This document shows, one piece after another, positions 1 through 54,021 of a stretch of DNA of 54,021 bases (positions are counted from its first letter, which is position 1; each line of letters opens with the position of its first letter). The notes under the pieces were generated by a model. It was not told the origin of the DNA. It was given only the letters and a program-made list of their open reading frames with translations, and did not search any database. Origin of the DNA: a bacterium (GTDB lineage: Bacteria > Patescibacteriota > Minisyncoccia > Phycocordibacterales > JAKAEA01); contig JAJYGQ010000019.1 in the NCBI GenBank assembly GCA_021785065.1, forward strand, positions 1-54,021. The letters are read 5' to 3'. A program made the translations under genes and the position numbers.

Positions 1-65
1 CCTTCGTTTTTGATGCGATTAATGATCTGCTCCTTCACTTCAGGAGCTATGCGTTGTTTTTTCAT
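1..65 (-). CDS. Transposase OrfA-like N-terminus (partial)
   Basis: The first 22 residues are visible, beginning MKKQRIAPEVKEQIINRIK, starting at the ATG complement of 63-65 and running off the left edge. This opening resembles the helix-turn-helix OrfA protein of IS3-type elements, which binds the element ends. The call rests on the short basic opening and on the IS-end-like sequence just upstream (100-127). No catalytic domain can be seen because the window ends. Confidence 0.45.
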   Translation of the reverse strand, partial: MKKQRIAPEVKEQIINRIKNE

Positions 66-128
66 ATGCTTGTATATTAGGTTGCTAAGTATACAAGATT
101 GGCGTCAAAAATTCGGGGTCCGGGCCAC
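1..128 (-). mobile_element. Left end of an IS3-like insertion element, running off the window
   Basis: Read on the minus strand, this piece starts with an end-like sequence at about 100-127 (TGGCCCGGACCCCG then AATTTTTGACGCC), followed by a short leader and the start of a helix-turn-helix transposase ORF at 65. The GGACCCC core matches the terminal repeat at 275-299, which is typical of IS3-family ends. The element appears to sit inside the 3' part of another IS3-like transposase gene read on the plus strand (126-281). The rest lies outside the window, so its intactness cannot be judged. Confidence 0.5.
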
Positions 129-281
129 TTCAGAACGCTCGGGGAATTGGTGCTGGCTATTTACCAGCAGATCTGGCGGTACAACAACACCAGAATTCAC
201 TCCGTATTGAAAATGCCGCCGGTGCAGTTTGCGCTCTCTGCGGCGGCGGGGTACAATTCAACTAACAAGGTTGGTGTCTAA
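126..281 (+). pseudogene. IS3-family transposase C-terminal fragment (integrase core)
   Basis: The reading frame from 126 gives HFRTLGELVLAIYQQIW, then YNNTRIHSVLKMPPVQFA, the characteristic C-terminal part of IS3/IS481-type rve transposases (the segment after the catalytic glutamate, with the YN-x-RIH-x-L-x-x-xPP signature). It stops at 279-281, inside the element's right terminal repeat. The N-terminal and catalytic regions are missing: upstream the frame runs into the end of a second element at about 100-127. It is therefore a broken remnant and cannot be functional alone. Confidence 0.75.
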
Positions 282-299
282 CAAACGGGGTCCAGTACA
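275..299 (+). repeat. Right terminal inverted repeat of an IS3-like element
   Basis: The complement begins TGTACTGGACCCCG and ends GTTAGACA. This matches the general form of IS3/IS150-type ends (TGTACTGxxCCCC...GTTxGACA). It lies directly after the transposase remnant, as expected for a right end, and abuts the stop codon of the neighbouring leftward gene at 301-303. Confidence 0.6.
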
Positions 300-300
300 A

Positions 301-1287
301 CTATTTATGAGACTTGAGATTTTTTTGGACAATTTCAATAATCTTTTCAGGTGCTAATTCAGAGCTTTTTCCTTGAGGGCTTCCAATAATTGTCGGGGAA
401 CCACCCCAACCTTTTTCCAATTTTTCTAATTCATTTTTTACAGCAACCAAATCAACCCAGGACCCATCATACTGACAAATTGTATACTTTTTATATGCTT
501 CACCCGGATTTTGTTTGAATAGTGGATTAAACACAATCACAACCGGAGCCTGAGAGTATCCGAGGGATGTGCCAGCGCGGTGTGAACTTTCTACGTAGGC
601 AATATTCTCATCGGCGACGACCCGTATCTTTATATCACCTTTTTCAAGGGCTGTTACCATATCTGCTCGTTGAGCTTCTACTTTTTCTCGATAACCTCTA
701 GGTTCAGTTCCAGTAACTAGATATTCTTCCATAGATGTTATTCGATCAGTTAAGGGTACTTGGAAATCTATCACCCGAGCGGCGATACCGGCAAGTGATT
801 TGCTTTCAGAAGTGCTTCTTGATTCAGGCTATAGATTTTCTTTACTTGGTAAATTTGTTTTACCTGGCCATCTACCTCGAGCAAATGTATCTGCTGTCGC
901 GATCTTTTGAATACGGGCAGTCATTTCTGGTGTCACTCCGCCACCACTTGCTCGATATCTTATGAGAGCCATTGCTCCAAGTGCGTCGAGATCCGCTCGG
1001 ACGGTAATGATGGAAGCTTCGCTTGGCGGAACATCGAGTGTCTGAGCAATTTCAATGGCGGCAAGATCAACATTTCCGTCTGAATGTTGAGGATCAATGT
1101 TTCCAAGGGTGCACCTTTCCGCATAGGCAGGAATGGTCACCTCGATCCCAAGTATTCCATGAGGATTCTCAAAGAGTTTTTCGTTTGCCGCTTTTGCGTC
1201 AGGGGTGGGACGAGGATCAATTAATCCATAGTGATAATCTTTAAATTGATTGCGTGATTCTAAATTCATTTTTGCTAATTGTTCCAT
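301..1287 (-). pseudogene. Conserved hypothetical gene interrupted by one in-frame TAG
   Basis: Two open stretches, 829-1287 (152 residues) and 301-828, lie in the same frame and are separated only by a TAG at 829-831. Reading through it gives one protein of about 327 residues with no frameshift. The upstream half has IDPQHSDGN and TVRADLDALGAMA; the downstream half has a Gly-rich GWGGSPTIIGSPQG segment near the C-terminus. These Asp/His and Gly-rich patches are loosely reminiscent of DHH-type phosphoesterases, but I cannot assign a family. Other genes here (lysS, mraZ, trpS, rplU) end in TAG, so TAG is an ordinary stop. The most likely reading is a recent nonsense mutation, or two separately translated pieces. 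A TATAAT lies 9 nt before the start. Confidence 0.6.
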
Positions 1288-1296
1288 AGTGTTTTT

Positions 1297-1302
1297 ATTA
1301 TA
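1297..1302 (-). promoter_or_regulatory. -10 box of the broken gene (probable leaderless start)
   Basis: A perfect TATAAT on the minus strand ends 9 nt before the ATG at 1287. No good -35 hexamer is seen. The position implies transcription begins at or next to the start codon. Confidence 0.5.
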
Positions 1303-1350
1303 TCATTAAGAGTGCTATACTTTAATAAAGTATTAATCAACTCATAAATC

Positions 1351-1785
1351 ATGACAAATTTTAATGAGCAACCATCAACGCAATTTGAAAATGGGGGAGA
1401 AGATGAATTAACAGGTAAAACTCCATCTGGACCAAGTTTACGCTTAGTTAAAAATGAAGATGACGCACCACTTCCCGCAACTACTGGTGTAACTCCCGAA
1501 CAAAGAAAATTATACGAGGAAGCCCATAGAATCTTTGGGGAGGGCGCTCACCGACCCGACGCTCCCGGACAGCCGGTAAGACGTGGTAGTATGGATAATT
1601 TACAAAGAGCAAAATTGAGAAATCGGATGGCTAGCCACGCTATTGAGCTAGCTTCTATATTGCCGCCCAAACTTAGAGACGTTTTTTTAAAAAGGCATGG
1701 TATTGATCCAAAATCACCAGACATTTCTAAAGCAACAGGCGGTTTGCGTTTAACCTCTGATGAGGAAGATGTGACGGAAAATTAA
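1351..1785 (+). CDS. Hypothetical protein, hydrophilic, 144 residues
   Basis: I do not recognise this protein. It has a disordered-looking, Pro/Glu/Gly-rich N-terminal half (about residues 1-65) and a charged, helical C-terminal half with QRAKLRNRMASHAIELASIL and LPPKLRDVFLKRHGID. There is no signal peptide, membrane segment or cysteine. It is transcribed divergently from the broken gene at 301-1287, with 63 nt between the starts, and has a TATACT at 1316-1321. The region is flanked by mobile-element remnants and other proteins of unknown function, so it probably belongs to the accessory genome. The ORF is clean and long enough to be real. Confidence 0.6.
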   Translation: MTNFNEQPSTQFENGGEDELTGKTPSGPSLRLVKNEDDAPLPATTGVTPEQRKLYEEAHRIFGEGAHRPDAPGQPVRRGSMDNLQRAKLRNRMASHAIELASILPPKLRDVFLKRHGIDPKSPDISKATGGLRLTSDEEDVTEN

Positions 1786-1874
1786 GTTACATTTAATTAC
1801 AAGATATTTTATTTTGTATATATAATCTATAAATTTCCTCCTCACAATGCCTGTGGGTTTCTCTGGTAATTAAT

Positions 1875-1903
1875 AAAAAACCTCGGAACACAATTGTCCG
1901 AGG
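1875..1903 (-). terminator. Intrinsic terminator of the 1944-2405 gene
   Basis: On the minus strand a 7-bp stem, CCTCGGA/TCCGAGG (1881-1887 and 1897-1903) with a 9-nt loop, is followed by a run of six T. It lies about 40 nt beyond the stop of the leftward gene. Confidence 0.75.
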
Positions 1904-1943
1904 GGTTGAGAATTTTAAGGAAGATTCTCAAAACTTCTGTGAG

Positions 1944-2405
1944 CTATAAGCATACAGCGGGTTTGCTTATGTCCCACTCACACTCGCCGTCCACTGGACG
2001 GTAATTCCACTGCCACCTTGATCGCCAGTACAGGTAACGCACATACCTGGTTTCTTCCAAGTCGCGGTAGATTGTCCCCCAGAAAAACAGTCGCTGAGGA
2101 TTATCATACCTATCCTTTTTCCACGCCTCGGGAATGAGGCAGGGGTTCCTCAAGAGGTAGTCGAGAACATTAGCGTTCAGGACCAGTTTACCCCGCAACT
2201 TCCTAAGAAGTCGCTCTCCGGTTATGACGCCAACCTCTCTCTGCTCAATTGTTAATCGGAATTTTATTTTCCGACCATTGAGATAGAGGTTGTCACCATT
2301 GCGCTCAATCTTGGAAGCTTTCGCACCACCGCGGTGGTGTTGAACACTCCAACCGTTAGGGAGTAGGGGATCGGCAGCAAGGTCGACACATTTTTTGTTG
2401 CTCAT
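1944..2405 (-). CDS. CPR-type hypothetical protein, Trp/Tyr-rich C-terminus
   Basis: A 153-residue soluble protein. In the middle it has KLVLNANVLDYLLRNPCLIP then FFWGTIYRD, and its C-terminus is rich in Trp, Tyr and Arg (RYLYWRSRWQWNYRP). From memory this matches a family that recurs, often in several copies, in Parcubacteria genomes and has no assigned function. The start is placed at the ATG at 2405, preceded by AAAGGAA; an upstream ATG at 2438 lacks a ribosome-binding site. It follows a 54-residue ORF (2523-2687) and two hairpins in the same direction, behind a consensus promoter at 2758-2787, and ends at a clear terminator. The compact unit and strong promoter suggest a well-expressed accessory function. 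Confidence 0.7.
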   Translation of the reverse strand: MSNKKCVDLAADPLLPNGWSVQHHRGGAKASKIERNGDNLYLNGRKIKFRLTIEQREVGVITGERLLRKLRGKLVLNANVLDYLLRNPCLIPEAWKKDRYDNPQRLFFWGTIYRDLEETRYVRYLYWRSRWQWNYRPVDGECEWDISKPAVCL

Positions 2406-2466
2406 AACTATTTCCTTTGCATATGATAGAAAGAACATTTCTGTTTCGAGCTTTTACTCTCATCAG

Positions 2467-2509
2467 GTAGAGTACACACTCTACGACAGGGGGGTTTGAA
2501 AAGACCCCC
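2467..2509 (-). other. Two adjacent hairpins between the small ORF and the 1944-2405 gene
   Basis: On the minus strand the first hairpin has a GGGGGT/ACCCCC stem (about 2490-2509). The second is a perfect 7-bp stem with a 4-nt loop, GTAGAGT-gtgt-ACTCTAC (2467-2484). Neither is followed by a T-run, so they look like RNA-processing, stability or translational control structures rather than terminators. Confidence 0.45.
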
Positions 2510-2522
2510 AACTTTTTGCTCA

Positions 2523-2687
2523 TTAGCGACGGATCCAGTGATCCCTCATATTTTTCTGGAACCGGATTTCGTTCTGCCAACGACGTGCCAGAGCTGCCTG
2601 GTCAAAGACCAGCTCTGCCACGAGTGATATCCGGCAATCTGCCGGCACCACTCGCCATAATTCCACAAACATTTTCCAATAACTCAC
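2523..2687 (-). CDS. Small protein of 54 residues, GTG start
   Basis: The ORF starts at a GTG (2687) preceded by an excellent Shine-Dalgarno sequence, AAGGAG, 7 nt upstream. It encodes VSYWKMFVELWRVVPADC then a helical, Arg-rich tail (LARRWQNEIRFQKN). I do not recognise the family. It has one cysteine and no membrane segment. It is the first ORF behind the consensus promoter at 2758-2787 and probably forms an operon with the CPR-type gene at 1944-2405. Reality is supported by the promoter and ribosome-binding site rather than by homology. Confidence 0.55.
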   Translation of the reverse strand: MSYWKMFVELWRVVPADCRISLVAELVFDQAALARRWQNEIRFQKNMRDHWIRR

Positions 2688-2757
2688 GACTACACTCCTT
2701 GTAAAGGACTTATTTCTAAAGGTAATGCACACGCTATTCTTTAAGAAATTTGATTTA

Positions 2758-2787
2758 ATTATAACAAATATATATATAACTTGTCAA
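2758..2787 (-). promoter_or_regulatory. Consensus sigma-70-type promoter of the small-protein operon
   Basis: On the minus strand TTGACA (2782-2787) is followed after exactly 18 nt by TATAAT (2758-2763). Both hexamers are perfect. The predicted start, near 2751, gives a leader of about 64 nt before the GTG at 2687. This is one of two perfect hexamer pairs I found in the window. Confidence 0.75.
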
Positions 2788-2794
2788 TTTTTTG

Positions 2795-2866
2795 CTCCCC
2801 CGGCAGGATTCGAACCTGCGACCAATCGCTTAACAGGCGACTGCTCTACCGCTGAGCTACAGGGGA
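2795..2866 (-). tRNA. tRNA-Asn (anticodon GTT)
   Basis: On the minus strand the cloverleaf folds completely: acceptor TCCCCTG/CGGGGGA, D-arm GCTC/GAGC, anticodon stem GTCGC/GCGAT with loop CTGTTAA (anticodon GTT), variable loop, and T-arm GCAGG-TTCGAAT-CCTGC. The discriminator base is G and the 3' CCA is not encoded, so CCA must be added by a nucleotidyltransferase. A TATGAT at 2928-2933 on the same strand could be its promoter. Confidence 0.95.
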
Positions 2867-2978
2867 ATGTTGTATGTAACCGGCCAAAAACGGCGGACAT
2901 TGCCGCGTGTTGCCGGACTGGCGAGTATCATAGCAGAAAAAATTGCCTGAGAAAAGAGGCACATCGTGGAAATTTTGG

Positions 2979-2984
2979 TATAAT
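2979..2984 (+). promoter_or_regulatory. -10 box of hpf (probable leaderless start)
   Basis: A perfect TATAAT ends 8 nt before the hpf ATG at 2993, so the transcript should begin at or within a base or two of the start codon. No convincing -35 is seen. Confidence 0.6.
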
Positions 2985-2992
2985 TTATAGAT

Positions 2993-3361
2993 ATGAAAAT
3001 AAATATTCGAACAGTAGGAGTGGAGTTGAGCGCAGATGTTGAGGGCTATATTCATAAAAAGCTTAGTCATTTGGAGCGCTTTGGCCACATGCTTGGTCAG
3101 GATGCGGCGCTGCATCTTATTTTATCAAAAACAACAGATCACCATCGCAGCGGTGATGAAGCATTTTCAGCAGAAATTCAGTTGCACGCAATGGGGCGAG
3201 TGATAAGTGCAAAATCTTTTGGTCAAAGTATCCAGGCGGCCATCGACGGTCTCAAAGATGAACTTTCTAAGATGGTAACGGGTGCAGCTGACAAAGAGCG
3301 AACACTCGCGCGACGGGGGGCAGCAATTGTTAAAAATTTTCTGCGCCGAAATAAAAATTAG
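2993..3361 (+). CDS. hpf: Ribosome hibernation-promoting factor (HPF/RaiA family)
   Basis: A 122-residue protein of the S30AE/HPF family. These proteins bind the decoding region of the 30S subunit and silence or dimerise idle ribosomes. The N-terminus MKINIRTVGVELSADVEGYI and the later AEIQLHAMGRVISAK and SIQAAIDGLKDELSKM segments follow the beta-alpha-beta-beta-beta-alpha pattern of the family. The length matches short HPF; the long-form C-terminal dimerisation domain is absent, replaced by a short basic tail (RRGAAIVKNFLRRNKN). It is expressed from its own promoter and is convergent with fmt. Confidence 0.85.
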   Translation: MKINIRTVGVELSADVEGYIHKKLSHLERFGHMLGQDAALHLILSKTTDHHRSGDEAFSAEIQLHAMGRVISAKSFGQSIQAAIDGLKDELSKMVTGAADKERTLARRGAAIVKNFLRRNKN

Positions 3362-3379
3362 GCGGCGAAGCAGATTGAA

Positions 3380-4171
3380 TTAGAGGTAGCCTTTAGCGAA
3401 ATCGCGCCAATCCATTTCTTGTTTACCTTCAGGAACGACACGTTCAAGTATGAGTGTGTCGTTTTCGTATCGAGCGGCAGTGATGACGATGCGTTGACGG
3501 CGGCCCTTACGCTCAATAAAAAAGTGGGCTTTGGGCCAGCGCGCGAATGCTTGGATTTTGAGAAAATTTTGATACGGGTTGCCGGCGAGATTTTTGGTGG
3601 CAGGGTCAAAGGAGAGGTGGCCGTCGGCCAACGTGATTTTTTTGGTGAAGGTGGCAGCGCTATGGTCTTGGGTCGTCGAAGAAATTTTTCCAGCACACCA
3701 GTTGGGTAAAATTTCAGCGAGTAGTTTACCGCCAGCAGCGCCGAGGATTTTTTCTAGATCATCGTAGCGGGGTGGCCACGGGGAAAGAGCAATTTCTTTT
3801 TGGGCTACAACGGGACCGTGATCGAGCTCGGCATCCATCTCCATAATACTTACGCCATTATGTTGTTCATCAGCAAGAATGGCTGATTGAATAGGGGAGG
3901 GGCCGCGATATTTTGGCAAGAGTGAAGGGTGGACATTAAGTGAACCGTGTTTGGGTAGAGCGAGTATTTCAGCGGGAATAATTTTGCCAAATGAGGCAAC
4001 AATGAATACATCCCAACCGCCGGCCGGCGCGCGTTGGCGCAGCGCTGCTACGTCGAGTGGCGCACGAGCATCATTTACAATGAGCTGCGGCGCGAGTTTT
4101 GCTGCAACGAGCTCGCGTAAAACGCTGGCTGAAAAAGGCGAGCTGCCAAAAAATACAAAAGAAATGCTCAT
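3380..4171 (-). CDS. fmt: Methionyl-tRNA formyltransferase
   Basis: Transfers a formyl group from 10-formyl-tetrahydrofolate to Met-tRNA for initiation. The N-terminal formyltransferase domain opens with FVFFGSSPFSASVLREL. The catalytic region has HPSLLPKYRGPSPIQ (Asn-His-Ser/Asp chemistry), and ELDHGPVVAQ carries the conserved Asp. The C-terminal OB-like domain is present but short. At 263 residues it is shorter than the usual ~310, mainly through a reduced segment between the opening Rossmann strand and the active site (NDARAPLDVAALRQ in place of the usual longer stretch). Its start overlaps the end of def by 4 nt (ATGA), so the two are translationally coupled, the classic def-fmt pairing. 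Confidence 0.92.
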   Translation of the reverse strand: MSISFVFFGSSPFSASVLRELVAAKLAPQLIVNDARAPLDVAALRQRAPAGGWDVFIVASFGKIIPAEILALPKHGSLNVHPSLLPKYRGPSPIQSAILADEQHNGVSIMEMDAELDHGPVVAQKEIALSPWPPRYDDLEKILGAAGGKLLAEILPNWCAGKISSTTQDHSAATFTKKITLADGHLSFDPATKNLAGNPYQNFLKIQAFARWPKAHFFIERKGRRQRIVITAARYENDTLILERVVPEGKQEMDWRDFAKGYL

Positions 4172-4752
4172 GAATTTTCTGCTGGCGGCTCTTCGCGTAG
4201 GTCAGTTGCCGAGTCTATAAAAAGTATGCCGTTCAGGTGGTCGGTTTCGTGCTGAAAAATTTGAGCGAGGAGACCAGAGGCGCCGCGGGTAAATGGCCGA
4301 CCTTTTTCATCAAGCGCCTTGACCGTGGCTTTTTCGGCGCGCTGCACATTACCATAGAGCCAGCGCACCGAGAGGCAACCCTCGAGCATTGTTTGTTTTT
4401 GTCGTGAGAGCTTCACTAGTTCGGGATTAATAAACACAGCATCGGGTGGAATAAGACCAGCTTCTTGGCGCCGGGTAAGTTCCTCGGTATCAATGTCGGC
4501 ATAGTCGGGAAGAAACACTTTACCAGCAACCATAAAAATACGTACTGGTTCACCAATTTGTGGTGCGGCCACTGCCACCGCGTCCTCTTGATCAGCAATA
4601 GCTTGTTTCATTCGTTTCAGAATGTTTTTGAGTTTTACCGAACCAATCGCTTTTATTGGTACCGGCTTGGCGGTTTGACGTAGCAGGGGGTCGCCCTTTT
4701 GAAGTATGGGTATAGGCGCGGCGTGGGATTTTTTTTTAGAAATAGTCGGCAT
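4168..4752 (-). CDS. def: Peptide deformylase
   Basis: Removes the N-formyl group from nascent proteins; Fe/Zn metalloenzyme. All three signature motifs are visible: VAAPQIG (residues 61-67), EGCLS (124-128, metal-binding Cys126) and QHETDH (167-172, with metal His168 and His172 and catalytic Glu169). The protein is 194 residues. It has an N-terminal Lys-rich extension of about 12 residues and an insertion around residues 80-105 (LPDYADIDTEELTRRQ) beyond the minimal enzyme. It is upstream of and overlaps fmt by 4 nt. Confidence 0.95.
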   Translation of the reverse strand: MPTISKKKSHAAPIPILQKGDPLLRQTAKPVPIKAIGSVKLKNILKRMKQAIADQEDAVAVAAPQIGEPVRIFMVAGKVFLPDYADIDTEELTRRQEAGLIPPDAVFINPELVKLSRQKQTMLEGCLSVRWLYGNVQRAEKATVKALDEKGRPFTRGASGLLAQIFQHETDHLNGILFIDSATDLREEPPAENS

Positions 4753-4804
4753 AGAAATCTATGGGGCTTTTTGATAATAGTATGTCTAAAAACGCTTGTC
4801 TACT

Positions 4805-6736
4805 TCAGAGCAGGCTCTCCGGATCTATGTTCACTGCGAAGCGGGGCGGAAGGGCGGAAAGTTCGGCGTGGAGTTTCGCTGTGGGCCAGGTGTCGCGCGG
4901 CAAGGTAAGTAGCAGGTGCATATGGTAGCGGCCGTGAGCGTATTCTACAAATGCGGGAAATATGAGTGGTTGGTATTCGTGTAGTTGTTGCTGCAAGGTT
5001 TGCATCGCTGCTTCTACCTCATTTTGATCACCCTCGGCACTAATTTTTATAAGCGTGGTGGTGGGAGGATAGTTAAGGCGTTCGCGCTCGGCGAGTTCTT
5101 CGCGATGAAAGTCGGTAGCGTTGCCACTCGTCGCTGTTTTGAAAACTGCTTGCGTGCCGGAGCGGCTTTGAATAAGAAACTGTTTTTGGGCGATTGAACG
5201 AAGGCGAAGCAGGAGGTTAGCAATTTCTTCACCAATTCGAAAATCGGGTATGGAAAAAAGTGCATCGGCCGATGCCACGGCAACGTTTTCCAGCGGCTGA
5301 TCAAGATATGCTACGGCAAGTTCGGTGCCAACAAGAATTGCTCCTGGTGATGTGTAGAAGTGGGCAATACGCTCGCGGGCTTCACGGCGATTAGCAACCG
5401 ATGTGCTATCAAGCTTGAAAATTGTTGCTTCGGGAAAAAGAGCTTTTATGGTTTCGGTGACAAGATCAATACCAATACCAAGAGTGGTGAGATTCCAGGA
5501 GTTGCATACTGTGCACCGCTCGGCGGCATCACGGCGCTCGCCGCAACGATGGCAGAGGAAAAAGGGCTGATTAATATTCGTTTTACTGTCATTTTTTTCA
5601 TCGTGACGGTGTAGTACGATTGGTGCTCGACAGCGCGAACAGAGCACGGTTGCACCACAGTCGCCGCATACCGTCGTGGGTGCTAAGCCGCGCCGAGCAA
5701 CGAACACAAAAAGCTGTTCATTGCGCTCACGGTTTTCTTGAATAAGCGTTGCTAGTTCATCACTAAGAATACGAAATTCTGGCCGATCCAGACTTTTATA
5801 TTTTTTCATATCAACGAGACGAGCGACCGCGCTTGAGACCAGGCGAAATTTAAGTGGCACTAATTCTTGCGCCTCACGACGATTAACGCGATCGAGAGTT
5901 TCGGCGCGCAACAAAATGTCGCCGAGAACTAAGCGAATACCAAGATTTTTTGCTAGTAATTCAGCGGCTCGGCGAAGATCAATGAACGGGCGACTTTGTT
6001 GTTTGTAGGTGCCGGCGCTTTCCCGTTCAACAATAATAGTGCCCAGGTCGGCGCGCGGTAGGCAAAGAAATGTACCGGTGGCAATAATAAGGAGTGGGTG
6101 CGGTTCGTCAATAATTCGATTCCAAATAGTCGCGAGACTTTTTTTCGTTAAGCTAGAATTCGCGACAATGGTGTATTCCTCAATACCTTTGGAAAGTATT
6201 TCAAAAGCGCGTAGGCCGTCCTGGATCGTTGGTAGGCATACAAACACAGAATGCTTCCGAGCAAATTCTTCGCGAATAATACTTTTATAGTGAGCAAAAC
6301 GGTCAGCGTCATCAGCCTGTAAGACAAAGGGAGGTAGTGGCGGGTTACTATTTTTTTCTTTGGGAGAAAGTGGGGCGGGTGATTCTTTAAGTTTTGCGGC
6401 GTGCTCTAAAATTTTTGTAGGTACGAGATTGGCGAGCACGCTTCCGGTGGTGCCCACAAAATAGTGGGCGAGTTCGGCGCAGGTTTGTACAAAGGCGGGT
6501 AGAAAGAGGTGGCGGGCGGTTGGATTGTGGCCGATACTGCGCAGGGTAAACGTAGCGTTGCGCACTTCACTCTTCACGTGGCTGGCGGCCACGCTTTCTA
6601 CGACGATAGCCGGCGAAAGGTGTTTACGCACCGGCACTTTAACCACGGTGCCAATAGCTATGTTAGTAGCGCTAAAATACGACAGTGTTTCAGCTGCCAA
6701 ACCGCGCTGAATAGGAATAACGCGAACGATAAACAT
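4805..6736 (-). CDS. PriA-like primosomal protein with degenerate helicase motifs
   Basis: A 643-residue homologue of PriA (replication restart). The paired zinc-binding cysteines are kept: CGDCG, CSRC, CHRCG and CTVC, in the PriA spacing. So are landmarks such as GTGTFLCLPRADLGTIIVE, YKQQSR, AILVGTELA and SIPDFRIGEE. The ATPase motifs are not: where PriA has the P-loop G-x-T-G-S-G-K-T this protein has LQADDADRFAHYKSI, the DEEH motif is ERES, and the Q-V-A-G-R-A-G-R motif is absent (LLRLRSIAQKQ). It therefore probably cannot hydrolyse ATP as a helicase and may keep a structural, DNA- or SSB-binding role. Its start is at 6736, just right of the def-fmt genes and in the same direction. Confidence 0.75.
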   Translation of the reverse strand: MFIVRVIPIQRGLAAETLSYFSATNIAIGTVVKVPVRKHLSPAIVVESVAASHVKSEVRNATFTLRSIGHNPTARHLFLPAFVQTCAELAHYFVGTTGSVLANLVPTKILEHAAKLKESPAPLSPKEKNSNPPLPPFVLQADDADRFAHYKSIIREEFARKHSVFVCLPTIQDGLRAFEILSKGIEEYTIVANSSLTKKSLATIWNRIIDEPHPLLIIATGTFLCLPRADLGTIIVERESAGTYKQQSRPFIDLRRAAELLAKNLGIRLVLGDILLRAETLDRVNRREAQELVPLKFRLVSSAVARLVDMKKYKSLDRPEFRILSDELATLIQENRERNEQLFVFVARRGLAPTTVCGDCGATVLCSRCRAPIVLHRHDEKNDSKTNINQPFFLCHRCGERRDAAERCTVCNSWNLTTLGIGIDLVTETIKALFPEATIFKLDSTSVANRREARERIAHFYTSPGAILVGTELAVAYLDQPLENVAVASADALFSIPDFRIGEEIANLLLRLRSIAQKQFLIQSRSGTQAVFKTATSGNATDFHREELAERERLNYPPTTTLIKISAEGDQNEVEAAMQTLQQQLHEYQPLIFPAFVEYAHGRYHMHLLLTLPRDTWPTAKLHAELSALPPRFAVNIDPESLL

Positions 6737-6827
6737 AAAGCGTAATACGCCTAAAATAACAGTTTTTTAGGCGGTTGTAAAACTATTATCGTATTTTGGA
6801 AATTAAAAATTGTATTGCAAAATTTAA

Positions 6828-8399
6828 TCAAAATTCGCGGAGGATGGAGATTTTTGCGCCGAGCGAATTGAGACGCTCAACAATATCTTCGTAGCCGCGG
6901 TTGATGGAGTAAATGTTGCGGAGAATTGAGGTGCCACTCGCGGCGAGCATACCAATAAGTAGGATAGCGGCGGGACGCAATGCCGGCGGACAAATTATTT
7001 CGGCGGCGCGCAGCGGTGTTGGTCCGGTGACATAGAGGCGATGGGGATCGACGAGTACAGTATCGGCGCCCAATTTTTCGATATCTTTGATATGGATGGC
7101 GCGCTTTTCATAGGGCCAGTCGTGCACGAGGGTGGTGCCGGTTGCTTGTGTGGCAATGATGGCGAAGAAGGGAAGATTGTCCATATTGAGACCGGGGTAG
7201 GGGCGACATTCTATTTTTTCTTCTAAGGCGATGAGGCGTGACGGTAGTGTTTTGAGATCAACGAGCGCGGTGCGGTTGTTGTGCGAAAGGTAGCGTTGCA
7301 GGATTTTGTAGCGGAAACCCATTTTTTCGAGTTTGAGTAATTCAAGTTCTAAAAATTCTATGGGCACGCGTCGAATGGTAATTGGCGAACGGGTGACGAT
7401 AGCGGCGGCGACAAAAAACATTGCTTCGATGGGGTCTTCGGCGAGGTGGTAGGTGATGGGTGTGTTAATTTTTTCTATACCGTGGACGGTGAGCGTGGTA
7501 GTGCCAATGCCGTCTATTTTGACGCCGCACATTTCCAAGAAAAAACAAACTTCTTGGACCATGTAATTTGCCGAGGCGTACTTGATGACGGTGATGCCGG
7601 GAATAAGCGCGGCTGCTAGCAAAGCGTTTTCAGTGGCGGTGTCACTTGATTCATAGAGCACGATTTCTGCTGGTCGTAATTTTTCGGCACGCACTTCGTA
7701 ACTTTTTTCTTTGGTGGTGATGTTGACGCCGAGTTTTTCTAGGGCAAAAAGATGCGGCTTCACGGTGCGTGAACCGAGACGACAACCACCGGGTTGGGGC
7801 AAGCTAAATTTCTTTAAGGTGTGCAACAGGGGAGCGATGAGCATTACGATACTGCGTGTTTTTTCAGCTGATGCAACATTAATAGTTTTTAGATTAAAAT
7901 GGCGCGGTGGTTTAATTTCTAAATCATTACCTGCTGTGCCGGTCCATTTTATACTGACGCCAATTGACTGGAAGACCTCAATCATGCGATTTACTTCTTC
8001 GATTTTGGGCACGCTTTTTAGCGTCGTGGTGTTTTTATTAAGAAGCGCAGCACAGAGCAATCCCATCGCCCCATTTTTTGAGGTTTTAACGACTATTTCG
8101 CCGGAAAGTTTACGGCCTCCTTCAATGCGGATGTTTAAGGCGCCATGAGTGAGCTGTAAAATATCACGATCAAGTGCTGTACTAATTTTAGCGAGCATTT
8201 CGGTGGACACGTTTTGCTCGCCCCGCTCAATGCGGGCTACGGCGCTCTGGCTGGTGCCGAGGCGCACAGCAAGATCGTCTTGGGTTAAACCGCGCGACTG
8301 GCGCAGGCGGGCAATAAAGTTGCCGATTTCTACGAGGTGGCTACGCGAGCGAGCTTGCAGGGGTACACGACGAGTAGTTGCTGTTGATGCTGGAGTCAT
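6828..8399 (-). CDS. murA: UDP-GlcNAc 1-carboxyvinyltransferase (MurA) with N-terminal XRE helix-turn-helix
   Basis: A 523-residue fusion. Residues ~25-80 form an XRE/Cro-type helix-turn-helix (RLRQSRGLTQDDLAVRLGTS, then QSAVARIERGE). From ~88 to the end it is an EPSP-synthase-fold MurA, which transfers enolpyruvate from PEP to UDP-GlcNAc in the first committed peptidoglycan step. The catalytic Lys-Asn pair is at K108-N109, and the PEP-binding cysteine at Cys206 in PGGCRLGSR; this makes it fosfomycin-type (Cys) rather than the resistant Asp form. The N-terminal domain could give DNA-binding autoregulation, as in HTH-enzyme fusions. It is divergent from the acyl-carrier-like gene, with about 150 nt between starts. 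Confidence 0.9.
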   Translation of the reverse strand: MTPASTATTRRVPLQARSRSHLVEIGNFIARLRQSRGLTQDDLAVRLGTSQSAVARIERGEQNVSTEMLAKISTALDRDILQLTHGALNIRIEGGRKLSGEIVVKTSKNGAMGLLCAALLNKNTTTLKSVPKIEEVNRMIEVFQSIGVSIKWTGTAGNDLEIKPPRHFNLKTINVASAEKTRSIVMLIAPLLHTLKKFSLPQPGGCRLGSRTVKPHLFALEKLGVNITTKEKSYEVRAEKLRPAEIVLYESSDTATENALLAAALIPGITVIKYASANYMVQEVCFFLEMCGVKIDGIGTTTLTVHGIEKINTPITYHLAEDPIEAMFFVAAAIVTRSPITIRRVPIEFLELELLKLEKMGFRYKILQRYLSHNNRTALVDLKTLPSRLIALEEKIECRPYPGLNMDNLPFFAIIATQATGTTLVHDWPYEKRAIHIKDIEKLGADTVLVDPHRLYVTGPTPLRAAEIICPPALRPAAILLIGMLAASGTSILRNIYSINRGYEDIVERLNSLGAKISILREF

Positions 8400-8462
8400 A
8401 GTGTATTTTGCTTATTTAAAAGTATATCATATATGCTATATATAGTTATCCACGTGGTTGTA

Positions 8463-8491
8463 TTGACAATGACACGTAAAATGAGTATTGT
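8463..8491 (+). promoter_or_regulatory. Promoter of the acyl-carrier-like gene
   Basis: TTGACA (8463-8468), a 17-nt spacer, then TATTGT (8486-8491). The predicted start near 8498 leaves a leader of about 55 nt ending in an AAGGAG ribosome-binding site. Confidence 0.6.
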
Positions 8492-8551
8492 GAGTTCTGG
8501 ATTCGTCGGAAACTTGTCCTTTGTTTATGTCTATTTTTAAGGAGACATGCA

Positions 8552-8878
8552 ATGAGTGTGGTAACAGAATCTGTGCGATCACATGAAGCTGAAACTGTCT
8601 TACAGAGGGTTATTAAAATTCTCTGCAAGATGGCTGATTTTTCTCCAGAACAAGTTCAAACAGAAACTGTTCTGGATAGACCGATCAGTGCTGAGCCTTT
8701 TTGTATTGGTGCCGGCCGCGTGGGTTCGGGAGAGTTTTTGGAGCTCAACAGTGCCTTAGCGACGGAGTTCAGTATTCCCGAACTAACAACAGATGAACTC
8801 AATGGGCTTCGGGGTAAGAACATAACGATTCGTGAACTCACCCTGCTTGTGCAAGGGCGAATGAGTGGTGTGATGTAA
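8552..8878 (+). CDS. Acyl-carrier-protein-like small protein
   Basis: A 108-residue acidic, helical protein with the four-helix layout of carrier proteins: a first helix (VLQRVIKILCKMADFSPEQV), ETVLDRP, then GSGEFLELNSALATEF aligned to the D-S-L-x-x-V-E-L helix of ACP, and finally ITIRELTLLV aligned to the T-V-x-D-L last helix. The serine that would carry 4'-phosphopantetheine is Ser59, but the usual preceding Asp is Gly58 and the following Leu is Gly60. An insertion of ~10 residues precedes it. The start has AAGGAG 7 nt upstream. It is monocistronic, with its own promoter and terminator. No acyltransferase or synthase is nearby, so its role is unknown. Confidence 0.5.
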   Translation: MSVVTESVRSHEAETVLQRVIKILCKMADFSPEQVQTETVLDRPISAEPFCIGAGRVGSGEFLELNSALATEFSIPELTTDELNGLRGKNITIRELTLLVQGRMSGVM

Positions 8879-8894
8879 ACTGTGACGTACAAAT

Positions 8895-8922
8895 AAGCCG
8901 GCTCAATGGTGGGCCGGCTTTT
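8895..8922 (+). terminator. Intrinsic terminator after the acyl-carrier-like gene
   Basis: An 8-bp GC-rich stem, AAGCCGGC/GCCGGCTT (8895-8902 and 8913-8920), with a 10-nt loop is followed by TT and a T/C-rich tail. It isolates the small gene from mreB downstream. Confidence 0.8.
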
Positions 8923-8950
8923 CCTATATTGTAAATTTTTAAGAATCCCG

Positions 8951-8956
8951 TATGAT
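8951..8956 (+). promoter_or_regulatory. -10 box of the first mreB (probable leaderless start)
   Basis: TATGAT ends 8 nt before the ATG at 8965 and lies just after the terminator at 8895-8922, so this mreB has its own start site. No clear ribosome-binding site precedes the ATG. Confidence 0.55.
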
Positions 8957-8964
8957 GGTCGGGT

Positions 8965-9978
8965 ATGGCATTCTTTTCTAAAAAACTCGGTATCGACCTG
9001 GGTACGACAAACACCCTTGTGTTTGTGCCGGGGCGCGGCATCATTCTCAATGAGCCGTCAGTGGTGGCAGTGTCGGAACAAGATAACGCTATTTTGGCGG
9101 TGGGGGCTGAAGCGAAGGCGATGATTGGCCGAACGCCCGATAACGTCATTGCCTATCGACCGATGCGCGACGGAGTCATTGCTGATTATCGCGTTACCGA
9201 AGCGATGCTGCGCTATTTTATTGGCAAGGCACTCGGGCGTTGGGGTTTTGTGCGGCCGGATGTTTTGGTGAGCGTGCCGGCGGGTATCACTTCAACTGAG
9301 CGGCGCGCGGTAGTGGAAGCGGCAGTGAAAGCGGGCGCAAAAAATGCGTACGTTGTCAAAGAGCCGATTCTTGCTGCTATTGGTGCCGGTATTCCTATTC
9401 AAGAGCCGATGGGGCAGATGATCGTGGATATTGGTGGTGGTACCACTGACGTGGCGGTGATATCGCTCGGTGGTATTGTCGCGTGCACTTCAGTGAAAGT
9501 GGCGGGCACAAAAATTGATGGAGCAATTATCGACTATCTGAAGAAAAATTTTAATCTTGCTATTGGCGACAAAACTGCCGAGGATGTAAAAATTACCATT
9601 GGCTCGGCTATTCCTATTGAAGAAGAATTGATGATGACCGTGAAGGGGCGCGATTTTGTCACGGGCCTGCCACGCTCCATCGAACTTAAAACAAATGAAA
9701 TTGTAAAAGCAATTGATAAAGAGTTGGTGGAAATGATCGGCGCTATTAAAACAGTCTTGCAAGAAACACCACCTGAACTGGCGTCGGATATTATTGATAA
9801 TGGTATTATTATGACGGGCGGTTCGTCGCAACTGCGACATTTACCAGAACTTGTCTTTCGCCGCACGGGGGTGAAGGCGGTGCTTGCCGATGAAGCGCTC
9901 TTTTGCGTTGCTAAAGGTACAGGACTTGCCCTTGAACATCTCGATGTCTATAAAAAAAGTATTATTGCAAAACGGTAA
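8965..9978 (+). CDS. mreB: Rod-shape-determining protein MreB (paralogue 1)
   Basis: A 337-residue actin-like ATPase that forms membrane-associated filaments guiding cell-wall elongation. The phosphate-1 loop is GIDLGTTNTLVFVPG near the N-terminus, the phosphate-2 loop is IVDIGGGTTDVAVISLGG (about residues 153-170), and the adenosine motif is IMTGGSSQLRHLPE near 275. The length matches the family. It is one of two MreB proteins in the window; the other (13980) sits in the mreBCD operon. This copy begins a run with holB, frr and rseP, and may be a specialised paralogue such as Mbl/MreBH in Bacillus (inference). Confidence 0.93.
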   Translation: MAFFSKKLGIDLGTTNTLVFVPGRGIILNEPSVVAVSEQDNAILAVGAEAKAMIGRTPDNVIAYRPMRDGVIADYRVTEAMLRYFIGKALGRWGFVRPDVLVSVPAGITSTERRAVVEAAVKAGAKNAYVVKEPILAAIGAGIPIQEPMGQMIVDIGGGTTDVAVISLGGIVACTSVKVAGTKIDGAIIDYLKKNFNLAIGDKTAEDVKITIGSAIPIEEELMMTVKGRDFVTGLPRSIELKTNEIVKAIDKELVEMIGAIKTVLQETPPELASDIIDNGIIMTGGSSQLRHLPELVFRRTGVKAVLADEALFCVAKGTGLALEHLDVYKKSIIAKR

Positions 9979-9993
9979 AGGGGTTTGGCAAAT

Positions 9994-10695
9994 ATGAGTA
10001 AAAACCATACACAGGAAACACTCGATGCGGTTTTTTCGTCTGGCGAATTACACCACGCTTATTTATTAGAGGGTGGACCAACGTTGGTAGCATCGTTGCG
10101 TCAGCATATAGAGGACACCTACTCCATTACTACAAAAAACAATCCCGATTTTCACCACTTGCATGTAGATACTTTTACCATTGATGATGCGCGGCGTTTA
10201 GCTGAGGCTCAGGCGACCAGAGCTCTGGGGTCAACACTCAAAAAATTTTTTATTATAGAAGCGGCCTCAGTGACTATTGAAGCTCAAAATGCGTTACTTA
10301 AAATACTGGAAGAACCTACGGCTGGTACGCACTTCTTTTTTATCCTGCCGTCGCGCTGGCTAATGCTTCCTACGGTGTTGTCGCGTTTGCAGGTAGTGGG
10401 GACAGGTATTGCGGGTTCTACCACCGCTTCGTCACCAATTTCTGCTAAGGTTTTTTTGGCAGCAGCGCCGGCGGAGCGGCTTACTATGATTAAGACGATA
10501 CTAGATGAAAAAGATACAGGGGCGGCTATGGCCTTTGTGGATAGTCTTATTGAGCATATACATCGTGGAGATGCTCCTCAAAAACATACACTCCTGACTG
10601 AGCTGCTCTCTGTTCGGCAATATCTCGGTGATCGGGCGGCGTCGCTTAAACTTATCCTCGAGCATCTAGCGCTTAGTATCCCGCCTCTGATATAA
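9994..10695 (+). CDS. holB: DNA polymerase III delta'-like clamp-loader subunit
   Basis: A 233-residue AAA+-like protein of the clamp loader. The conserved stretch IEAASVTIEAQNALLKILEE (the delta'/gamma sensor region) followed by LPTVLSRLQVV (SRC-type arginine motif, here SRLQ) identifies it. No P-loop is present, as expected for delta', which does not bind ATP. It is shorter than E. coli HolB (334), having lost the N-terminal P-loop region and part of the C-terminal collar. I chose the ATG at 9994 (MSKNHTQE) rather than the TTG at 9985; GGGG at 9980-9983 precedes it. It lies 15 nt after mreB and 7 nt before frr. Confidence 0.75.
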   Translation: MSKNHTQETLDAVFSSGELHHAYLLEGGPTLVASLRQHIEDTYSITTKNNPDFHHLHVDTFTIDDARRLAEAQATRALGSTLKKFFIIEAASVTIEAQNALLKILEEPTAGTHFFFILPSRWLMLPTVLSRLQVVGTGIAGSTTASSPISAKVFLAAAPAERLTMIKTILDEKDTGAAMAFVDSLIEHIHRGDAPQKHTLLTELLSVRQYLGDRAASLKLILEHLALSIPPLI

Positions 10696-10696
10696 T
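10691..10696 (+). promoter_or_regulatory. -10 box of frr inside the end of holB
   Basis: A perfect TATAAT overlaps the holB stop codon and ends 6 nt before the frr ATG at 10703. This would give frr an internal, leaderless transcript in addition to read-through from upstream. Confidence 0.5.
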
Positions 10697-10702
10697 TCCA
10701 GT

Positions 10703-11254
10703 ATGAATTACGATTTCACTACACTTAAAAAGAAAACCCGTGACATTGATGAGTGGCTTAAAAAAGAGCTGTCACAAGTTCGCACGGGACGAGCAACACC
10801 AGCATTGCTCGACGGTATTAGCGCCGAAGCCTATGGAGCAAAAACACCTCTACAGCAATTAGCTAATATTACCCTTGAAGGTCCACGAATGCTGCGAGTC
10901 AATGTATGGGATAGTGGACAAATTAAAGCGGTAGAAAAAGCGATTGGCGCTGCCAATCTTGGTGTGGGAGTAGCGGTTGATGAACGAGGTGTACGGGTAA
11001 CCTTTCCTGAATTAACAAGCGAGCGGCGTCAGCAGGTTTTAAAAATCGCCAAGGAGCGTCTCGAGCAGGCGCGCGTGTCGCTTCGTAAACTGCGCGATGA
11101 AACCTGGGCTGATATTCAATCTCGCGAAAAAGAAGGCGGTATGAGTGAAGATGAAAAATTTCGCTTTAAGAACGACATGGAAAAAATTATTCAAGAAACA
11201 GGGAAAATGTTCGATACCCAATTTGAAAAGAAGGAGCAGGAAATTAGTGGATAA
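10703..11254 (+). CDS. frr: Ribosome recycling factor
   Basis: A 183-residue protein that, with EF-G, splits post-termination ribosomes. Diagnostic segments are LKKELSQVRTGRATPALLDG, LRVNVWDSGQIKAVEKAI and LPELTSERRQQ (here FPELTSERRQQVLKIAKE). The long three-helix-bundle helices and full family length (~185) are present. It lies between holB and rseP in the same direction, with 11 nt to rseP. Confidence 0.95.
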   Translation: MNYDFTTLKKKTRDIDEWLKKELSQVRTGRATPALLDGISAEAYGAKTPLQQLANITLEGPRMLRVNVWDSGQIKAVEKAIGAANLGVGVAVDERGVRVTFPELTSERRQQVLKIAKERLEQARVSLRKLRDETWADIQSREKEGGMSEDEKFRFKNDMEKIIQETGKMFDTQFEKKEQEISG

Positions 11255-11265
11255 TGTAAGCGCGT

Positions 11266-12378
11266 ATGAGTATTCTCTTAACCGCTCTGATTTTCATCGT
11301 TATTTTAGCGGCTCTCGTGCTCGTGCATGAGCTCGGACATTTTCTAGTGGCAAAGTGGTCGGGTATCCGAGTGGATGAATTTGGTTTAGGGTTTCCGCCG
11401 CGGCTTGCTCACTGGCGTCCGCGCGGTAGCGAGACAACGTATTCGCTGAACGCTATTCCTTTTGGTGGTTTCGTAAAAATTTTTGGTGAGACGGGGGAGG
11501 GTGCCGATGAGACTACGGCGCCAGCTGACCGTACTCGTAGTTTTATTGCTAAGCCGGCACGTATCCAAATCGCGGTATTAGCGGCAGGTATCGTGTTCAA
11601 TCTTATTTTTGCGTGGCTACTGGTGTCGACTGGTTTTATGATTGGTTTACCGGTGCCTACTGACTATGCTACGAATGCTCACCTCACTAATATCCAGTCA
11701 ACGATTACGTCGGTTGATCCTGGGTCGCCGGCGGCCGCGGCAGGACTACAAACGGGGGATCAGATTGTGGGCGTGACGGCAGGTACGACGGTCGGCGGAG
11801 TTACGATTAGTGATATTCAAAAATTCACCGCCGATCATCAAGGTCAGGCCATTACTATTACCTATCGTCGGGGGTCAACGCTTGCCCACACCACGCTTAC
11901 GCCAAAATTTAATGCCAGTATTAATAGAGCAGTGATCGGTGTGTCGCTTGAAAGTATTGGTTTTTTGCAACTCGGATTCTTTTCGGCGCTCGGTCATGGT
12001 GCGACGCTCACCTGGTCGCTCATTCAGGAAACAGCCGTTGGTCTCGGCCAATTTTTCGGACATCTTTTTGTGGGGAAGGCAAACTTGGCCGATGTAGCGG
12101 GGCCAGTGGGTATTGCTAATCTCGTTGGTCAGGCGACAGCTCTCGGCGCGGTGTACGTTATTTCGTTTACAGCGATTATTTCTATTAACTTAGCGCTCAT
12201 TAACCTCATCCCGTTTCCCGCGCTTGATGGTGGTCGTATTCTTTTTGTTTTAATAGAGAAACTAAAAGGCTCGCCGATAAAGCCGGCGATAGGTAACACG
12301 GTGAACACAGTTGGTTTCGCTCTCCTCATTTTACTGATGCTTTTTGTAACGTATCACGACATCTTGCGGCTGATATAG
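11266..12378 (+). CDS. rseP: RIP-type membrane metalloprotease (RseP/S2P family)
   Basis: A 370-residue site-2-protease homologue that cleaves substrates within the membrane, commonly anti-sigma factors. The zinc site HELGH is at residues 21-25 in the first membrane helix, and the second motif LDGG at 320-323. A single PDZ domain lies between (about 140-215, TSVDPGSPAAAAGLQTGDQI). Membrane helices are seen at ~5-25, 105-128, 275-305 and 345-365. E. coli RseP has two PDZ domains; this has one, as in many Gram-positive enzymes. A possible substrate in this window is the membrane-anchored sigma partner at 42886, but that is speculation. Confidence 0.92.
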   Translation: MSILLTALIFIVILAALVLVHELGHFLVAKWSGIRVDEFGLGFPPRLAHWRPRGSETTYSLNAIPFGGFVKIFGETGEGADETTAPADRTRSFIAKPARIQIAVLAAGIVFNLIFAWLLVSTGFMIGLPVPTDYATNAHLTNIQSTITSVDPGSPAAAAGLQTGDQIVGVTAGTTVGGVTISDIQKFTADHQGQAITITYRRGSTLAHTTLTPKFNASINRAVIGVSLESIGFLQLGFFSALGHGATLTWSLIQETAVGLGQFFGHLFVGKANLADVAGPVGIANLVGQATALGAVYVISFTAIISINLALINLIPFPALDGGRILFVLIEKLKGSPIKPAIGNTVNTVGFALLILLMLFVTYHDILRLI

Positions 12379-12380
12379 AT

Positions 12381-12408
12381 TTTACATTACAGGCTTCTTT
12401 GCTACACT
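12381..12408 (+). promoter_or_regulatory. Promoter of proS
   Basis: TTTACA (12381-12386), a 16-nt spacer and TACACT (12403-12408) lie just after the rseP stop. The start codon follows 11 nt later, so the leader would be only a few bases and the AGGAG at 12410-12414 may not be transcribed. Confidence 0.5.
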
Positions 12409-12419
12409 AGGAGAAAACT

Positions 12420-13676
12420 ATGCGCCAATCGGAACTTTTTACTACGACTCGTCGCGAAGCGCCCACTGATGAAGTAGCGCGCAATGCCCAGCTACTTATT
12501 CGGGCCGGCTATATTCATAAAGAAATGGCGGGTGTGTATTCATATTTGCCGTTAGGGTTGCGGGTGTTAGAAAATATCGTGCGGATTATTCGCGAAGAAA
12601 TGCAAGCGATTGGCGGTCAAGAAGTTTCGTTGCCAGCACTGCAAGATCGACTGGTGTGGCAAAAATCGGGACGTTGGTCGGATGAGGTGGTGGATGTGTG
12701 GTTTAAAACGGCGCTCAAAAATGGTGCGGAATTAGGTCTTAGTTTTACGCACGAAGAACCGCTCACCGCACTCATGACCGACTACGTACATTCGTATCGT
12801 GATTTGCCGCGGGCAGTGTATCAGTTTCAGACAAAATTTCGCAATGAGACGCGCGCTAAAAGCGGTATCATGCGCGGCCGAGAATTTTTAATGAAAGACC
12901 TCTACTCGTTTTCGCGCGATACCGTCGAGCATGAAAAATTTTACGAACGAGCAAAACAAGCATACCAGAATATTTTTGAGCGGGTGGGTTTGGGCGCCAC
13001 AACCTATCTTACCTACGCTTCGGGTGGTACCTTTTCAAAATACTCGCATGAATTTCAAACACTCTGTGCAACGGGTGAAGATACTATCTACGTGTGCGAA
13101 AAATGTCACGTAGCGGTTAATCAAGAAATTATTGACGATCTACAGCATGCCTGTCCACAATGCGGGGCCAAGGATGTACGATCAGCAACGGCTGTTGAAG
13201 TAGGCAATATTTTTAGCTTAGGAACAAAATTTTCTGAAGCATTCAACCTTTCGTATCTTGATGAACAAGGAGCTTCGCGGTTAGTAGTTATGGGTAGTTA
13301 TGGTATTGGGCCAGGACGGGTGATGGGGACGATCGTAGAGACGCTCTCAGATGAAAAGGGTATTGTATGGCCTAAAACAATAGCACCTTATGCACTCCAC
13401 CTTGTTGTTTTAGGAGGAAGGGGTGCGGAAACGGCTGCGGTGCTTGCTGCTGCCGATCAGCTCTACACAACGCTGACCGCGCGCGGCGTTGCGGTGCTCT
13501 ACGATGATCGCGATGTGCAGGCGGGAGAAAAATTTGCTGATGCTGACTTGCTTGGTATTCCACTGCGCGCGGTTGTGAGCGCAAAGACGCTTGCTCAGAA
13601 AAAAATAGAAATCTACGATCGCAGTACTGATGAAAAGAAAATGATCGACGAAAGAGAAATCCACACCTTGCTCTGA
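12420..13676 (+). CDS. proS: Prolyl-tRNA synthetase (short form)
   Basis: A class II aminoacyl-tRNA synthetase charging tRNA-Pro. The N-terminus follows the bacterial type (MRQSELFTTTRREAPTDEVA, LLIRAGYIHKEMAGVYSYLP). Motif 2 appears as FRNETRAKSGIMRGREFLMKD and motif 3 as MGSYGIGPGRVMG. The C-terminal anticodon-binding domain follows (about 325-418). At 418 residues it lacks the ~180-residue editing insertion of E. coli ProRS (572). In its place is a small segment with two CxxC pairs (CEKC and CPQC, about residues 226-246), which could bind zinc. It is therefore a compact enzyme without the INS editing domain. Confidence 0.93.
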   Translation: MRQSELFTTTRREAPTDEVARNAQLLIRAGYIHKEMAGVYSYLPLGLRVLENIVRIIREEMQAIGGQEVSLPALQDRLVWQKSGRWSDEVVDVWFKTALKNGAELGLSFTHEEPLTALMTDYVHSYRDLPRAVYQFQTKFRNETRAKSGIMRGREFLMKDLYSFSRDTVEHEKFYERAKQAYQNIFERVGLGATTYLTYASGGTFSKYSHEFQTLCATGEDTIYVCEKCHVAVNQEIIDDLQHACPQCGAKDVRSATAVEVGNIFSLGTKFSEAFNLSYLDEQGASRLVVMGSYGIGPGRVMGTIVETLSDEKGIVWPKTIAPYALHLVVLGGRGAETAAVLAAADQLYTTLTARGVAVLYDDRDVQAGEKFADADLLGIPLRAVVSAKTLAQKKIEIYDRSTDEKKMIDEREIHTLL

Positions 13677-13683
13677 TTTTTTC

Positions 13684-13713
13684 TTTACAGACGGTACACT
13701 ATTCTTCTACAAT
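13684..13713 (+). promoter_or_regulatory. Promoter of the small basic-peptide gene
   Basis: TTTACA (13684-13689), 18 nt, then TACAAT (13708-13713), starting right after the proS stop. The predicted leader is about 60 nt. Confidence 0.5.
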
Positions 13714-13778
13714 GAGGAAAGGCCTAAGGAGCTCGTCACTCCAAACAGTCTTTAATCTCATAACCTTCGTTCGAATAC

Positions 13779-13862
13779 ATGGCAACTAAAAAGCGCGCAA
13801 AGAAGAAGAGTTCCTCCAAGAAAAGCAAGAAGACGACAACCCGCCGTAAGAAACGCCGATAG
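13779..13862 (+). CDS. 27-residue Lys/Arg-rich basic peptide
   Basis: This ORF is too short for ordinary gene calling. It reads MATKKRAKKKSSSKKSKKTT followed by TRRKKRR. About two thirds of the residues are Lys or Arg, and the rest are mostly Ser, Thr and Ala. It sits alone between a promoter (13684-13713) and a strong terminator (13900-13925), which argues that it is really expressed. Its size and charge resemble small accessory ribosomal proteins (for example bTHX or bS22) or nucleoid-binding tails such as histone-H1-like proteins, but no specific family can be named. The alternative is that the transcript is a small RNA that happens to contain this ORF. Confidence 0.55.
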   Translation: MATKKRAKKKSSSKKSKKTTTRRKKRR

Positions 13863-13870
13863 GTTGATGC

Positions 13871-13925
13871 AGAAAGTTTTATGCCTATAGACTTTCTCTA
13901 AAAAATTCCCTCCGGGGAATTTTTT
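13871..13925 (+). terminator. Strong bidirectional terminator preceded by a second hairpin
   Basis: A perfect 11-bp stem, AAAAAATTCCC/GGGAATTTTTT (13900-13910 and 13915-13925), with the tetraloop TCCG gives U-runs on either strand. Just upstream a 7-bp hairpin, AGAAAGT/ACTTTCT (13871-13877 and 13891-13897), may protect the 3' end of the message. Confidence 0.9.
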
Positions 13926-13979
13926 AGTTGACGGGCGTTTCATTTTGCCTTACAGTTGAGCCACTAAACTTTTATTGTT

Positions 13980-15083
13980 ATGCCACTACGTCGCAACATT
14001 CGCTCAATGCTTTCTAATGATGTCGGGATTGATTTAGGTACCGCTAATACGTTGGTATATATACGTGGACAGGGGATTGTGGTGAACGAGCCGTCGGTGG
14101 TCGCGGTTAATCAAAAGACCGGCACGGTGGTGGCAGTAGGAGCCCAAGCTAAAGATATGCTCGGAAGAACACCGCAACATATCACGGCTGTCAAACCAAT
14201 TATTGAAGGTGTCATTTCTGACTTTGAAGTGACTGAAGAAATGATGCGTTATCTCTTGAACCGCGCACAGCGCGATGTGCGAAAATTTTTTGGGCCACGA
14301 GTAGTGGTGGGCGTGCCGTCGGGTATTACGAATGTGGAAACACGGGCAGTGCGTGACGCTACGATTTCTGCTGGCGCGCGTGAGGTACATATTATAGAAG
14401 AGCCAATGGCCGCGGCTATCGGCATTCGGTTACCGGTGTTGGAGCCGGTAGGCAATATGATTATAGACATCGGTGGCGGCACAACCGACATTGCTGTTAT
14501 CTCTCTCGGCGGTATCGTGGTGTCAAAAAATCTTAAAGTTGCCGGCGATCGTCTTAACAGTGACATCATTAATTATATTCGTAATGAATTTAAAATTTTA
14601 ATTGGTGAAAAAACCGCTGAATACATTAAGTTGGCTATTGGATCGGTAACGGCGCCAGGAACAGGGGGGCGACCGACAGATCCTCTCACTGACCCGGTTC
14701 CGGAATCACTTGAAGCTGTTATTCGCGGCCGAGATTTGGTGACGGGGTTGCCCCGCGAGGTGGTAGTTACTGATGCGGATATTCGTGAAGCCACCCGTCA
14801 ATCTATTGAAACTCTTGTAGAAGCTGCGAAAGAGACGCTTGAAATGACTCCGCCAGAAATTATTGCCGACGTGATGCATCGCGGTGTCTATGTTACCGGT
14901 GGTGGCGCTCTATTTCGTGGCTTGGCTGATTTGCTCCATGAACACTTAAAAATTCCTGTTATTGTTGCCGACGACCCATTGAGTGCCGTGGCTCGTGGTA
15001 CCGGTGTTGTCTTAGAAGATCTGCCGCGTTTTGCTGACGTGCTTATTAAAAACGACGATGCGCTTCCGTCTGCCCACTTCTAA
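13980..15083 (+). CDS. mreB: Rod-shape-determining protein MreB (paralogue 2, elongasome operon)
   Basis: A 367-residue actin-like protein. Phosphate loops are visible as GIDLGTANTLVYIRGQG (near 18) and IIDIGGGTTDIAVISLGG (near 160), with GVYVTGGGALFRGL as the adenosine motif. It carries an insertion of about 15 residues around 220-240 (VTAPGTGGRPTDPLTDPVP) compared with the paralogue at 8965, with which it otherwise shares most motifs. It heads mreB-mreC-mreD-like-PBP2, in which downstream starts overlap upstream stops. This is therefore the canonical elongation MreB. Confidence 0.95.
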   Translation: MPLRRNIRSMLSNDVGIDLGTANTLVYIRGQGIVVNEPSVVAVNQKTGTVVAVGAQAKDMLGRTPQHITAVKPIIEGVISDFEVTEEMMRYLLNRAQRDVRKFFGPRVVVGVPSGITNVETRAVRDATISAGAREVHIIEEPMAAAIGIRLPVLEPVGNMIIDIGGGTTDIAVISLGGIVVSKNLKVAGDRLNSDIINYIRNEFKILIGEKTAEYIKLAIGSVTAPGTGGRPTDPLTDPVPESLEAVIRGRDLVTGLPREVVVTDADIREATRQSIETLVEAAKETLEMTPPEIIADVMHRGVYVTGGGALFRGLADLLHEHLKIPVIVADDPLSAVARGTGVVLEDLPRFADVLIKNDDALPSAHF

Positions 15084-15927
15084 TTTTCGTCGACCAGGTT
15101 CTGGTCGATTGGGTCGGTCATTTCGTCAATCAACCTGGCGCGCCACTCTCGGTGTACTCGTATTTCTCATCGTCGTACTCCTGGCCGCACGTTTTACGCC
15201 ACACGTGTTAGCTACGCCTGCTCAGGCTATTGCGCAGCCATTTGTTGCGGTGCGAAATGCTATAGCGACAGGGTTTACTACAACGATTGATTTCTTTCAA
15301 AGTAAAGAAAGTTTACTTGCGCAGAATGCCGCTCTCGAAAAAGATGCAACCCTCTATGGGGCTGTTGTTGCTGAGCGGGATTACTTTATTAATCAAGTTA
15401 ATGAGTTGCAGGCTCTGCTAGGACATAGCAGCTCATCGACGCCCGAGAAATTTGTTTCGGCACAGGTATTTTCTAAACCAGGTTTTTCTCCTTACGATAC
15501 AATGCTCGTTGCTGCAGGTAGTAATCAGGGGGTTGCGACGGGCGACTTAGTTTTTGCCGACCCGCATGCACTCATCGGATACGTGAGCTCAGTATCGTTG
15601 ACTGCAGCAACAGTGACTGCGTATTCTACACCTGGACAACAGCTTAATGTTTTAATTGGCTCCTCATCACTAGAGGAGGCAGCGAGTGGTTTGGGCGGTG
15701 GCACCTTAGAGGTGCGTTTGCCTCGCAATTCGCCAGTGGCGATCGGTGATATTGTCACCGCGGCTGGTTTGCCAACGGGATCTATTGTTGGTCAAGTAGC
15801 AGTTGCTACTGCCGCTCCCGCTGATCCTTATGAACGTGTACTCTTCACCTCACCACTTAACATTTTTGATCTTTCTTATGTTTTCATTAAAACCAATTCC
15901 GCCAACCATGGTATTCTTAAAAAATAA
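15058..15927 (+). CDS. mreC: Rod-shape-determining protein MreC
   Basis: A 289-residue bitopic membrane protein linking MreB to the wall-synthesis machinery. It has a basic N-terminal tail, one membrane helix (about 33-52, LGVLVFLIVVLLAARF), a coiled coil (about 85-125, SLLAQNAALEKDATLYGAVV) and two beta-barrel domains containing FSPYDTMLVAAGSNQGV, the MreC fold signature. The ATG at 15058 (MRFRLPTSNF) is preferred over one at 15031 because it gives a shorter overlap (26 nt) with mreB and a normal basic tail. Confidence 0.9.
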   Translation: MRFRLPTSNFRRPGSGRLGRSFRQSTWRATLGVLVFLIVVLLAARFTPHVLATPAQAIAQPFVAVRNAIATGFTTTIDFFQSKESLLAQNAALEKDATLYGAVVAERDYFINQVNELQALLGHSSSSTPEKFVSAQVFSKPGFSPYDTMLVAAGSNQGVATGDLVFADPHALIGYVSSVSLTAATVTAYSTPGQQLNVLIGSSSLEEAASGLGGGTLEVRLPRNSPVAIGDIVTAAGLPTGSIVGQVAVATAAPADPYERVLFTSPLNIFDLSYVFIKTNSANHGILKK

Positions 15928-16183
15928 ACGTTGGCTTGTTGATGTTGCAGTATTTATATTAGCTTTTGTGGCTCCGTGGTGGTTATCGTATTTGGTCGCG
16001 TTGGGAGGAGTTTTTTTATTCCGGCGATATGTTGAAATCGTCATTCTCGGCATACTGGTTGATGCGCTCTATAGCGGTCCGGTAGTTTGGTTCGGTAATT
16101 TTCCTTACACGATGACCTTGTTCTCACTCGTTATATTAATGTTGAGCACATATCTCAAGCCGTTTCTTCGTAGTACTATGTAG
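15908..16183 (+). CDS. mreD: MreD-like small membrane protein
   Basis: A 91-residue, very hydrophobic protein in the mreD position, overlapping mreC by 20 nt and lying 5 nt before the PBP2 gene. About three membrane segments can be drawn (roughly residues 9-25, 30-52 and 62-80). MreD is usually ~160 residues with five to six helices, so this is a reduced version or an analogue. The identification rests mainly on position. The ATG at 15908 (MVFLKNKRWLV) is chosen because it is followed by a normal membrane-protein start; an upstream ATG at 15803 would lie deep inside mreC. Confidence 0.6.
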   Translation: MVFLKNKRWLVDVAVFILAFVAPWWLSYLVALGGVFLFRRYVEIVILGILVDALYSGPVVWFGNFPYTMTLFSLVILMLSTYLKPFLRSTM

Positions 16184-16188
16184 TTTTT

Positions 16189-17889
16189 ATGCGTTTTTTC
16201 AAGCACATACCACCTAAGCTGCACGATATCGATCCCGATCAAATTTTTCTTGATGCTTCAAATTTGCCTCATTTTGATCAGCATCAATTTGAAGGGCGAC
16301 TCGAGAAGCCTATTAATAAAAAAGTAACGTGGATCATCGGCCTTTTTGCTGTGGTTGTGGGTATTGTTTTTTCTGGTCAACTTTGGGATTTGCAAATCGT
16401 GCAAGGGGCTCAGTTCCGTCAGTTGGCCGAAAATAATAGTTTACATTCTTCAATTCTGTTTGCCCCGCGAGGAGTTATCTTTGATCGCAATGGTGTGCCG
16501 CTTGCGTGGAATAATGTGAACCCCAATAATCCCGAAGTGCCACTGCGAGAATACGCCACCTCAACTGGTCTCGGCTCGCTACTAGGGTATATAAAATATC
16601 CCACCAAAGATGCAAGTGGTGATTACTATCGTCAAGATTATATTGGTATCACTGGCGCGGAGAAATATTTCAACAGTGAATTGACTGGTCAGAATGGGAG
16701 TGAGTTAACAGAAGAAACTGCTCGGGGTGATGTTGTGTCTCGTAATGTTATTGAACCCCCGCAGCCGGGAAAAAACATCGCCCTCTCTATTGATAGTCGA
16801 GTGCAAGCAGAAATGTATAAAGCACTACAGGATATTGCTGCTAAGATTCAATCGCCAGGGGGCGCGGGTATGATTATCAATATTCATACTGGTGAAATGA
16901 TTGCGGCAGTGAGTTTTCCTACCTACAATCCACAAATAATGTCCGATGGCACCAACACTGTGGCCATTCACAATTATTTAACCGATCCCGCTACGCCATT
17001 GCTTGATCGGCTCTCCAACGGTCTCTATGCTCCAGGGTCTATCGTAAAGCCGGTGATGGCGATGGGGGCGCTCGATACTGGCACCGTTGCGGCGAGTACG
17101 ATTATTCAGACACACGGTTACATTACGGTACCCAACCCGTACGACCCAGCGATTATTTATCGGTTTAATGATTGGCGAAATAACGGTGCACTAGATATTG
17201 CCCACGCGATTGCGTTTTCGTCGGATGCTTATTTCTATATTGTTGGTGGTGGCTATCAAAATCAGAAGGGAATGGGCATTGCTAATATTGATAAATACGC
17301 ACATTTGTTCGGCTACGGTCAGTCGGTGCCGGGATTTTTTGCGGGACCATCCGGTATTGTTCCTTCACCAGCCTGGAAAGCGACGGCGTTTAAGAATGAT
17401 CCGTGGTCAATCGGTGATACGTATCACAGTGTGATTGGCCAATTTGGTTGGCAGGTAACACCAGTGCAGGTGCTGCGTGCCATTACAGCAATCGCCAACG
17501 ACGGCACACTTTTGACGCCAACGATTCTCAAGGGTGATACAAATGCGCTTAGTACTGCTGTGCATCTTAGCTTCCCGCAAAGTTACTATAAAGCGATTCA
17601 TTATGGTATGCGTTTATCGGCTACTATCGGTACGGGTAATGCGCTGAATGTAAGCTATGTACAATTTGCTACCAAAACCGGTACGGCGCAGCTTGGCGTC
17701 AATAATGATATGTCGAATTCCTGGACTGGCGGTTTTTGGCCGTATCAAAATCCTCAGTATGCCTTTGTAATGATGTTGGAGCGGCGCCCACGAAAATATG
17801 TCCTTGGTTCTTTTGATGCAGCGCGTGAGCTCTTCGATTGGATGGATCAACATACGCCAGAATATTTCGCGTCTACCACGGCAAGCTAG
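16189..17889 (+). CDS. mrdA: Penicillin-binding protein 2 (class B transpeptidase of the elongasome)
   Basis: A 566-residue peptidoglycan transpeptidase. It has one membrane helix (about 46-66), a dimerisation domain (PRGVIFDRNG at ~93-102), then the transpeptidase domain with S284-I-V-K287 (nucleophile Ser284), S344-S-D346 as the second motif and K496-T-G498. The SxD form of the second motif is common in PBP2. Position directly after mreBCD supports an elongation role. It ends 75 nt before greA, which has its own promoter. Confidence 0.93.
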   Translation: MRFFKHIPPKLHDIDPDQIFLDASNLPHFDQHQFEGRLEKPINKKVTWIIGLFAVVVGIVFSGQLWDLQIVQGAQFRQLAENNSLHSSILFAPRGVIFDRNGVPLAWNNVNPNNPEVPLREYATSTGLGSLLGYIKYPTKDASGDYYRQDYIGITGAEKYFNSELTGQNGSELTEETARGDVVSRNVIEPPQPGKNIALSIDSRVQAEMYKALQDIAAKIQSPGGAGMIINIHTGEMIAAVSFPTYNPQIMSDGTNTVAIHNYLTDPATPLLDRLSNGLYAPGSIVKPVMAMGALDTGTVAASTIIQTHGYITVPNPYDPAIIYRFNDWRNNGALDIAHAIAFSSDAYFYIVGGGYQNQKGMGIANIDKYAHLFGYGQSVPGFFAGPSGIVPSPAWKATAFKNDPWSIGDTYHSVIGQFGWQVTPVQVLRAITAIANDGTLLTPTILKGDTNALSTAVHLSFPQSYYKAIHYGMRLSATIGTGNALNVSYVQFATKTGTAQLGVNNDMSNSWTGGFWPYQNPQYAFVMMLERRPRKYVLGSFDAARELFDWMDQHTPEYFASTTAS

Positions 17890-17912
17890 TACAAGCTATA
17901 CCCAGAAGAGCA

Positions 17913-17941
17913 TTGACTTTTTGCCGTGTGTTGTGTACACT
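17913..17941 (+). promoter_or_regulatory. Promoter of greA
   Basis: TTGACT (17913-17918), a 17-nt spacer and TACACT (17936-17941), with the greA ATG at 17965. This gives a short leader of about 17 nt. Confidence 0.6.
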
Positions 17942-17964
17942 TACAGCCATTTTAATACCTTACT

Positions 17965-18444
17965 ATGGCCGAAAATAAAGAATATTTAACCAAAGAAAAA
18001 TTTGATCAGCTTGTTGCTGAGCTGGAATTTTTACGCAATACCAAGCGCAAAGAAATTGCCGAAGAATTAGAATATGCCAAGCAACTCGGTGATTTGTCGG
18101 AAAACGCTGAATACCATCAGGCGCGCGAGGCGCAAGCAATGCTCGAAGATCGCATTGGTAAGCTCGACAACTTGCTTAAAGGGGCTACTATTTTAAGTGC
18201 GGAAACCACGGGGAAGCGCGGTGACGCTGTTGCCGTTGGTTCGAAGGTAGAATTGCGTCGTGAAGGGAAAAAAGAAACAATTGATTACACTGTGGTAGGT
18301 AGTGAAGAGGCAGATATGACGGCGCGAAAAATTTCCGCTTCATCGCCATTGGGTGCCGCAATGCTTGGCAAGAAGAAGGGTGAAGCTGTTTCTGTAAAAA
18401 CTCCTGCTGGCAACGTCACCTACACTATCGTTAAAATTTTATAG
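17965..18444 (+). CDS. greA: Transcription elongation factor GreA
   Basis: A 159-residue factor that enters the RNA polymerase secondary channel and stimulates cleavage of backtracked transcripts. The N-terminal coiled coil has the acidic tip motif GDLSENAEYHQAREAQ with the two key acidic residues (D and E) near positions 42-45. The C-terminal FKBP-like domain ends in SPLGAAMLGKKKGEAV. Full length for the family. Confidence 0.96.
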   Translation: MAENKEYLTKEKFDQLVAELEFLRNTKRKEIAEELEYAKQLGDLSENAEYHQAREAQAMLEDRIGKLDNLLKGATILSAETTGKRGDAVAVGSKVELRREGKKETIDYTVVGSEEADMTARKISASSPLGAAMLGKKKGEAVSVKTPAGNVTYTIVKIL

Positions 18445-18471
18445 TGCATTGCTCTTTAGGGTTTCTATCGC

Positions 18472-18477
18472 TACAAT
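18472..18477 (+). promoter_or_regulatory. -10 box of lysS (probable leaderless start)
   Basis: TACAAT ends 6 nt before the lysS ATG at 18484. There is no ribosome-binding site between the box and the start. Confidence 0.45.
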
Positions 18478-18483
18478 ACCTTT

Positions 18484-20085
18484 ATGTTTTGGGCTGATCG
18501 GCTCGGTAATGAAATCGAGCAAAAATTCAAAGAAAAAATAGCGAGCGGTAAACCGCTTATTATTCGTGACGAAAAAACCGCGTCGGGGCGGGTGCATGTT
18601 GGCTCGCTGCGCGGCGTGGCTCTCCATGGGCTTATTTCAGAAATATTGTCGGAGCGAAATATCAATAACACCTATCTTTTTGAGATCAATGACAATGACC
18701 CGATGGATGATATTCCCGCCACCCTCGACCGAAAAATCTACGAGCCGTATTTAGGGAAGCCGCTCAATACCGTGCCATCGCCTGATGGGAAGGCAGCGAA
18801 CTTCGCCGAATATTATGCTGAAGAATTTATCGGCGTGATCCGAGAGCTTGGTTTTTCGCCCGAATTTTATCGCGTAAGTGATGTATATCGTGAGGGAAAA
18901 TTCAACGAAGTTATTCGGCTGGCTTTGGAGCATGCTGGTGAAATTCGGAAAATTTATAAAGAGATATCGGGCTCTGAACGAGCGGAGGGTTGGCTGCCAG
19001 TAAATGTTATCTGTGAGAAATGCGGCAAGGTGAGTACCACTGTCGCTACTTCTTATGATGGCGAACAGGTAGAATACGTGTGTCGCGATGTTACTTTTAC
19101 GAATGGGTGTGGTTATCAAGGGAAAATCTCACCTTTTAATGGTCGGGCAAAGTTGCCGTGGAAGGTTGAGTGGGCGGCGAAATTTAAAGTGATTGGTATT
19201 GACATTGAAGGGGCGGGGAAAGATCACTCTACGCGCGGCGGGGCGCGTCAGGTGGCGGAAGCTATTTCGCGCCAGGTTTTTCATCATGAGCCGCCTTTCA
19301 ATATTCCTTATGAATTTTTTAATATTGCCGGCAAAAAAATGTCGTCCTCAAAGGGGCGCGGCTCGTCGTCACGCGAGGTGGCCGATCTTTTTCCACCTGA
19401 ATTGGTGCGGCTCTTGCTGCTACAACGCGAACCGCAGCGAGTCATCGAATTCAATCCGGAAGGTGACACCGTGCCACTTCTCTATGATACCTATGACAGT
19501 TATGCTGGAAAATATTTTTCTGACATTGCGACTGGTGAGCAGTTAAGCGACTTTGCGCGCACGTTTTTTCTGATGCACAAGCCAGTTGATCGCCCAAGGC
19601 TCTCGCCTCATTTTTTGCCGCGTTTCTCGCAGATTGCCTACTTAGTGCAGATGCCGCACGTTTCTATTACTGATCAAGTAGCGCAAGAAAAGGGAAGCGC
19701 ACTTGTAGCCGAAGATGTACAAGAAATTGAATCACGCGAGAAATATGCGCGGCGCTGGCTCGATACATATGCGCCAGAAGAATACCAGTTTGTACTTCAG
19801 CAAACACTGCCTGCAGCCGCGCGCGATTTTTCTGCCGAGCAAAAACACGCTCTGAAAAAAGTGCTTGAAAAAATAACGGCGCTTGGTGATGGTCCCGTTG
19901 ACGGTCTGGCCTTGCACACTGCATTACACGACATTAAAAATGAAATGGGTATTAATCCTAAAGATTTCTTTTCAGCGTTATATATATCTTTTCTCGATCG
20001 CCCCAGTGGGCCGAAAGCTGGTTGGTTTCTTAGCGTTCTTAAACGAGACTTTGTTATACGGCGTTTAGAAGCGGCGAGCGCCTAG
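18484..20085 (+). CDS. lysS: Lysyl-tRNA synthetase, class I
   Basis: A 533-residue class I LysRS, the archaeal/spirochaete type, unrelated in fold to the class II enzyme of most bacteria. Signatures are the HIGH-like H38-V-G-S in ASGRVHVGSLRG and the KMSKS-like KKMSSSKGRGSS near residue 285. Also typical are GIDIEGAGKDHSTRGGARQ and the four-cysteine zinc segment (CEKCGK at ~178, then C...C around 200-210). Class I LysRS is common in Patescibacteria. It is followed by a terminator. Confidence 0.94.
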   Translation: MFWADRLGNEIEQKFKEKIASGKPLIIRDEKTASGRVHVGSLRGVALHGLISEILSERNINNTYLFEINDNDPMDDIPATLDRKIYEPYLGKPLNTVPSPDGKAANFAEYYAEEFIGVIRELGFSPEFYRVSDVYREGKFNEVIRLALEHAGEIRKIYKEISGSERAEGWLPVNVICEKCGKVSTTVATSYDGEQVEYVCRDVTFTNGCGYQGKISPFNGRAKLPWKVEWAAKFKVIGIDIEGAGKDHSTRGGARQVAEAISRQVFHHEPPFNIPYEFFNIAGKKMSSSKGRGSSSREVADLFPPELVRLLLLQREPQRVIEFNPEGDTVPLLYDTYDSYAGKYFSDIATGEQLSDFARTFFLMHKPVDRPRLSPHFLPRFSQIAYLVQMPHVSITDQVAQEKGSALVAEDVQEIESREKYARRWLDTYAPEEYQFVLQQTLPAAARDFSAEQKHALKKVLEKITALGDGPVDGLALHTALHDIKNEMGINPKDFFSALYISFLDRPSGPKAGWFLSVLKRDFVIRRLEAASA

Positions 20086-20109
20086 TTATATTCTTTAAAT
20101 TTTTTCGCG

Positions 20110-20142
20110 AAAAATACCCGTCTTTTACGTCGGGTATTTTTT
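20110..20142 (+). terminator. Intrinsic terminator after lysS
   Basis: AAAAATACCCG/CGGGTATTTTT, an 11-bp stem with a 10-nt loop, followed by TT. Its end abuts the first unit of the MraZ operator array. Confidence 0.88.
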
Positions 20143-20150
20143 ATGGTGTA

Positions 20151-20220
20151 AGTGTGGATAACTATGGTTGTCAGTAGGCTAATGTGGTATAAAATGGTTA
20201 AGAGTGGGAGAAAGTGGAGA
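20151..20220 (+). promoter_or_regulatory. Seven-unit MraZ operator array overlapping the mraZ promoter
   Basis: Seven consecutive 10-bp units carry a (G/A)TGG core at the same phase: cores start at 20154, 20164, 20174 (degenerate GTAGG), 20184, 20194, 20204 and 20214. Unit consensus is roughly AnnRTGGnnn. Known MraZ operators are direct repeats of this kind with 10-bp spacing, usually three or four copies. The likely promoter (TTGTCA at 20168-20173, TAAAAT at 20190-20195, 16-nt spacer) is embedded in the array, so MraZ binding should block polymerase. Confidence 0.8.
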
Positions 20221-20231
20221 ACACTCGCCCT

Positions 20232-20666
20232 ATGTTAATCGGCGAATTTAAACACAGCATTGATGATAAAAATCGCGTGGCCCTGCCCGCGAAATTTCGC
20301 CGCGATCTTGGCAAGACGGTGGTCATTACCTATGGTCTCGACCAGTGTCTTGCGCTCTATCCGCAAGCCGAATGGCAGGCGATTGCCCAAAAGCTCGCCA
20401 ACCTTTCTACTGGCCAAGCTGATAGTCGCGGGTTCAATCGCCTCATGCTCTCCGGTGCTACTGATACCGAAATTGACGGCGCTGGCCGGTTGCTCATCCC
20501 TGAGCATCTGCGAGAGTTTGCCAAGCTCGGTAGCAAGATAGTGTTTGCCGGCGTCGGTAATCGCTTAGAACTTTGGAGCGAAACCCGTTGGACAAATTAC
20601 AAGAAGGGTATTACTAGTCGAGCCGATGCTTTAGCACAAAAGCTGGGTGAAATTGGTGCCTTCTAG
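20232..20666 (+). CDS. mraZ: Transcriptional regulator MraZ
   Basis: A 144-residue, two-repeat AbrB-like (SpoVT/AbrB swapped-hairpin) DNA-binding protein that controls the division/cell-wall cluster. Each half has the signature: MLIGEFKHSIDDKNRVALPA at the start, then TDTEIDGAGRLLIPEHLREF in the second half. It acts as a ring-shaped oligomer binding repeated TGG boxes; such an array lies directly upstream. The ATG at 20232 is preferred over a GTG at 20214 because the family begins MLIGE and GGAGA lies 12 nt upstream. It is followed 9 nt later by rsmH. Confidence 0.95.
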   Translation: MLIGEFKHSIDDKNRVALPAKFRRDLGKTVVITYGLDQCLALYPQAEWQAIAQKLANLSTGQADSRGFNRLMLSGATDTEIDGAGRLLIPEHLREFAKLGSKIVFAGVGNRLELWSETRWTNYKKGITSRADALAQKLGEIGAF

Positions 20667-20675
20667 CTTGTGGCT

Positions 20676-21596
20676 ATGGCTCCTGAATCTGATACCATCC
20701 ACACCCCGGTTCTTTTACAAGAAACCATTGACGGTTTAGCTCTGCAGCCAGACGACATTATTGTCGATGGCACAACAGGTGGCGGTGGTCACAGCGCGGA
20801 AATTCTCAAGCGCTGGAACGGCCAAGTCCAGCTGGTGTGTCTCGATGCTGATGCGGCGGCAATTGCTCGCGCCCGCAAGCGACTCGCGTCGTTTGATCAA
20901 ACGAAAATTTCTTTCGTGGAAAGCAATTTTCGTCGCTTAGCGATAGTGCTCGATGATCTCGAGATACGCACCATCAACAAGTTGCTGCTCGATTTAGGAC
21001 TAAGTTCCGATGAATTAGCAGCTACGGGAAGGGGATTTAGTTTTCAGCGACCAGGTGATCCGCTCTTGATGACCTTTACTGATCCGGCCAGCGAACAGCC
21101 GCTCTTAACTGCCGAGACTATTCTAAACACCTGGAGCGAAGAGACGCTCGCGACAATTTTGTACGGCTATGGCGAAGAGCGCTATGCGAAGAAAATTGCC
21201 GCTGCTATTGTGGCCGCTCGAGAGCGGGCACCACTGCGAACAGTCGGCCAGTTGGTGGAGTGTGTGATTGCGGCAACGCCGCCACGCTACCACCACCGCC
21301 GCATCCATCCGGCCACAAAAACGTTTCAAGCTCTTCGCATCGCCGTCAATGACGAGTTAGGGGCACTCCAACAAGCGCTCGAAGATGGTTGGAGTGCCTT
21401 AGCCCCCGGTGGCCGTATCGCCGTCATCTCCTTTCATAGCTTGGAAGATCGCGCGGTCAAGCGATTCTTTCAACAAGAAGCAAAAGCCGGTCGAGCAACT
21501 TTGGTCCATAAAAAACCATTATCAGCATCAGACCAAGAAATTCATACTAATCCTCGCGCTCGTTCTGCCAAGCTGCGCATCATCGTTAAAAAGTAA
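20676..21596 (+). CDS. rsmH: 16S rRNA (cytosine(1402)-N4)-methyltransferase RsmH
   Basis: A 306-residue SAM-dependent methyltransferase that modifies C1402 in the ribosomal P site. The SAM-binding motif DGTTGGGGHSAEIL, the LLLDLGLSSDEL motif and the C-terminal VISFHSLEDRAVKRFF are diagnostic. The family length is ~310. A GTG at 20670 could add two residues. It occupies its usual place between mraZ and ftsL. Confidence 0.95.
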   Translation: MAPESDTIHTPVLLQETIDGLALQPDDIIVDGTTGGGGHSAEILKRWNGQVQLVCLDADAAAIARARKRLASFDQTKISFVESNFRRLAIVLDDLEIRTINKLLLDLGLSSDELAATGRGFSFQRPGDPLLMTFTDPASEQPLLTAETILNTWSEETLATILYGYGEERYAKKIAAAIVAARERAPLRTVGQLVECVIAATPPRYHHRRIHPATKTFQALRIAVNDELGALQQALEDGWSALAPGGRIAVISFHSLEDRAVKRFFQQEAKAGRATLVHKKPLSASDQEIHTNPRARSAKLRIIVKK

Positions 21597-21601
21597 TTTT
21601 T

Positions 21602-21955
21602 ATGCAATACGTTTCAACATACAATACAACCCTTCCTCTCTGGCAATCATGTCTACGTTCTATGACTACTCGTCGGCTCTTTTTTATACTCGTCGCTATT
21701 TTACTGATGTTCTCTTTTGTGTATATTTTTCTTATTAATATAACTGTTCGCAATATAGTGGAGTATGGTACGCTTAAAAATCAAAATGCAGCGTTAACTT
21801 TGAATGTAGATTCTATGCAGTCAACCTATATTTCTCAAAAGAGTGCTCTTTCTCTGTCGGTAGCGTATAATGATGGATACCAGAATGTAGCTTCACCTCA
21901 ATTTATTTCTACCGCTGCTATCCCCAACGCTTCTTTTGCTGTTAAATATCCTTAA
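21602..21955 (+). CDS. FtsL-like bitopic membrane protein
   Basis: A 117-residue protein with one membrane helix (about 24-50, LFFILVAILLMFSFVYIF) followed by a short coiled-coil-like stretch (EYGTLKNQNAALTLNVDSMQ) and a small extracytoplasmic tail. Size, topology and position between rsmH and ftsI fit FtsL, the divisome scaffold subunit, whose sequence is poorly conserved. The name is therefore positional. A start at 21662 (MTTRRLFF) would put a basic residue pair directly before the helix and is equally possible. Its stop overlaps the ftsI start by 1 nt (TAATG). Confidence 0.6.
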   Translation: MQYVSTYNTTLPLWQSCLRSMTTRRLFFILVAILLMFSFVYIFLINITVRNIVEYGTLKNQNAALTLNVDSMQSTYISQKSALSLSVAYNDGYQNVASPQFISTAAIPNASFAVKYP

Positions 21956-23679
21956 TGATTACCCGTGGTCGCATAAGACTGATTTCTATTTTAGTTGTTG
22001 GCTTTGCTCTGGTTCTTATTGGTCGTCTTTATTTTGTGCAAATTGTTCAAGGCGCAGATTTTTCTTTGCGAGCTAATGAACAATATATGCGACCGGTAAG
22101 CGGTTTATATGATCGCGGTACGATTTATTTTCAGGATAAAAGCGGAACGCTTATTCCCGCCGCCGATTTAGCGAGTGGTTATACGGTGGCTATTGATCCT
22201 AATGTGATAACCGCTGGAACTACCTCGCCGCTAACGCTCTATCAAAAACTTTCGGCGATTTTGCCGCTCAATCAACAAACATTTCTCGCTGACGCTACTA
22301 AACCAAATGACATCTACGAAGAAATAGCAAAACGTGTTCCAAAAAATGAAGCCGACGCTGTGTCGGCACTTAAATTACCAGGTGTTGGTATTTATCAAGA
22401 TCGCTGGCGTTACTACCCGGAAGGGTCGCTTGCCTCACAGGTGGTGGGCTTTGTTGGGTATAGTGGCACCTCAACGACCGGCTTATATGGTTTAGAAAAG
22501 TATTACAACAACGTTTTAAGTCGGGGCAATGCGGGGATGTATATTAACCCTTTTGCCCAGATTTTTTCTAATATTCAAAATGCAGTGAGTGGAAATCAAG
22601 AGGGCGACATTGTCACGACGATTGATCCGAATGTGCAGCAGTATATGGAGCAACAGCTGCAAGCGGTGCAGGCAAAATATCATTCGGTGATTACAGGTGG
22701 AATTATTATTAATCCCGAGACTGGTGTGATTTATGCGATGGGGGCGACGCCCAGTTTTAATCCCAATACGTACGCTAGTGTTTCTGATATTGCTGTATAT
22801 AAAAATCCGTTGGTGGAAAATGTATACGAAATGGGGTCAATCATTAAAGCCCTTACAATGGCAGCTGGTCTAGATACTGGCTTGGTCACGCCAACGACCA
22901 CATACAACGATAAAGGGTTTCTCAAAGTTGACGGTGCAACTATTTGGAATTATGACCACCGCGGGCGCGGGCCGCAAACAACTATGCAAACCGTGCTTGA
23001 CCAGTCTCTCAACACTGGCGCGGCGACCGTGGCTCTGGAACTCGGTCATCAAACGTTCGAGAAATATATGGATGGTTTCGGTCTTGCCTCGAGCACAGGT
23101 ATTGATTTGCCCAACGAAGGAACAAATTTGTTGCGCACCCTCGTGAGTCCGAAAAATATCGATTTAGCTACCGCTGCGTTTGGCCAGGGTATTGCGATGA
23201 CCCCGATTTCCACCGTGCGGGCTTGGAGCGCGCTCGCTAATGGCGGTACACTTATTACCCCGCACGTCGTAAGTCAAATTAGATATACGAACGGCACGGT
23301 TAAAAATATTTCTTACGGACCGGGGCCGCGGGTTATTGCTACGTCCACAGCGGCGGCGATTGCGCAAATGCTTACCCACGTCTATCAAGTTGCCTTGGTT
23401 AATGACGGTGTCGGTGCTGTTAAATTTGCTCATTATTCCGTTGCTTCAAAAGATGGCACCGCGCAAATTGCTATACCAGGCGGTGGCTATTTACCCAATC
23501 AATACTTAAATTCCTTTTGCGGCTTCTTTCCCTCAGTTGGATCGCATGCGCGCTTCCTCGTGTTTCTCTACACCTACGAGCCGCAGGGCGTTGAATTTGC
23601 CTCCCAGAGTTTGACACCGGCATTTGTGAATATTGTTAAATATCTGATAAGCTACTATGACGTTCCGCCCGATAGGTAG
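21955..23679 (+). CDS. ftsI: Penicillin-binding protein 3-like division transpeptidase (FtsI)
   Basis: A 574-residue class B PBP that crosslinks septal peptidoglycan. It has a membrane helix (about 8-28), a pedestal domain, and a transpeptidase domain with S295-I-I-K298 (nucleophile), S351-L-N353 and, in place of KTG, K499-D-G501-T (SKDGTAQI). The Thr-to-Asp change in the third motif is unusual and could alter substrate or beta-lactam binding. It is in the normal dcw position; the next gene, murF, starts 23 nt later. The elongation counterpart in the same window (16189) keeps KTG. Confidence 0.88.
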   Translation: MITRGRIRLISILVVGFALVLIGRLYFVQIVQGADFSLRANEQYMRPVSGLYDRGTIYFQDKSGTLIPAADLASGYTVAIDPNVITAGTTSPLTLYQKLSAILPLNQQTFLADATKPNDIYEEIAKRVPKNEADAVSALKLPGVGIYQDRWRYYPEGSLASQVVGFVGYSGTSTTGLYGLEKYYNNVLSRGNAGMYINPFAQIFSNIQNAVSGNQEGDIVTTIDPNVQQYMEQQLQAVQAKYHSVITGGIIINPETGVIYAMGATPSFNPNTYASVSDIAVYKNPLVENVYEMGSIIKALTMAAGLDTGLVTPTTTYNDKGFLKVDGATIWNYDHRGRGPQTTMQTVLDQSLNTGAATVALELGHQTFEKYMDGFGLASSTGIDLPNEGTNLLRTLVSPKNIDLATAAFGQGIAMTPISTVRAWSALANGGTLITPHVVSQIRYTNGTVKNISYGPGPRVIATSTAAAIAQMLTHVYQVALVNDGVGAVKFAHYSVASKDGTAQIAIPGGGYLPNQYLNSFCGFFPSVGSHARFLVFLYTYEPQGVEFASQSLTPAFVNIVKYLISYYDVPPDR

Positions 23680-23702
23680 AAATTAACGATCAACTCATAA
23701 CT

Positions 23703-25124
23703 ATGAAAGATACTTTTAAATATATTGTTGAAAAAATTATAGTCTGGGAGGCGCGCCTTGTGCTTAAAAAATATAAGCCAGGTATTGTGGCTATTACTGG
23801 CTCGGTAGGAAAAACTTCCACAAAAGATGCTATTTACACGGCATTAGTGGGAACGTTAGCCGGCGGGGCGGCGGATGTCCGCAAAAGTATGAAGAGTTTT
23901 AATAGCGACATCGGTGTAGCCCTTTCTGTGCTTGGCTTGCCGAATGGCTGGTATAACCCATTTCGTTGGCTCGCAAATTTTATAGAAGGATTTCTACTGA
24001 TTCTATTTACGTTTGAGTATCCGCAGTGGTTGGTGCTGGAAATCGGCGCCGATCGACCGGGAGATATTGGCCGAGTAACAAAATGGATTAAGCCGGATAT
24101 TGTAGCTTTGACGCGTCTGGCTGATGTGCCGGTGCACGTAGAGTTTTTTCCGTCTGTTGATGCGTTAGTGAGCGAGAAAGGGCAGCTTGTTGCCGCACTC
24201 AAGCCTGAAGGTACGCTCGTGGTGAATGCTGATGATACACGCATTGTTAAGCTTGGCGACACTATTGCGAGCAAAAAAATCACCTATGGTTTTTCGGAAG
24301 GGGCGATAGTACGAGTACAGAGCGAAGAAATAATATATGCGCCAACTGAACGTTTAGATTTTTCCGTGCCGACGGGAATTCGTTTCCGTTTAGAGTACTC
24401 TAATGGGGTAAGCTTACCCGTCACACTTTCTGGCGTCTTGGGTCGGCAGCATATATATCCGGTAATGGCAGCTTTTGCTGTCGCTATTGCGGTTACTGAA
24501 ATAATTAAGCAGAAAGAGCACAGTGAGATACGTTTTAATCCGCTTAAAGTGGCAGAGGCACTGCTTGCGTATGTGCCAACGCCAGGACGTATGCGTCTTA
24601 TTGCCGGGTTGCGAGAAACCGTATTGATTGATGATAGTTATAATGCATCACCTGTGGCGGTAGCGGCCGGATTAGATGTGCTTGGGGACATCAAAACCCC
24701 CGGCCGAAAAATTGCGGTGTTGGGGGATATGCTTGAACTCGGTGATTATTCATCAGCCGAGCACCGAAAACTCGGGAAACATGTTGCAGCAATTGCTGCT
24801 CAGGCGCCCTCACGCCCAAAAGATTCGGAGGAAAAAATACCCAATAATTTCCCCGTGCTTCTGGTGGCGGTAGGGGTGCGTATGCGCGGCGCGGTTGACA
24901 GTGCTTTAGACGCCGGTATGGATGAATCTGCTATTTTGCAATTTGATACGAGTCGTGAAGCTGGTCGTTATCTCGCTGAAGAACTTCGTCCGGGTGATGT
25001 TGTTTTTATAAAAGGATCTCAGAGTATGCGAATGGAGCGTGTCGCAGAAGAGCTTATGGAACACCGCGAACAGGCCGAGACGCTACTCACTCGACAAGAC
25101 AGGATTTGGAAGAAGAAAGCTTAA
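23703..25124 (+). CDS. murF: UDP-N-acetylmuramoyl-tripeptide-D-Ala-D-Ala ligase-like (MurF)
   Basis: A 473-residue Mur ligase. The ATP P-loop is ITGSVGKTSTKDAI near residue 30; the central-domain signature is LEIGADRPGDIGRV, and the C-terminal domain has LIDDSYNASPVA and FIKGSQSMRMERVAEEL, typical of MurF. It starts almost directly at the P-loop: the N-terminal domain that recognises the UDP-MurNAc part in MurF (~80 residues) is missing and a hydrophobic/basic 20-residue leader takes its place. There is an extra hydrophobic stretch at ~85-105 (LANFIEGFLLILFTF). It may thus be MurF-like but membrane-associated. It is convergent with the next gene (8 nt apart). Confidence 0.8.
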   Translation: MKDTFKYIVEKIIVWEARLVLKKYKPGIVAITGSVGKTSTKDAIYTALVGTLAGGAADVRKSMKSFNSDIGVALSVLGLPNGWYNPFRWLANFIEGFLLILFTFEYPQWLVLEIGADRPGDIGRVTKWIKPDIVALTRLADVPVHVEFFPSVDALVSEKGQLVAALKPEGTLVVNADDTRIVKLGDTIASKKITYGFSEGAIVRVQSEEIIYAPTERLDFSVPTGIRFRLEYSNGVSLPVTLSGVLGRQHIYPVMAAFAVAIAVTEIIKQKEHSEIRFNPLKVAEALLAYVPTPGRMRLIAGLRETVLIDDSYNASPVAVAAGLDVLGDIKTPGRKIAVLGDMLELGDYSSAEHRKLGKHVAAIAAQAPSRPKDSEEKIPNNFPVLLVAVGVRMRGAVDSALDAGMDESAILQFDTSREAGRYLAEELRPGDVVFIKGSQSMRMERVAEELMEHREQAETLLTRQDRIWKKKA

Positions 25125-25132
25125 GGGGACGC

Positions 25133-25669
25133 TTACGGTTTAGCAACTGCCCACACTCCCTTGATACCATTACCACTTGTATTGCCCGGTGCTGTATCCT
25201 TGCTCCAGAAGTAGAGCGGCAGGCCTTTATAGGTTACTTGGGTTGTGCCATTTGAGCGCGTGATGGTGCCGATTGCTCCTGTAATGCCTGCGGCAGCGGT
25301 GAGGTGAGTTGAAGAGGCGACGGTATAGGGTGGCCAGAGTGTGCTGCAAATGCCCGTACATGCACTTTTACCAATTGAATCTTTAGCATAAACGTACAGC
25401 GTCATACCGTTTGCGGCGGTGAGGTAGCTGCCAAGTGTTGGACTTGTCTTTAGGGCCAGGGTGTAATAGGGAATCATGGGCGCACCAGTGCTAGCGGTGG
25501 TGGTTGCTTGTTGCGCTTGTGGAGCTGGTGTTGTGTTAAGCGCGGTTGTTGGCGCTTGAGCTGTATTTTGTGATAAAAGATATATTACTATTCCAACAAC
25601 GATAAGGATAAGTACGATACCAATAACCCATCCCGTTGCACTTCCCGAATTTTTTCTTATAAAGTTCAT
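25133..25669 (-). CDS. Membrane-anchored secreted protein with Yx(F/W/Y)xxD repeats
   Basis: A 178-residue protein with an N-terminal membrane anchor (about 12-34), a Thr/Ala/Pro/Gln linker (36-65) and an outer domain with the repeat motif of the COG4315 family: GMTLYVYAKDSIGKSACTG and LPLYFWSKDTAPG, with two cysteines in CTGIC. Family members are secreted or lipid-anchored proteins of unknown function, found in many bacteria. The domain is complete, ending GIKGVWAVAKP. It is transcribed away from trpS. The 106-nt region between them is AT-rich and contains the palindrome ACGATT-ATA-AATCGT at 25728-25742. Confidence 0.8.
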   Translation of the reverse strand: MNFIRKNSGSATGWVIGIVLILIVVGIVIYLLSQNTAQAPTTALNTTPAPQAQQATTTASTGAPMIPYYTLALKTSPTLGSYLTAANGMTLYVYAKDSIGKSACTGICSTLWPPYTVASSTHLTAAAGITGAIGTITRSNGTTQVTYKGLPLYFWSKDTAPGNTSGNGIKGVWAVAKP

Positions 25670-25761
25670 AGATAGTATTAAAAGATACTATTAATATTAA
25701 TTTATTACGACTTTTGCTATTATTAGTACGATTATAAATCGTCATTTATTACACCTTCTGG

Positions 25762-25767
25762 TATTAT
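25762..25767 (+). promoter_or_regulatory. -10 box of trpS (probable leaderless start)
   Basis: TATTAT ends 8 nt before the trpS ATG at 25776 in an AT-rich intergenic region. Confidence 0.4.
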
Positions 25768-25775
25768 AAACTCTA

Positions 25776-26822
25776 ATGACTTCTTCAACAAAAATCTTAC
25801 TTTCCGGCGTTAAGCCGACTGGTCGGCCGCATATTGGTAATTATTTTGGGGCCATGAAGCAGTTTGTTGATCTTTTAAATTCTGGTCAATATCGCTGCTA
25901 TTTTATGGTTGCCGATTATCACGCTTTAAATACTGTTAAAAATAGCCAAGAAATGAGGCAACATATCGTTGATCTGGCCCTTGATTACCTGGCTATTGGT
26001 TTGGATCCCGAAAAAGCCGTGCTCTTTAAACAATCTGATGTCTCAGCACATACTGAGCTGGCGTGGGTTTTCGACACGTTGGTGACGGTGCCGTATTTGC
26101 AACGGGCCCATGCGTACAAGGCTGAATTAGATAGGATAAACGCCCTTAATCCTAAGAAAGAAGCATTGCTGAATAAAAAGGTTGGTATGTATGAAGTTGA
26201 AATTAACGTCGGCACGTTTAATTATCCCGTGCTTATGGCGGCGGATATTTTATTGTATGACACTGACGTGGTGCCGGTTGGGCAGGACCAAAAACAGCAT
26301 ATTGAATATGCTCGTGATATTGCGCAAAAATTTAATGGCACGTTTGGTGAACTTTTTAAATTACCCAAGGCTTTAATCTTAGAAGATGTAGCGACGGTGC
26401 CGGGTACTGATGGACGTAAGATGTCAAAAAGTTATAACAACACCATTCCGCTTTTTGCTGATGACGAAACTATTAAAAAAGCGGTGATGAGCATGGTGAC
26501 CGATTCTAAAGGCGCTGACGAGCCAAAAGATCCCGAGCACGATACTATTTTTGCGATCCATAAGCTTTTTACATCGCCTGCTGAGCTGGCGAAACTGGCC
26601 GATCAATATAAACAGGGGACTATTAGTTACAAAGAATCAAAAGAATTACTAATTCAGAAAATTTCTATGTTTATTGCGCCGCTACGTGAGCGCCGAGCGG
26701 AGCTTCAAAAGGATGTTGCAGCAGTACAAAAAATTCTTGAACGTGGCGCCGAGCAAGCGTGCGCTGTTGCTAACGCAAAAATGAAAGAAGTGCGAAAGAT
26801 GATCGGAGTAGATTCCCAGTAG
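25776..26822 (+). CDS. trpS: Tryptophanyl-tRNA synthetase
   Basis: A 348-residue class I synthetase. The HIGH motif appears as PHIGN (RPHIGNYFGAMKQ, residues ~18-22), and the KMSKS motif as GRKMSKSYNNTIP (~212). The tryptophan-pocket segments YPVLMAADILLYDTD and VGQDQKQHIEYARDIA are typical. The length is near the bacterial norm (~335). It is convergent with the prepilin cluster, 12 nt between stops. Confidence 0.96.
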   Translation: MTSSTKILLSGVKPTGRPHIGNYFGAMKQFVDLLNSGQYRCYFMVADYHALNTVKNSQEMRQHIVDLALDYLAIGLDPEKAVLFKQSDVSAHTELAWVFDTLVTVPYLQRAHAYKAELDRINALNPKKEALLNKKVGMYEVEINVGTFNYPVLMAADILLYDTDVVPVGQDQKQHIEYARDIAQKFNGTFGELFKLPKALILEDVATVPGTDGRKMSKSYNNTIPLFADDETIKKAVMSMVTDSKGADEPKDPEHDTIFAIHKLFTSPAELAKLADQYKQGTISYKESKELLIQKISMFIAPLRERRAELQKDVAAVQKILERGAEQACAVANAKMKEVRKMIGVDSQ

Positions 26823-26834
26823 GTCTGGATGTTC

Positions 26835-27152
26835 TTAAGATGTGGTTGTTGCGCAGCTTGTAGCAACTGCAGTAATTGCGTCATCAGGTGGTACTACCGA
26901 AAGAAAATTAATAGGGATTGACGAAGTACTGGCATACGAAGAATTTGCCGAGAGTAGCAATTGAGTCACAGCCTGACAAGAGCCTAAAGATATCTCTGAG
27001 CGGACATATTCTAATGCCGCAGTAAATTGGTCATCGAGTGCGGTGAGGCGATATACGTGCATGACTAGGAGTAGTGTTACCAGGGCACTTAAAAACATAA
27101 CACCTATAAGCGCCACAAAGCCTCGATGTCCTTTTTTAATTTGTAATTGCAT
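26835..27152 (-). CDS. PilX/GspK-like minor pilin-like protein, last gene of the pilus operon
   Basis: A 105-residue protein with a hydrophobic N-terminal helix (about 10-33, HRGFVALIGVMFLSALVTLL) after a basic leader. The leader ends in Gly before Phe as in prepilins, but the conserved Glu at mature position 5 is absent (Gly-x-x-x-Ile-Gly). That exception is characteristic of GspK/PilX-like components that sit at the tip. The rest is a small Ser/Thr-rich domain with two cysteines. It overlaps the preceding prepilin gene by 17 nt, so it is co-translated with the cluster. Confidence 0.55.
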   Translation of the reverse strand: MQLQIKKGHRGFVALIGVMFLSALVTLLLVMHVYRLTALDDQFTAALEYVRSEISLGSCQAVTQLLLSANSSYASTSSIPINFLSVVPPDDAITAVATSCATTTS

Positions 27153-27531
27153 GATAATACTCTAGTGACGTAGGTGTTGTGCTACCAGAAGAAAATACTA
27201 TGCCTAAATGATCTATGTTTTTTACAAGCGTCAATGCTCCGAGGAGTTGAGAAGACGAAGTACTTTCGATATGAGTGGAGATGCTGTCTAGGGTGTGCCA
27301 TGTGCTGAGATCGATAGAATGTTTTGCGCTCGTGTAGTCTGGAGCGGCGTACACTATGCTATCTATTTTTTCCGCTACGAACACTGATGCTTCTTGTTGC
27401 TTGGCTAATTTTTCAAATTCAATATTTAGACGGGATATAGACAGCCATGTGCTCGTTACCTCAATCAGTAGTATAGAAAGTAGGGCACTATACACGACAA
27501 ATTCTATAAAAGTAAAACCATTATGGCGCAT
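27136..27531 (-). CDS. Type IV prepilin-like protein
   Basis: A 131-residue prepilin. The class III signal is very short: MRHNG then FTFIEF, with cleavage after Gly5 and the conserved Glu at mature position 5, leading a hydrophobic helix (FVVYSALLSILLIEV). The rest is a small globular region of low similarity to anything I know. It overlaps the upstream propeller-prepilin gene by 11 nt and the downstream gene by 17 nt. Confidence 0.75.
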   Translation of the reverse strand: MRHNGFTFIEFVVYSALLSILLIEVTSTWLSISRLNIEFEKLAKQQEASVFVAEKIDSIVYAAPDYTSAKHSIDLSTWHTLDSISTHIESTSSSQLLGALTLVKNIDHLGIVFSSGSTTPTSLEYYHAITN

Positions 27532-28954
27532 ATTCGTAGTGTTTAAGGGCTAGAATAGTTGGTGCTTGGTCGGCAGCATACACCGGACTGTATATCGTAT
27601 TATTTTCGTAATCCAAACCAACACTAGACGTAGTACTAATGAGGTTGGGCTGCTCTATAAATTTTTTTGATGATGTTGCGGCGATAGCGTGTAGGGAAAA
27701 AATACCAGCATTGGTTGCGATGAGGAGGTGATGCGCCAGTGCGCGAATGCTATAAACTGTTGCTGCAAGAGAACTTGAAGCAGTAATGATGGGGGTATAT
27801 GGATTATGTACATCAAGTGCCACTAATTCTGGATGGTGGCCCGATCCACTACCTTTTTGTCGACCAGCATAGAGAGTGGAGCCAAGTAAAAAAAGTCGCT
27901 CCGTATATTCTGTGCCGGTAAAAGCTATGCTAGCTATCTTAGTAGGGTGGAATGGATCATGTACATCCACAACAATAATATCGCTCGTATTTCCTGAAGC
28001 GGCGAGGTAAGCGTAATTGCCCGAGACTATAATGTCGTAGATATTATGATTTAACCACACCGAACCAAGCCACTGTGGATTGTGGGGGTCGGTAACGTCA
28101 AAAATGTGGAATTCATTTCCAGCAGTGCGGTGAGTACCAACGTAAACCCGTCCCGCATAGTAGTAAATGCTTAAACCCGAAGGATACGAACCGTGGACTC
28201 CTGGTAATGAACGAGAAGCGATGATACTAGGCGCGCTAGGGTTGCGGACGTCTATAATTTGTAGCTGACTTGTCGAACCGGTCACTGCAACATAGGCGTA
28301 GCCGCCGGCGACATCGAGAGCGTTAATTGGTGGTAGTGCGAGTCGTGAGAGAATGGGATGGGTGGCGTCGCGCGGGGTAACAACAAGAAAATTAAAACCA
28401 TCCGTTGAAGATGCTCCTAGGTATGCATTACCAGCAAAAAAATCAAAGCTCGTAATATGGGTGATAGGGGTCGCTGTACCATAGTGTGTTGCGTAATTTG
28501 AGTATGGATAAATCATAGTAGGCGGCGAAAATGGGGGCGACATGCTATAAGGATTCATAAAACCTCCGCAATCGCTACCCTGTGCTTTTTGGGCCGATTG
28601 ATCAATGTAAAGTTCATTAAGAAAAATCGGATGAAAACCGCGTAGTGTTGTGGTGGCATAGGTTATAGCTTCCGCTTCTTTGAGGCAGGGAGTAAGACTC
28701 GTAATAGTAGATTGTGTTACTAAATTTTTATCACTACTTTGTAACTCGGTAGTATTGGCGATTGTTTTTTCTAACACGGCTTTCGTTGTATAAAGTGCTT
28801 GACCATAGAAAACGAGCCGTTCAAGGTTATGTATCTGCGTGACAAGTGTCGGTAGAGCGATACTTGCAATAGTACTGAAGATAACTAGTGCAATAATCAC
28901 TTCTATAATTATCGAGCCCCGAGTATGGTTAGTATTGTAATTCGCCATTTTCAT
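27521..28954 (-). CDS. Prepilin fused to an LVIVD-type beta-propeller
   Basis: A 477-residue protein. Its N-terminus is a class III prepilin signal: leader ending at Gly13, mature start SIIIE with Glu at position 5, then a hydrophobic helix (VIIALVIFSTIASIALP). After a ~110-residue pilin-like region (with a CGGF disulphide candidate) come four to five repeats of a beta-propeller blade: LQIIDVRNPSAPSII, FHIFDVTDPHNPQWLG, IIVVDVHDPFHPTKIA and LVALDVHNPYTPIIT, each ~45-50 residues apart. This is the LVIVD repeat pattern (strand-I/V-D-x-x-x-P-x-x-P). The start at 28954 is chosen because the upstream prepilin ends at 28929, a 26-nt overlap. It is likely a surface-exposed, possibly tip-located pilin with binding function. 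Confidence 0.75.
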   Translation of the reverse strand: MKMANYNTNHTRGSIIIEVIIALVIFSTIASIALPTLVTQIHNLERLVFYGQALYTTKAVLEKTIANTTELQSSDKNLVTQSTITSLTPCLKEAEAITYATTTLRGFHPIFLNELYIDQSAQKAQGSDCGGFMNPYSMSPPFSPPTMIYPYSNYATHYGTATPITHITSFDFFAGNAYLGASSTDGFNFLVVTPRDATHPILSRLALPPINALDVAGGYAYVAVTGSTSQLQIIDVRNPSAPSIIASRSLPGVHGSYPSGLSIYYYAGRVYVGTHRTAGNEFHIFDVTDPHNPQWLGSVWLNHNIYDIIVSGNYAYLAASGNTSDIIVVDVHDPFHPTKIASIAFTGTEYTERLFLLGSTLYAGRQKGSGSGHHPELVALDVHNPYTPIITASSSLAATVYSIRALAHHLLIATNAGIFSLHAIAATSSKKFIEQPNLISTTSSVGLDYENNTIYSPVYAADQAPTILALKHYEYAP

Positions 28955-29210
28955 ACAGGGTGATTGGTGCAGAAAATGTGGCAACAGAAAAATTTATTGT
29001 TTTGGTTGAGGTGCTTATAGTTGGCGAGCGGGTTTGTATAAATGTATCAAGAGCCGTTTCTCGTTTTGAAAAACTAAGCCACTGATTATATTGGCCAATT
29101 GATACGCCCAAACTGAGTGTGGTGAGTATCGTACATAATGCTAATACCACCACGAGCTCAATAAGAGTAAACCCTTTAATGTATGGAGCTGACTGATTGT
29201 GAGAGGGCAT
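28929..29210 (-). CDS. Small type IV prepilin (pseudopilin)
   Basis: A 93-residue prepilin. The leader MPSHNQSAPYIKG is followed by FTLIELVVVLALCTILTTLSL, the textbook N-methylation/cleavage motif with Glu at mature position 5. The C-terminal domain is very short, so it resembles a GspH/FimT-type minor pseudopilin. It overlaps pilC by 35 nt and the propeller prepilin by 26 nt. Confidence 0.85.
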   Translation of the reverse strand: MPSHNQSAPYIKGFTLIELVVVLALCTILTTLSLGVSIGQYNQWLSFSKRETALDTFIQTRSPTISTSTKTINFSVATFSAPITLYENGELQY

Positions 29211-30261
29211 AAATAGGTAAAATCATAGCGAGAGCGATGAATCCAATAGCGCAGCCCATAAGTACCATAAGCACCGGTTCTAAAAGACTCGACCATTTTT
29301 TAATCGACTCTTCGTACTCATTCTGAAAATAGTCTGAAAGAAATGATAATGTTTCGACCAGTGATCCGCTTAATTCTGCAGCAGAGATGAGTTGAATCAT
29401 CGTATCAGGAAACAGTTTGGGATATGCGGCGAGAGCCCCAGATATTGTGTTCCCTGATTCTATATTGGTTGTAATGCGCTCTACTGCGCGAGCGTACACG
29501 CTGTTGTGTGGCTGAGAACGAAGCAGTCCTGTGCTAATAGATATGCCGCTCGAAGTAAGCGTTGCTAGAGTACCAGTGAAGAAACTCAGTGTTTGATTTT
29601 TGATAATAGTGTTTAGTAGGGGGATAGAAAGCAGCACTCTGTCATTTAATTTTTTTATACCGGTTCGAATACTGTGGTGTTTGCTCGCGATAAAACCTAT
29701 CAATATTATGCCGCTCAATAGGACAATACCAGTTACCCAGTGTTGCTTAATTGTGTCGGAAATTACTATAAGCACTCTTGTGGGAAGGGGGAGATTGGTG
29801 TGCATGCTTTCTAAGAGCGGCCGAATTTTAGGAAAGATACCGAATGTCATGCCACCCGTTAAAACGACAGACAAAAGAGCGATAGATATTGGATAGGTGA
29901 GAGCCGACAATGCTTTTTTACGGCTCGTATCTCTTTTAACAAGCTCTTGCCCGCATCGCTCTAATGCTTGGCGTATTGAACCAGATTCTTCACCGGCCTC
30001 AATAACTGATATGAGTCCAGGCTTGATAGTCGTTCGTTGTGTAAGAGATTGCCACAACGGGAAACCCGACGCGAGATCAGCCCGAATTCGCTCTAAAAAT
30101 TTTCGGCGTGGATTAGTGGTGGCGAGTGGAGTACTACTTAAAGCGATGCACTCAGTCAATGTCGCGCCAGATTTTAGAAAGAATCCAAGCTGTTTAAAAA
30201 TTATGATTTGGTCTCGTAACCGGAGTTTAATTTTCTTTTTTTCTGAGTTTTTTTGCAACAT
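29176..30261 (-). CDS. pilC: Type IV pilus inner-membrane platform protein (PilC/GspF)
   Basis: A 361-residue polytopic platform protein around which pilins are assembled. Two T2SSF domains are seen. The first opens with IIFKQLGFFLKSGATLTECI and the second has LSFFTGTLATLTSSGISISTGLLRSQP. Membrane segments are at ~140-160, 185-203 and the C-terminus (LEPVLMVLMGCAIGFIALAM). It begins 8 nt after the PilB stop, so the ATPase and platform are co-expressed. Confidence 0.93.
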   Translation of the reverse strand: MLQKNSEKKKIKLRLRDQIIIFKQLGFFLKSGATLTECIALSSTPLATTNPRRKFLERIRADLASGFPLWQSLTQRTTIKPGLISVIEAGEESGSIRQALERCGQELVKRDTSRKKALSALTYPISIALLSVVLTGGMTFGIFPKIRPLLESMHTNLPLPTRVLIVISDTIKQHWVTGIVLLSGIILIGFIASKHHSIRTGIKKLNDRVLLSIPLLNTIIKNQTLSFFTGTLATLTSSGISISTGLLRSQPHNSVYARAVERITTNIESGNTISGALAAYPKLFPDTMIQLISAAELSGSLVETLSFLSDYFQNEYEESIKKWSSLLEPVLMVLMGCAIGFIALAMILPIYALSQSVSSIH

Positions 30262-30269
30262 AAAGTTTT

Positions 30270-31361
30270 TTATAATGTGCTTAACATCTCTGCTTTTTCG
30301 ATTAGACCCTGTTCAGCTTTTGCTGCGCCGTCATCAGCAAGTGTTTGCATACCTTCATGTTCAGCAATAGTTTGAAGGTGGGATAGTGTCGGCGCAGTAG
30401 TAATAGCTTCACGAAGAGCGTCGGTTATAGTCACGAGTTCATATACTGCGATGCGTCCATGAAAGCCGGTGTAATTGCACGCTCGACAACCCTCGGGCCG
30501 TTTGCAGCGCTGACATTTTTTGCGAATTAATCGTTGAGCGATAATTGTTTCAAGAGTTGCGGAAATGAGATAGGGAGCAATACCCATATCAAGAAGGCGA
30601 ATAATAGCGGAAAGAGCGGTGGTGGTGTGGAGCGTAGAAAATAATAGATGGCCTGTTAAGGCTGCGTGTATTGCTATGTGCGCCGTATCTGTATCGCGAA
30701 TTTCGCCAACCATAATCACATCTGGATCCTGTCGCAATATCGAGCGAAGACCTGCAGAAAAGGTAACTCCGTGTTCTGCGTCAACTTGAATTTGTCGAGC
30801 GGTGGGCAATATGTACTCAACTGGATCTTCAATGGTGACGGTCAGGCGATCAGATGTAATGAGTCGCAAAAGACTATACAACGTTGTTGTTTTTCCAGAA
30901 CCGGTTGGTCCTGTAATAAGAATCATGCCGCGTTTTCGACGTATTGCGGTTGCTAAATGTTTTGCATCAGTGGCGCTGATGCCCAACGACTCTATCTGGG
31001 CAAAATCTGGTCTGTCTCTTAAAATTCGCAATACGGCAGATTCGCCATAGTACGTTGGCATAATAGAGACGCGGATATCGCCCTGATGATATGGCCGTGT
31101 TAATCGACCATCTTGTGGTAGGTGGTGTAAATCAGTTCGTATTCTAGCCAGAATTTTAATACGACTAATAATACTGGCGTGAAGTGATTTTGCTAGACGA
31201 TGCTGTACTAATAAAAATCCGTCTGTCCTGAAGCGGACCAGTACACCACTTTCAAATGGATCAATATGAATATCGGATGCGCCCGCTCGGTCGGCCTCCT
31301 GCAGGATATTTTCCACTAAAGCCGGCAGATCGGTATTTTCTCCGCTTCCATGTAAATCCAT
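30270..31361 (-). CDS. pilB: Type IV pilus assembly ATPase (PilB/GspE), short form
   Basis: A 363-residue secretion ATPase driving pilus extension. The Walker A motif is GPTGSGKTTTLYSLL; Asp- and His-boxes are seen as TIEDPVEY and HIAIHAALTGHLLFSTLHT, and Walker B as DPDVIMVGEIRD. The four-cysteine metal site (CQRCKRPEGCRAC) marks the GspE/PilB rather than PilT type. The protein begins directly at the N2 domain (ASDIHIDPFESGVLVRFRTDG). The usual N-terminal N1/MshEN domain of ~150-200 residues is missing, and no ORF of that type lies upstream. It leads the pilus genes. Confidence 0.93.
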   Translation of the reverse strand: MDLHGSGENTDLPALVENILQEADRAGASDIHIDPFESGVLVRFRTDGFLLVQHRLAKSLHASIISRIKILARIRTDLHHLPQDGRLTRPYHQGDIRVSIMPTYYGESAVLRILRDRPDFAQIESLGISATDAKHLATAIRRKRGMILITGPTGSGKTTTLYSLLRLITSDRLTVTIEDPVEYILPTARQIQVDAEHGVTFSAGLRSILRQDPDVIMVGEIRDTDTAHIAIHAALTGHLLFSTLHTTTALSAIIRLLDMGIAPYLISATLETIIAQRLIRKKCQRCKRPEGCRACNYTGFHGRIAVYELVTITDALREAITTAPTLSHLQTIAEHEGMQTLADDGAAKAEQGLIEKAEMLSTL

Positions 31362-31419
31362 TACCGTTCATCATACGGATTATGGATAAAATTTCGATTA
31401 ATTTTTTCTAAAGAAAAGA

Positions 31420-31872
31420 TTAAAACAACGATTCAACGACACTCTTTATTTCGGCGCCGTCGGCTTGGCCCTTGAGTTCTTTGGCAATGGCGCCGATAAG
31501 CATTCCTATTTTTGCTTTATCGGAAATAGCAAGTTCGGCTTTTTTAGCCCGTGCCACTTTTTCAATTTCTTCACGGGGAAGTTGGGGCGGCAAAAGCGTT
31601 TCTAGAATTTTTAATTCTGCTTGCTCCTCATCAGCGAGATCTTGACGACCGCCTTTGGTAAATTGCTCTATGGAGTCTTTGCGTTGTTTAACAAGTCGCT
31701 TGATGACGGCGAGCGCGTCATTGTCGGCAAGTTCTTCCTGCGGTTTGTGTCCTTTTGCGACGAGTTCGTTGGTAAAGGCCGCAGAAATAGAGCGCATAAC
31801 GCTGGTGCGCAACGCATCTTTAGCAAGCATCGCTTTCTTTACTTCTTCTTTTATGGTGGTGTGGAGAGACAT
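31420..31872 (-). CDS. yqeY: GatB/YqeY-domain protein
   Basis: A 150-residue protein with the YqeY fold, which is like the tRNA-binding tail domain of GatB. Typical segments are SVMRSISAAFTNELVAKGH, LKILETLLPPQLPREEIEK and KAKIGMLIGAIAKELKGQADGAEIKSVVESL. The family is thought to aid tRNA-dependent amidation, but its function is unproven. The ATG at 31872 (MSLHTTIKEE) is preferred to one at 31896. It lies 58 nt upstream of pilB in the same direction and divergent from rmuC. Confidence 0.88.
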   Translation of the reverse strand: MSLHTTIKEEVKKAMLAKDALRTSVMRSISAAFTNELVAKGHKPQEELADNDALAVIKRLVKQRKDSIEQFTKGGRQDLADEEQAELKILETLLPPQLPREEIEKVARAKKAELAISDKAKIGMLIGAIAKELKGQADGAEIKSVVESLF

Positions 31873-31944
31873 AAATATAATATGAATAAATACCAAAGCA
31901 GTATAGCAGAATTCCTAAAATTTTTATATACTTCTCGTATTGTT

Positions 31945-33042
31945 ATGGAAACACTTCTTATTGTGCTCATTGTTGTTATTGTCGTTGCGACGGGTAGTAT
32001 TTTGTATGTGTTGCGAAAAAATGGTCGGCGGGAAAGTGCGGTGGATGAAGCGCCCGACAGTTTCAAGCTGCTTTTTGAGCAAATTAACGATCTGGGTCGC
32101 CGCGTTGATTACAATGTGAACGAACTTCATAAAACGGTTGACGCAAAAATCGGCGAATCGTCGCGGATGATGCAGCAGTCGGTCACGACCCAGCTTTCCG
32201 AATCGCAAAAACTCATTCGCGAAATTACTCGTGAGCTTACCGAAGTTAAAGAAACGGGTAAACAGGTGGTTGGTTTTGCCGATCAGCTTCAAAACCTGCA
32301 GGATATTCTCAAAAATCCTAAACAGCGCGGCATTCTCGGCGAATATTATTTAGAAACGCTGCTTAAAAATGTGCTACCACCCGATAGTTACCAAATGCAG
32401 TATGCTTTTTCTGATGGCAATATTGTAGATGCGGCGGTGTTTGTGAAGGATAAAATTATTCCCGTCGATTCAAAATTTTCTTTGGAAAATTACAACCGGA
32501 TTGTGGAGGCACGCGATCCGGCCGAGCGTGAACGCCTCGAAAAATTATTCGTGAATGATTTAAAGAGTCGTATTGCAGAGACCAGTAAGTATATTCAACC
32601 AAAAGAGGGGACCATGGATTTTGCCTTTATGTTTATTCCTCACGAGGCAATTTATTACGATTTGCTCGTTAATACCATTGGCGCGCTTAAAGATGAGCCG
32701 GAAAACCTCATTCAGCGGGCGGCGGCAAAATACCACGTAATTATCGTTTCGCCCACTTCGTTTTTGGCCTATCTCCAAACGGTGCTGCAGGGTCTTCGCG
32801 AACTCCGCATTAAAGAGTCGTTTGAAAATGTGGTTAAAAATATCGGCGAGCTCAGCCGGCATCTCAAGAGCTATGAAGAATATCATGGAAAACTTGGCAC
32901 GGCGCTGGCCACTACTATTAATCACTACAATGCGACCGGTAAGGAGTTTAAAAAAATAGACAAGGATATTCTTCGAATTACGGGTACATCACTTGAAATA
33001 GACACGGTATCTTTGGAACGGCCGGATACGGAACATATATAA
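31945..33042 (+). CDS. rmuC: DNA recombination protein RmuC homologue
   Basis: A 365-residue protein with an N-terminal membrane helix (LLIVLIVVIVVATGSILYVL, about 4-23), a coiled coil (about 45-115) and a RmuC domain with PD-(D/E)XK-nuclease-like segments: NPKQRGILGEYYLETLLKNV, IVDAAVFVKDKIIPVDSKFS (the D...D-x-K core) and FMFIPHEAIYYDLL. RmuC limits inversions and recombination at inverted repeats in E. coli. The ATG at 31945 (METLLIV) is chosen; in-frame starts further upstream lie within the divergent yqeY gene. Confidence 0.9.
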   Translation: METLLIVLIVVIVVATGSILYVLRKNGRRESAVDEAPDSFKLLFEQINDLGRRVDYNVNELHKTVDAKIGESSRMMQQSVTTQLSESQKLIREITRELTEVKETGKQVVGFADQLQNLQDILKNPKQRGILGEYYLETLLKNVLPPDSYQMQYAFSDGNIVDAAVFVKDKIIPVDSKFSLENYNRIVEARDPAERERLEKLFVNDLKSRIAETSKYIQPKEGTMDFAFMFIPHEAIYYDLLVNTIGALKDEPENLIQRAAAKYHVIIVSPTSFLAYLQTVLQGLRELRIKESFENVVKNIGELSRHLKSYEEYHGKLGTALATTINHYNATGKEFKKIDKDILRITGTSLEIDTVSLERPDTEHI

Positions 33043-33062
33043 ACAGGTTATATTCGAACATA

Positions 33063-33090
33063 TTGCACTTTTTACGATATCTGGTAGAAT
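33063..33090 (+). promoter_or_regulatory. Promoter of rplU
   Basis: TTGCAC (33063-33068), a 16-nt spacer and TAGAAT (33085-33090). The start codon follows 9 nt after the -10, so the mRNA should be leaderless or nearly so. Confidence 0.6.
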
Positions 33091-33099
33091 GCCAAAACT

Positions 33100-33423
33100 A
33101 TGCAATTTGCCGTAATAGAGACAGGAGGTAAGCAATACAAAGTTTCCCCTGGCACTACTGTTAAAATTGAAAAACTAGCCGATAACGCCAAAGAAGGCGA
33201 CGCGATAGCCTTTGACAAAGTGCTTCTTGTTGCTGATGAAAAAAACACTAGTGTTGGCACACCGACAGTTACCGGTGCCAAGGTTACTGGCACGCTGTCT
33301 AAAATTGGCCGTCACCCTAAAGTTCTAGTTGTTAAATACAAGCAAAAAAGCCGCTATCTAAAACGCAATGGCCATCGTCAGCCGTATTTTGAGGTGAAGA
33401 TTGACGCTATTTCAGTAAAGTAG
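33100..33423 (+). CDS. rplU: Ribosomal protein bL21
   Basis: A 107-residue 50S subunit protein. MQFAVIETGGKQYKVSPGTT at the N-terminus and KYKQKSRYLKRNGHRQPYFEVKI at the C-terminus are diagnostic. In most bacteria rplU is followed by rpmA; here rpmA is about 5.5 kb away, on the opposite strand (38885-39160), so the usual pair has been split. Confidence 0.96.
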   Translation: MQFAVIETGGKQYKVSPGTTVKIEKLADNAKEGDAIAFDKVLLVADEKNTSVGTPTVTGAKVTGTLSKIGRHPKVLVVKYKQKSRYLKRNGHRQPYFEVKIDAISVK

Positions 33424-33446
33424 TTGGATTTCTCTCTAGTACTTTG

Positions 33447-34064
33447 TTAAGAGCGGTTTTGTAACGCAAATCGCAGCGTGTCGTCGTCTGAATATTCTAA
33501 TTCAGTACCTGTTGAAACGCCGCGGCCGAGGCGGGAGATTTTTATTGAGTCGCCTACCAGCGGCGCGAGTATTTGGGTAAGGTAATCGCCAGTATGATCG
33601 CCCTCAGGTGTTACGTTCATAGCTAAAATTATTTCTTGGAGGCCATTGGCGGCGCGTTCCCGAACAGTTTCAAGAAGTTCTTTTTGACGAATTCGCTCCT
33701 CAGGTTTTTCAGTCAAAATGGGTACACTCCCGCCAAGTACAAAATAGCGTCCTCGATAGGCCCCGCTTTTTTCTACGCTCTCTAAATCTACATCTCGAGA
33801 GACAATCATGAGTAGAGTTGCATCGCGGTGGGTGTCGCGATCGATATCACATAGTGATTCATGCCCCCTTGTTGATGCTTCAAAAAAACGATGACAGGCC
33901 GAGCATTCAAATACCGTGCTTCGCAGAGCGCCAATAAGTCGAGCGAGCTCGTCGTTATGGTGCTGCGAGCGAGTAAGTAAAAAATATACAAAACGGTGCG
34001 CTTGGCGCGGTCCGATGCCGGGAAATTTTTTAAAAATATCCGTGAGTTTTTCTAGTGTCGTCAT
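33447..34064 (-). CDS. recR: Recombination mediator RecR
   Basis: A 205-residue protein that, with RecO, loads RecA on gapped DNA. The helix-hairpin-helix KFPGIGPRQAHRFVYFLL is at the N-terminus. The zinc-finger region has CSAC then LCDID: three cysteines are kept but the usual fourth is Asp, and the loop between the pairs is longer than normal. The Toprim domain follows (LLMIVSRDVDLESVEKSGAYRG), then the C-terminal Walker-B-like DSIKISRLGRGVSTGTELEY. It starts directly after the dnaB stop codon (TAA-ATG), so the two are coupled. Confidence 0.93.
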   Translation of the reverse strand: MTTLEKLTDIFKKFPGIGPRQAHRFVYFLLTRSQHHNDELARLIGALRSTVFECSACHRFFEASTRGHESLCDIDRDTHRDATLLMIVSRDVDLESVEKSGAYRGRYFVLGGSVPILTEKPEERIRQKELLETVRERAANGLQEIILAMNVTPEGDHTGDYLTQILAPLVGDSIKISRLGRGVSTGTELEYSDDDTLRFALQNRS

Positions 34065-35456
34065 TTAAAAGTCGTCAGCGGCTGCTGGGGGAGTAAAAGA
34101 ATTGTCGAGGGTAACGAAGCTGGTTTTCTTATCATCGAAGTAGAGCTCGGCGCGACCCGTTGGACCATTGCGGTGTTTTTCGATGAGGATTTCGGCGATA
34201 TTGGGGCGGCCAGAATCCTGTTTTTGTTTGTCTTCGCGGTGAATAAACATGACGACGTCGGCGTCTTGTTCAATAGAACCAGAATCGCGCAAGTCAGAAA
34301 GACGCGGGCGACCGCCACGTTGCTCCACGGCGCGAGAGAGCTGCGATAGGGCAAGTACCGGTACTTCAAGTTCGCGCGCCAATTGTTTCAAGGAACGGGA
34401 AATTTCAGTGATTTGCTGCACTAAATTATCTTTTGCTCGAGAATTAGTGGGTTGCATAAGCTGCAAGTAATCAACAACCACAAGGCCAAGGCCCTTCTCT
34501 GATTTAAGACGGCGAGCGGTTGAACGCATCTTTAAAATTGTATTAGCTGGCTGATCATCAATAAAGATAGGGGCTTTTGATAAACGACTCATACCTTCTT
34601 GCAGTGCTCCGAAGTCAGCTTCAACGAAACCGTGTCCGGTGCGTAGTTTCCAGGAGTCGACGCGGGATTCGGCGGCGAGCATCCTGTCGACGAGTTGCTG
34701 CGAGCTCATTTCAAGCGAAAAAATACCGACTGGAATGTTGTGGGTAATGGCAGCGTGGCGCACGATATCAAGGGCAAGTGATGTTTTACCGACGGAAGGG
34801 CGAGCGGCTAAAATAACCAGGTCGGACTTTTGTAAACCAGAAAGTTTACTATCGAGATCTTTGAAACCAGTTGGTACGCCGCGGAGCTCGTCGCGCGATT
34901 GGTGGAGATGATCAAAACGTTCCCAGGCCGCACCGAGTTCATCGCCGAGCATGATAAAGCGGTGAGCGGTTGGCGCATTGGTTACTTCAAAAACTCGTTT
35001 TTCAGCGGCATCAAGAAGCTCTTCAAGGTCATCAGACTCACTATAGCCAAGGCGATTGATGTCTTCGCCGCACTCAATCAGGTTGCGCATAACATATTTT
35101 TTTTCAACAATCTCCGCATAATGTTTAATGTTGGCAGCAGAAGGGGCGGTATTGACGAGCTCGGTGAGATAGCTGGCGCCACCGACGTGGTCAAGCTCGC
35201 CGCGTTCACGCAGGCGGTTAGAAAGGGAAAGAAGATCAATAGGCGTGGAAGTGCTAAAGAGCTCAAGCATTGTTCTGAAAATGATGCGGTGGCGCTCAGC
35301 ATAAAATGAATCAGATTTAACCTGATCACTAATTTCATACAGAGCATCTGGTCGGAGCATAATCGCACCGAGAAGAGCCATTTCTGCTTCAATGTTTTGG
35401 GGTGGTACACGTACGTAGGGCGATTTTTGTCCAGTTTTAGTAGATTTAGATTCCAT
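34065..35456 (-). CDS. dnaB: Replicative DNA helicase DnaB
   Basis: A 463-residue hexameric 5'-3' helicase of the replication fork. The N-terminal domain (PPQNIEAEMALLGAIMLRPD) and the RecA-like C-terminal domain are both complete. The Walker A motif is AARPSVGKTSLAL, Walker B is LGLVVVDYLQLM, with LALSQLSRAVEQRGGRPRLSDLRDSGSIEQDADVV after it and the arginine finger in EKHRNGPTG. I place the start at 35456 (MESKSTKTG) because a TAAAAT lies 8 nt upstream; an ATG at 35474 is the alternative. No intein is present. Confidence 0.95.
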   Translation of the reverse strand: MESKSTKTGQKSPYVRVPPQNIEAEMALLGAIMLRPDALYEISDQVKSDSFYAERHRIIFRTMLELFSTSTPIDLLSLSNRLRERGELDHVGGASYLTELVNTAPSAANIKHYAEIVEKKYVMRNLIECGEDINRLGYSESDDLEELLDAAEKRVFEVTNAPTAHRFIMLGDELGAAWERFDHLHQSRDELRGVPTGFKDLDSKLSGLQKSDLVILAARPSVGKTSLALDIVRHAAITHNIPVGIFSLEMSSQQLVDRMLAAESRVDSWKLRTGHGFVEADFGALQEGMSRLSKAPIFIDDQPANTILKMRSTARRLKSEKGLGLVVVDYLQLMQPTNSRAKDNLVQQITEISRSLKQLARELEVPVLALSQLSRAVEQRGGRPRLSDLRDSGSIEQDADVVMFIHREDKQKQDSGRPNIAEILIEKHRNGPTGRAELYFDDKKTSFVTLDNSFTPPAAADDF

Positions 35457-35464
35457 TGAGAAAC

Positions 35465-35470
35465 ATTTTA
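35465..35470 (-). promoter_or_regulatory. -10 box of dnaB (probable leaderless start)
   Basis: On the minus strand TAAAAT ends 8 nt before the ATG at 35456. It favours that start over the ATG at 35474, which would lie upstream of the predicted transcript. Confidence 0.4.
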
Positions 35471-35586
35471 TCATTTCTTGAGAACGAGCAATATCGACAA
35501 AGTGTCAAAAATTGTGTATAGGGTGTGGATTATCCACTCCACTCTTGCAGATCTTAGGCCAGACGGCCAAAATAGAGAAGAATATA

Positions 35587-36948
35587 TTAAAATTTTTCTA
35601 CCACTGGCCCATGGGGCGTATCTCGGACCGTAAAGCCGAGATCGTTGATTTTTTGGCGGAGTATGTCGGCGTCGTTCCAGCGTTTTTCGTCGCGAGCTCG
35701 CTGGCGTTCGGTAGCAAGCTGTTGCACCTCTTTTGGTACAACAGTACTCGATTTCGTAGCTAATTTTAACCCGAGAATTTTGTCGAATTTTAAGATCGTT
35801 GCTTTTTTAATGCCGCTTGAGAGGTTTTGATCACTTACTAGCTTCCAGGTAATAGCAAGTGCTTGGGGGGTATTAATATCATCATAGACAGCCTCTTGAA
35901 ATTTTTGTTCGTATGTAGCGTCGGTGTGCGCGTCAGCTTGGTCCCATTCCTGTAAAAAACCTTGTAGCCGCCGATATGCCGCCGCCGCCGCTTCAAGCGC
36001 TTCCCAGCTAAATGTCATCGGTGTGCGATAGTGGCCGCCTAAAAGCCAATAGCGATAGACGATGGGGTCAAAACCACGCTCGACAATACTTTGGAGGGTG
36101 ATGCCTGTGCCCTCTGATTTTGCCATTTTGCCGCTTGCAACATTCACGAATGCATTGTGGAGCCAGTAAGTAACGAACGGATGCCCGTGAGCGCATTCCG
36201 ACTGGGCGATTTCATTGTTGTGGTGAATAGGGGCGAGGTCGGCGCCGCCGGTGTGAATATCAAAGTGTTCGCCGAGGTACCGTTCACTCATCGCCGAGCA
36301 TTCTATGTGCCAGCCAGGGAATCCTTTACCCCAAGGGCTTTGGTAGCCAAGGGTGGGGTTAAATTTCCATAAAGCAAAATCTTTCAAGTTTTTCTTTTCG
36401 CTGTTAACGCCAATGCGCGATGTGTCGCCGCCCGCGCCCCCTAGTTTGCCGTAGTGAGGGTCTTTTGCTGTATTAAAATAAATACCGTCGGACGTTTGAT
36501 AGGTAAACCCTTTCTGCTCTAACTTTTTCACTAATTGGATGTCTTCGGCGATATGGTCGCTGGCGCGCGGCATTTCGTGGGGTAGTAAAATATTGAGAGC
36601 CGCGAGATCCTCTTTAAACTTTTCAGCATAGAAACTACCGAGCTCGAGCATGGCCTCAAGGGTGATTGGTTTGCCATCTCGCCGCAAGCCGCGAGTCATC
36701 TTGTCCTCGCCGTCATCGCTGTCGCTTGCCAGGTGGCCAATATCAGTCAAATTCATCACTTGCCGCACTGTGTAATCGTGGTAGGCAAAAACACGCCGAA
36801 TCAAATCGGAAAGTAAAAACGATCGGAGATTACCGATGTGTACATAGTCGTAGACGGTTGGACCACACGAATAAATTCCAACGTGGCCAGCAGTAATTGG
36901 CACAAACTCTTCCTTCTTTTTTGTGAGTGAATTGGTGAGGTATATCAT
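35587..36948 (-). CDS. cysS: Cysteinyl-tRNA synthetase
   Basis: A 453-residue class I synthetase. HIGH appears as VHIGNLRSFLLSD and KMSKS as KMAKSEGTGITLQ. The zinc ligands are in IYSCGPTVYDY, WHIECSAMSERYLG and IHHNNEIAQSE, which bind the substrate thiolate directly. A full C-terminal helical domain follows and ends PHGPVVEKF. I chose the ATG at 36948 (MIYLTNSL); an upstream in-frame ATG at 36972 would add eight residues unlike the family. It lies 130 nt beyond the dnaB start and in the same direction. Confidence 0.96.
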   Translation of the reverse strand: MIYLTNSLTKKKEEFVPITAGHVGIYSCGPTVYDYVHIGNLRSFLLSDLIRRVFAYHDYTVRQVMNLTDIGHLASDSDDGEDKMTRGLRRDGKPITLEAMLELGSFYAEKFKEDLAALNILLPHEMPRASDHIAEDIQLVKKLEQKGFTYQTSDGIYFNTAKDPHYGKLGGAGGDTSRIGVNSEKKNLKDFALWKFNPTLGYQSPWGKGFPGWHIECSAMSERYLGEHFDIHTGGADLAPIHHNNEIAQSECAHGHPFVTYWLHNAFVNVASGKMAKSEGTGITLQSIVERGFDPIVYRYWLLGGHYRTPMTFSWEALEAAAAAYRRLQGFLQEWDQADAHTDATYEQKFQEAVYDDINTPQALAITWKLVSDQNLSSGIKKATILKFDKILGLKLATKSSTVVPKEVQQLATERQRARDEKRWNDADILRQKINDLGFTVRDTPHGPVVEKF

Positions 36949-36998
36949 TGCATTATTGTTGTATCCATCCAATATAGCAAAATTTCATACATTATTCA

Positions 36999-37027
36999 TT
37001 GACCGACCGCGTTGTTTTTGAGATACT
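36999..37027 (+). promoter_or_regulatory. Promoter of the S41 protease gene
   Basis: TTGACC (36999-37004), 17 nt, then GATACT (37022-37027). The ATG at 37037 follows 9 nt after the -10. Confidence 0.5.
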
Positions 37028-37036
37028 GACGCCTAT

Positions 37037-38323
37037 ATGCGTTTCAATTGGAATTTTTTTAAAAGTAAAATAGGAACTTCAACAAATATTATTATTGGCG
37101 TGGTGATTGTTGGTATCGCATTTATTATTGGTATGTATGTTGGGGGAAATAATGCGAATGGTTTTGTTTCGTCATTACCGCCATCGTTTGTTAATAATGC
37201 GAGCGTCGGGCAGCCCGCATCTGTTGATTTTGCTCCGTTTTGGCAGGCTTGGCATATTTTGCAAGATACTTATGTTCCGGCTGGTGGCCTTGCTAGTACT
37301 ACCAATCAAGATAGAGTTTGGGGCGCCATTAAAGGTTTAGCTGATAGTTATGGCGATCCCTACACCACCTTTTTCCCGCCTAAGGAAGAAAAAAGTTTTC
37401 AGACTGAAATTACAGGAAACTTTGGCGGTATTGGTATGGAAGTAGGAGAAAAGAATGGAACGATTATTGTCATTGCTCCGCTCAAGGGGTCGCCGGCCGC
37501 GGCGGCTGGTATTGTTGCGGGTGATGCAATTTTGAAAATTAATGCGAGCTCAACCGCATCGATGACCATTGATCAGGCTGTTAATCTTATTCGTGGTCCT
37601 GTGGGGACAACGGTGCATCTTACGATTATCGGGCCCACCGATCGCGAACCTAAAACAATCGCAATAACTCGTCAAACCATTAGCATTCCTGAAATTAATA
37701 CTCAAAAATTACCCAACGGTATTTTTGACATTCAGCTTTATACTTTTACCACCGATTCCGCAACGCTCTTCCGCAACGCTCTTATAAAATTTGTTCAATC
37801 GGGCGACCAAAAACTTATTCTCGATTTGCGCGGTAATCCTGGCGGCTATCTTGATGCCGCAGTAGATATGGCCAGCTTCTTCTTACCGAGTAACGATATA
37901 GTTGTTCGGGAAGATGGGGGAAATGGCAATAATCACATTTACTACAGTAAGGGATATGATGTGTTTAATCCTCAGAAGGATCCCAACTTTAAAATGGCAA
38001 TTCTGGTAGATGGCGGCTCAGCGTCGGCGGCGGAAATCCTTTCATCGGCGCTGCAAGAAAATGGTGTTGCCAAGCTTGTGGGCACACAGACGTTCGGTAA
38101 GGGTTCAGTACAAGAGCTTATCCCGTTAACGAGTGCTACAGCTCTTAAAATTACCGTAGCTCGCTGGTTGACACCCAATAATAGCTGGATTTCCGGCGTT
38201 GGTATTACACCTAATTATATCGTGCCACTAACTGCGAAAAATACAGCCGGCGGTGTCGATCCACAATTACAGGCCGCCGAAAATATCTTGTTGGGTAAGG
38301 CGGCTACTTCAACGACTCCGTAG
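37037..38323 (+). CDS. C-terminal processing protease (S41 family, CtpA-like)
   Basis: A 428-residue membrane-anchored serine protease acting outside the cytoplasm. It has a signal anchor (about 18-38), a PDZ domain (about 120-210, GGIGMEVGEKNGTIIVIAPL) and a catalytic domain with the Ser-Lys dyad: DGGSASAAEILSSAL (Ser330, or 328, as nucleophile) and TFGKGSVQE (Lys355). The family trims or degrades secreted and wall-associated proteins. A TSxxP-type tail is at the C-terminus. It has its own promoter and precedes rplI. Confidence 0.93.
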   Translation: MRFNWNFFKSKIGTSTNIIIGVVIVGIAFIIGMYVGGNNANGFVSSLPPSFVNNASVGQPASVDFAPFWQAWHILQDTYVPAGGLASTTNQDRVWGAIKGLADSYGDPYTTFFPPKEEKSFQTEITGNFGGIGMEVGEKNGTIIVIAPLKGSPAAAAGIVAGDAILKINASSTASMTIDQAVNLIRGPVGTTVHLTIIGPTDREPKTIAITRQTISIPEINTQKLPNGIFDIQLYTFTTDSATLFRNALIKFVQSGDQKLILDLRGNPGGYLDAAVDMASFFLPSNDIVVREDGGNGNNHIYYSKGYDVFNPQKDPNFKMAILVDGGSASAAEILSSALQENGVAKLVGTQTFGKGSVQELIPLTSATALKITVARWLTPNNSWISGVGITPNYIVPLTAKNTAGGVDPQLQAAENILLGKAATSTTP

Positions 38324-38384
38324 TAGCTAGACAAAATCCCTTAATTAGTATAGTATCTTCCGACGTTCCGTAATCTTTTAATTT

Positions 38385-38828
38385 ATGAAAATCATTTTAC
38401 TTAAAGACGTTGCTAATGTTGGTCAGCGGTTTGATGTTAAGAATGTAGCTGATGGTTTTGCCTTGAATTTTTTAATTCCTCAAAAGGCAGCTGAAGTCGC
38501 TACTGAAGCCGCGCTCAAGAAAGTTGCTACCCTTAAAGCGGCGGCAGAAGCCGAGCGAAAAGTGCAGCACGAACTCCTCGCTAAGAATCTCAAGGAGCTT
38601 AATGGTATAACAGTTACTATATCTGCGGAAGCTAATGAACAAGGCCACCTATTCAAAGGCCTTCATCAGAAAGAAATCGTTACTGCTATTGCTGAGCAAA
38701 CAAAGCTCGCTGTGCCATTCGAATCTTTACAACTAGAAAAACCTATTAAAGAGGTAGGTGACCATAAAGTCATTGTTGTCGTCGGAGATAAAAAAGCAAC
38801 AATTACTGTCGCAATTAGCGCTAAATAA
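38385..38828 (+). CDS. rplI: Ribosomal protein bL9
   Basis: A 147-residue 50S protein. The N-terminal domain (MKIILLKDVANVGQRFDVKN then VADGFALNFLIPQKAAEVAT), the long connecting helix and the C-terminal domain ending in HKVIVVVGDKKATITVAI are complete. It ends in a bidirectional terminator shared with the convergent rpmA. Confidence 0.95.
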   Translation: MKIILLKDVANVGQRFDVKNVADGFALNFLIPQKAAEVATEAALKKVATLKAAAEAERKVQHELLAKNLKELNGITVTISAEANEQGHLFKGLHQKEIVTAIAEQTKLAVPFESLQLEKPIKEVGDHKVIVVVGDKKATITVAISAK

Positions 38829-38835
38829 TAACTAT

Positions 38836-38886
38836 AAAAAAAGTCTCAGGAGAGTATCATAGCGACCTCTTCACGAGACCTTTTTT
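38836..38886. terminator. Bidirectional terminator between rplI and rpmA
   Basis: AAAAAAGTCTC on the left pairs with GAGAC-c-TTTTTT on the right; an imperfect inner stem extends it. Stretches of A and T on both sides allow it to serve the rightward rplI and the leftward rpmA. Confidence 0.75.
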
Positions 38887-39160
38887 ATTTGAGAACGCTA
38901 ACAATTTTCTTAGTAATTTTTGCGCCGTTAAAACGCTGAACACGCTTATTACCAAATTTTACAGTACCATCGATAAGAGCAAAGAGGGAATAATCTTTTG
39001 CGGTGCCTACATTTTTACCAGCGCGATACACGGTGCCGCGTTGTCGCACAATAACGTTACCTGTTTTTATTTTTTGGCCATCGGTAACCTTAACCCCTAA
39101 ATATTGCGGGCCTGAATCACTAAGGTTTCTCGCTGTACCGCCAGCTTTTTTATGCGCCAT
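38885..39160 (-). CDS. rpmA: Ribosomal protein bL27
   Basis: A 91-residue 50S protein whose N-terminal tail reaches the peptidyl-transferase centre. [20 protein letters not shown] then [23 protein letters not shown] is diagnostic. The usual N-terminal cleavable extension of Firmicutes is absent: the protein begins directly with MAHKK. It is convergent with rplI and away from its common partner rplU. Confidence 0.95.
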
Positions 39161-39241
39161 AGTTTGTTGTGTTTAAAATTTAGAATTCTTTAATGAGAAT
39201 TTTATCTCTTTTCGGCCATACTTGTTGCACGGCGAAGTGCA

Positions 39242-39592
39242 ATGACTATACTAAAAACATCGAGAAAAAGCAAGATATCCAATAAAACCCCTCTGTATAC
39301 AGTTATCTTGCTTTTTGTACTAATCGGTGAGTGCTTTATAGTGCATCAACTAGCCAAAAATCAGCCACCTGTTACTATAGATACTACTCGGGAAAAAGCG
39401 GCTCCCGTACAGTTTACCGATGCCTCGCTCAAGTTGTTTATTGCTTCGCGACGAGGAAAAACATACTATTACCCCTGGTGTAGTGGTGGTATGAATATTT
39501 CCGAAGCCAATAGGATTTGGTTTCTAAGTCAAGCGGTTGCTCAAGATGCTGGCTACGTATCATCAAAGTCTTGTAAAGATTTATTACCATGA
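39242..39592 (+). CDS. Membrane-anchored protein with an Ada-like Cys domain
   Basis: A 116-residue protein with a basic N-terminus, a membrane helix (about 18-37, LYTVILLFVLIGECFIV) and a C-terminal domain reading FIASRRGKTYYYPWC, then IWFLSQAVAQDAGYVSSKSC. This matches the compact fold related to the N-terminal zinc-binding domain of Ada seen in many CPR surface proteins, but only two of the four Ada cysteines are kept. Its stop overlaps the next gene by 4 nt (ATGA), so it is co-translated with the DHH phosphoesterase. An inverted repeat TTGCAC-ggcgaa-GTGCAA (39225-39242) touches the start codon. Confidence 0.7.
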   Translation: MTILKTSRKSKISNKTPLYTVILLFVLIGECFIVHQLAKNQPPVTIDTTREKAAPVQFTDASLKLFIASRRGKTYYYPWCSGGMNISEANRIWFLSQAVAQDAGYVSSKSCKDLLP

Positions 39593-40626
39593 ATGCAACT
39601 TCTTCTCAGATTTGGGATCGTATCGCTACGGCACAGCGAATTCTTTTACATTGCCATCCTAATACTGATGGTGACAGCGTTGGTGGCGTGTTAGCCACGG
39701 CTCAAGTGCTCACTAACCTTGGTAAAAACGTTACCGTTATTGCTGGTGATAATGAACCATTACCCCACTACCTATCGTTTTTACCCGGCTATGCCACTAT
39801 TCTCTCAAAAGATTTTTTTCAGATTGATCTTGCTAGTTTCGATTTGTTTCTGATTTTAGATGCGGCGGCACCATCTCAAATCTCGCGAAAGGCGCCCATT
39901 TTGTTTCCCTTGGCTATTCCTAGTGTGGTTATTGATCATCACGTATCCAATACTTCGTTTGGCGACGAAAATTTAATAGATACTGAGTCTCCAGCGACGT
40001 GCCAGATTCTCTACGGGCTTTTTAAGGAGTGGGGGATAGATATTACTCACGATATTGCTCTTTGTCTTTTTATTGGCATATATACCGATACTGGTGGATT
40101 CAAGTATGCCCTCACAACAGAAAAAACGTTTCGAATAGCCGCCGATTTAACGAGTAAAGTGCCGGAATTTACCGATTACCTGTTTACTTTAATAAATACA
40201 ACATCGCCAACCCGAATTGCCTTTATGAAGATTGCCTATGCTAATGCGAGGGTTTGGTACCGTTCAGTGGCTATTAGCTCTATTTCGTATAAAGAAATTG
40301 TCGAAAATAAGATAGATCATGACGGTTTAGATACCAGTGGCTTTGCGGGTATTTTAAAAACAGTTACGGGGTGGGATATTGGTATTATGTGTACTGAAGA
40401 AAAAGAGGGGGAGACGAAGGTGAGCTTTAGAACTCGTGATGTAAAGCGTTATGATGTGGCAAAATTGGCTGGCGTGCTCGGCGGCGGCGGCCATCCGGCC
40501 GCCGCCGCAACCTACATAAAAGCCCCCTTAGACGAAACGCTTAGGCAAATTTACGAAATATTACCCAAAATCTATCCAGAACTCGTTTCCGCCGCCGCCC
40601 CAATTTTCGAAAAACAACACATTTGA
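39589..40626 (+). CDS. DHH-family phosphoesterase (NrnA-like)
   Basis: A 345-residue phosphoesterase with both DHH and DHHA1 domains. The metal-binding motifs are CHPNTDGDSVGGVL (near 23-36), LILDAA (D near 86), VIDHHVSN (the DHH signature, near 114) and YTDTGGF. The C-terminal DHHA1 has GGGGHPAAAA. NrnA-type enzymes degrade nano-RNA and dephosphorylate pAp; related GdpP/DhhP proteins cleave c-di-AMP. With no N-terminal sensor domain it is closest to NrnA/DhhP, but which substrate it uses cannot be told. Confidence 0.9.
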   Translation: MNATSSQIWDRIATAQRILLHCHPNTDGDSVGGVLATAQVLTNLGKNVTVIAGDNEPLPHYLSFLPGYATILSKDFFQIDLASFDLFLILDAAAPSQISRKAPILFPLAIPSVVIDHHVSNTSFGDENLIDTESPATCQILYGLFKEWGIDITHDIALCLFIGIYTDTGGFKYALTTEKTFRIAADLTSKVPEFTDYLFTLINTTSPTRIAFMKIAYANARVWYRSVAISSISYKEIVENKIDHDGLDTSGFAGILKTVTGWDIGIMCTEEKEGETKVSFRTRDVKRYDVAKLAGVLGGGGHPAAAATYIKAPLDETLRQIYEILPKIYPELVSAAAPIFEKQHI

Positions 40627-40724
40627 AAAAAAGTCAATAATCTAGCATAACCATTTTCGCTAAATAAGGACTATACAAAGCCATATTTTTACTATTGCCA
40701 CATCAAAAAATCTATTGCCTTCTA

Positions 40725-40753
40725 TTGACATCGGCAAACAAGCTTGTTATAAT
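40725..40753 (+). promoter_or_regulatory. Perfect consensus promoter of the transglycosylase-like gene
   Basis: TTGACA (40725-40730), exactly 17 nt, then TATAAT (40748-40753). This is the ideal vegetative promoter, and the predicted start near 40760 lies directly before a terminator-like hairpin. Confidence 0.85.
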
Positions 40754-40762
40754 AGAGCCATT

Positions 40763-40788
40763 CAGAGCGCGGCTCTGATTTTTATTTT
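40763..40788 (+). terminator. Promoter-proximal terminator-like hairpin (attenuator candidate)
   Basis: CAGAGC-GCG-GCTCTG (40763-40777) is followed by ATTTTTATTTT. It looks like an intrinsic terminator but begins only a few bases after the predicted transcript start, so most transcripts might end within ~30 nt unless the hairpin is bypassed. Alternatively it is a 5' protective stem. Confidence 0.55.
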
Positions 40789-40800
40789 CTGTAAAGAAGC

Positions 40801-41349
40801 ATTTCGGTTTGGTCACCGGAACGCCCAAAGGTTTATTACCATAACAGTTCACGTATTATATCCCTTACGGCTGCTGTAGCTTTACTTTTATCGACAACTC
40901 TTGCTCCTTCAAATAGTATTCTGGCATATCAAAATACGATTTCTACTCCAGTAGTTAATCCAGTATCAACCACTTCTTTGTCAGCAGACACCTCTGCTAC
41001 AAGTTCAACTCTAATAACCGCGTCTTCAAATAACGCTTCAACAACCGATCCTATAAACGTAAAGGAATATGTTGAGCATTACTTTGTCGCCACGCCGCTT
41101 CTTATTCGAATTGCCGGCTGTGAGTCACAGTTTCGTCAATATGACAAAAACGGTAATGTGTTACGTGGTAACATCGTACACCAAGACGTTGGCGTGATGC
41201 AGATTAACGAAACCTACCAAGGCGCGCTTGCTTCAGCCCTCGGTTACAACATCTACACCCTTCAAGGTAATGTTGCCTACGCTAAATGGCTCTACGATCA
41301 GGAAGGTGCTCAGCCTTGGTCATCTTCAAGCGCATGCTGGAGTCGATAA
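40801..41349 (+). CDS. Secreted lytic-transglycosylase-like protein, start codon uncertain
   Basis: The frame is open from a TAA at 40792-40794 to 41349. It encodes a basic N-terminus (SPERPKVYYHNSSR), a signal peptide (IISLTAAVALLLSTTLAPSN), a Ser/Thr-rich linker and a C-terminal domain with IRIAGCESQFRQYDKNGNVL, DVGVMQINETYQ and NVAYAKWLYDQEG. These match SLT-type lytic transglycosylases, with Glu in CESQ as catalytic acid and the GVMQIN motif. No ATG, GTG or TTG lies in frame before the signal peptide; the first TTG (40978) is inside the linker. ATT at 40801 or 40855 are candidates. I give the longest form. Two cysteines (CES... and ACW) could form a disulphide. It has a consensus promoter and a final terminator. 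Confidence 0.65.
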   Translation: MSVWSPERPKVYYHNSSRIISLTAAVALLLSTTLAPSNSILAYQNTISTPVVNPVSTTSLSADTSATSSTLITASSNNASTTDPINVKEYVEHYFVATPLLIRIAGCESQFRQYDKNGNVLRGNIVHQDVGVMQINETYQGALASALGYNIYTLQGNVAYAKWLYDQEGAQPWSSSSACWSR

Positions 41350-41397
41350 TCATTCTGTAATTTTTTCGGTATGTAGCTATCACTATCTCAGGAGAGT

Positions 41398-41437
41398 CGA
41401 AAATCACCTCACGCAGGACGCGGGGTGATTTTCATTT
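41398..41437. terminator. Terminator between the transglycosylase-like gene and the HAD gene
   Basis: AAAATCACC/GGTGATTTT (41400-41408 and 41424-41432), a 9-bp stem with a 15-nt loop, is followed by CATTTT. On the other strand the A-rich side provides a T-run, so it can act both ways. It overlaps the stop codon of the leftward HAD gene. Confidence 0.7.
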
Positions 41438-42226
41438 TAAAAATCCTTGCAGAATTTTAGCTGTTTCTTCAGGGCCCTGTACGGCTACACATGTCGCACC
41501 TACCGTGAGGGCAGGGGCGTCATTGCCATCGGGAAAAAGCTCATCACCAAAATACAACATACGCCGAGCAGAAATATGTAGTGTCGTAAGTAGTTTTCGA
41601 AGGCCGTACGCCTTATCGATTCCAGCTCGAGTCACATCAATAGATGTGGCTCCGCCAATATGAATAGCGCAGCCCGGTAATAAGGGTTTCAGCACAGCTA
41701 TCATAGCAGCTCTTTTTTTATGATCAGGATCCCAAGTTTCTTTAACAGTAAGCGGTGCGTGCATGCCATATGCCGAAAAAGTAACTTGAGTTGAGCGATC
41801 CTCGATAATTTGCCCGTACGTTTTTTGTGGTTTTATGAAGCCTGTTGCAGTAAAAGCCTGCTCAAAAGCATCGATAATCTTTTTCTTTTCTTCATCGGTA
41901 AAAGGTCGATCTTTTTGGCAATGCCATTGACTATCAGTATTGTAACGGCACATTTCACCGCCATCAGTTGGCAGAATAGTCAAATTAGAAAGAAAAGCGG
42001 GCGGGCAAGGGAGGTTTTTTAAAAACTGAGTCTCGAACTGACTGAAAGAAGCACCGGAAATAACCGCCACTTTCCAACGCTGAAGGATCTGTGCCAATAT
42101 TTTAGCCATTTCGGGTTGTAGGGGAGATTTACTGGGTGCTAGGGTCCCATCAAGGTCAAAGGCGAAAATATCTATATGTTCCGCTACATTTTTTGTTATT
42201 TTGCTAGGTAAAATTAGAGCACACAT
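41432..42226 (-). CDS. HAD-superfamily phosphatase, phosphomannomutase-like (type IIB)
   Basis: A 264-residue HAD hydrolase. Motif I is FAFDLDGTLAPS (both catalytic Asp), motif II is AVISGAS, and motif IV is YFGDELFPDGNDAPAL. The cap region has GGATSIDVTRAGIDKAYGL. The GDxxFPxGND and G-x-x-SxDV-x-x-x-G-x-DK patterns are those of the eukaryotic-type phosphomannomutase/sucrose- and trehalose-phosphatase group, so a hexose-phosphate substrate is likely. The start at 42226 has GGGGTG upstream. It is divergent from the sigma-factor gene. Confidence 0.82.
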   Translation of the reverse strand: MCALILPSKITKNVAEHIDIFAFDLDGTLAPSKSPLQPEMAKILAQILQRWKVAVISGASFSQFETQFLKNLPCPPAFLSNLTILPTDGGEMCRYNTDSQWHCQKDRPFTDEEKKKIIDAFEQAFTATGFIKPQKTYGQIIEDRSTQVTFSAYGMHAPLTVKETWDPDHKKRAAMIAVLKPLLPGCAIHIGGATSIDVTRAGIDKAYGLRKLLTTLHISARRMLYFGDELFPDGNDAPALTVGATCVAVQGPEETAKILQGFLK

Positions 42227-42331
42227 ATCAACACCCCTACTATACCAAAAATACTCGCAAAATCGTATACTTATATTGTTACAAATCGCTCTACTAAACG
42301 TAGTATGTATAGGGCGATTTGGCTTAGCACC

Positions 42332-42886
42332 ATGCGCCAATTAGATAATGAAAAAGACCTCATAGCTCGCTGCCAAAATGGCGAAACCGCTTTTTTTGGC
42401 GCACTCTATGATCGCTATGTCAGGATTATCTACAGTTTTATTTATTACAAAACTTTTCAAAAGGAAGTAGCGGAAGACCTTACCAGCGAAACCTTTTTTA
42501 AAGCGCTGAGTTATATTCACACGGTTGATCCTCACCGATCATTCCAGTCTTGGCTTTACAAAATCGCACAAAATTGTGTCATTGACCATTTTCGTCGCGA
42601 ACGGAAGACTGAACACGTAGATGATGTCTGGGATATCGCTGATGATACCAATCTTGAGATAGATGCAAATGTCTCGTTGCAAATTGGTGCATTGCGCCAA
42701 GAGCTTAGTCAGTTGTCTCGTGTACAGCGTGACATCATTATCATGCGAGTATGGCAAGAATTACCCTATCGAGAAATTGCCGAGATAGTAGGGAAGAGCG
42801 AAGCAAGTTGCAAGATGAATTATTCCCGCGCAGTTAAACATCTTAAAAAAGTCGTCCCTATCACCGTAGGTAGTACCGATCACTAA
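42332..42886 (+). CDS. ECF-type RNA polymerase sigma factor
   Basis: A 184-residue sigma-70 family factor with region 2 (EVAEDLTSETFFKALSYIH then SFQSWLYKIAQNCVIDHFRR) and region 4 (LSRVQRDIIIMRVWQELPYR then EIAEIVGKSEASCKMNYSRA), but no regions 1 or 3, as in group 4. The start MRQLDNEKDLIARCQNGE fits the family; an ATG at 42305 would add nine residues. Its stop overlaps the start of the next gene (TAATG), the usual sigma/anti-sigma arrangement. Confidence 0.9.
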   Translation: MRQLDNEKDLIARCQNGETAFFGALYDRYVRIIYSFIYYKTFQKEVAEDLTSETFFKALSYIHTVDPHRSFQSWLYKIAQNCVIDHFRRERKTEHVDDVWDIADDTNLEIDANVSLQIGALRQELSQLSRVQRDIIIMRVWQELPYREIAEIVGKSEASCKMNYSRAVKHLKKVVPITVGSTDH

Positions 42887-44250
42887 TGAATTCAATAGAA
42901 GAAATTTTAGCAGAGTTATATGCTATTGATGCTAGCTTCAAACGTCATGAAGCGGATTTGCGCTTGCTCGTTAAGCGCCTCCGTCTAGCGAAGCCAGATT
43001 TTTCTGTTGACGATGCCTTTGTACGACGTCTCCGCTCTGACATACTTCATGGCGGTAAACCAAAACCAGTCGGTTTTCTTATGCGTTCTTACTTTGTCCA
43101 GGTAAGTAAAAATCTTTTTCGCTCAAGCGCTTTAGGTACGGCAGTTGCTCTTGTGTTACTGGTGCCGCTTGCATATGCAGCGCAGTTGTATCGTCAAAAT
43201 CATTTAAAAAACTATCAAGTAGATAATGCGCTGGTGTCGCTTGGTCAACAGCAAGAAATTTCTTATAAGCCGCAAAATGCATTTGGTACAGTTGCTTTAA
43301 CCGTTGTTTCCACCACGTCTCCAGCTACTTCGACGCCAATGTTGCCAACAGCGTCGCTTATGTCCGCTGCTAGCGCCACGTCAAGTGCAACTTCATCAGT
43401 GGCGCTCGCGGTAAAAACAACAATCGCAAGCACCACGTCTCCAGCTTATCTTTTCGTGGGTGTACCTACTCCACTCAACAAGCCCACAGCGAATGTTGTA
43501 GAGACCGACACGAGTAGCGCTGCTCGATCCGAGCTCCTCAGTAATATTCAAAGTCTTGGTTTTGAGTTAACCGATATGACTTCTATTGCTAATACTAACG
43601 ACAGTGTGGGAGTAATTGAGGTGCAAGAAACGAAGCCGTTTGGCTACATCGTATCTATGAATTTAAATAAGATGACTATCCAGATTTCCAAAAATCCAGC
43701 CACATGGTTAAACCGGAATGATTTACCTCTAACTCCCGATACTAATGCCACTGATACTGTTGCTGTTGCTAATGTTTTTCTGCAAGCCCACAATATTAAC
43801 ACCTCTAATTATGGTTCTCCGGTTTTGTGGTCAGAAAATTCCGCAAGCTCAACAGCAACAGTTTTATTCCCGCTCATTATTGATCAAGAAAAAGTCTACA
43901 ACATTGATGGAAACCCCTACGGCATGCTTGTTTCGGTTGATCAAAAGTTGCGAAAAGTAACGAGCGTGACAGGTATTTCTCTACAACGATACACCGCTTC
44001 GCCGTATCCTATTGAGACTAATTTTTCAAATATTCTTGCTGCACTTCACGCCACCACCACCGTCGCTACTTCAACAGTAGCTCACGCTACGTCAACGCCG
44101 CCCTTACCTCGGCTTACAACACCCCGAGCGGGCTTAATTCGATATGTAACAGGCGGCCAAGAATTTTTTGTGCCCGGGTTGGTTTTCCCCGTAGCATCGT
44201 CTACCCGCGCTCTGACGGTATCGCTTTTAAAAAATTCTACTGGAAAATAA
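42886..44250 (+). CDS. Membrane protein, probable anti-sigma partner
   Basis: A 454-residue bitopic protein. The cytoplasmic N-terminus (about 1-80) is helical and charged (LAELYAIDASFKRHEADLRL, then DDAFVRRLRSDIL). One membrane helix is at 82-101. The outer part has a long Ser/Thr/Ala-rich linker (140-185) and a folded domain (about 205-440) with Thr-rich breaks. No ZAS zinc motif (H-x-x-x-C-x-x-C) is seen, so it is not a classical anti-sigma domain. The call rests on translational coupling to the ECF factor and topology. The outer domain may sense an envelope signal. A short near-repeat (CACCACGTCTCCAGCT, at ~43313 and ~43432) falls in the linker. Confidence 0.5.
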   Translation: MNSIEEILAELYAIDASFKRHEADLRLLVKRLRLAKPDFSVDDAFVRRLRSDILHGGKPKPVGFLMRSYFVQVSKNLFRSSALGTAVALVLLVPLAYAAQLYRQNHLKNYQVDNALVSLGQQQEISYKPQNAFGTVALTVVSTTSPATSTPMLPTASLMSAASATSSATSSVALAVKTTIASTTSPAYLFVGVPTPLNKPTANVVETDTSSAARSELLSNIQSLGFELTDMTSIANTNDSVGVIEVQETKPFGYIVSMNLNKMTIQISKNPATWLNRNDLPLTPDTNATDTVAVANVFLQAHNINTSNYGSPVLWSENSASSTATVLFPLIIDQEKVYNIDGNPYGMLVSVDQKLRKVTSVTGISLQRYTASPYPIETNFSNILAALHATTTVATSTVAHATSTPPLPRLTTPRAGLIRYVTGGQEFFVPGLVFPVASSTRALTVSLLKNSTGK

Positions 44251-44263
44251 TTTAGAAGTCTTG

Positions 44264-44269
44264 TATACT
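44264..44269 (+). promoter_or_regulatory. -10 box of the adaptor gene (probable leaderless start)
   Basis: TATACT ends 8 nt before the ATG at 44278, so the exporter genes may be transcribed apart from the sigma pair. Confidence 0.45.
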
Positions 44270-44277
44270 AAAAGAAA

Positions 44278-45741
44278 ATGAAGAAATTTCTGATTGTCAT
44301 TGCGGCAAGTGTTTTTGTTGCTGCGGTCATGATAGTGTACGCCTTTTATTTTATTCCAGAGCCGAACGTGCATCTTTTTCATACCACGGCGGCCAAGATA
44401 ACTAATCTTTCTCAAATTGTCTCTGCTAATGGGACGGTTGCTGCCGCGACCGAAGATAATCTCGCCTTCCAAAAAAGCGGAACACTCGCCACGGTGAACG
44501 TAAACGTGGGTGACCATGTGAGCCGGGGAGAAGTGCTAGCAACACTTGATAGTTCCAGTGATCAGGCCGCAGTAGCATCTGCTCAGGCCACTCTCGAAGA
44601 GTTGTCTCGTAACTTAACTCCTCAAGAGCTTGCAGTGCAGCGTGCCAACTTAGAAACCGCGCAAAACAACGCTTTGTTGGCAGTAACCAATGCCTATAAC
44701 GAAGTACAAAGCACTCTCGTTAATGATGCTAATACGCTCTTTACCAACCCTCAATCAGCAGATCCTGTACTTCTCATACAAACTCAAACGGAGGGGCAGG
44801 CTCAGGAAATTGAAAGCGAACAAGTAAAAATTGGTATTATGTTGGGAACCTGGAATAATCAAATTACGGCGGCAACCACAACGGGAGCGCAGGCATTGCT
44901 TGCTACATCACAGCAATACCTCTCGACGATCACTACGTTTAGCGACAACCTTTCTGCCGCCGCTAAAGCTCTAGCTCAGGTAAACGCTCCCTCGCCAACC
45001 AACGCCGCTACCTATCTTGCTACCACAAACACAATTAGTACCAATATTGCTGCAGCAGTAAGTGACATTACCTCAGCCCAAACTGCTCTGGCCACCGCCC
45101 AATCAAATTACAATTTGAAACTTGCTGGCAATACAAGCCAGACAATTGCCGCGCAAGCCGCTCAAGTTCAGGAAGCCGAAGCTAGCTTGGCTGAAGATAC
45201 GCTCACTGCTCCTGTGAACGGCATTATTACCGAGTCGGATGGTAACGTAGGTGAAACGGTAACTGCCAACACACCTTTCATACATCTTATTTCTGATACG
45301 CCGTACCAAATGAACGTTTATTTACCAGAAAATTCAATCGGTCTTGTGGCGCTTAATCAAGATGCGACTGTGACGCTCGACGCCTATGGCCCGTCAGTTG
45401 CCTTTCCGGCGACGGTGGTAACGATTGACCCTGGTCAAACTATTGTAAACGGCGTTGGTATGTATAAAGTCACCCTCCAGTTTACTGCCCTCGATCCGCG
45501 TATTAAAGATGGTATGACGGGTAATGCCGCCATTGTTGTTGCTCAGAAAAATAATGTGCTCGCCGTTCCCAAGAGCGCCATCTTTAATAACGACGGTGCC
45601 CCACTCGTGCTCGTCGAATCAGCTTCTTCGAAGCTCCAAACACAGCCGGTAACGGTTGGCGTAACGGGGGCGTATGGCTGGACGGAAATTGATAGCGGTC
45701 TTATGCCTGGGGAACAAGTGGTGACGTTTGGTAATAATTAA
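44278..45741 (+). CDS. Efflux membrane-fusion (adaptor) protein, HlyD/RND type
   Basis: A 487-residue adaptor with an N-terminal membrane helix (about 4-26), a split lipoyl domain (NLAFQKSGTLATVNVNVGDH, returning at DTLTAPVNGIITESDGNVGE), a long helical hairpin (about 95-300) and a beta-barrel (QDATVTLDAYGPSVAFPATV, NGVGMYKVTLQF, DPRIKDGMTGNAAIVVAQK). This is the order found in MacA/AcrA adaptors. In Gram-negatives these bridge a pump to an outer-membrane channel; CPR cells lack a normal outer membrane, so another partner is implied. No MacB or RND pump gene is in the window. It is followed 15 nt later by a second adaptor. Confidence 0.88.
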   Translation: MKKFLIVIAASVFVAAVMIVYAFYFIPEPNVHLFHTTAAKITNLSQIVSANGTVAAATEDNLAFQKSGTLATVNVNVGDHVSRGEVLATLDSSSDQAAVASAQATLEELSRNLTPQELAVQRANLETAQNNALLAVTNAYNEVQSTLVNDANTLFTNPQSADPVLLIQTQTEGQAQEIESEQVKIGIMLGTWNNQITAATTTGAQALLATSQQYLSTITTFSDNLSAAAKALAQVNAPSPTNAATYLATTNTISTNIAAAVSDITSAQTALATAQSNYNLKLAGNTSQTIAAQAAQVQEAEASLAEDTLTAPVNGIITESDGNVGETVTANTPFIHLISDTPYQMNVYLPENSIGLVALNQDATVTLDAYGPSVAFPATVVTIDPGQTIVNGVGMYKVTLQFTALDPRIKDGMTGNAAIVVAQKNNVLAVPKSAIFNNDGAPLVLVESASSKLQTQPVTVGVTGAYGWTEIDSGLMPGEQVVTFGNN

Positions 45742-45756
45742 GAGTGCAACATATTT

Positions 45757-46422
45757 ATGACTGAAACATCTCACGAACACGAACACAAAAAACAACCAGT
45801 ATTGCTTGTACGCATTCTCAAGAATCCTTGGTTTTACGTAACACTTTTATGTGTGGCAATTATTGCTGGCGGCGGCCTCTTCTTATTTATGCGTATTACT
45901 AATTCTCGTGTCTATACTGATACCGCTTCAATTTCCGCGCCGGAAATTTCTTTAGCTCCTACCACGGCAGGTACTCTGCAGCAAATATATGTTCAAGATG
46001 GTGATTTTGTGAAAGCTAATACGCCGGTTGCTCGCGTAGGAAACGAGCTTATTAAAACAACCATCGACTCTATTGTCGTTTCGGAAAACAATAATATCGG
46101 AGCGCTTTTTAATCCTGGTCAACCAGTAGTGACTGTAATTGAACCCTCGCAGCTACGCGTTGACGCTCAAGTTGAAGAAGACAAGGGTCTCAATCGAATT
46201 AAAGTAGGGGATAGGGTCATTTTTACTGTTGATGCGTTTGGCGCAAAACAATACGTTGGTGTTGTTTCAAGTATTAGTCCGACCGCTACCGCGAGCGATG
46301 TGGTCTTTAATATTTCTAACACTCGCCAAGAGCAAAATTTTGACGTTAAAATTCGTTTTGATACTAGCGCATACCCGGAATTAAAAAACGGCATGTCGGC
46401 CCGCGCCTGGATTTACCAGTAA
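45757..46422 (+). CDS. EmrA-like membrane-fusion protein, short
   Basis: A 221-residue adaptor with a His/Glu-rich start (HEHEHKK), a membrane helix (about 26-49) and a lipoyl domain joined directly to a beta-barrel: SLAPTTAGTLQQIYVQDGDF, then IVVSENNNIGALFNPGQPVV and LRVDAQVEEDKGLNRIKVGD. It lacks the coiled-coil hairpin that separates the two lipoyl halves in EmrA/HlyD, which explains its short length. Position 4 nt before an EmrB-type exporter gene argues for a paired function. The hairpin-containing adaptor upstream may supply the missing part. Confidence 0.82.
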   Translation: MTETSHEHEHKKQPVLLVRILKNPWFYVTLLCVAIIAGGGLFLFMRITNSRVYTDTASISAPEISLAPTTAGTLQQIYVQDGDFVKANTPVARVGNELIKTTIDSIVVSENNNIGALFNPGQPVVTVIEPSQLRVDAQVEEDKGLNRIKVGDRVIFTVDAFGAKQYVGVVSSISPTATASDVVFNISNTRQEQNFDVKIRFDTSAYPELKNGMSARAWIYQ

Positions 46423-46426
46423 TACT

Positions 46427-48004
46427 ATGGCAGAGGCGGTCGCGACCATAACAGACAAAATAGGTGGTATCAAGCCGGCCGCCGGCGCGCTTAAATGGAT
46501 TATTCTTCTGACAGTTATTATTGGAACCTTCCTTGGTCGGCTCGATCAAACTATTGTTAATCTGGCGCTGCCAAAAATTATTGAAGATTTCCATATTACC
46601 GTAAGCGCAGCGAGTTGGATTGCGACGGCCTATATCATCGCGAACGCTATATTCGTGCCCATTTGGGGCAAATTGGGCGATACAACAGGGCGAAAACGGG
46701 TCTACCTTCTCGGTTTTGCTATTTTTATTATTGGTTCTGTATTAGCTGCTCTTTCTTGGAATCTTGGCTCAATGATCGTGTTTCGAGTCATTCAGGCACT
46801 TGCCAGCTCCGCTGACTATCCTACTGCTATGGCCATCATCGTGTTTACGTTTCCCGAGAACCGTGAGCGAGCACAAGCTTTAGGTATTTGGACCGCGTCA
46901 TTTGCGGCTGCATCGATTTTTGGACCCCTTATTGGTGGTCCACTTATAGATACCTTTGGTTGGCGCTCTATTTTCTGGCTCAATCTTCCGGTGGGTCTTG
47001 TGGGCGTGGTTATGGCCTGGAGTTTTATTCATGAATCGCACGCTCCACGTCGAATAATTAAATTTGATTGGTGGGGAGCGGCGGTGTTGGGAGCGTCGCT
47101 CGCCACCCTTTCACTTGTCCTTGATCAAGGACAAGGATGGGGTTGGCTCTCGTGGCAGAGTGTAAGTTGTTATATTGTCACCATCATAACGCTTTTGATT
47201 TTTGTTGCTATAGAATATGATCACCCCGAACCAATCGTTGATCTAAAGTTTTTCAAGAATGGTCTCTTCATGAGTGTGCTCCTTAATAATATGCTCATTT
47301 TTATGGCATTGATGGGGGCGTTGTTTCTCGTTCCTATTTTTGCCCAAACTTTTCTTGGCTACAGCGCCACGCAAGCAGGATATCTCTTTATTCCTATGGC
47401 TATAATTTTCGTTGTTTCCGCGCCGATTGGCGGGGCATTTACTGGTCGCATTCAAACACGGTGGGTAATTATGGCAAGTACTTTTGTTGGCGGCATCGGC
47501 GTCTTGTTCCTTTCAGCGATAGATCCTGGCACAACAGCCTGGGGTATTATGTGGCCACTTATGATTATGGCGTTTGGCCTCGGTTTAGGTATGGCTCAAC
47601 GTACAAATTCTATTGCTGTTTCGGTACCAGCAAGTGAGATAGGTGCTGCTTCGTCGGTCCTTACTCTTGCACGCAATATTGCTGGCGCTTTCGGTATTTC
47701 GATGTTTGCTACTATTTTGAACGATTCTATTGGTACCAATATTTTATCGCTTGGCCAATTTAGTCGTTTAAATCTTGCTAATATAACCAATCAAACTTCG
47801 ACACGTTTGCCGGCGAACACGATTTCTTCAAGTGCTAATGCTCATGCCACCTTTACACAACTCATTATTCTAAAAGGGGAAGTAGCGAGCTATGGGCACG
47901 TATTTTTTGTCGCCGCGCTTGTTGTTTTTGGTGGTGCAATTCTAGCCTACTGGATAAAAACGGGGACTATTAATCCTAAAACTAAGGTACATGTAGAAGG
48001 GTAG
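46427..48004 (+). CDS. Multidrug exporter, MFS DHA2 family (EmrB/QacA-like)
   Basis: A 525-residue integral membrane protein with about 14 membrane helices. Motif D1/motif A landmarks are LDQTIVNLALPKI in helix 1 and GKLGDTTGRKRV after helix 2; motif C appears as FGPLIGGPLIDTFGWRSIFWLN in helix 5. These mark drug:H+ antiporters of the DHA2 type. It follows the EmrA-like gene by 4 nt. Substrates are unknown; control by the sigma pair upstream is an inference from neighbourhood. Confidence 0.92.
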   Translation: MAEAVATITDKIGGIKPAAGALKWIILLTVIIGTFLGRLDQTIVNLALPKIIEDFHITVSAASWIATAYIIANAIFVPIWGKLGDTTGRKRVYLLGFAIFIIGSVLAALSWNLGSMIVFRVIQALASSADYPTAMAIIVFTFPENRERAQALGIWTASFAAASIFGPLIGGPLIDTFGWRSIFWLNLPVGLVGVVMAWSFIHESHAPRRIIKFDWWGAAVLGASLATLSLVLDQGQGWGWLSWQSVSCYIVTIITLLIFVAIEYDHPEPIVDLKFFKNGLFMSVLLNNMLIFMALMGALFLVPIFAQTFLGYSATQAGYLFIPMAIIFVVSAPIGGAFTGRIQTRWVIMASTFVGGIGVLFLSAIDPGTTAWGIMWPLMIMAFGLGLGMAQRTNSIAVSVPASEIGAASSVLTLARNIAGAFGISMFATILNDSIGTNILSLGQFSRLNLANITNQTSTRLPANTISSSANAHATFTQLIILKGEVASYGHVFFVAALVVFGGAILAYWIKTGTINPKTKVHVEG

Positions 48005-48104
48005 GGGTGTGGAAAAACAGGTTAGACAATTTTCTCGTAATACGATTTACTATACGGCAGGACGACGGACCGTCATAGCATCGCTCAGGCTTGCGGACGA
48101 GCGA

Positions 48105-48140
48105 AAAGAGCACCTCAGGAAACTAGGTGCTCTTTACTTT
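48105..48140 (+). terminator. Intrinsic terminator after the exporter gene
   Basis: AAAGAGCACCT/AGGTGCTCTTT (48105-48115 and 48125-48135), an 11-bp perfect stem with a 9-nt loop, followed by ACTTTTCT. The 190 nt between the exporter and the next gene hold this terminator and a TATACT at 48174-48179 as possible promoter; nothing else is evident. Confidence 0.85.
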
Positions 48141-48194
48141 TCTGTTGTACACACAGCCCTCTCCTTTTTGTCGTATACTAGATGGTGTTCTATT

Positions 48195-49202
48195 ATGTCT
48201 TTTAAAAAACAAGTTATATTCTGTTTAATAGTATTGATTTCAGGAGTTGCCTTTTTTCAGCAAATCCCTACCACTTCCGCCCAGACCAGCTGTTTAAATT
48301 TTTCCACTAATTTGTCGTACGGCGACACTGATCAGACGTACGGCGGGCCCGTTCTTAGCCTGCAGGATTATTTACAATCCCTGGGCTATCTTCATGCCAC
48401 GCCTAATGGCCATTTCGGTCCTGCCACGCTTGCGGCAGCAAAAGAGTATCAAGCAGCCAATGGTATTCCTTCAACGGGGTATGTTGGCCCGCTGACGCGC
48501 GCTTCTTTGAAGACAAAAACCTGTTCAGTCCCGGTTACGTCCACTCCAGCTTCCGTGAGTCAACCAGTTACCACCACCATACCAAGCTCAAGTGAATCCT
48601 TTAGTGGCGGCATAACGTCACCCGCGACCGGGCAGGTGCTCGCTCTAGGTAGTTCCACGGTTATTACCTGGCAAAATCCACCATCGGGAACATTTAATAT
48701 TAGTCTTGAGCAACCTGGTGGGGCAGGGGCGGGCTTCGTAGCTTCAAACTTGTCGCCGACCGGCAATTCTAATCAATACGTTTGGAAAGTTGGTTCCGTG
48801 TATTCTTCGCAAACCAATTCAAATACCACGATTCAACCCGGCACCTATCGCTTGCGTCTGCAAAGTTCAACCTACGGCGCTTCTTCAAATGACATGGTGA
48901 GCGGCTGGTTTACGGTTGTTGCTCCACAGTTTTCTGTTTCTTCCATTGTTCCATCAGTAGGCTATGCCGACGACACCAGCTCGGTCGTATTGCTCGGCTC
49001 AGGTTTTACTCCGGCTACTACAGTGTATTTCGACAGCAATTACTCTAGCCTACGCGGCAACAATCAATATATTTCACCCGACGGTTCGGTGTTAGTTTTT
49101 ACCGTTCCCACTTCAGTACCAATCGGTACGCACATTTTATACATCAATAACGGCCAAAGTTCGAATTTGATCACTATTCCTTTCAGAGTTACCGCAATGT
49201 AA
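48195..49202 (+). CDS. Secreted protein with N-terminal peptidoglycan-binding domain and IPT/TIG domain
   Basis: A 335-residue secreted protein. Signal peptide ~1-30 (VIFCLIVLISGVAFFQQIP). A PG_binding_1 domain lies at ~45-105 (LSLQDYLQSLGYLHATPNGH, then FGPATLAAAKEYQAANGIPS and GYVGPLTRASL). A middle Ser/Thr-rich stretch and an all-beta region follow. The C-terminal Ig-like IPT/TIG domain (about 245-335) has VSSIVPSVGYADDTSSVVLL and GSGFTPATTVYF. It is probably anchored to the wall with an Ig-like surface part. The ATG at 48195 follows the terminator; longer frames upstream overlap the terminator and are rejected. Confidence 0.82.
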   Translation: MSFKKQVIFCLIVLISGVAFFQQIPTTSAQTSCLNFSTNLSYGDTDQTYGGPVLSLQDYLQSLGYLHATPNGHFGPATLAAAKEYQAANGIPSTGYVGPLTRASLKTKTCSVPVTSTPASVSQPVTTTIPSSSESFSGGITSPATGQVLALGSSTVITWQNPPSGTFNISLEQPGGAGAGFVASNLSPTGNSNQYVWKVGSVYSSQTNSNTTIQPGTYRLRLQSSTYGASSNDMVSGWFTVVAPQFSVSSIVPSVGYADDTSSVVLLGSGFTPATTVYFDSNYSSLRGNNQYISPDGSVLVFTVPTSVPIGTHILYINNGQSSNLITIPFRVTAM

Positions 49203-49208
49203 TAAATA

Positions 49209-50714
49209 ATGAAAAATATGTTTAAAAAATTATTTTTTTTCTCCGCGGTTCTATTATGTAGTTTTTCTCTTGCTAATACATCGTTTGCCGCATCAACGCC
49301 AACTTTAACGCTAACAAATAACGCTTCAACTGTTAGTATTTTAGTAACTGGCGCCGATCCTAATGCCACTGTTAATTTTTATTTCCCTAATTACACCGAC
49401 GCCTCGACTAACAACACTTCATATGTATCAATTGGTCTCGGCCAGACGAATGCCAACGGCGTCTATAGCGTTTCTGTTGCGCCCAATTCATATGGTCTCA
49501 ATGGGGGAGTAGACGTGTATGTTTCAGTTGACGGAGTGCAATCGCAAGAGGTGGCGTGGCCAGCGACGGTTACGAGCAGCAACGGTTCATCAGGAAATTT
49601 ATCACTCTCGCAAACCAATATAACACTGACAAGTGGTTTAGACACAACCATCATTCCGCTTAATACATCCAACACTCTGACAGTGCAAAGTAATTCCAAT
49701 CCATCTGTTGCTTTGGCAGATATTCAATCAAATAACAATTCCTTGCTTATCACTGGTATGAATGCCGGAACCACCAATATTTCTGTGTGTGCGGCTACGA
49801 ATGGCTGCGCATCGGTGGCTGTTTCTGTGACAGCTCCGACGCAAACCATTACCTTTAGCGTTCCGCAAGCTTATGTGGTTATGGGCCAATCACCACAAAG
49901 CGTTAATATTTACGGTCCGGGCGGCACCTATAGTATTTCAAATACTAATACTAGCGCCCTTTCGGCAGTGGTCAACGGTAACACGCTTGAGCTGCAGGGT
50001 ATTTCGGGAGAGACAGGGCAGGTGAGTGTGCTTGTTTGCGCTCCCGGCTGGAATTGTGGAACATTACCCGTCACCATCTTAGCCGCGGGAAGTTCTGTGC
50101 CATATCAAGTAAGCACTCCCGCGCCCGCTTCGTCCGATCTTTCGCAGACTCCCCAAATTACCTCGTTCTCCGTCAGCTCAAATAACGTCTACAATTCATT
50201 CTTCGGCCAGAGCAGCACGTTAAATATTAGTTTCGGCATCAATCAAACAGTTAAAAATCTTCAAGTTAAAGTTGCTGGCACAATCGTACCCGCTACCCAA
50301 AGCACCGACGGCAAATATTATGCGCAATACCAGTTAACTGGTAACGAAAGCTTACCGATTCCTGTGGCAATTTCGTTTACCAATCTCGGCAATATTTCCA
50401 ATCAATTTTATTTCTCGATGGGCGGCTCTGCCCCTGCGCAATCCTCGAGCCAATCTTCTGCCGGTGCTTCGTCGGCTGCTGTTGTATTTTCGAAATATCT
50501 TTATGAGGGCGTAACACCGATGAGCGTCTCCAATCCTCAAATAGTCGCTCTCCAGCAACGTTTAACTGCTGACGGCGTATACTCCGGCCCCATCACTGGC
50601 TACTTTGGACCTTTGACCAAAGCAGGTGTTGAAGCCTATCAGAAAAAACATGGACTTAGTCCCGTCGGCGTCGTCGGTCCACAAACCAGAGCACTCCTCA
50701 ATAGAGGGATTTGA
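49209..50714 (+). CDS. Secreted multi-domain protein with C-terminal peptidoglycan-binding domain
   Basis: A 501-residue secreted protein. Signal peptide ~1-28 (LFFFSAVLLCSFSLANTSFA). Several Ig-like all-beta segments rich in Asn, Ser and Thr follow (about 30-400). Two pairs of closely similar cysteine motifs, SVCAATNGCASV and LVCAPGWNCGTL, suggest repeated domains with disulphides. A Ser-rich linker (about 405-425) leads to a PG_binding_1 domain at ~430-500 (QIVALQQRLTADGVYSGPIT, FGPLTKAGVEAYQKKHGLSP). It starts 6 nt after the preceding gene. The pair place the wall-binding domain at opposite ends. Confidence 0.8.
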   Translation: MKNMFKKLFFFSAVLLCSFSLANTSFAASTPTLTLTNNASTVSILVTGADPNATVNFYFPNYTDASTNNTSYVSIGLGQTNANGVYSVSVAPNSYGLNGGVDVYVSVDGVQSQEVAWPATVTSSNGSSGNLSLSQTNITLTSGLDTTIIPLNTSNTLTVQSNSNPSVALADIQSNNNSLLITGMNAGTTNISVCAATNGCASVAVSVTAPTQTITFSVPQAYVVMGQSPQSVNIYGPGGTYSISNTNTSALSAVVNGNTLELQGISGETGQVSVLVCAPGWNCGTLPVTILAAGSSVPYQVSTPAPASSDLSQTPQITSFSVSSNNVYNSFFGQSSTLNISFGINQTVKNLQVKVAGTIVPATQSTDGKYYAQYQLTGNESLPIPVAISFTNLGNISNQFYFSMGGSAPAQSSSQSSAGASSAAVVFSKYLYEGVTPMSVSNPQIVALQQRLTADGVYSGPITGYFGPLTKAGVEAYQKKHGLSPVGVVGPQTRALLNRGI

Positions 50715-50804
50715 TAGGGAGGTATGGTACAAGATACCCTAAAAGCATAGATACGTCGCACAATATATGTTTTATTCCGATAAATATACTGAATATAAAT
50801 ATAC

Positions 50805-52733
50805 CTAAGACAATAGCGCCTTCAGTATCTTCTGTATTGAGCCTGTGGCAACAGCGCAGACGCTGTCGGCACCACCGTAATAGATATATAGTGTGTCATC
50901 GCGAATTACTGCCCCACAGGGAAAAACTACATTTTCGATCTGGCCTTCTTTTTCGTACTTTGTTTGTGGTTCTAACACCCAGTCAGTGGTACGCGCGATT
51001 ACTTTTGTGGGAGTGCTCATACTTAATAGCGCAAAACCGAGACGATACGTGGAGTTGTCATCAACGCCGTGGTATATGAGCAGGCGACCAACTGGTTTGC
51101 CGTCTTCCCCATTTACAACCATCGGTGGGGCATTGAGACCAACTTTTGAACTGTCCCACATACCGTGACGAGGCTCTAAGACAGTTTCGTAATCACTAAC
51201 CGGTTGAGGATTTTCTAAATCAATAGAACTGGCACATATAGCGTTATTGATGCGATGAAAGAAAAGTGTGCCGTGGTGATTAGTTTGAATGACGCATGCG
51301 TCTTTATCATCTATGCTGAGTGGCGAAATTAGTGTGGGTTTTTTCCATGGCCAGTCCCCTGTCGTATTCGTGGAAAAATGCGCGAGCGGCAGCGAAGTAA
51401 GAGCAACGGCGGGCGCTTGCTTACCATTGAAGGCGGTATAGGTCATGTATAGTTGGTCACCAATGACTGTGGCGCGCGGATCTTCACAGCCAGAATTGCC
51501 CCCCGGCACACCTTTTGCTTCAAATGATTCATGAGGTTCGTACACTGGCAGCGGGTCACGAGTAAGAATACGAATTCCGTCGTGTGACGTTGCGTGACCA
51601 ATGGTGGAGGTATTGTCGATAGACATTGCTCGGTACAGAAGGTGTGTAGTGTTTTTATATTCAAAAGCCGCGGGATTAAAGACCGCCTTTTTTTCCCACG
51701 TGTTATTGGTGGGGGTTAAAATTGGATTTTTAGAAGAGCGGGTGAGGGCCGACTCCCCTTGCATGGTGGCAATAAGATCGGTGAGCGAAACTTCGGCGGC
51801 GGCACATACTGTGTCTGCGGCACCGTAGTAGATTCGCACCTTGTCCCCCACCAGAAGAGCTCCCGAGGGAAACACAACATCGGGTACGGTTCCGTACCGC
51901 TCATAGGTTTCTTCTGGTACGAGGAGTGATCCGTGAGTGCGACCAATAATTTTTCGGGGATTTTTAAGATCGAGTAATACCGCTTCTATGCCGAAAATTT
52001 TTTTATGTTCGCTGTAATAGTTACGTATATGCGAGTAAAAAATAAGCCAACCGGCCGGCGTTTTAAGCGGGGTCGAACCTATTTCAACCCGATCATCGCT
52101 GGATCGTTTTAAATTAAACGCCCACTCATCGCTGCGTGCATACCATTCGTGCCAATATTTTTCTGACCACATTTGTTCTGGGGTATCAAATTGTATTAAG
52201 GCGGTTTTGGATGGAGGATTATCGGTATGTACTGTAAGGACCGCAGTTAATTTACCGCCAATTTTTTCTGGGAAAAGAGTCATCGCCTTGGCGTTGAATG
52301 GTGTTACGAGGTGGCGTTCTTGAATTGTTTTAAGGTCTTTACTTAAAGCTACCGCAACCCGAATACCATCGGCAGAAAATGGAAAATGAGAAAGGGCGGT
52401 ATAGAAAATATAGTAGGTACCGTTTATATAGGTTACGCGCGGATCCTCGCAACCATAACGTTCCCATATTTCCTGCGGCGTGATGAGAGGGATAACTTCA
52501 GAGAACGTCACACCATCAGGGCTTGTTGCCTGACCAATAGTAGAAAACAAAAACTGACTTGTAGCACCGGTGGAAAGGGCGGCAGGACGCGGCTCGGTTA
52601 CAGCACGAAAAATAAGATGCACACACTTCCCTACCATCGCCGGCGAAGGATTAAAAGTAGCCCCAGCGCGCCACAAATCAGTGGTGGTGGGTTTGATAAG
52701 AGGATTTTGTGTGGTGCGGCGAACAACAAACAT
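50805..52733 (-). CDS. Tandem GH130-like glycoside phosphorylase/hydrolase (two propeller domains)
   Basis: A 642-residue protein made of two GH130-type five-bladed beta-propeller domains (about 1-320 and 325-642). Each shows the family order: KNPILTPT-type opening, FNPAA, GCEDPR (CEDPRVTYINGTYYIFYTA and CEDPRATVIGDQLYMTYTA), a TP/NxPP-W segment, then VFPSGA/VFPCGA and IYYG(G/A)ADSVCA at the end. GH130 enzymes act on beta-mannosides. The phosphate-site pattern is mixed: domain 2 keeps DKDAC and FFHR, while domain 1 has NAKAMTLFPEKI and VLTVH. No signal peptide is seen. A tandem fusion in one chain is unusual; GH130 enzymes are usually single-domain (~330 residues). Confidence 0.8.
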   Translation of the reverse strand: MFVVRRTTQNPLIKPTTTDLWRAGATFNPSPAMVGKCVHLIFRAVTEPRPAALSTGATSQFLFSTIGQATSPDGVTFSEVIPLITPQEIWERYGCEDPRVTYINGTYYIFYTALSHFPFSADGIRVAVALSKDLKTIQERHLVTPFNAKAMTLFPEKIGGKLTAVLTVHTDNPPSKTALIQFDTPEQMWSEKYWHEWYARSDEWAFNLKRSSDDRVEIGSTPLKTPAGWLIFYSHIRNYYSEHKKIFGIEAVLLDLKNPRKIIGRTHGSLLVPEETYERYGTVPDVVFPSGALLVGDKVRIYYGAADTVCAAAEVSLTDLIATMQGESALTRSSKNPILTPTNNTWEKKAVFNPAAFEYKNTTHLLYRAMSIDNTSTIGHATSHDGIRILTRDPLPVYEPHESFEAKGVPGGNSGCEDPRATVIGDQLYMTYTAFNGKQAPAVALTSLPLAHFSTNTTGDWPWKKPTLISPLSIDDKDACVIQTNHHGTLFFHRINNAICASSIDLENPQPVSDYETVLEPRHGMWDSSKVGLNAPPMVVNGEDGKPVGRLLIYHGVDDNSTYRLGFALLSMSTPTKVIARTTDWVLEPQTKYEKEGQIENVVFPCGAVIRDDTLYIYYGGADSVCAVATGSIQKILKALLS

Positions 52734-52739
52734 ATATAT

Positions 52740-54021
52740 TTATTTTAATATTGTCATACGACGATGGTGGTGGTTGGTATGCTGCGCGTGGCTGGGATTG
52801 GTGATTTTTTTAATGAGCTCATCAAGCGGCGCCGTAGCAACGCATACGTGCCGATCAGCACCACCATAATAAATAGAAACATTATTGTCATGTAGAATAG
52901 CACCGCACGCATACACTACGCCGGGTTTGCCATCATTTTCGTACCACCTATCAGGGGCAAGGAGTGGATAGACAGAACGGGCTAAAACTTTTTCAGGATG
53001 GTGGAGATCTAATAGGAGTGCGCCAAGTTTATATTTTCCCAATTCGGGTCGCTCGTGACCGTGATAAAACACGAGCCAACCCGCCGGCGTTTTAAGAGGT
53101 GGTGGCCCCGCCCCACGCGTGCGGGTATCCCACTGCCCCACCGCTTCGGGAACACTGGTGGGATCTATGCTCTTAATGCGTTGCGCGCCACTCGCTAAAA
53201 TTTCAAGAGAGTCTACGTATTCAATTTGTACATGTGGCGTGACGCCGTGCAAAATGGCAAATTTGCCACCAATTTTTTCTGGAAAAAGAACCCAATTTTT
53301 GTGTCGCTCGCCGGCCGGCGAAATGAGCATTGGCTCAGTCCAATGCCAGTTCTTGTTGAGAAAATCTTCGCGTCGAATAGAGCTGGCGCCTATACGAATA
53401 GAATTCCAACTATCAAAAGCAGTAAAAGTTAGGTACAGGCGATCGTCTATTTTTACGAGGCGAGGATCTTCAACGCCACCCCAACTACCACCAGAAGGAT
53501 AAAGAGATGGACCGTAATGTTGAGCAACACTGTCACGCAGCGGCTTATTGTGTGGCATAGCAAAAACTGGTTCCGAAGAACGTTCATCAAAATGGAAACC
53601 GTCAGCACTTGATGCATACCCCAGTACTGAAATACCATGGGAGCCGATAGCTCTGTATAGTAAATGAACACGGCCGTTATCGTACAGCGCCGCCGGATTA
53701 AAAACTGCCTCATTTTCCCATTCATAATGGGTACGTGCTCGCAAGATGGGGTTTTGATGGTGTTTGTGTAAGAAACGGCGCTCGGGGGGTGTGGTGCTTT
53801 GCGGTATTGCTTTAGGTACTGCTATGTCGGCGCGAATGATTGAGCCATCAGAGGCGCTCCAATAGAGAGTTATTTTGTCATCGTGCACTGCTTGCTCACT
53901 ATTTTCAAAATTTTCAAACGTAATACCAAGAGGGGTGATAGTAGTATTATTACGGTATACCAAACCTTCCCATAATGGTGATGGAGAACGCCATAATATT
54001 TTTTTAGGATTATGAATATCA
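52740..54021 (-). CDS. Tandem GH130-like protein, 5' end outside the window
   Basis: The reading frame is open through the right edge. The visible N-terminal part (DIHNPKKILWRSPSPLWEG ... ITLYWSASDGSIIRADI) aligns with the last third of a GH130 domain in the neighbour, and a complete GH130 domain follows (about 75 residues further to the end): HQNPILRARTHYEWENEAVF, VEDPRLVKIDDRLYLTFTAF, KNWVLFPEKIGGKFAILHGV, GAGPPPLKTPAGWLVFYHGH and SIYYGGADRHVCVAT. So this gene is also a tandem GH130 protein. The LHR of active phosphorylases is LHG here. It ends 6 nt before the start of the next GH130 gene, so both are one operon. A His-rich tail (HAQHTNHHHRR) closes it. Confidence 0.8.
   Translation of the reverse strand, partial: DIHNPKKILWRSPSPLWEGLVYRNNTTITPLGITFENFENSEQAVHDDKITLYWSASDGSIIRADIAVPKAIPQSTTPPERRFLHKHHQNPILRARTHYEWENEAVFNPAALYDNGRVHLLYRAIGSHGISVLGYASSADGFHFDERSSEPVFAMPHNKPLRDSVAQHYGPSLYPSGGSWGGVEDPRLVKIDDRLYLTFTAFDSWNSIRIGASSIRREDFLNKNWHWTEPMLISPAGERHKNWVLFPEKIGGKFAILHGVTPHVQIEYVDSLEILASGAQRIKSIDPTSVPEAVGQWDTRTRGAGPPPLKTPAGWLVFYHGHERPELGKYKLGALLLDLHHPEKVLARSVYPLLAPDRWYENDGKPGVVYACGAILHDNNVSIYYGGADRHVCVATAPLDELIKKITNPSHAQHTNHHHRRMTILK

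Follow-up and report, generated by a model that had tools for sequence, protein, structure and literature searches.

The window (the whole stretch of DNA analysed, 54,021 nt from a bacterium of the Patescibacteriota) carries a type IV pilus (pil) locus on its minus strand (-), to which all window coordinates of genes and features below refer. The locus begins with a gene for a pilB-type ATPase of 363 aa (30270..31361; PF00437, 1.4e-110), followed after a gap of 8 nt by the platform protein gene pilC (29176..30261; PF00482, 1.6e-44). Downstream of these are a short prepilin with Glu at +5 in the first, GspH-like slot (28929..29210; PF07963, 9.8e-07), a propeller-bearing prepilin of 477 aa in slot 2 (27521..28954), a third prepilin in a GspJ/PilW-like position (27136..27531), and, in the fourth, GspK/PilX-like slot, a pilin-like protein recognised from its sequence (26835..27152). 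The third-slot prepilin again has Glu at +5; its PF07963 match (8.2e-04) is under the cut-off, and the slot is conserved in relatives. The fourth-slot protein has a hydrophobic N-terminus and counterparts in two other loci (L004 and L005); no Pfam match was found for it. The first-pass annotation had counted four prepilin-like genes here, which suits the first three, but the fourth is without Glu at +5 and has a GspK/PilX-type look. H-I-J-K is the gene order of the core minor pilins in type IV pili (T4P) and type II secretion systems (T2SS), and the order in the window resembles it, with the propeller prepilin in second place.

From pilC onward, neighbouring genes overlap, by 35 nt (pilC and the first prepilin), 26 nt (first prepilin and propeller gene), 11 nt (propeller and J-like genes) and 17 nt (J-like and K-like genes). 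These overlaps had initially been taken to imply both co-translation and fixed stoichiometry. An overlap of the propeller gene with the gene upstream is seen in 33 of 65 homologous loci, and with the one downstream in 28 of 56. The overlaps are thus not conserved, and fixed stoichiometry was rejected on this ground; they are compatible with co-translation, and are not evidence of fixed stoichiometry. The window also encodes, close to the pil cluster and in the same orientation, a 178-aa protein (25133-25669) that has a membrane helix at its N-terminus and repeats of PF03640 (Lipoprotein_15).

The propeller prepilin ORF is complete, with an ATG start, and is a real gene; a same-genus homologue is 62% identical, with the MKM start common to both. 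Residues 1-13 (28916..28954) form a class III leader peptide. The N-terminus reads MKMANYNTNHTRG, ending in NHTRG, followed after the predicted cut by SIIIEVIIALVIFSTIASIALPTL; cleavage is predicted between G13 and S14, with G at -1 and Glu at +5. For the window protein by itself, Pfam gives only a marginal N_methyl match (E=0.012, under its cut-off). In a 44-member family alignment, with members 19-60% identical to the window protein, the cleavage Gly is invariant (44/44) and position +5 holds Glu (40 members) or Asp (four); no pilC-linked homologue whose N-terminus is intact lacks the signal. This comparative evidence settles the prepilin signal for the window protein despite the marginal N_methyl match. 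N_methyl is the only pilin model reported by Pfam, with no match to a curated GspI/PilV model, and “GspI/PilV-type” as used below therefore describes a place rather than family membership, based on gene order and on homology to the bare pilins found in slot 2 elsewhere.

Pilin module, propeller and neck cysteine

The pilin module spans residues 14-131 (28562..28915) and consists of a hydrophobic helix with the Glu at +5 and a globular part. It aligns with stand-alone slot-2 pilins over 130 columns (hhalign, A3 vs A5: probability 99.4%, E 6.8e-22). In the AlphaFold2 model of the window protein this module has low confidence (pLDDT mostly 26-63).

Residues 164-472 (27539..28465) form an LVIVD-type beta-propeller according to Pfam, AlphaFold2 and Foldseek. 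The PF08309 (LVIVD) match is at 3e-13, with 49.3 bits against a gathering cut-off of 20.2 and two repeats scored. In the AlphaFold2 model, made from a five-sequence alignment, the N-terminus is a long helix, the middle is poorly predicted, and residues ~164-472 form a propeller; there, block pLDDT is mostly 75-96 as far as residue ~420 and drops to 39-76 in the last blade. Six blades in the model are complete and four-stranded (166-206, 210-248, 260-299, 305-343, 351-394 and 400-440) and a seventh (453-472) is closed by N-terminal strands, giving a modelled blade count of seven. Propellers run throughout the best Foldseek matches in the PDB; the seven-bladed WD40 domains of beta-TrCP are among them, with E ~1e-11 and a TM-score to target of 0.56-0.66. 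The model of a Kaiserbacteria homologue (L040) has, at low confidence, a helix and then a short, pilin-like antiparallel sheet, and its propeller was also read as seven-bladed, at lower confidence than in the window model. A phmmer search of the PDB with the single window protein gave no match; the family profile matches solved structures, best a haloalkylphosphorus hydrolase (5hrm, 6.6e-05), along with geopilin N-termini and other propellers of known structure. No Pfam match to RCC1, another propeller type, was found in the window protein, nor any in its own genome at E<=1e-6. The first-pass reading of a class III prepilin N-terminus fused to an LVIVD-type propeller is thus borne out by the cleavage Gly and E/D at +5 in the family, PF08309, AlphaFold2 and Foldseek. 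As in a modular type IV pilin, the propeller is an extra domain not specific to pilus biology.

At the junction between pilin module and propeller is a neck cysteine, Cys129 (28568..28570), invariant in the 41 homologues with this column filled (41/41). The window protein has exactly two cysteines, so that the only possible partner of Cys129 is Cys90 (28685-28687). Among the 41 homologues, 17 have only the cysteine at the Cys90 position, 23 have only one in the last blade (in the column of window position 449), and one has both; three homologues without Cys129 are also without both partners. The exclusivity is strong by Fisher's test (p 1e-10), with counts that are not independent, the tree needing only two or three changes. 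Since the tree needs just two changes for each partner label, the pattern is essentially one old split into two subfamilies, not repeated switching. The simplest reading of these sequences is that a predicted disulphide ties the neck down, to the pilin module in some homologues and to the closing blade in others. A search for one oxidase, VKOR, gave no match in the window genome or the genomes of its family members.

Homologues and the variable second slot

With the 44-member profile, near full-length matches of 440-670 aa were found in about 50 of 297 sampled genomes of the same order, and about 30 more homologues in sampled genomes from elsewhere in the phylum (both totals are manual counts from profile-search listings). 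The fusion seen in the window is therefore widespread. The named relatives are Taylorbacteria and Kaiserbacteria, which most likely puts the organism on the Paceibacteria/Parcubacteria side of Patescibacteria. Very large frames (1000-5600 aa) with LVIVD-like matches also occur in the same order, for example one of 5580 aa (G056:C18), and stand apart from the pilin-sized family.

Context could be read for 67 full-length homologues, and 65 of these have pilC or another prepilin as the closest gene upstream, in a few cases across a gap of >400 nt. The usual order in the loci read is pilB, pilC, a prepilin, the propeller prepilin and a prepilin, often with the major pilin next; in nearly every readable locus the propeller gene sits at this one point of the series pilB, pilC, (H-like prepilin), propeller prepilin, (J-like), (K-like). 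A prepilin N-terminus serving only as a membrane anchor or signal, with the propeller displayed on the cell surface and no assembly into a filament, is highly improbable given this position in the pil locus, the invariant cleavage Gly, E/D at +5 and an entire homologous pilin module, even though LVIVD repeats often occur in proteins of the cell surface (PMC10210494) and other large LVIVD proteins exist in the same order.

The fixed slot adjoining pilC and the HIJK-like set, together with a very conserved propeller core (E281 in 42/44, Y271 in 41/44 and G364 in 43/44 members of the alignment), would also suit a core assembly or priming subunit, whose propeller serves to stabilise or regulate the tip complex and itself binds ligands little or not at all. 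PilY1 has such a role in addition to adhesion. In several genomes of the order and phylum, however, the same locus occurs with a bare pilin of 140-290 aa in slot 2 in place of the propeller prepilin, which indicates that assembly does not, as a rule, require the propeller, and makes such a role unlikely.

The second slot has other occupants as well. In four loci it holds a prepilin with a long extension in which no convincing Pfam domain was found: 745 aa in L147 (5220-7454), 713 aa in L148 (3732-5870), 572 aa in L149 (4392-6107) and 826 aa in L150 (5182-7659). These extensions are candidate tip heads. Another locus (L154, 3588-7637) has two propeller pilins in tandem, one of them extended by a Big_3_5 bacterial Ig-like domain. 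With bare, propeller-bearing and otherwise extended pilins in the same place, the propeller looks like a module, gained or lost in the course of evolution, on what is otherwise a normal minor pilin of I/V type. Slot 2 could even be a general display position, although this is put forward tentatively: the same I/V-type carrier would come without a head, with an LVIVD propeller or with another long, unassigned module, and lineages would exchange the head at the tip, perhaps as the host changes, and leave the other parts of the tip complex as they are.

RCC1 propellers on PilX-like N-termini without Glu5, resembling PilX2 of Nanosynbacter lyticus, were found in at least two loci of other Patescibacteria (L183, 697-2328, and L191, 784-2604). 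The LVIVD propeller of the window protein, in contrast, is on an I/V-type carrier with Glu5, and these sequences suggest that propellers may have been joined independently to different tip pilins.

Other pilus genes and the likely role of the propeller prepilin

The pilB-type ATPase of the window locus has no MshEN domain, which two other copies in the genome (571-584 aa) carry. In this slot of the pil locus the ATPase is about 400 aa in many relatives in the order and 550-600 aa in other classes. On another contig of the genome there is a second locus (L177, 6996-13437) with pilB (584 aa, MshEN), pilC and a prepilin; it also holds a 655-aa PilX-like protein without Glu5, for which no Pfam match was found. 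The organism may thus make two filaments, as N. lyticus does. The probable major pilin (L179, 7270-7755) is on a different contig from the pil cluster, and in a same-genus relative the major pilin directly follows the K-like gene. A prepilin peptidase was not found in the window's own assembly, which is 92%-complete; since all ten relatives searched have one (10/10), the gene probably lies in the missing part.

The HIJK set is common to type II secretion, T4P and Com filaments (PMC10191384), and the second pilB-pilC-prepilin locus could encode the main pilus, leaving the window locus to a T2SS- or competence-like pseudopilin filament for secretion or DNA uptake, whose propeller would bind substrate or DNA. 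In relatives, however, the same locus ends with a typical major pilin (GFTLIEILVVIGIIAILA...), and such a role seems quite improbable.

The window gene probably encodes a modular minor pilin whose propeller is shown at the pilus tip as an adhesin, most likely for a ligand on the surface of another cell. Fusion, propeller fold, homology of the pilin module to the stand-alone slot-2 pilin and conserved locus order are findings of the computational analysis; cleavage, assembly order and tip location are proposed from what is known of type IV pili, and binding to a host by analogy. Prepilin peptidase would cut the propeller prepilin after Gly13, and its helical N-terminus would bring it into a tip-priming complex with the adjoining H-, J- and K-like subunits. 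The PilB/PilC machinery would then push this complex outward with the major pilin behind, so presenting the LVIVD propeller at the tip, where it would most likely bind its ligand on the other cell. HIJK tip complexes are capped by a K subunit without Glu5 (PMC10191384), and as the fourth gene of the locus is also without Glu5, the capping role would fit it.

Proteins of this kind are already known. The modular pilins surveyed by Raynaud et al. 2021 have, like the window protein, a prepilin module with a grafted non-pilin domain, for example PilB (vWA) and PilC (lectin) of S. sanguinis, and include a Falkowbacteria prepilin with 12 IPR013211 repeats (PMC8179133). As IPR013211 denotes the LVIVD repeat (PMC10210494), patescibacterial prepilins with LVIVD had been listed by 2021. 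For the LVIVD case, neither locus nor slot nor fold is given in the main text of that survey (PMC8179133), whereas the protein type described here is a conserved form of 460-630 aa in a fixed slot beside pilC.

The other close parallel is PilX2 of N. lyticus, described in 2025, likewise a patescibacterial minor pilin with a C-terminal seven-bladed propeller, which contributes to host binding; its deletion reduced binding from about 10.6% to 4.6% of host cells (PMC12206443). PilX2 differs in having an RCC1-type propeller, no predicted PilD signal and the designation of a PilX-type subunit, in contrast to the LVIVD-type propeller, canonical prepilin signal and GspI/PilV-type carrier with Glu5 of the window protein. 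GspI/PilV-type core minor pilins share the second place in the H-I-J-K order, and the window module is homologous to the bare slot-2 pilins; the difference is about 330 extra residues forming the propeller.

The first-pass annotation had also proposed that the function of PilY1 is here built into a pilin. A tip adhesin within a pilin is still the best reading, by analogy, but descent from PilY1 was rejected: the PilY1/PilC tip adhesin is a separate non-pilin protein of the PF05567 propeller family, unlike the window protein, a prepilin with a pilin module. The propeller here is LVIVD-type and PF05567 is not among the Pfam matches of the protein; a search of the window genome and the 297 order genomes, run without a positive control, gave no PF05567 match either. 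In the literature searched, no earlier description was found of the fixed slot, its exchangeable contents or the cysteine pattern.

A propeller-tipped minor pilin would bear on the question of how uncultured Patescibacteria recognise their partner cells. Conserved in roughly one in six of the genomes sampled from the order, the propeller prepilin provides a single head domain for expression and ligand tests, and its fixed position in the locus offers a way to find the heads of other lineages, even where the module belongs to no known family.
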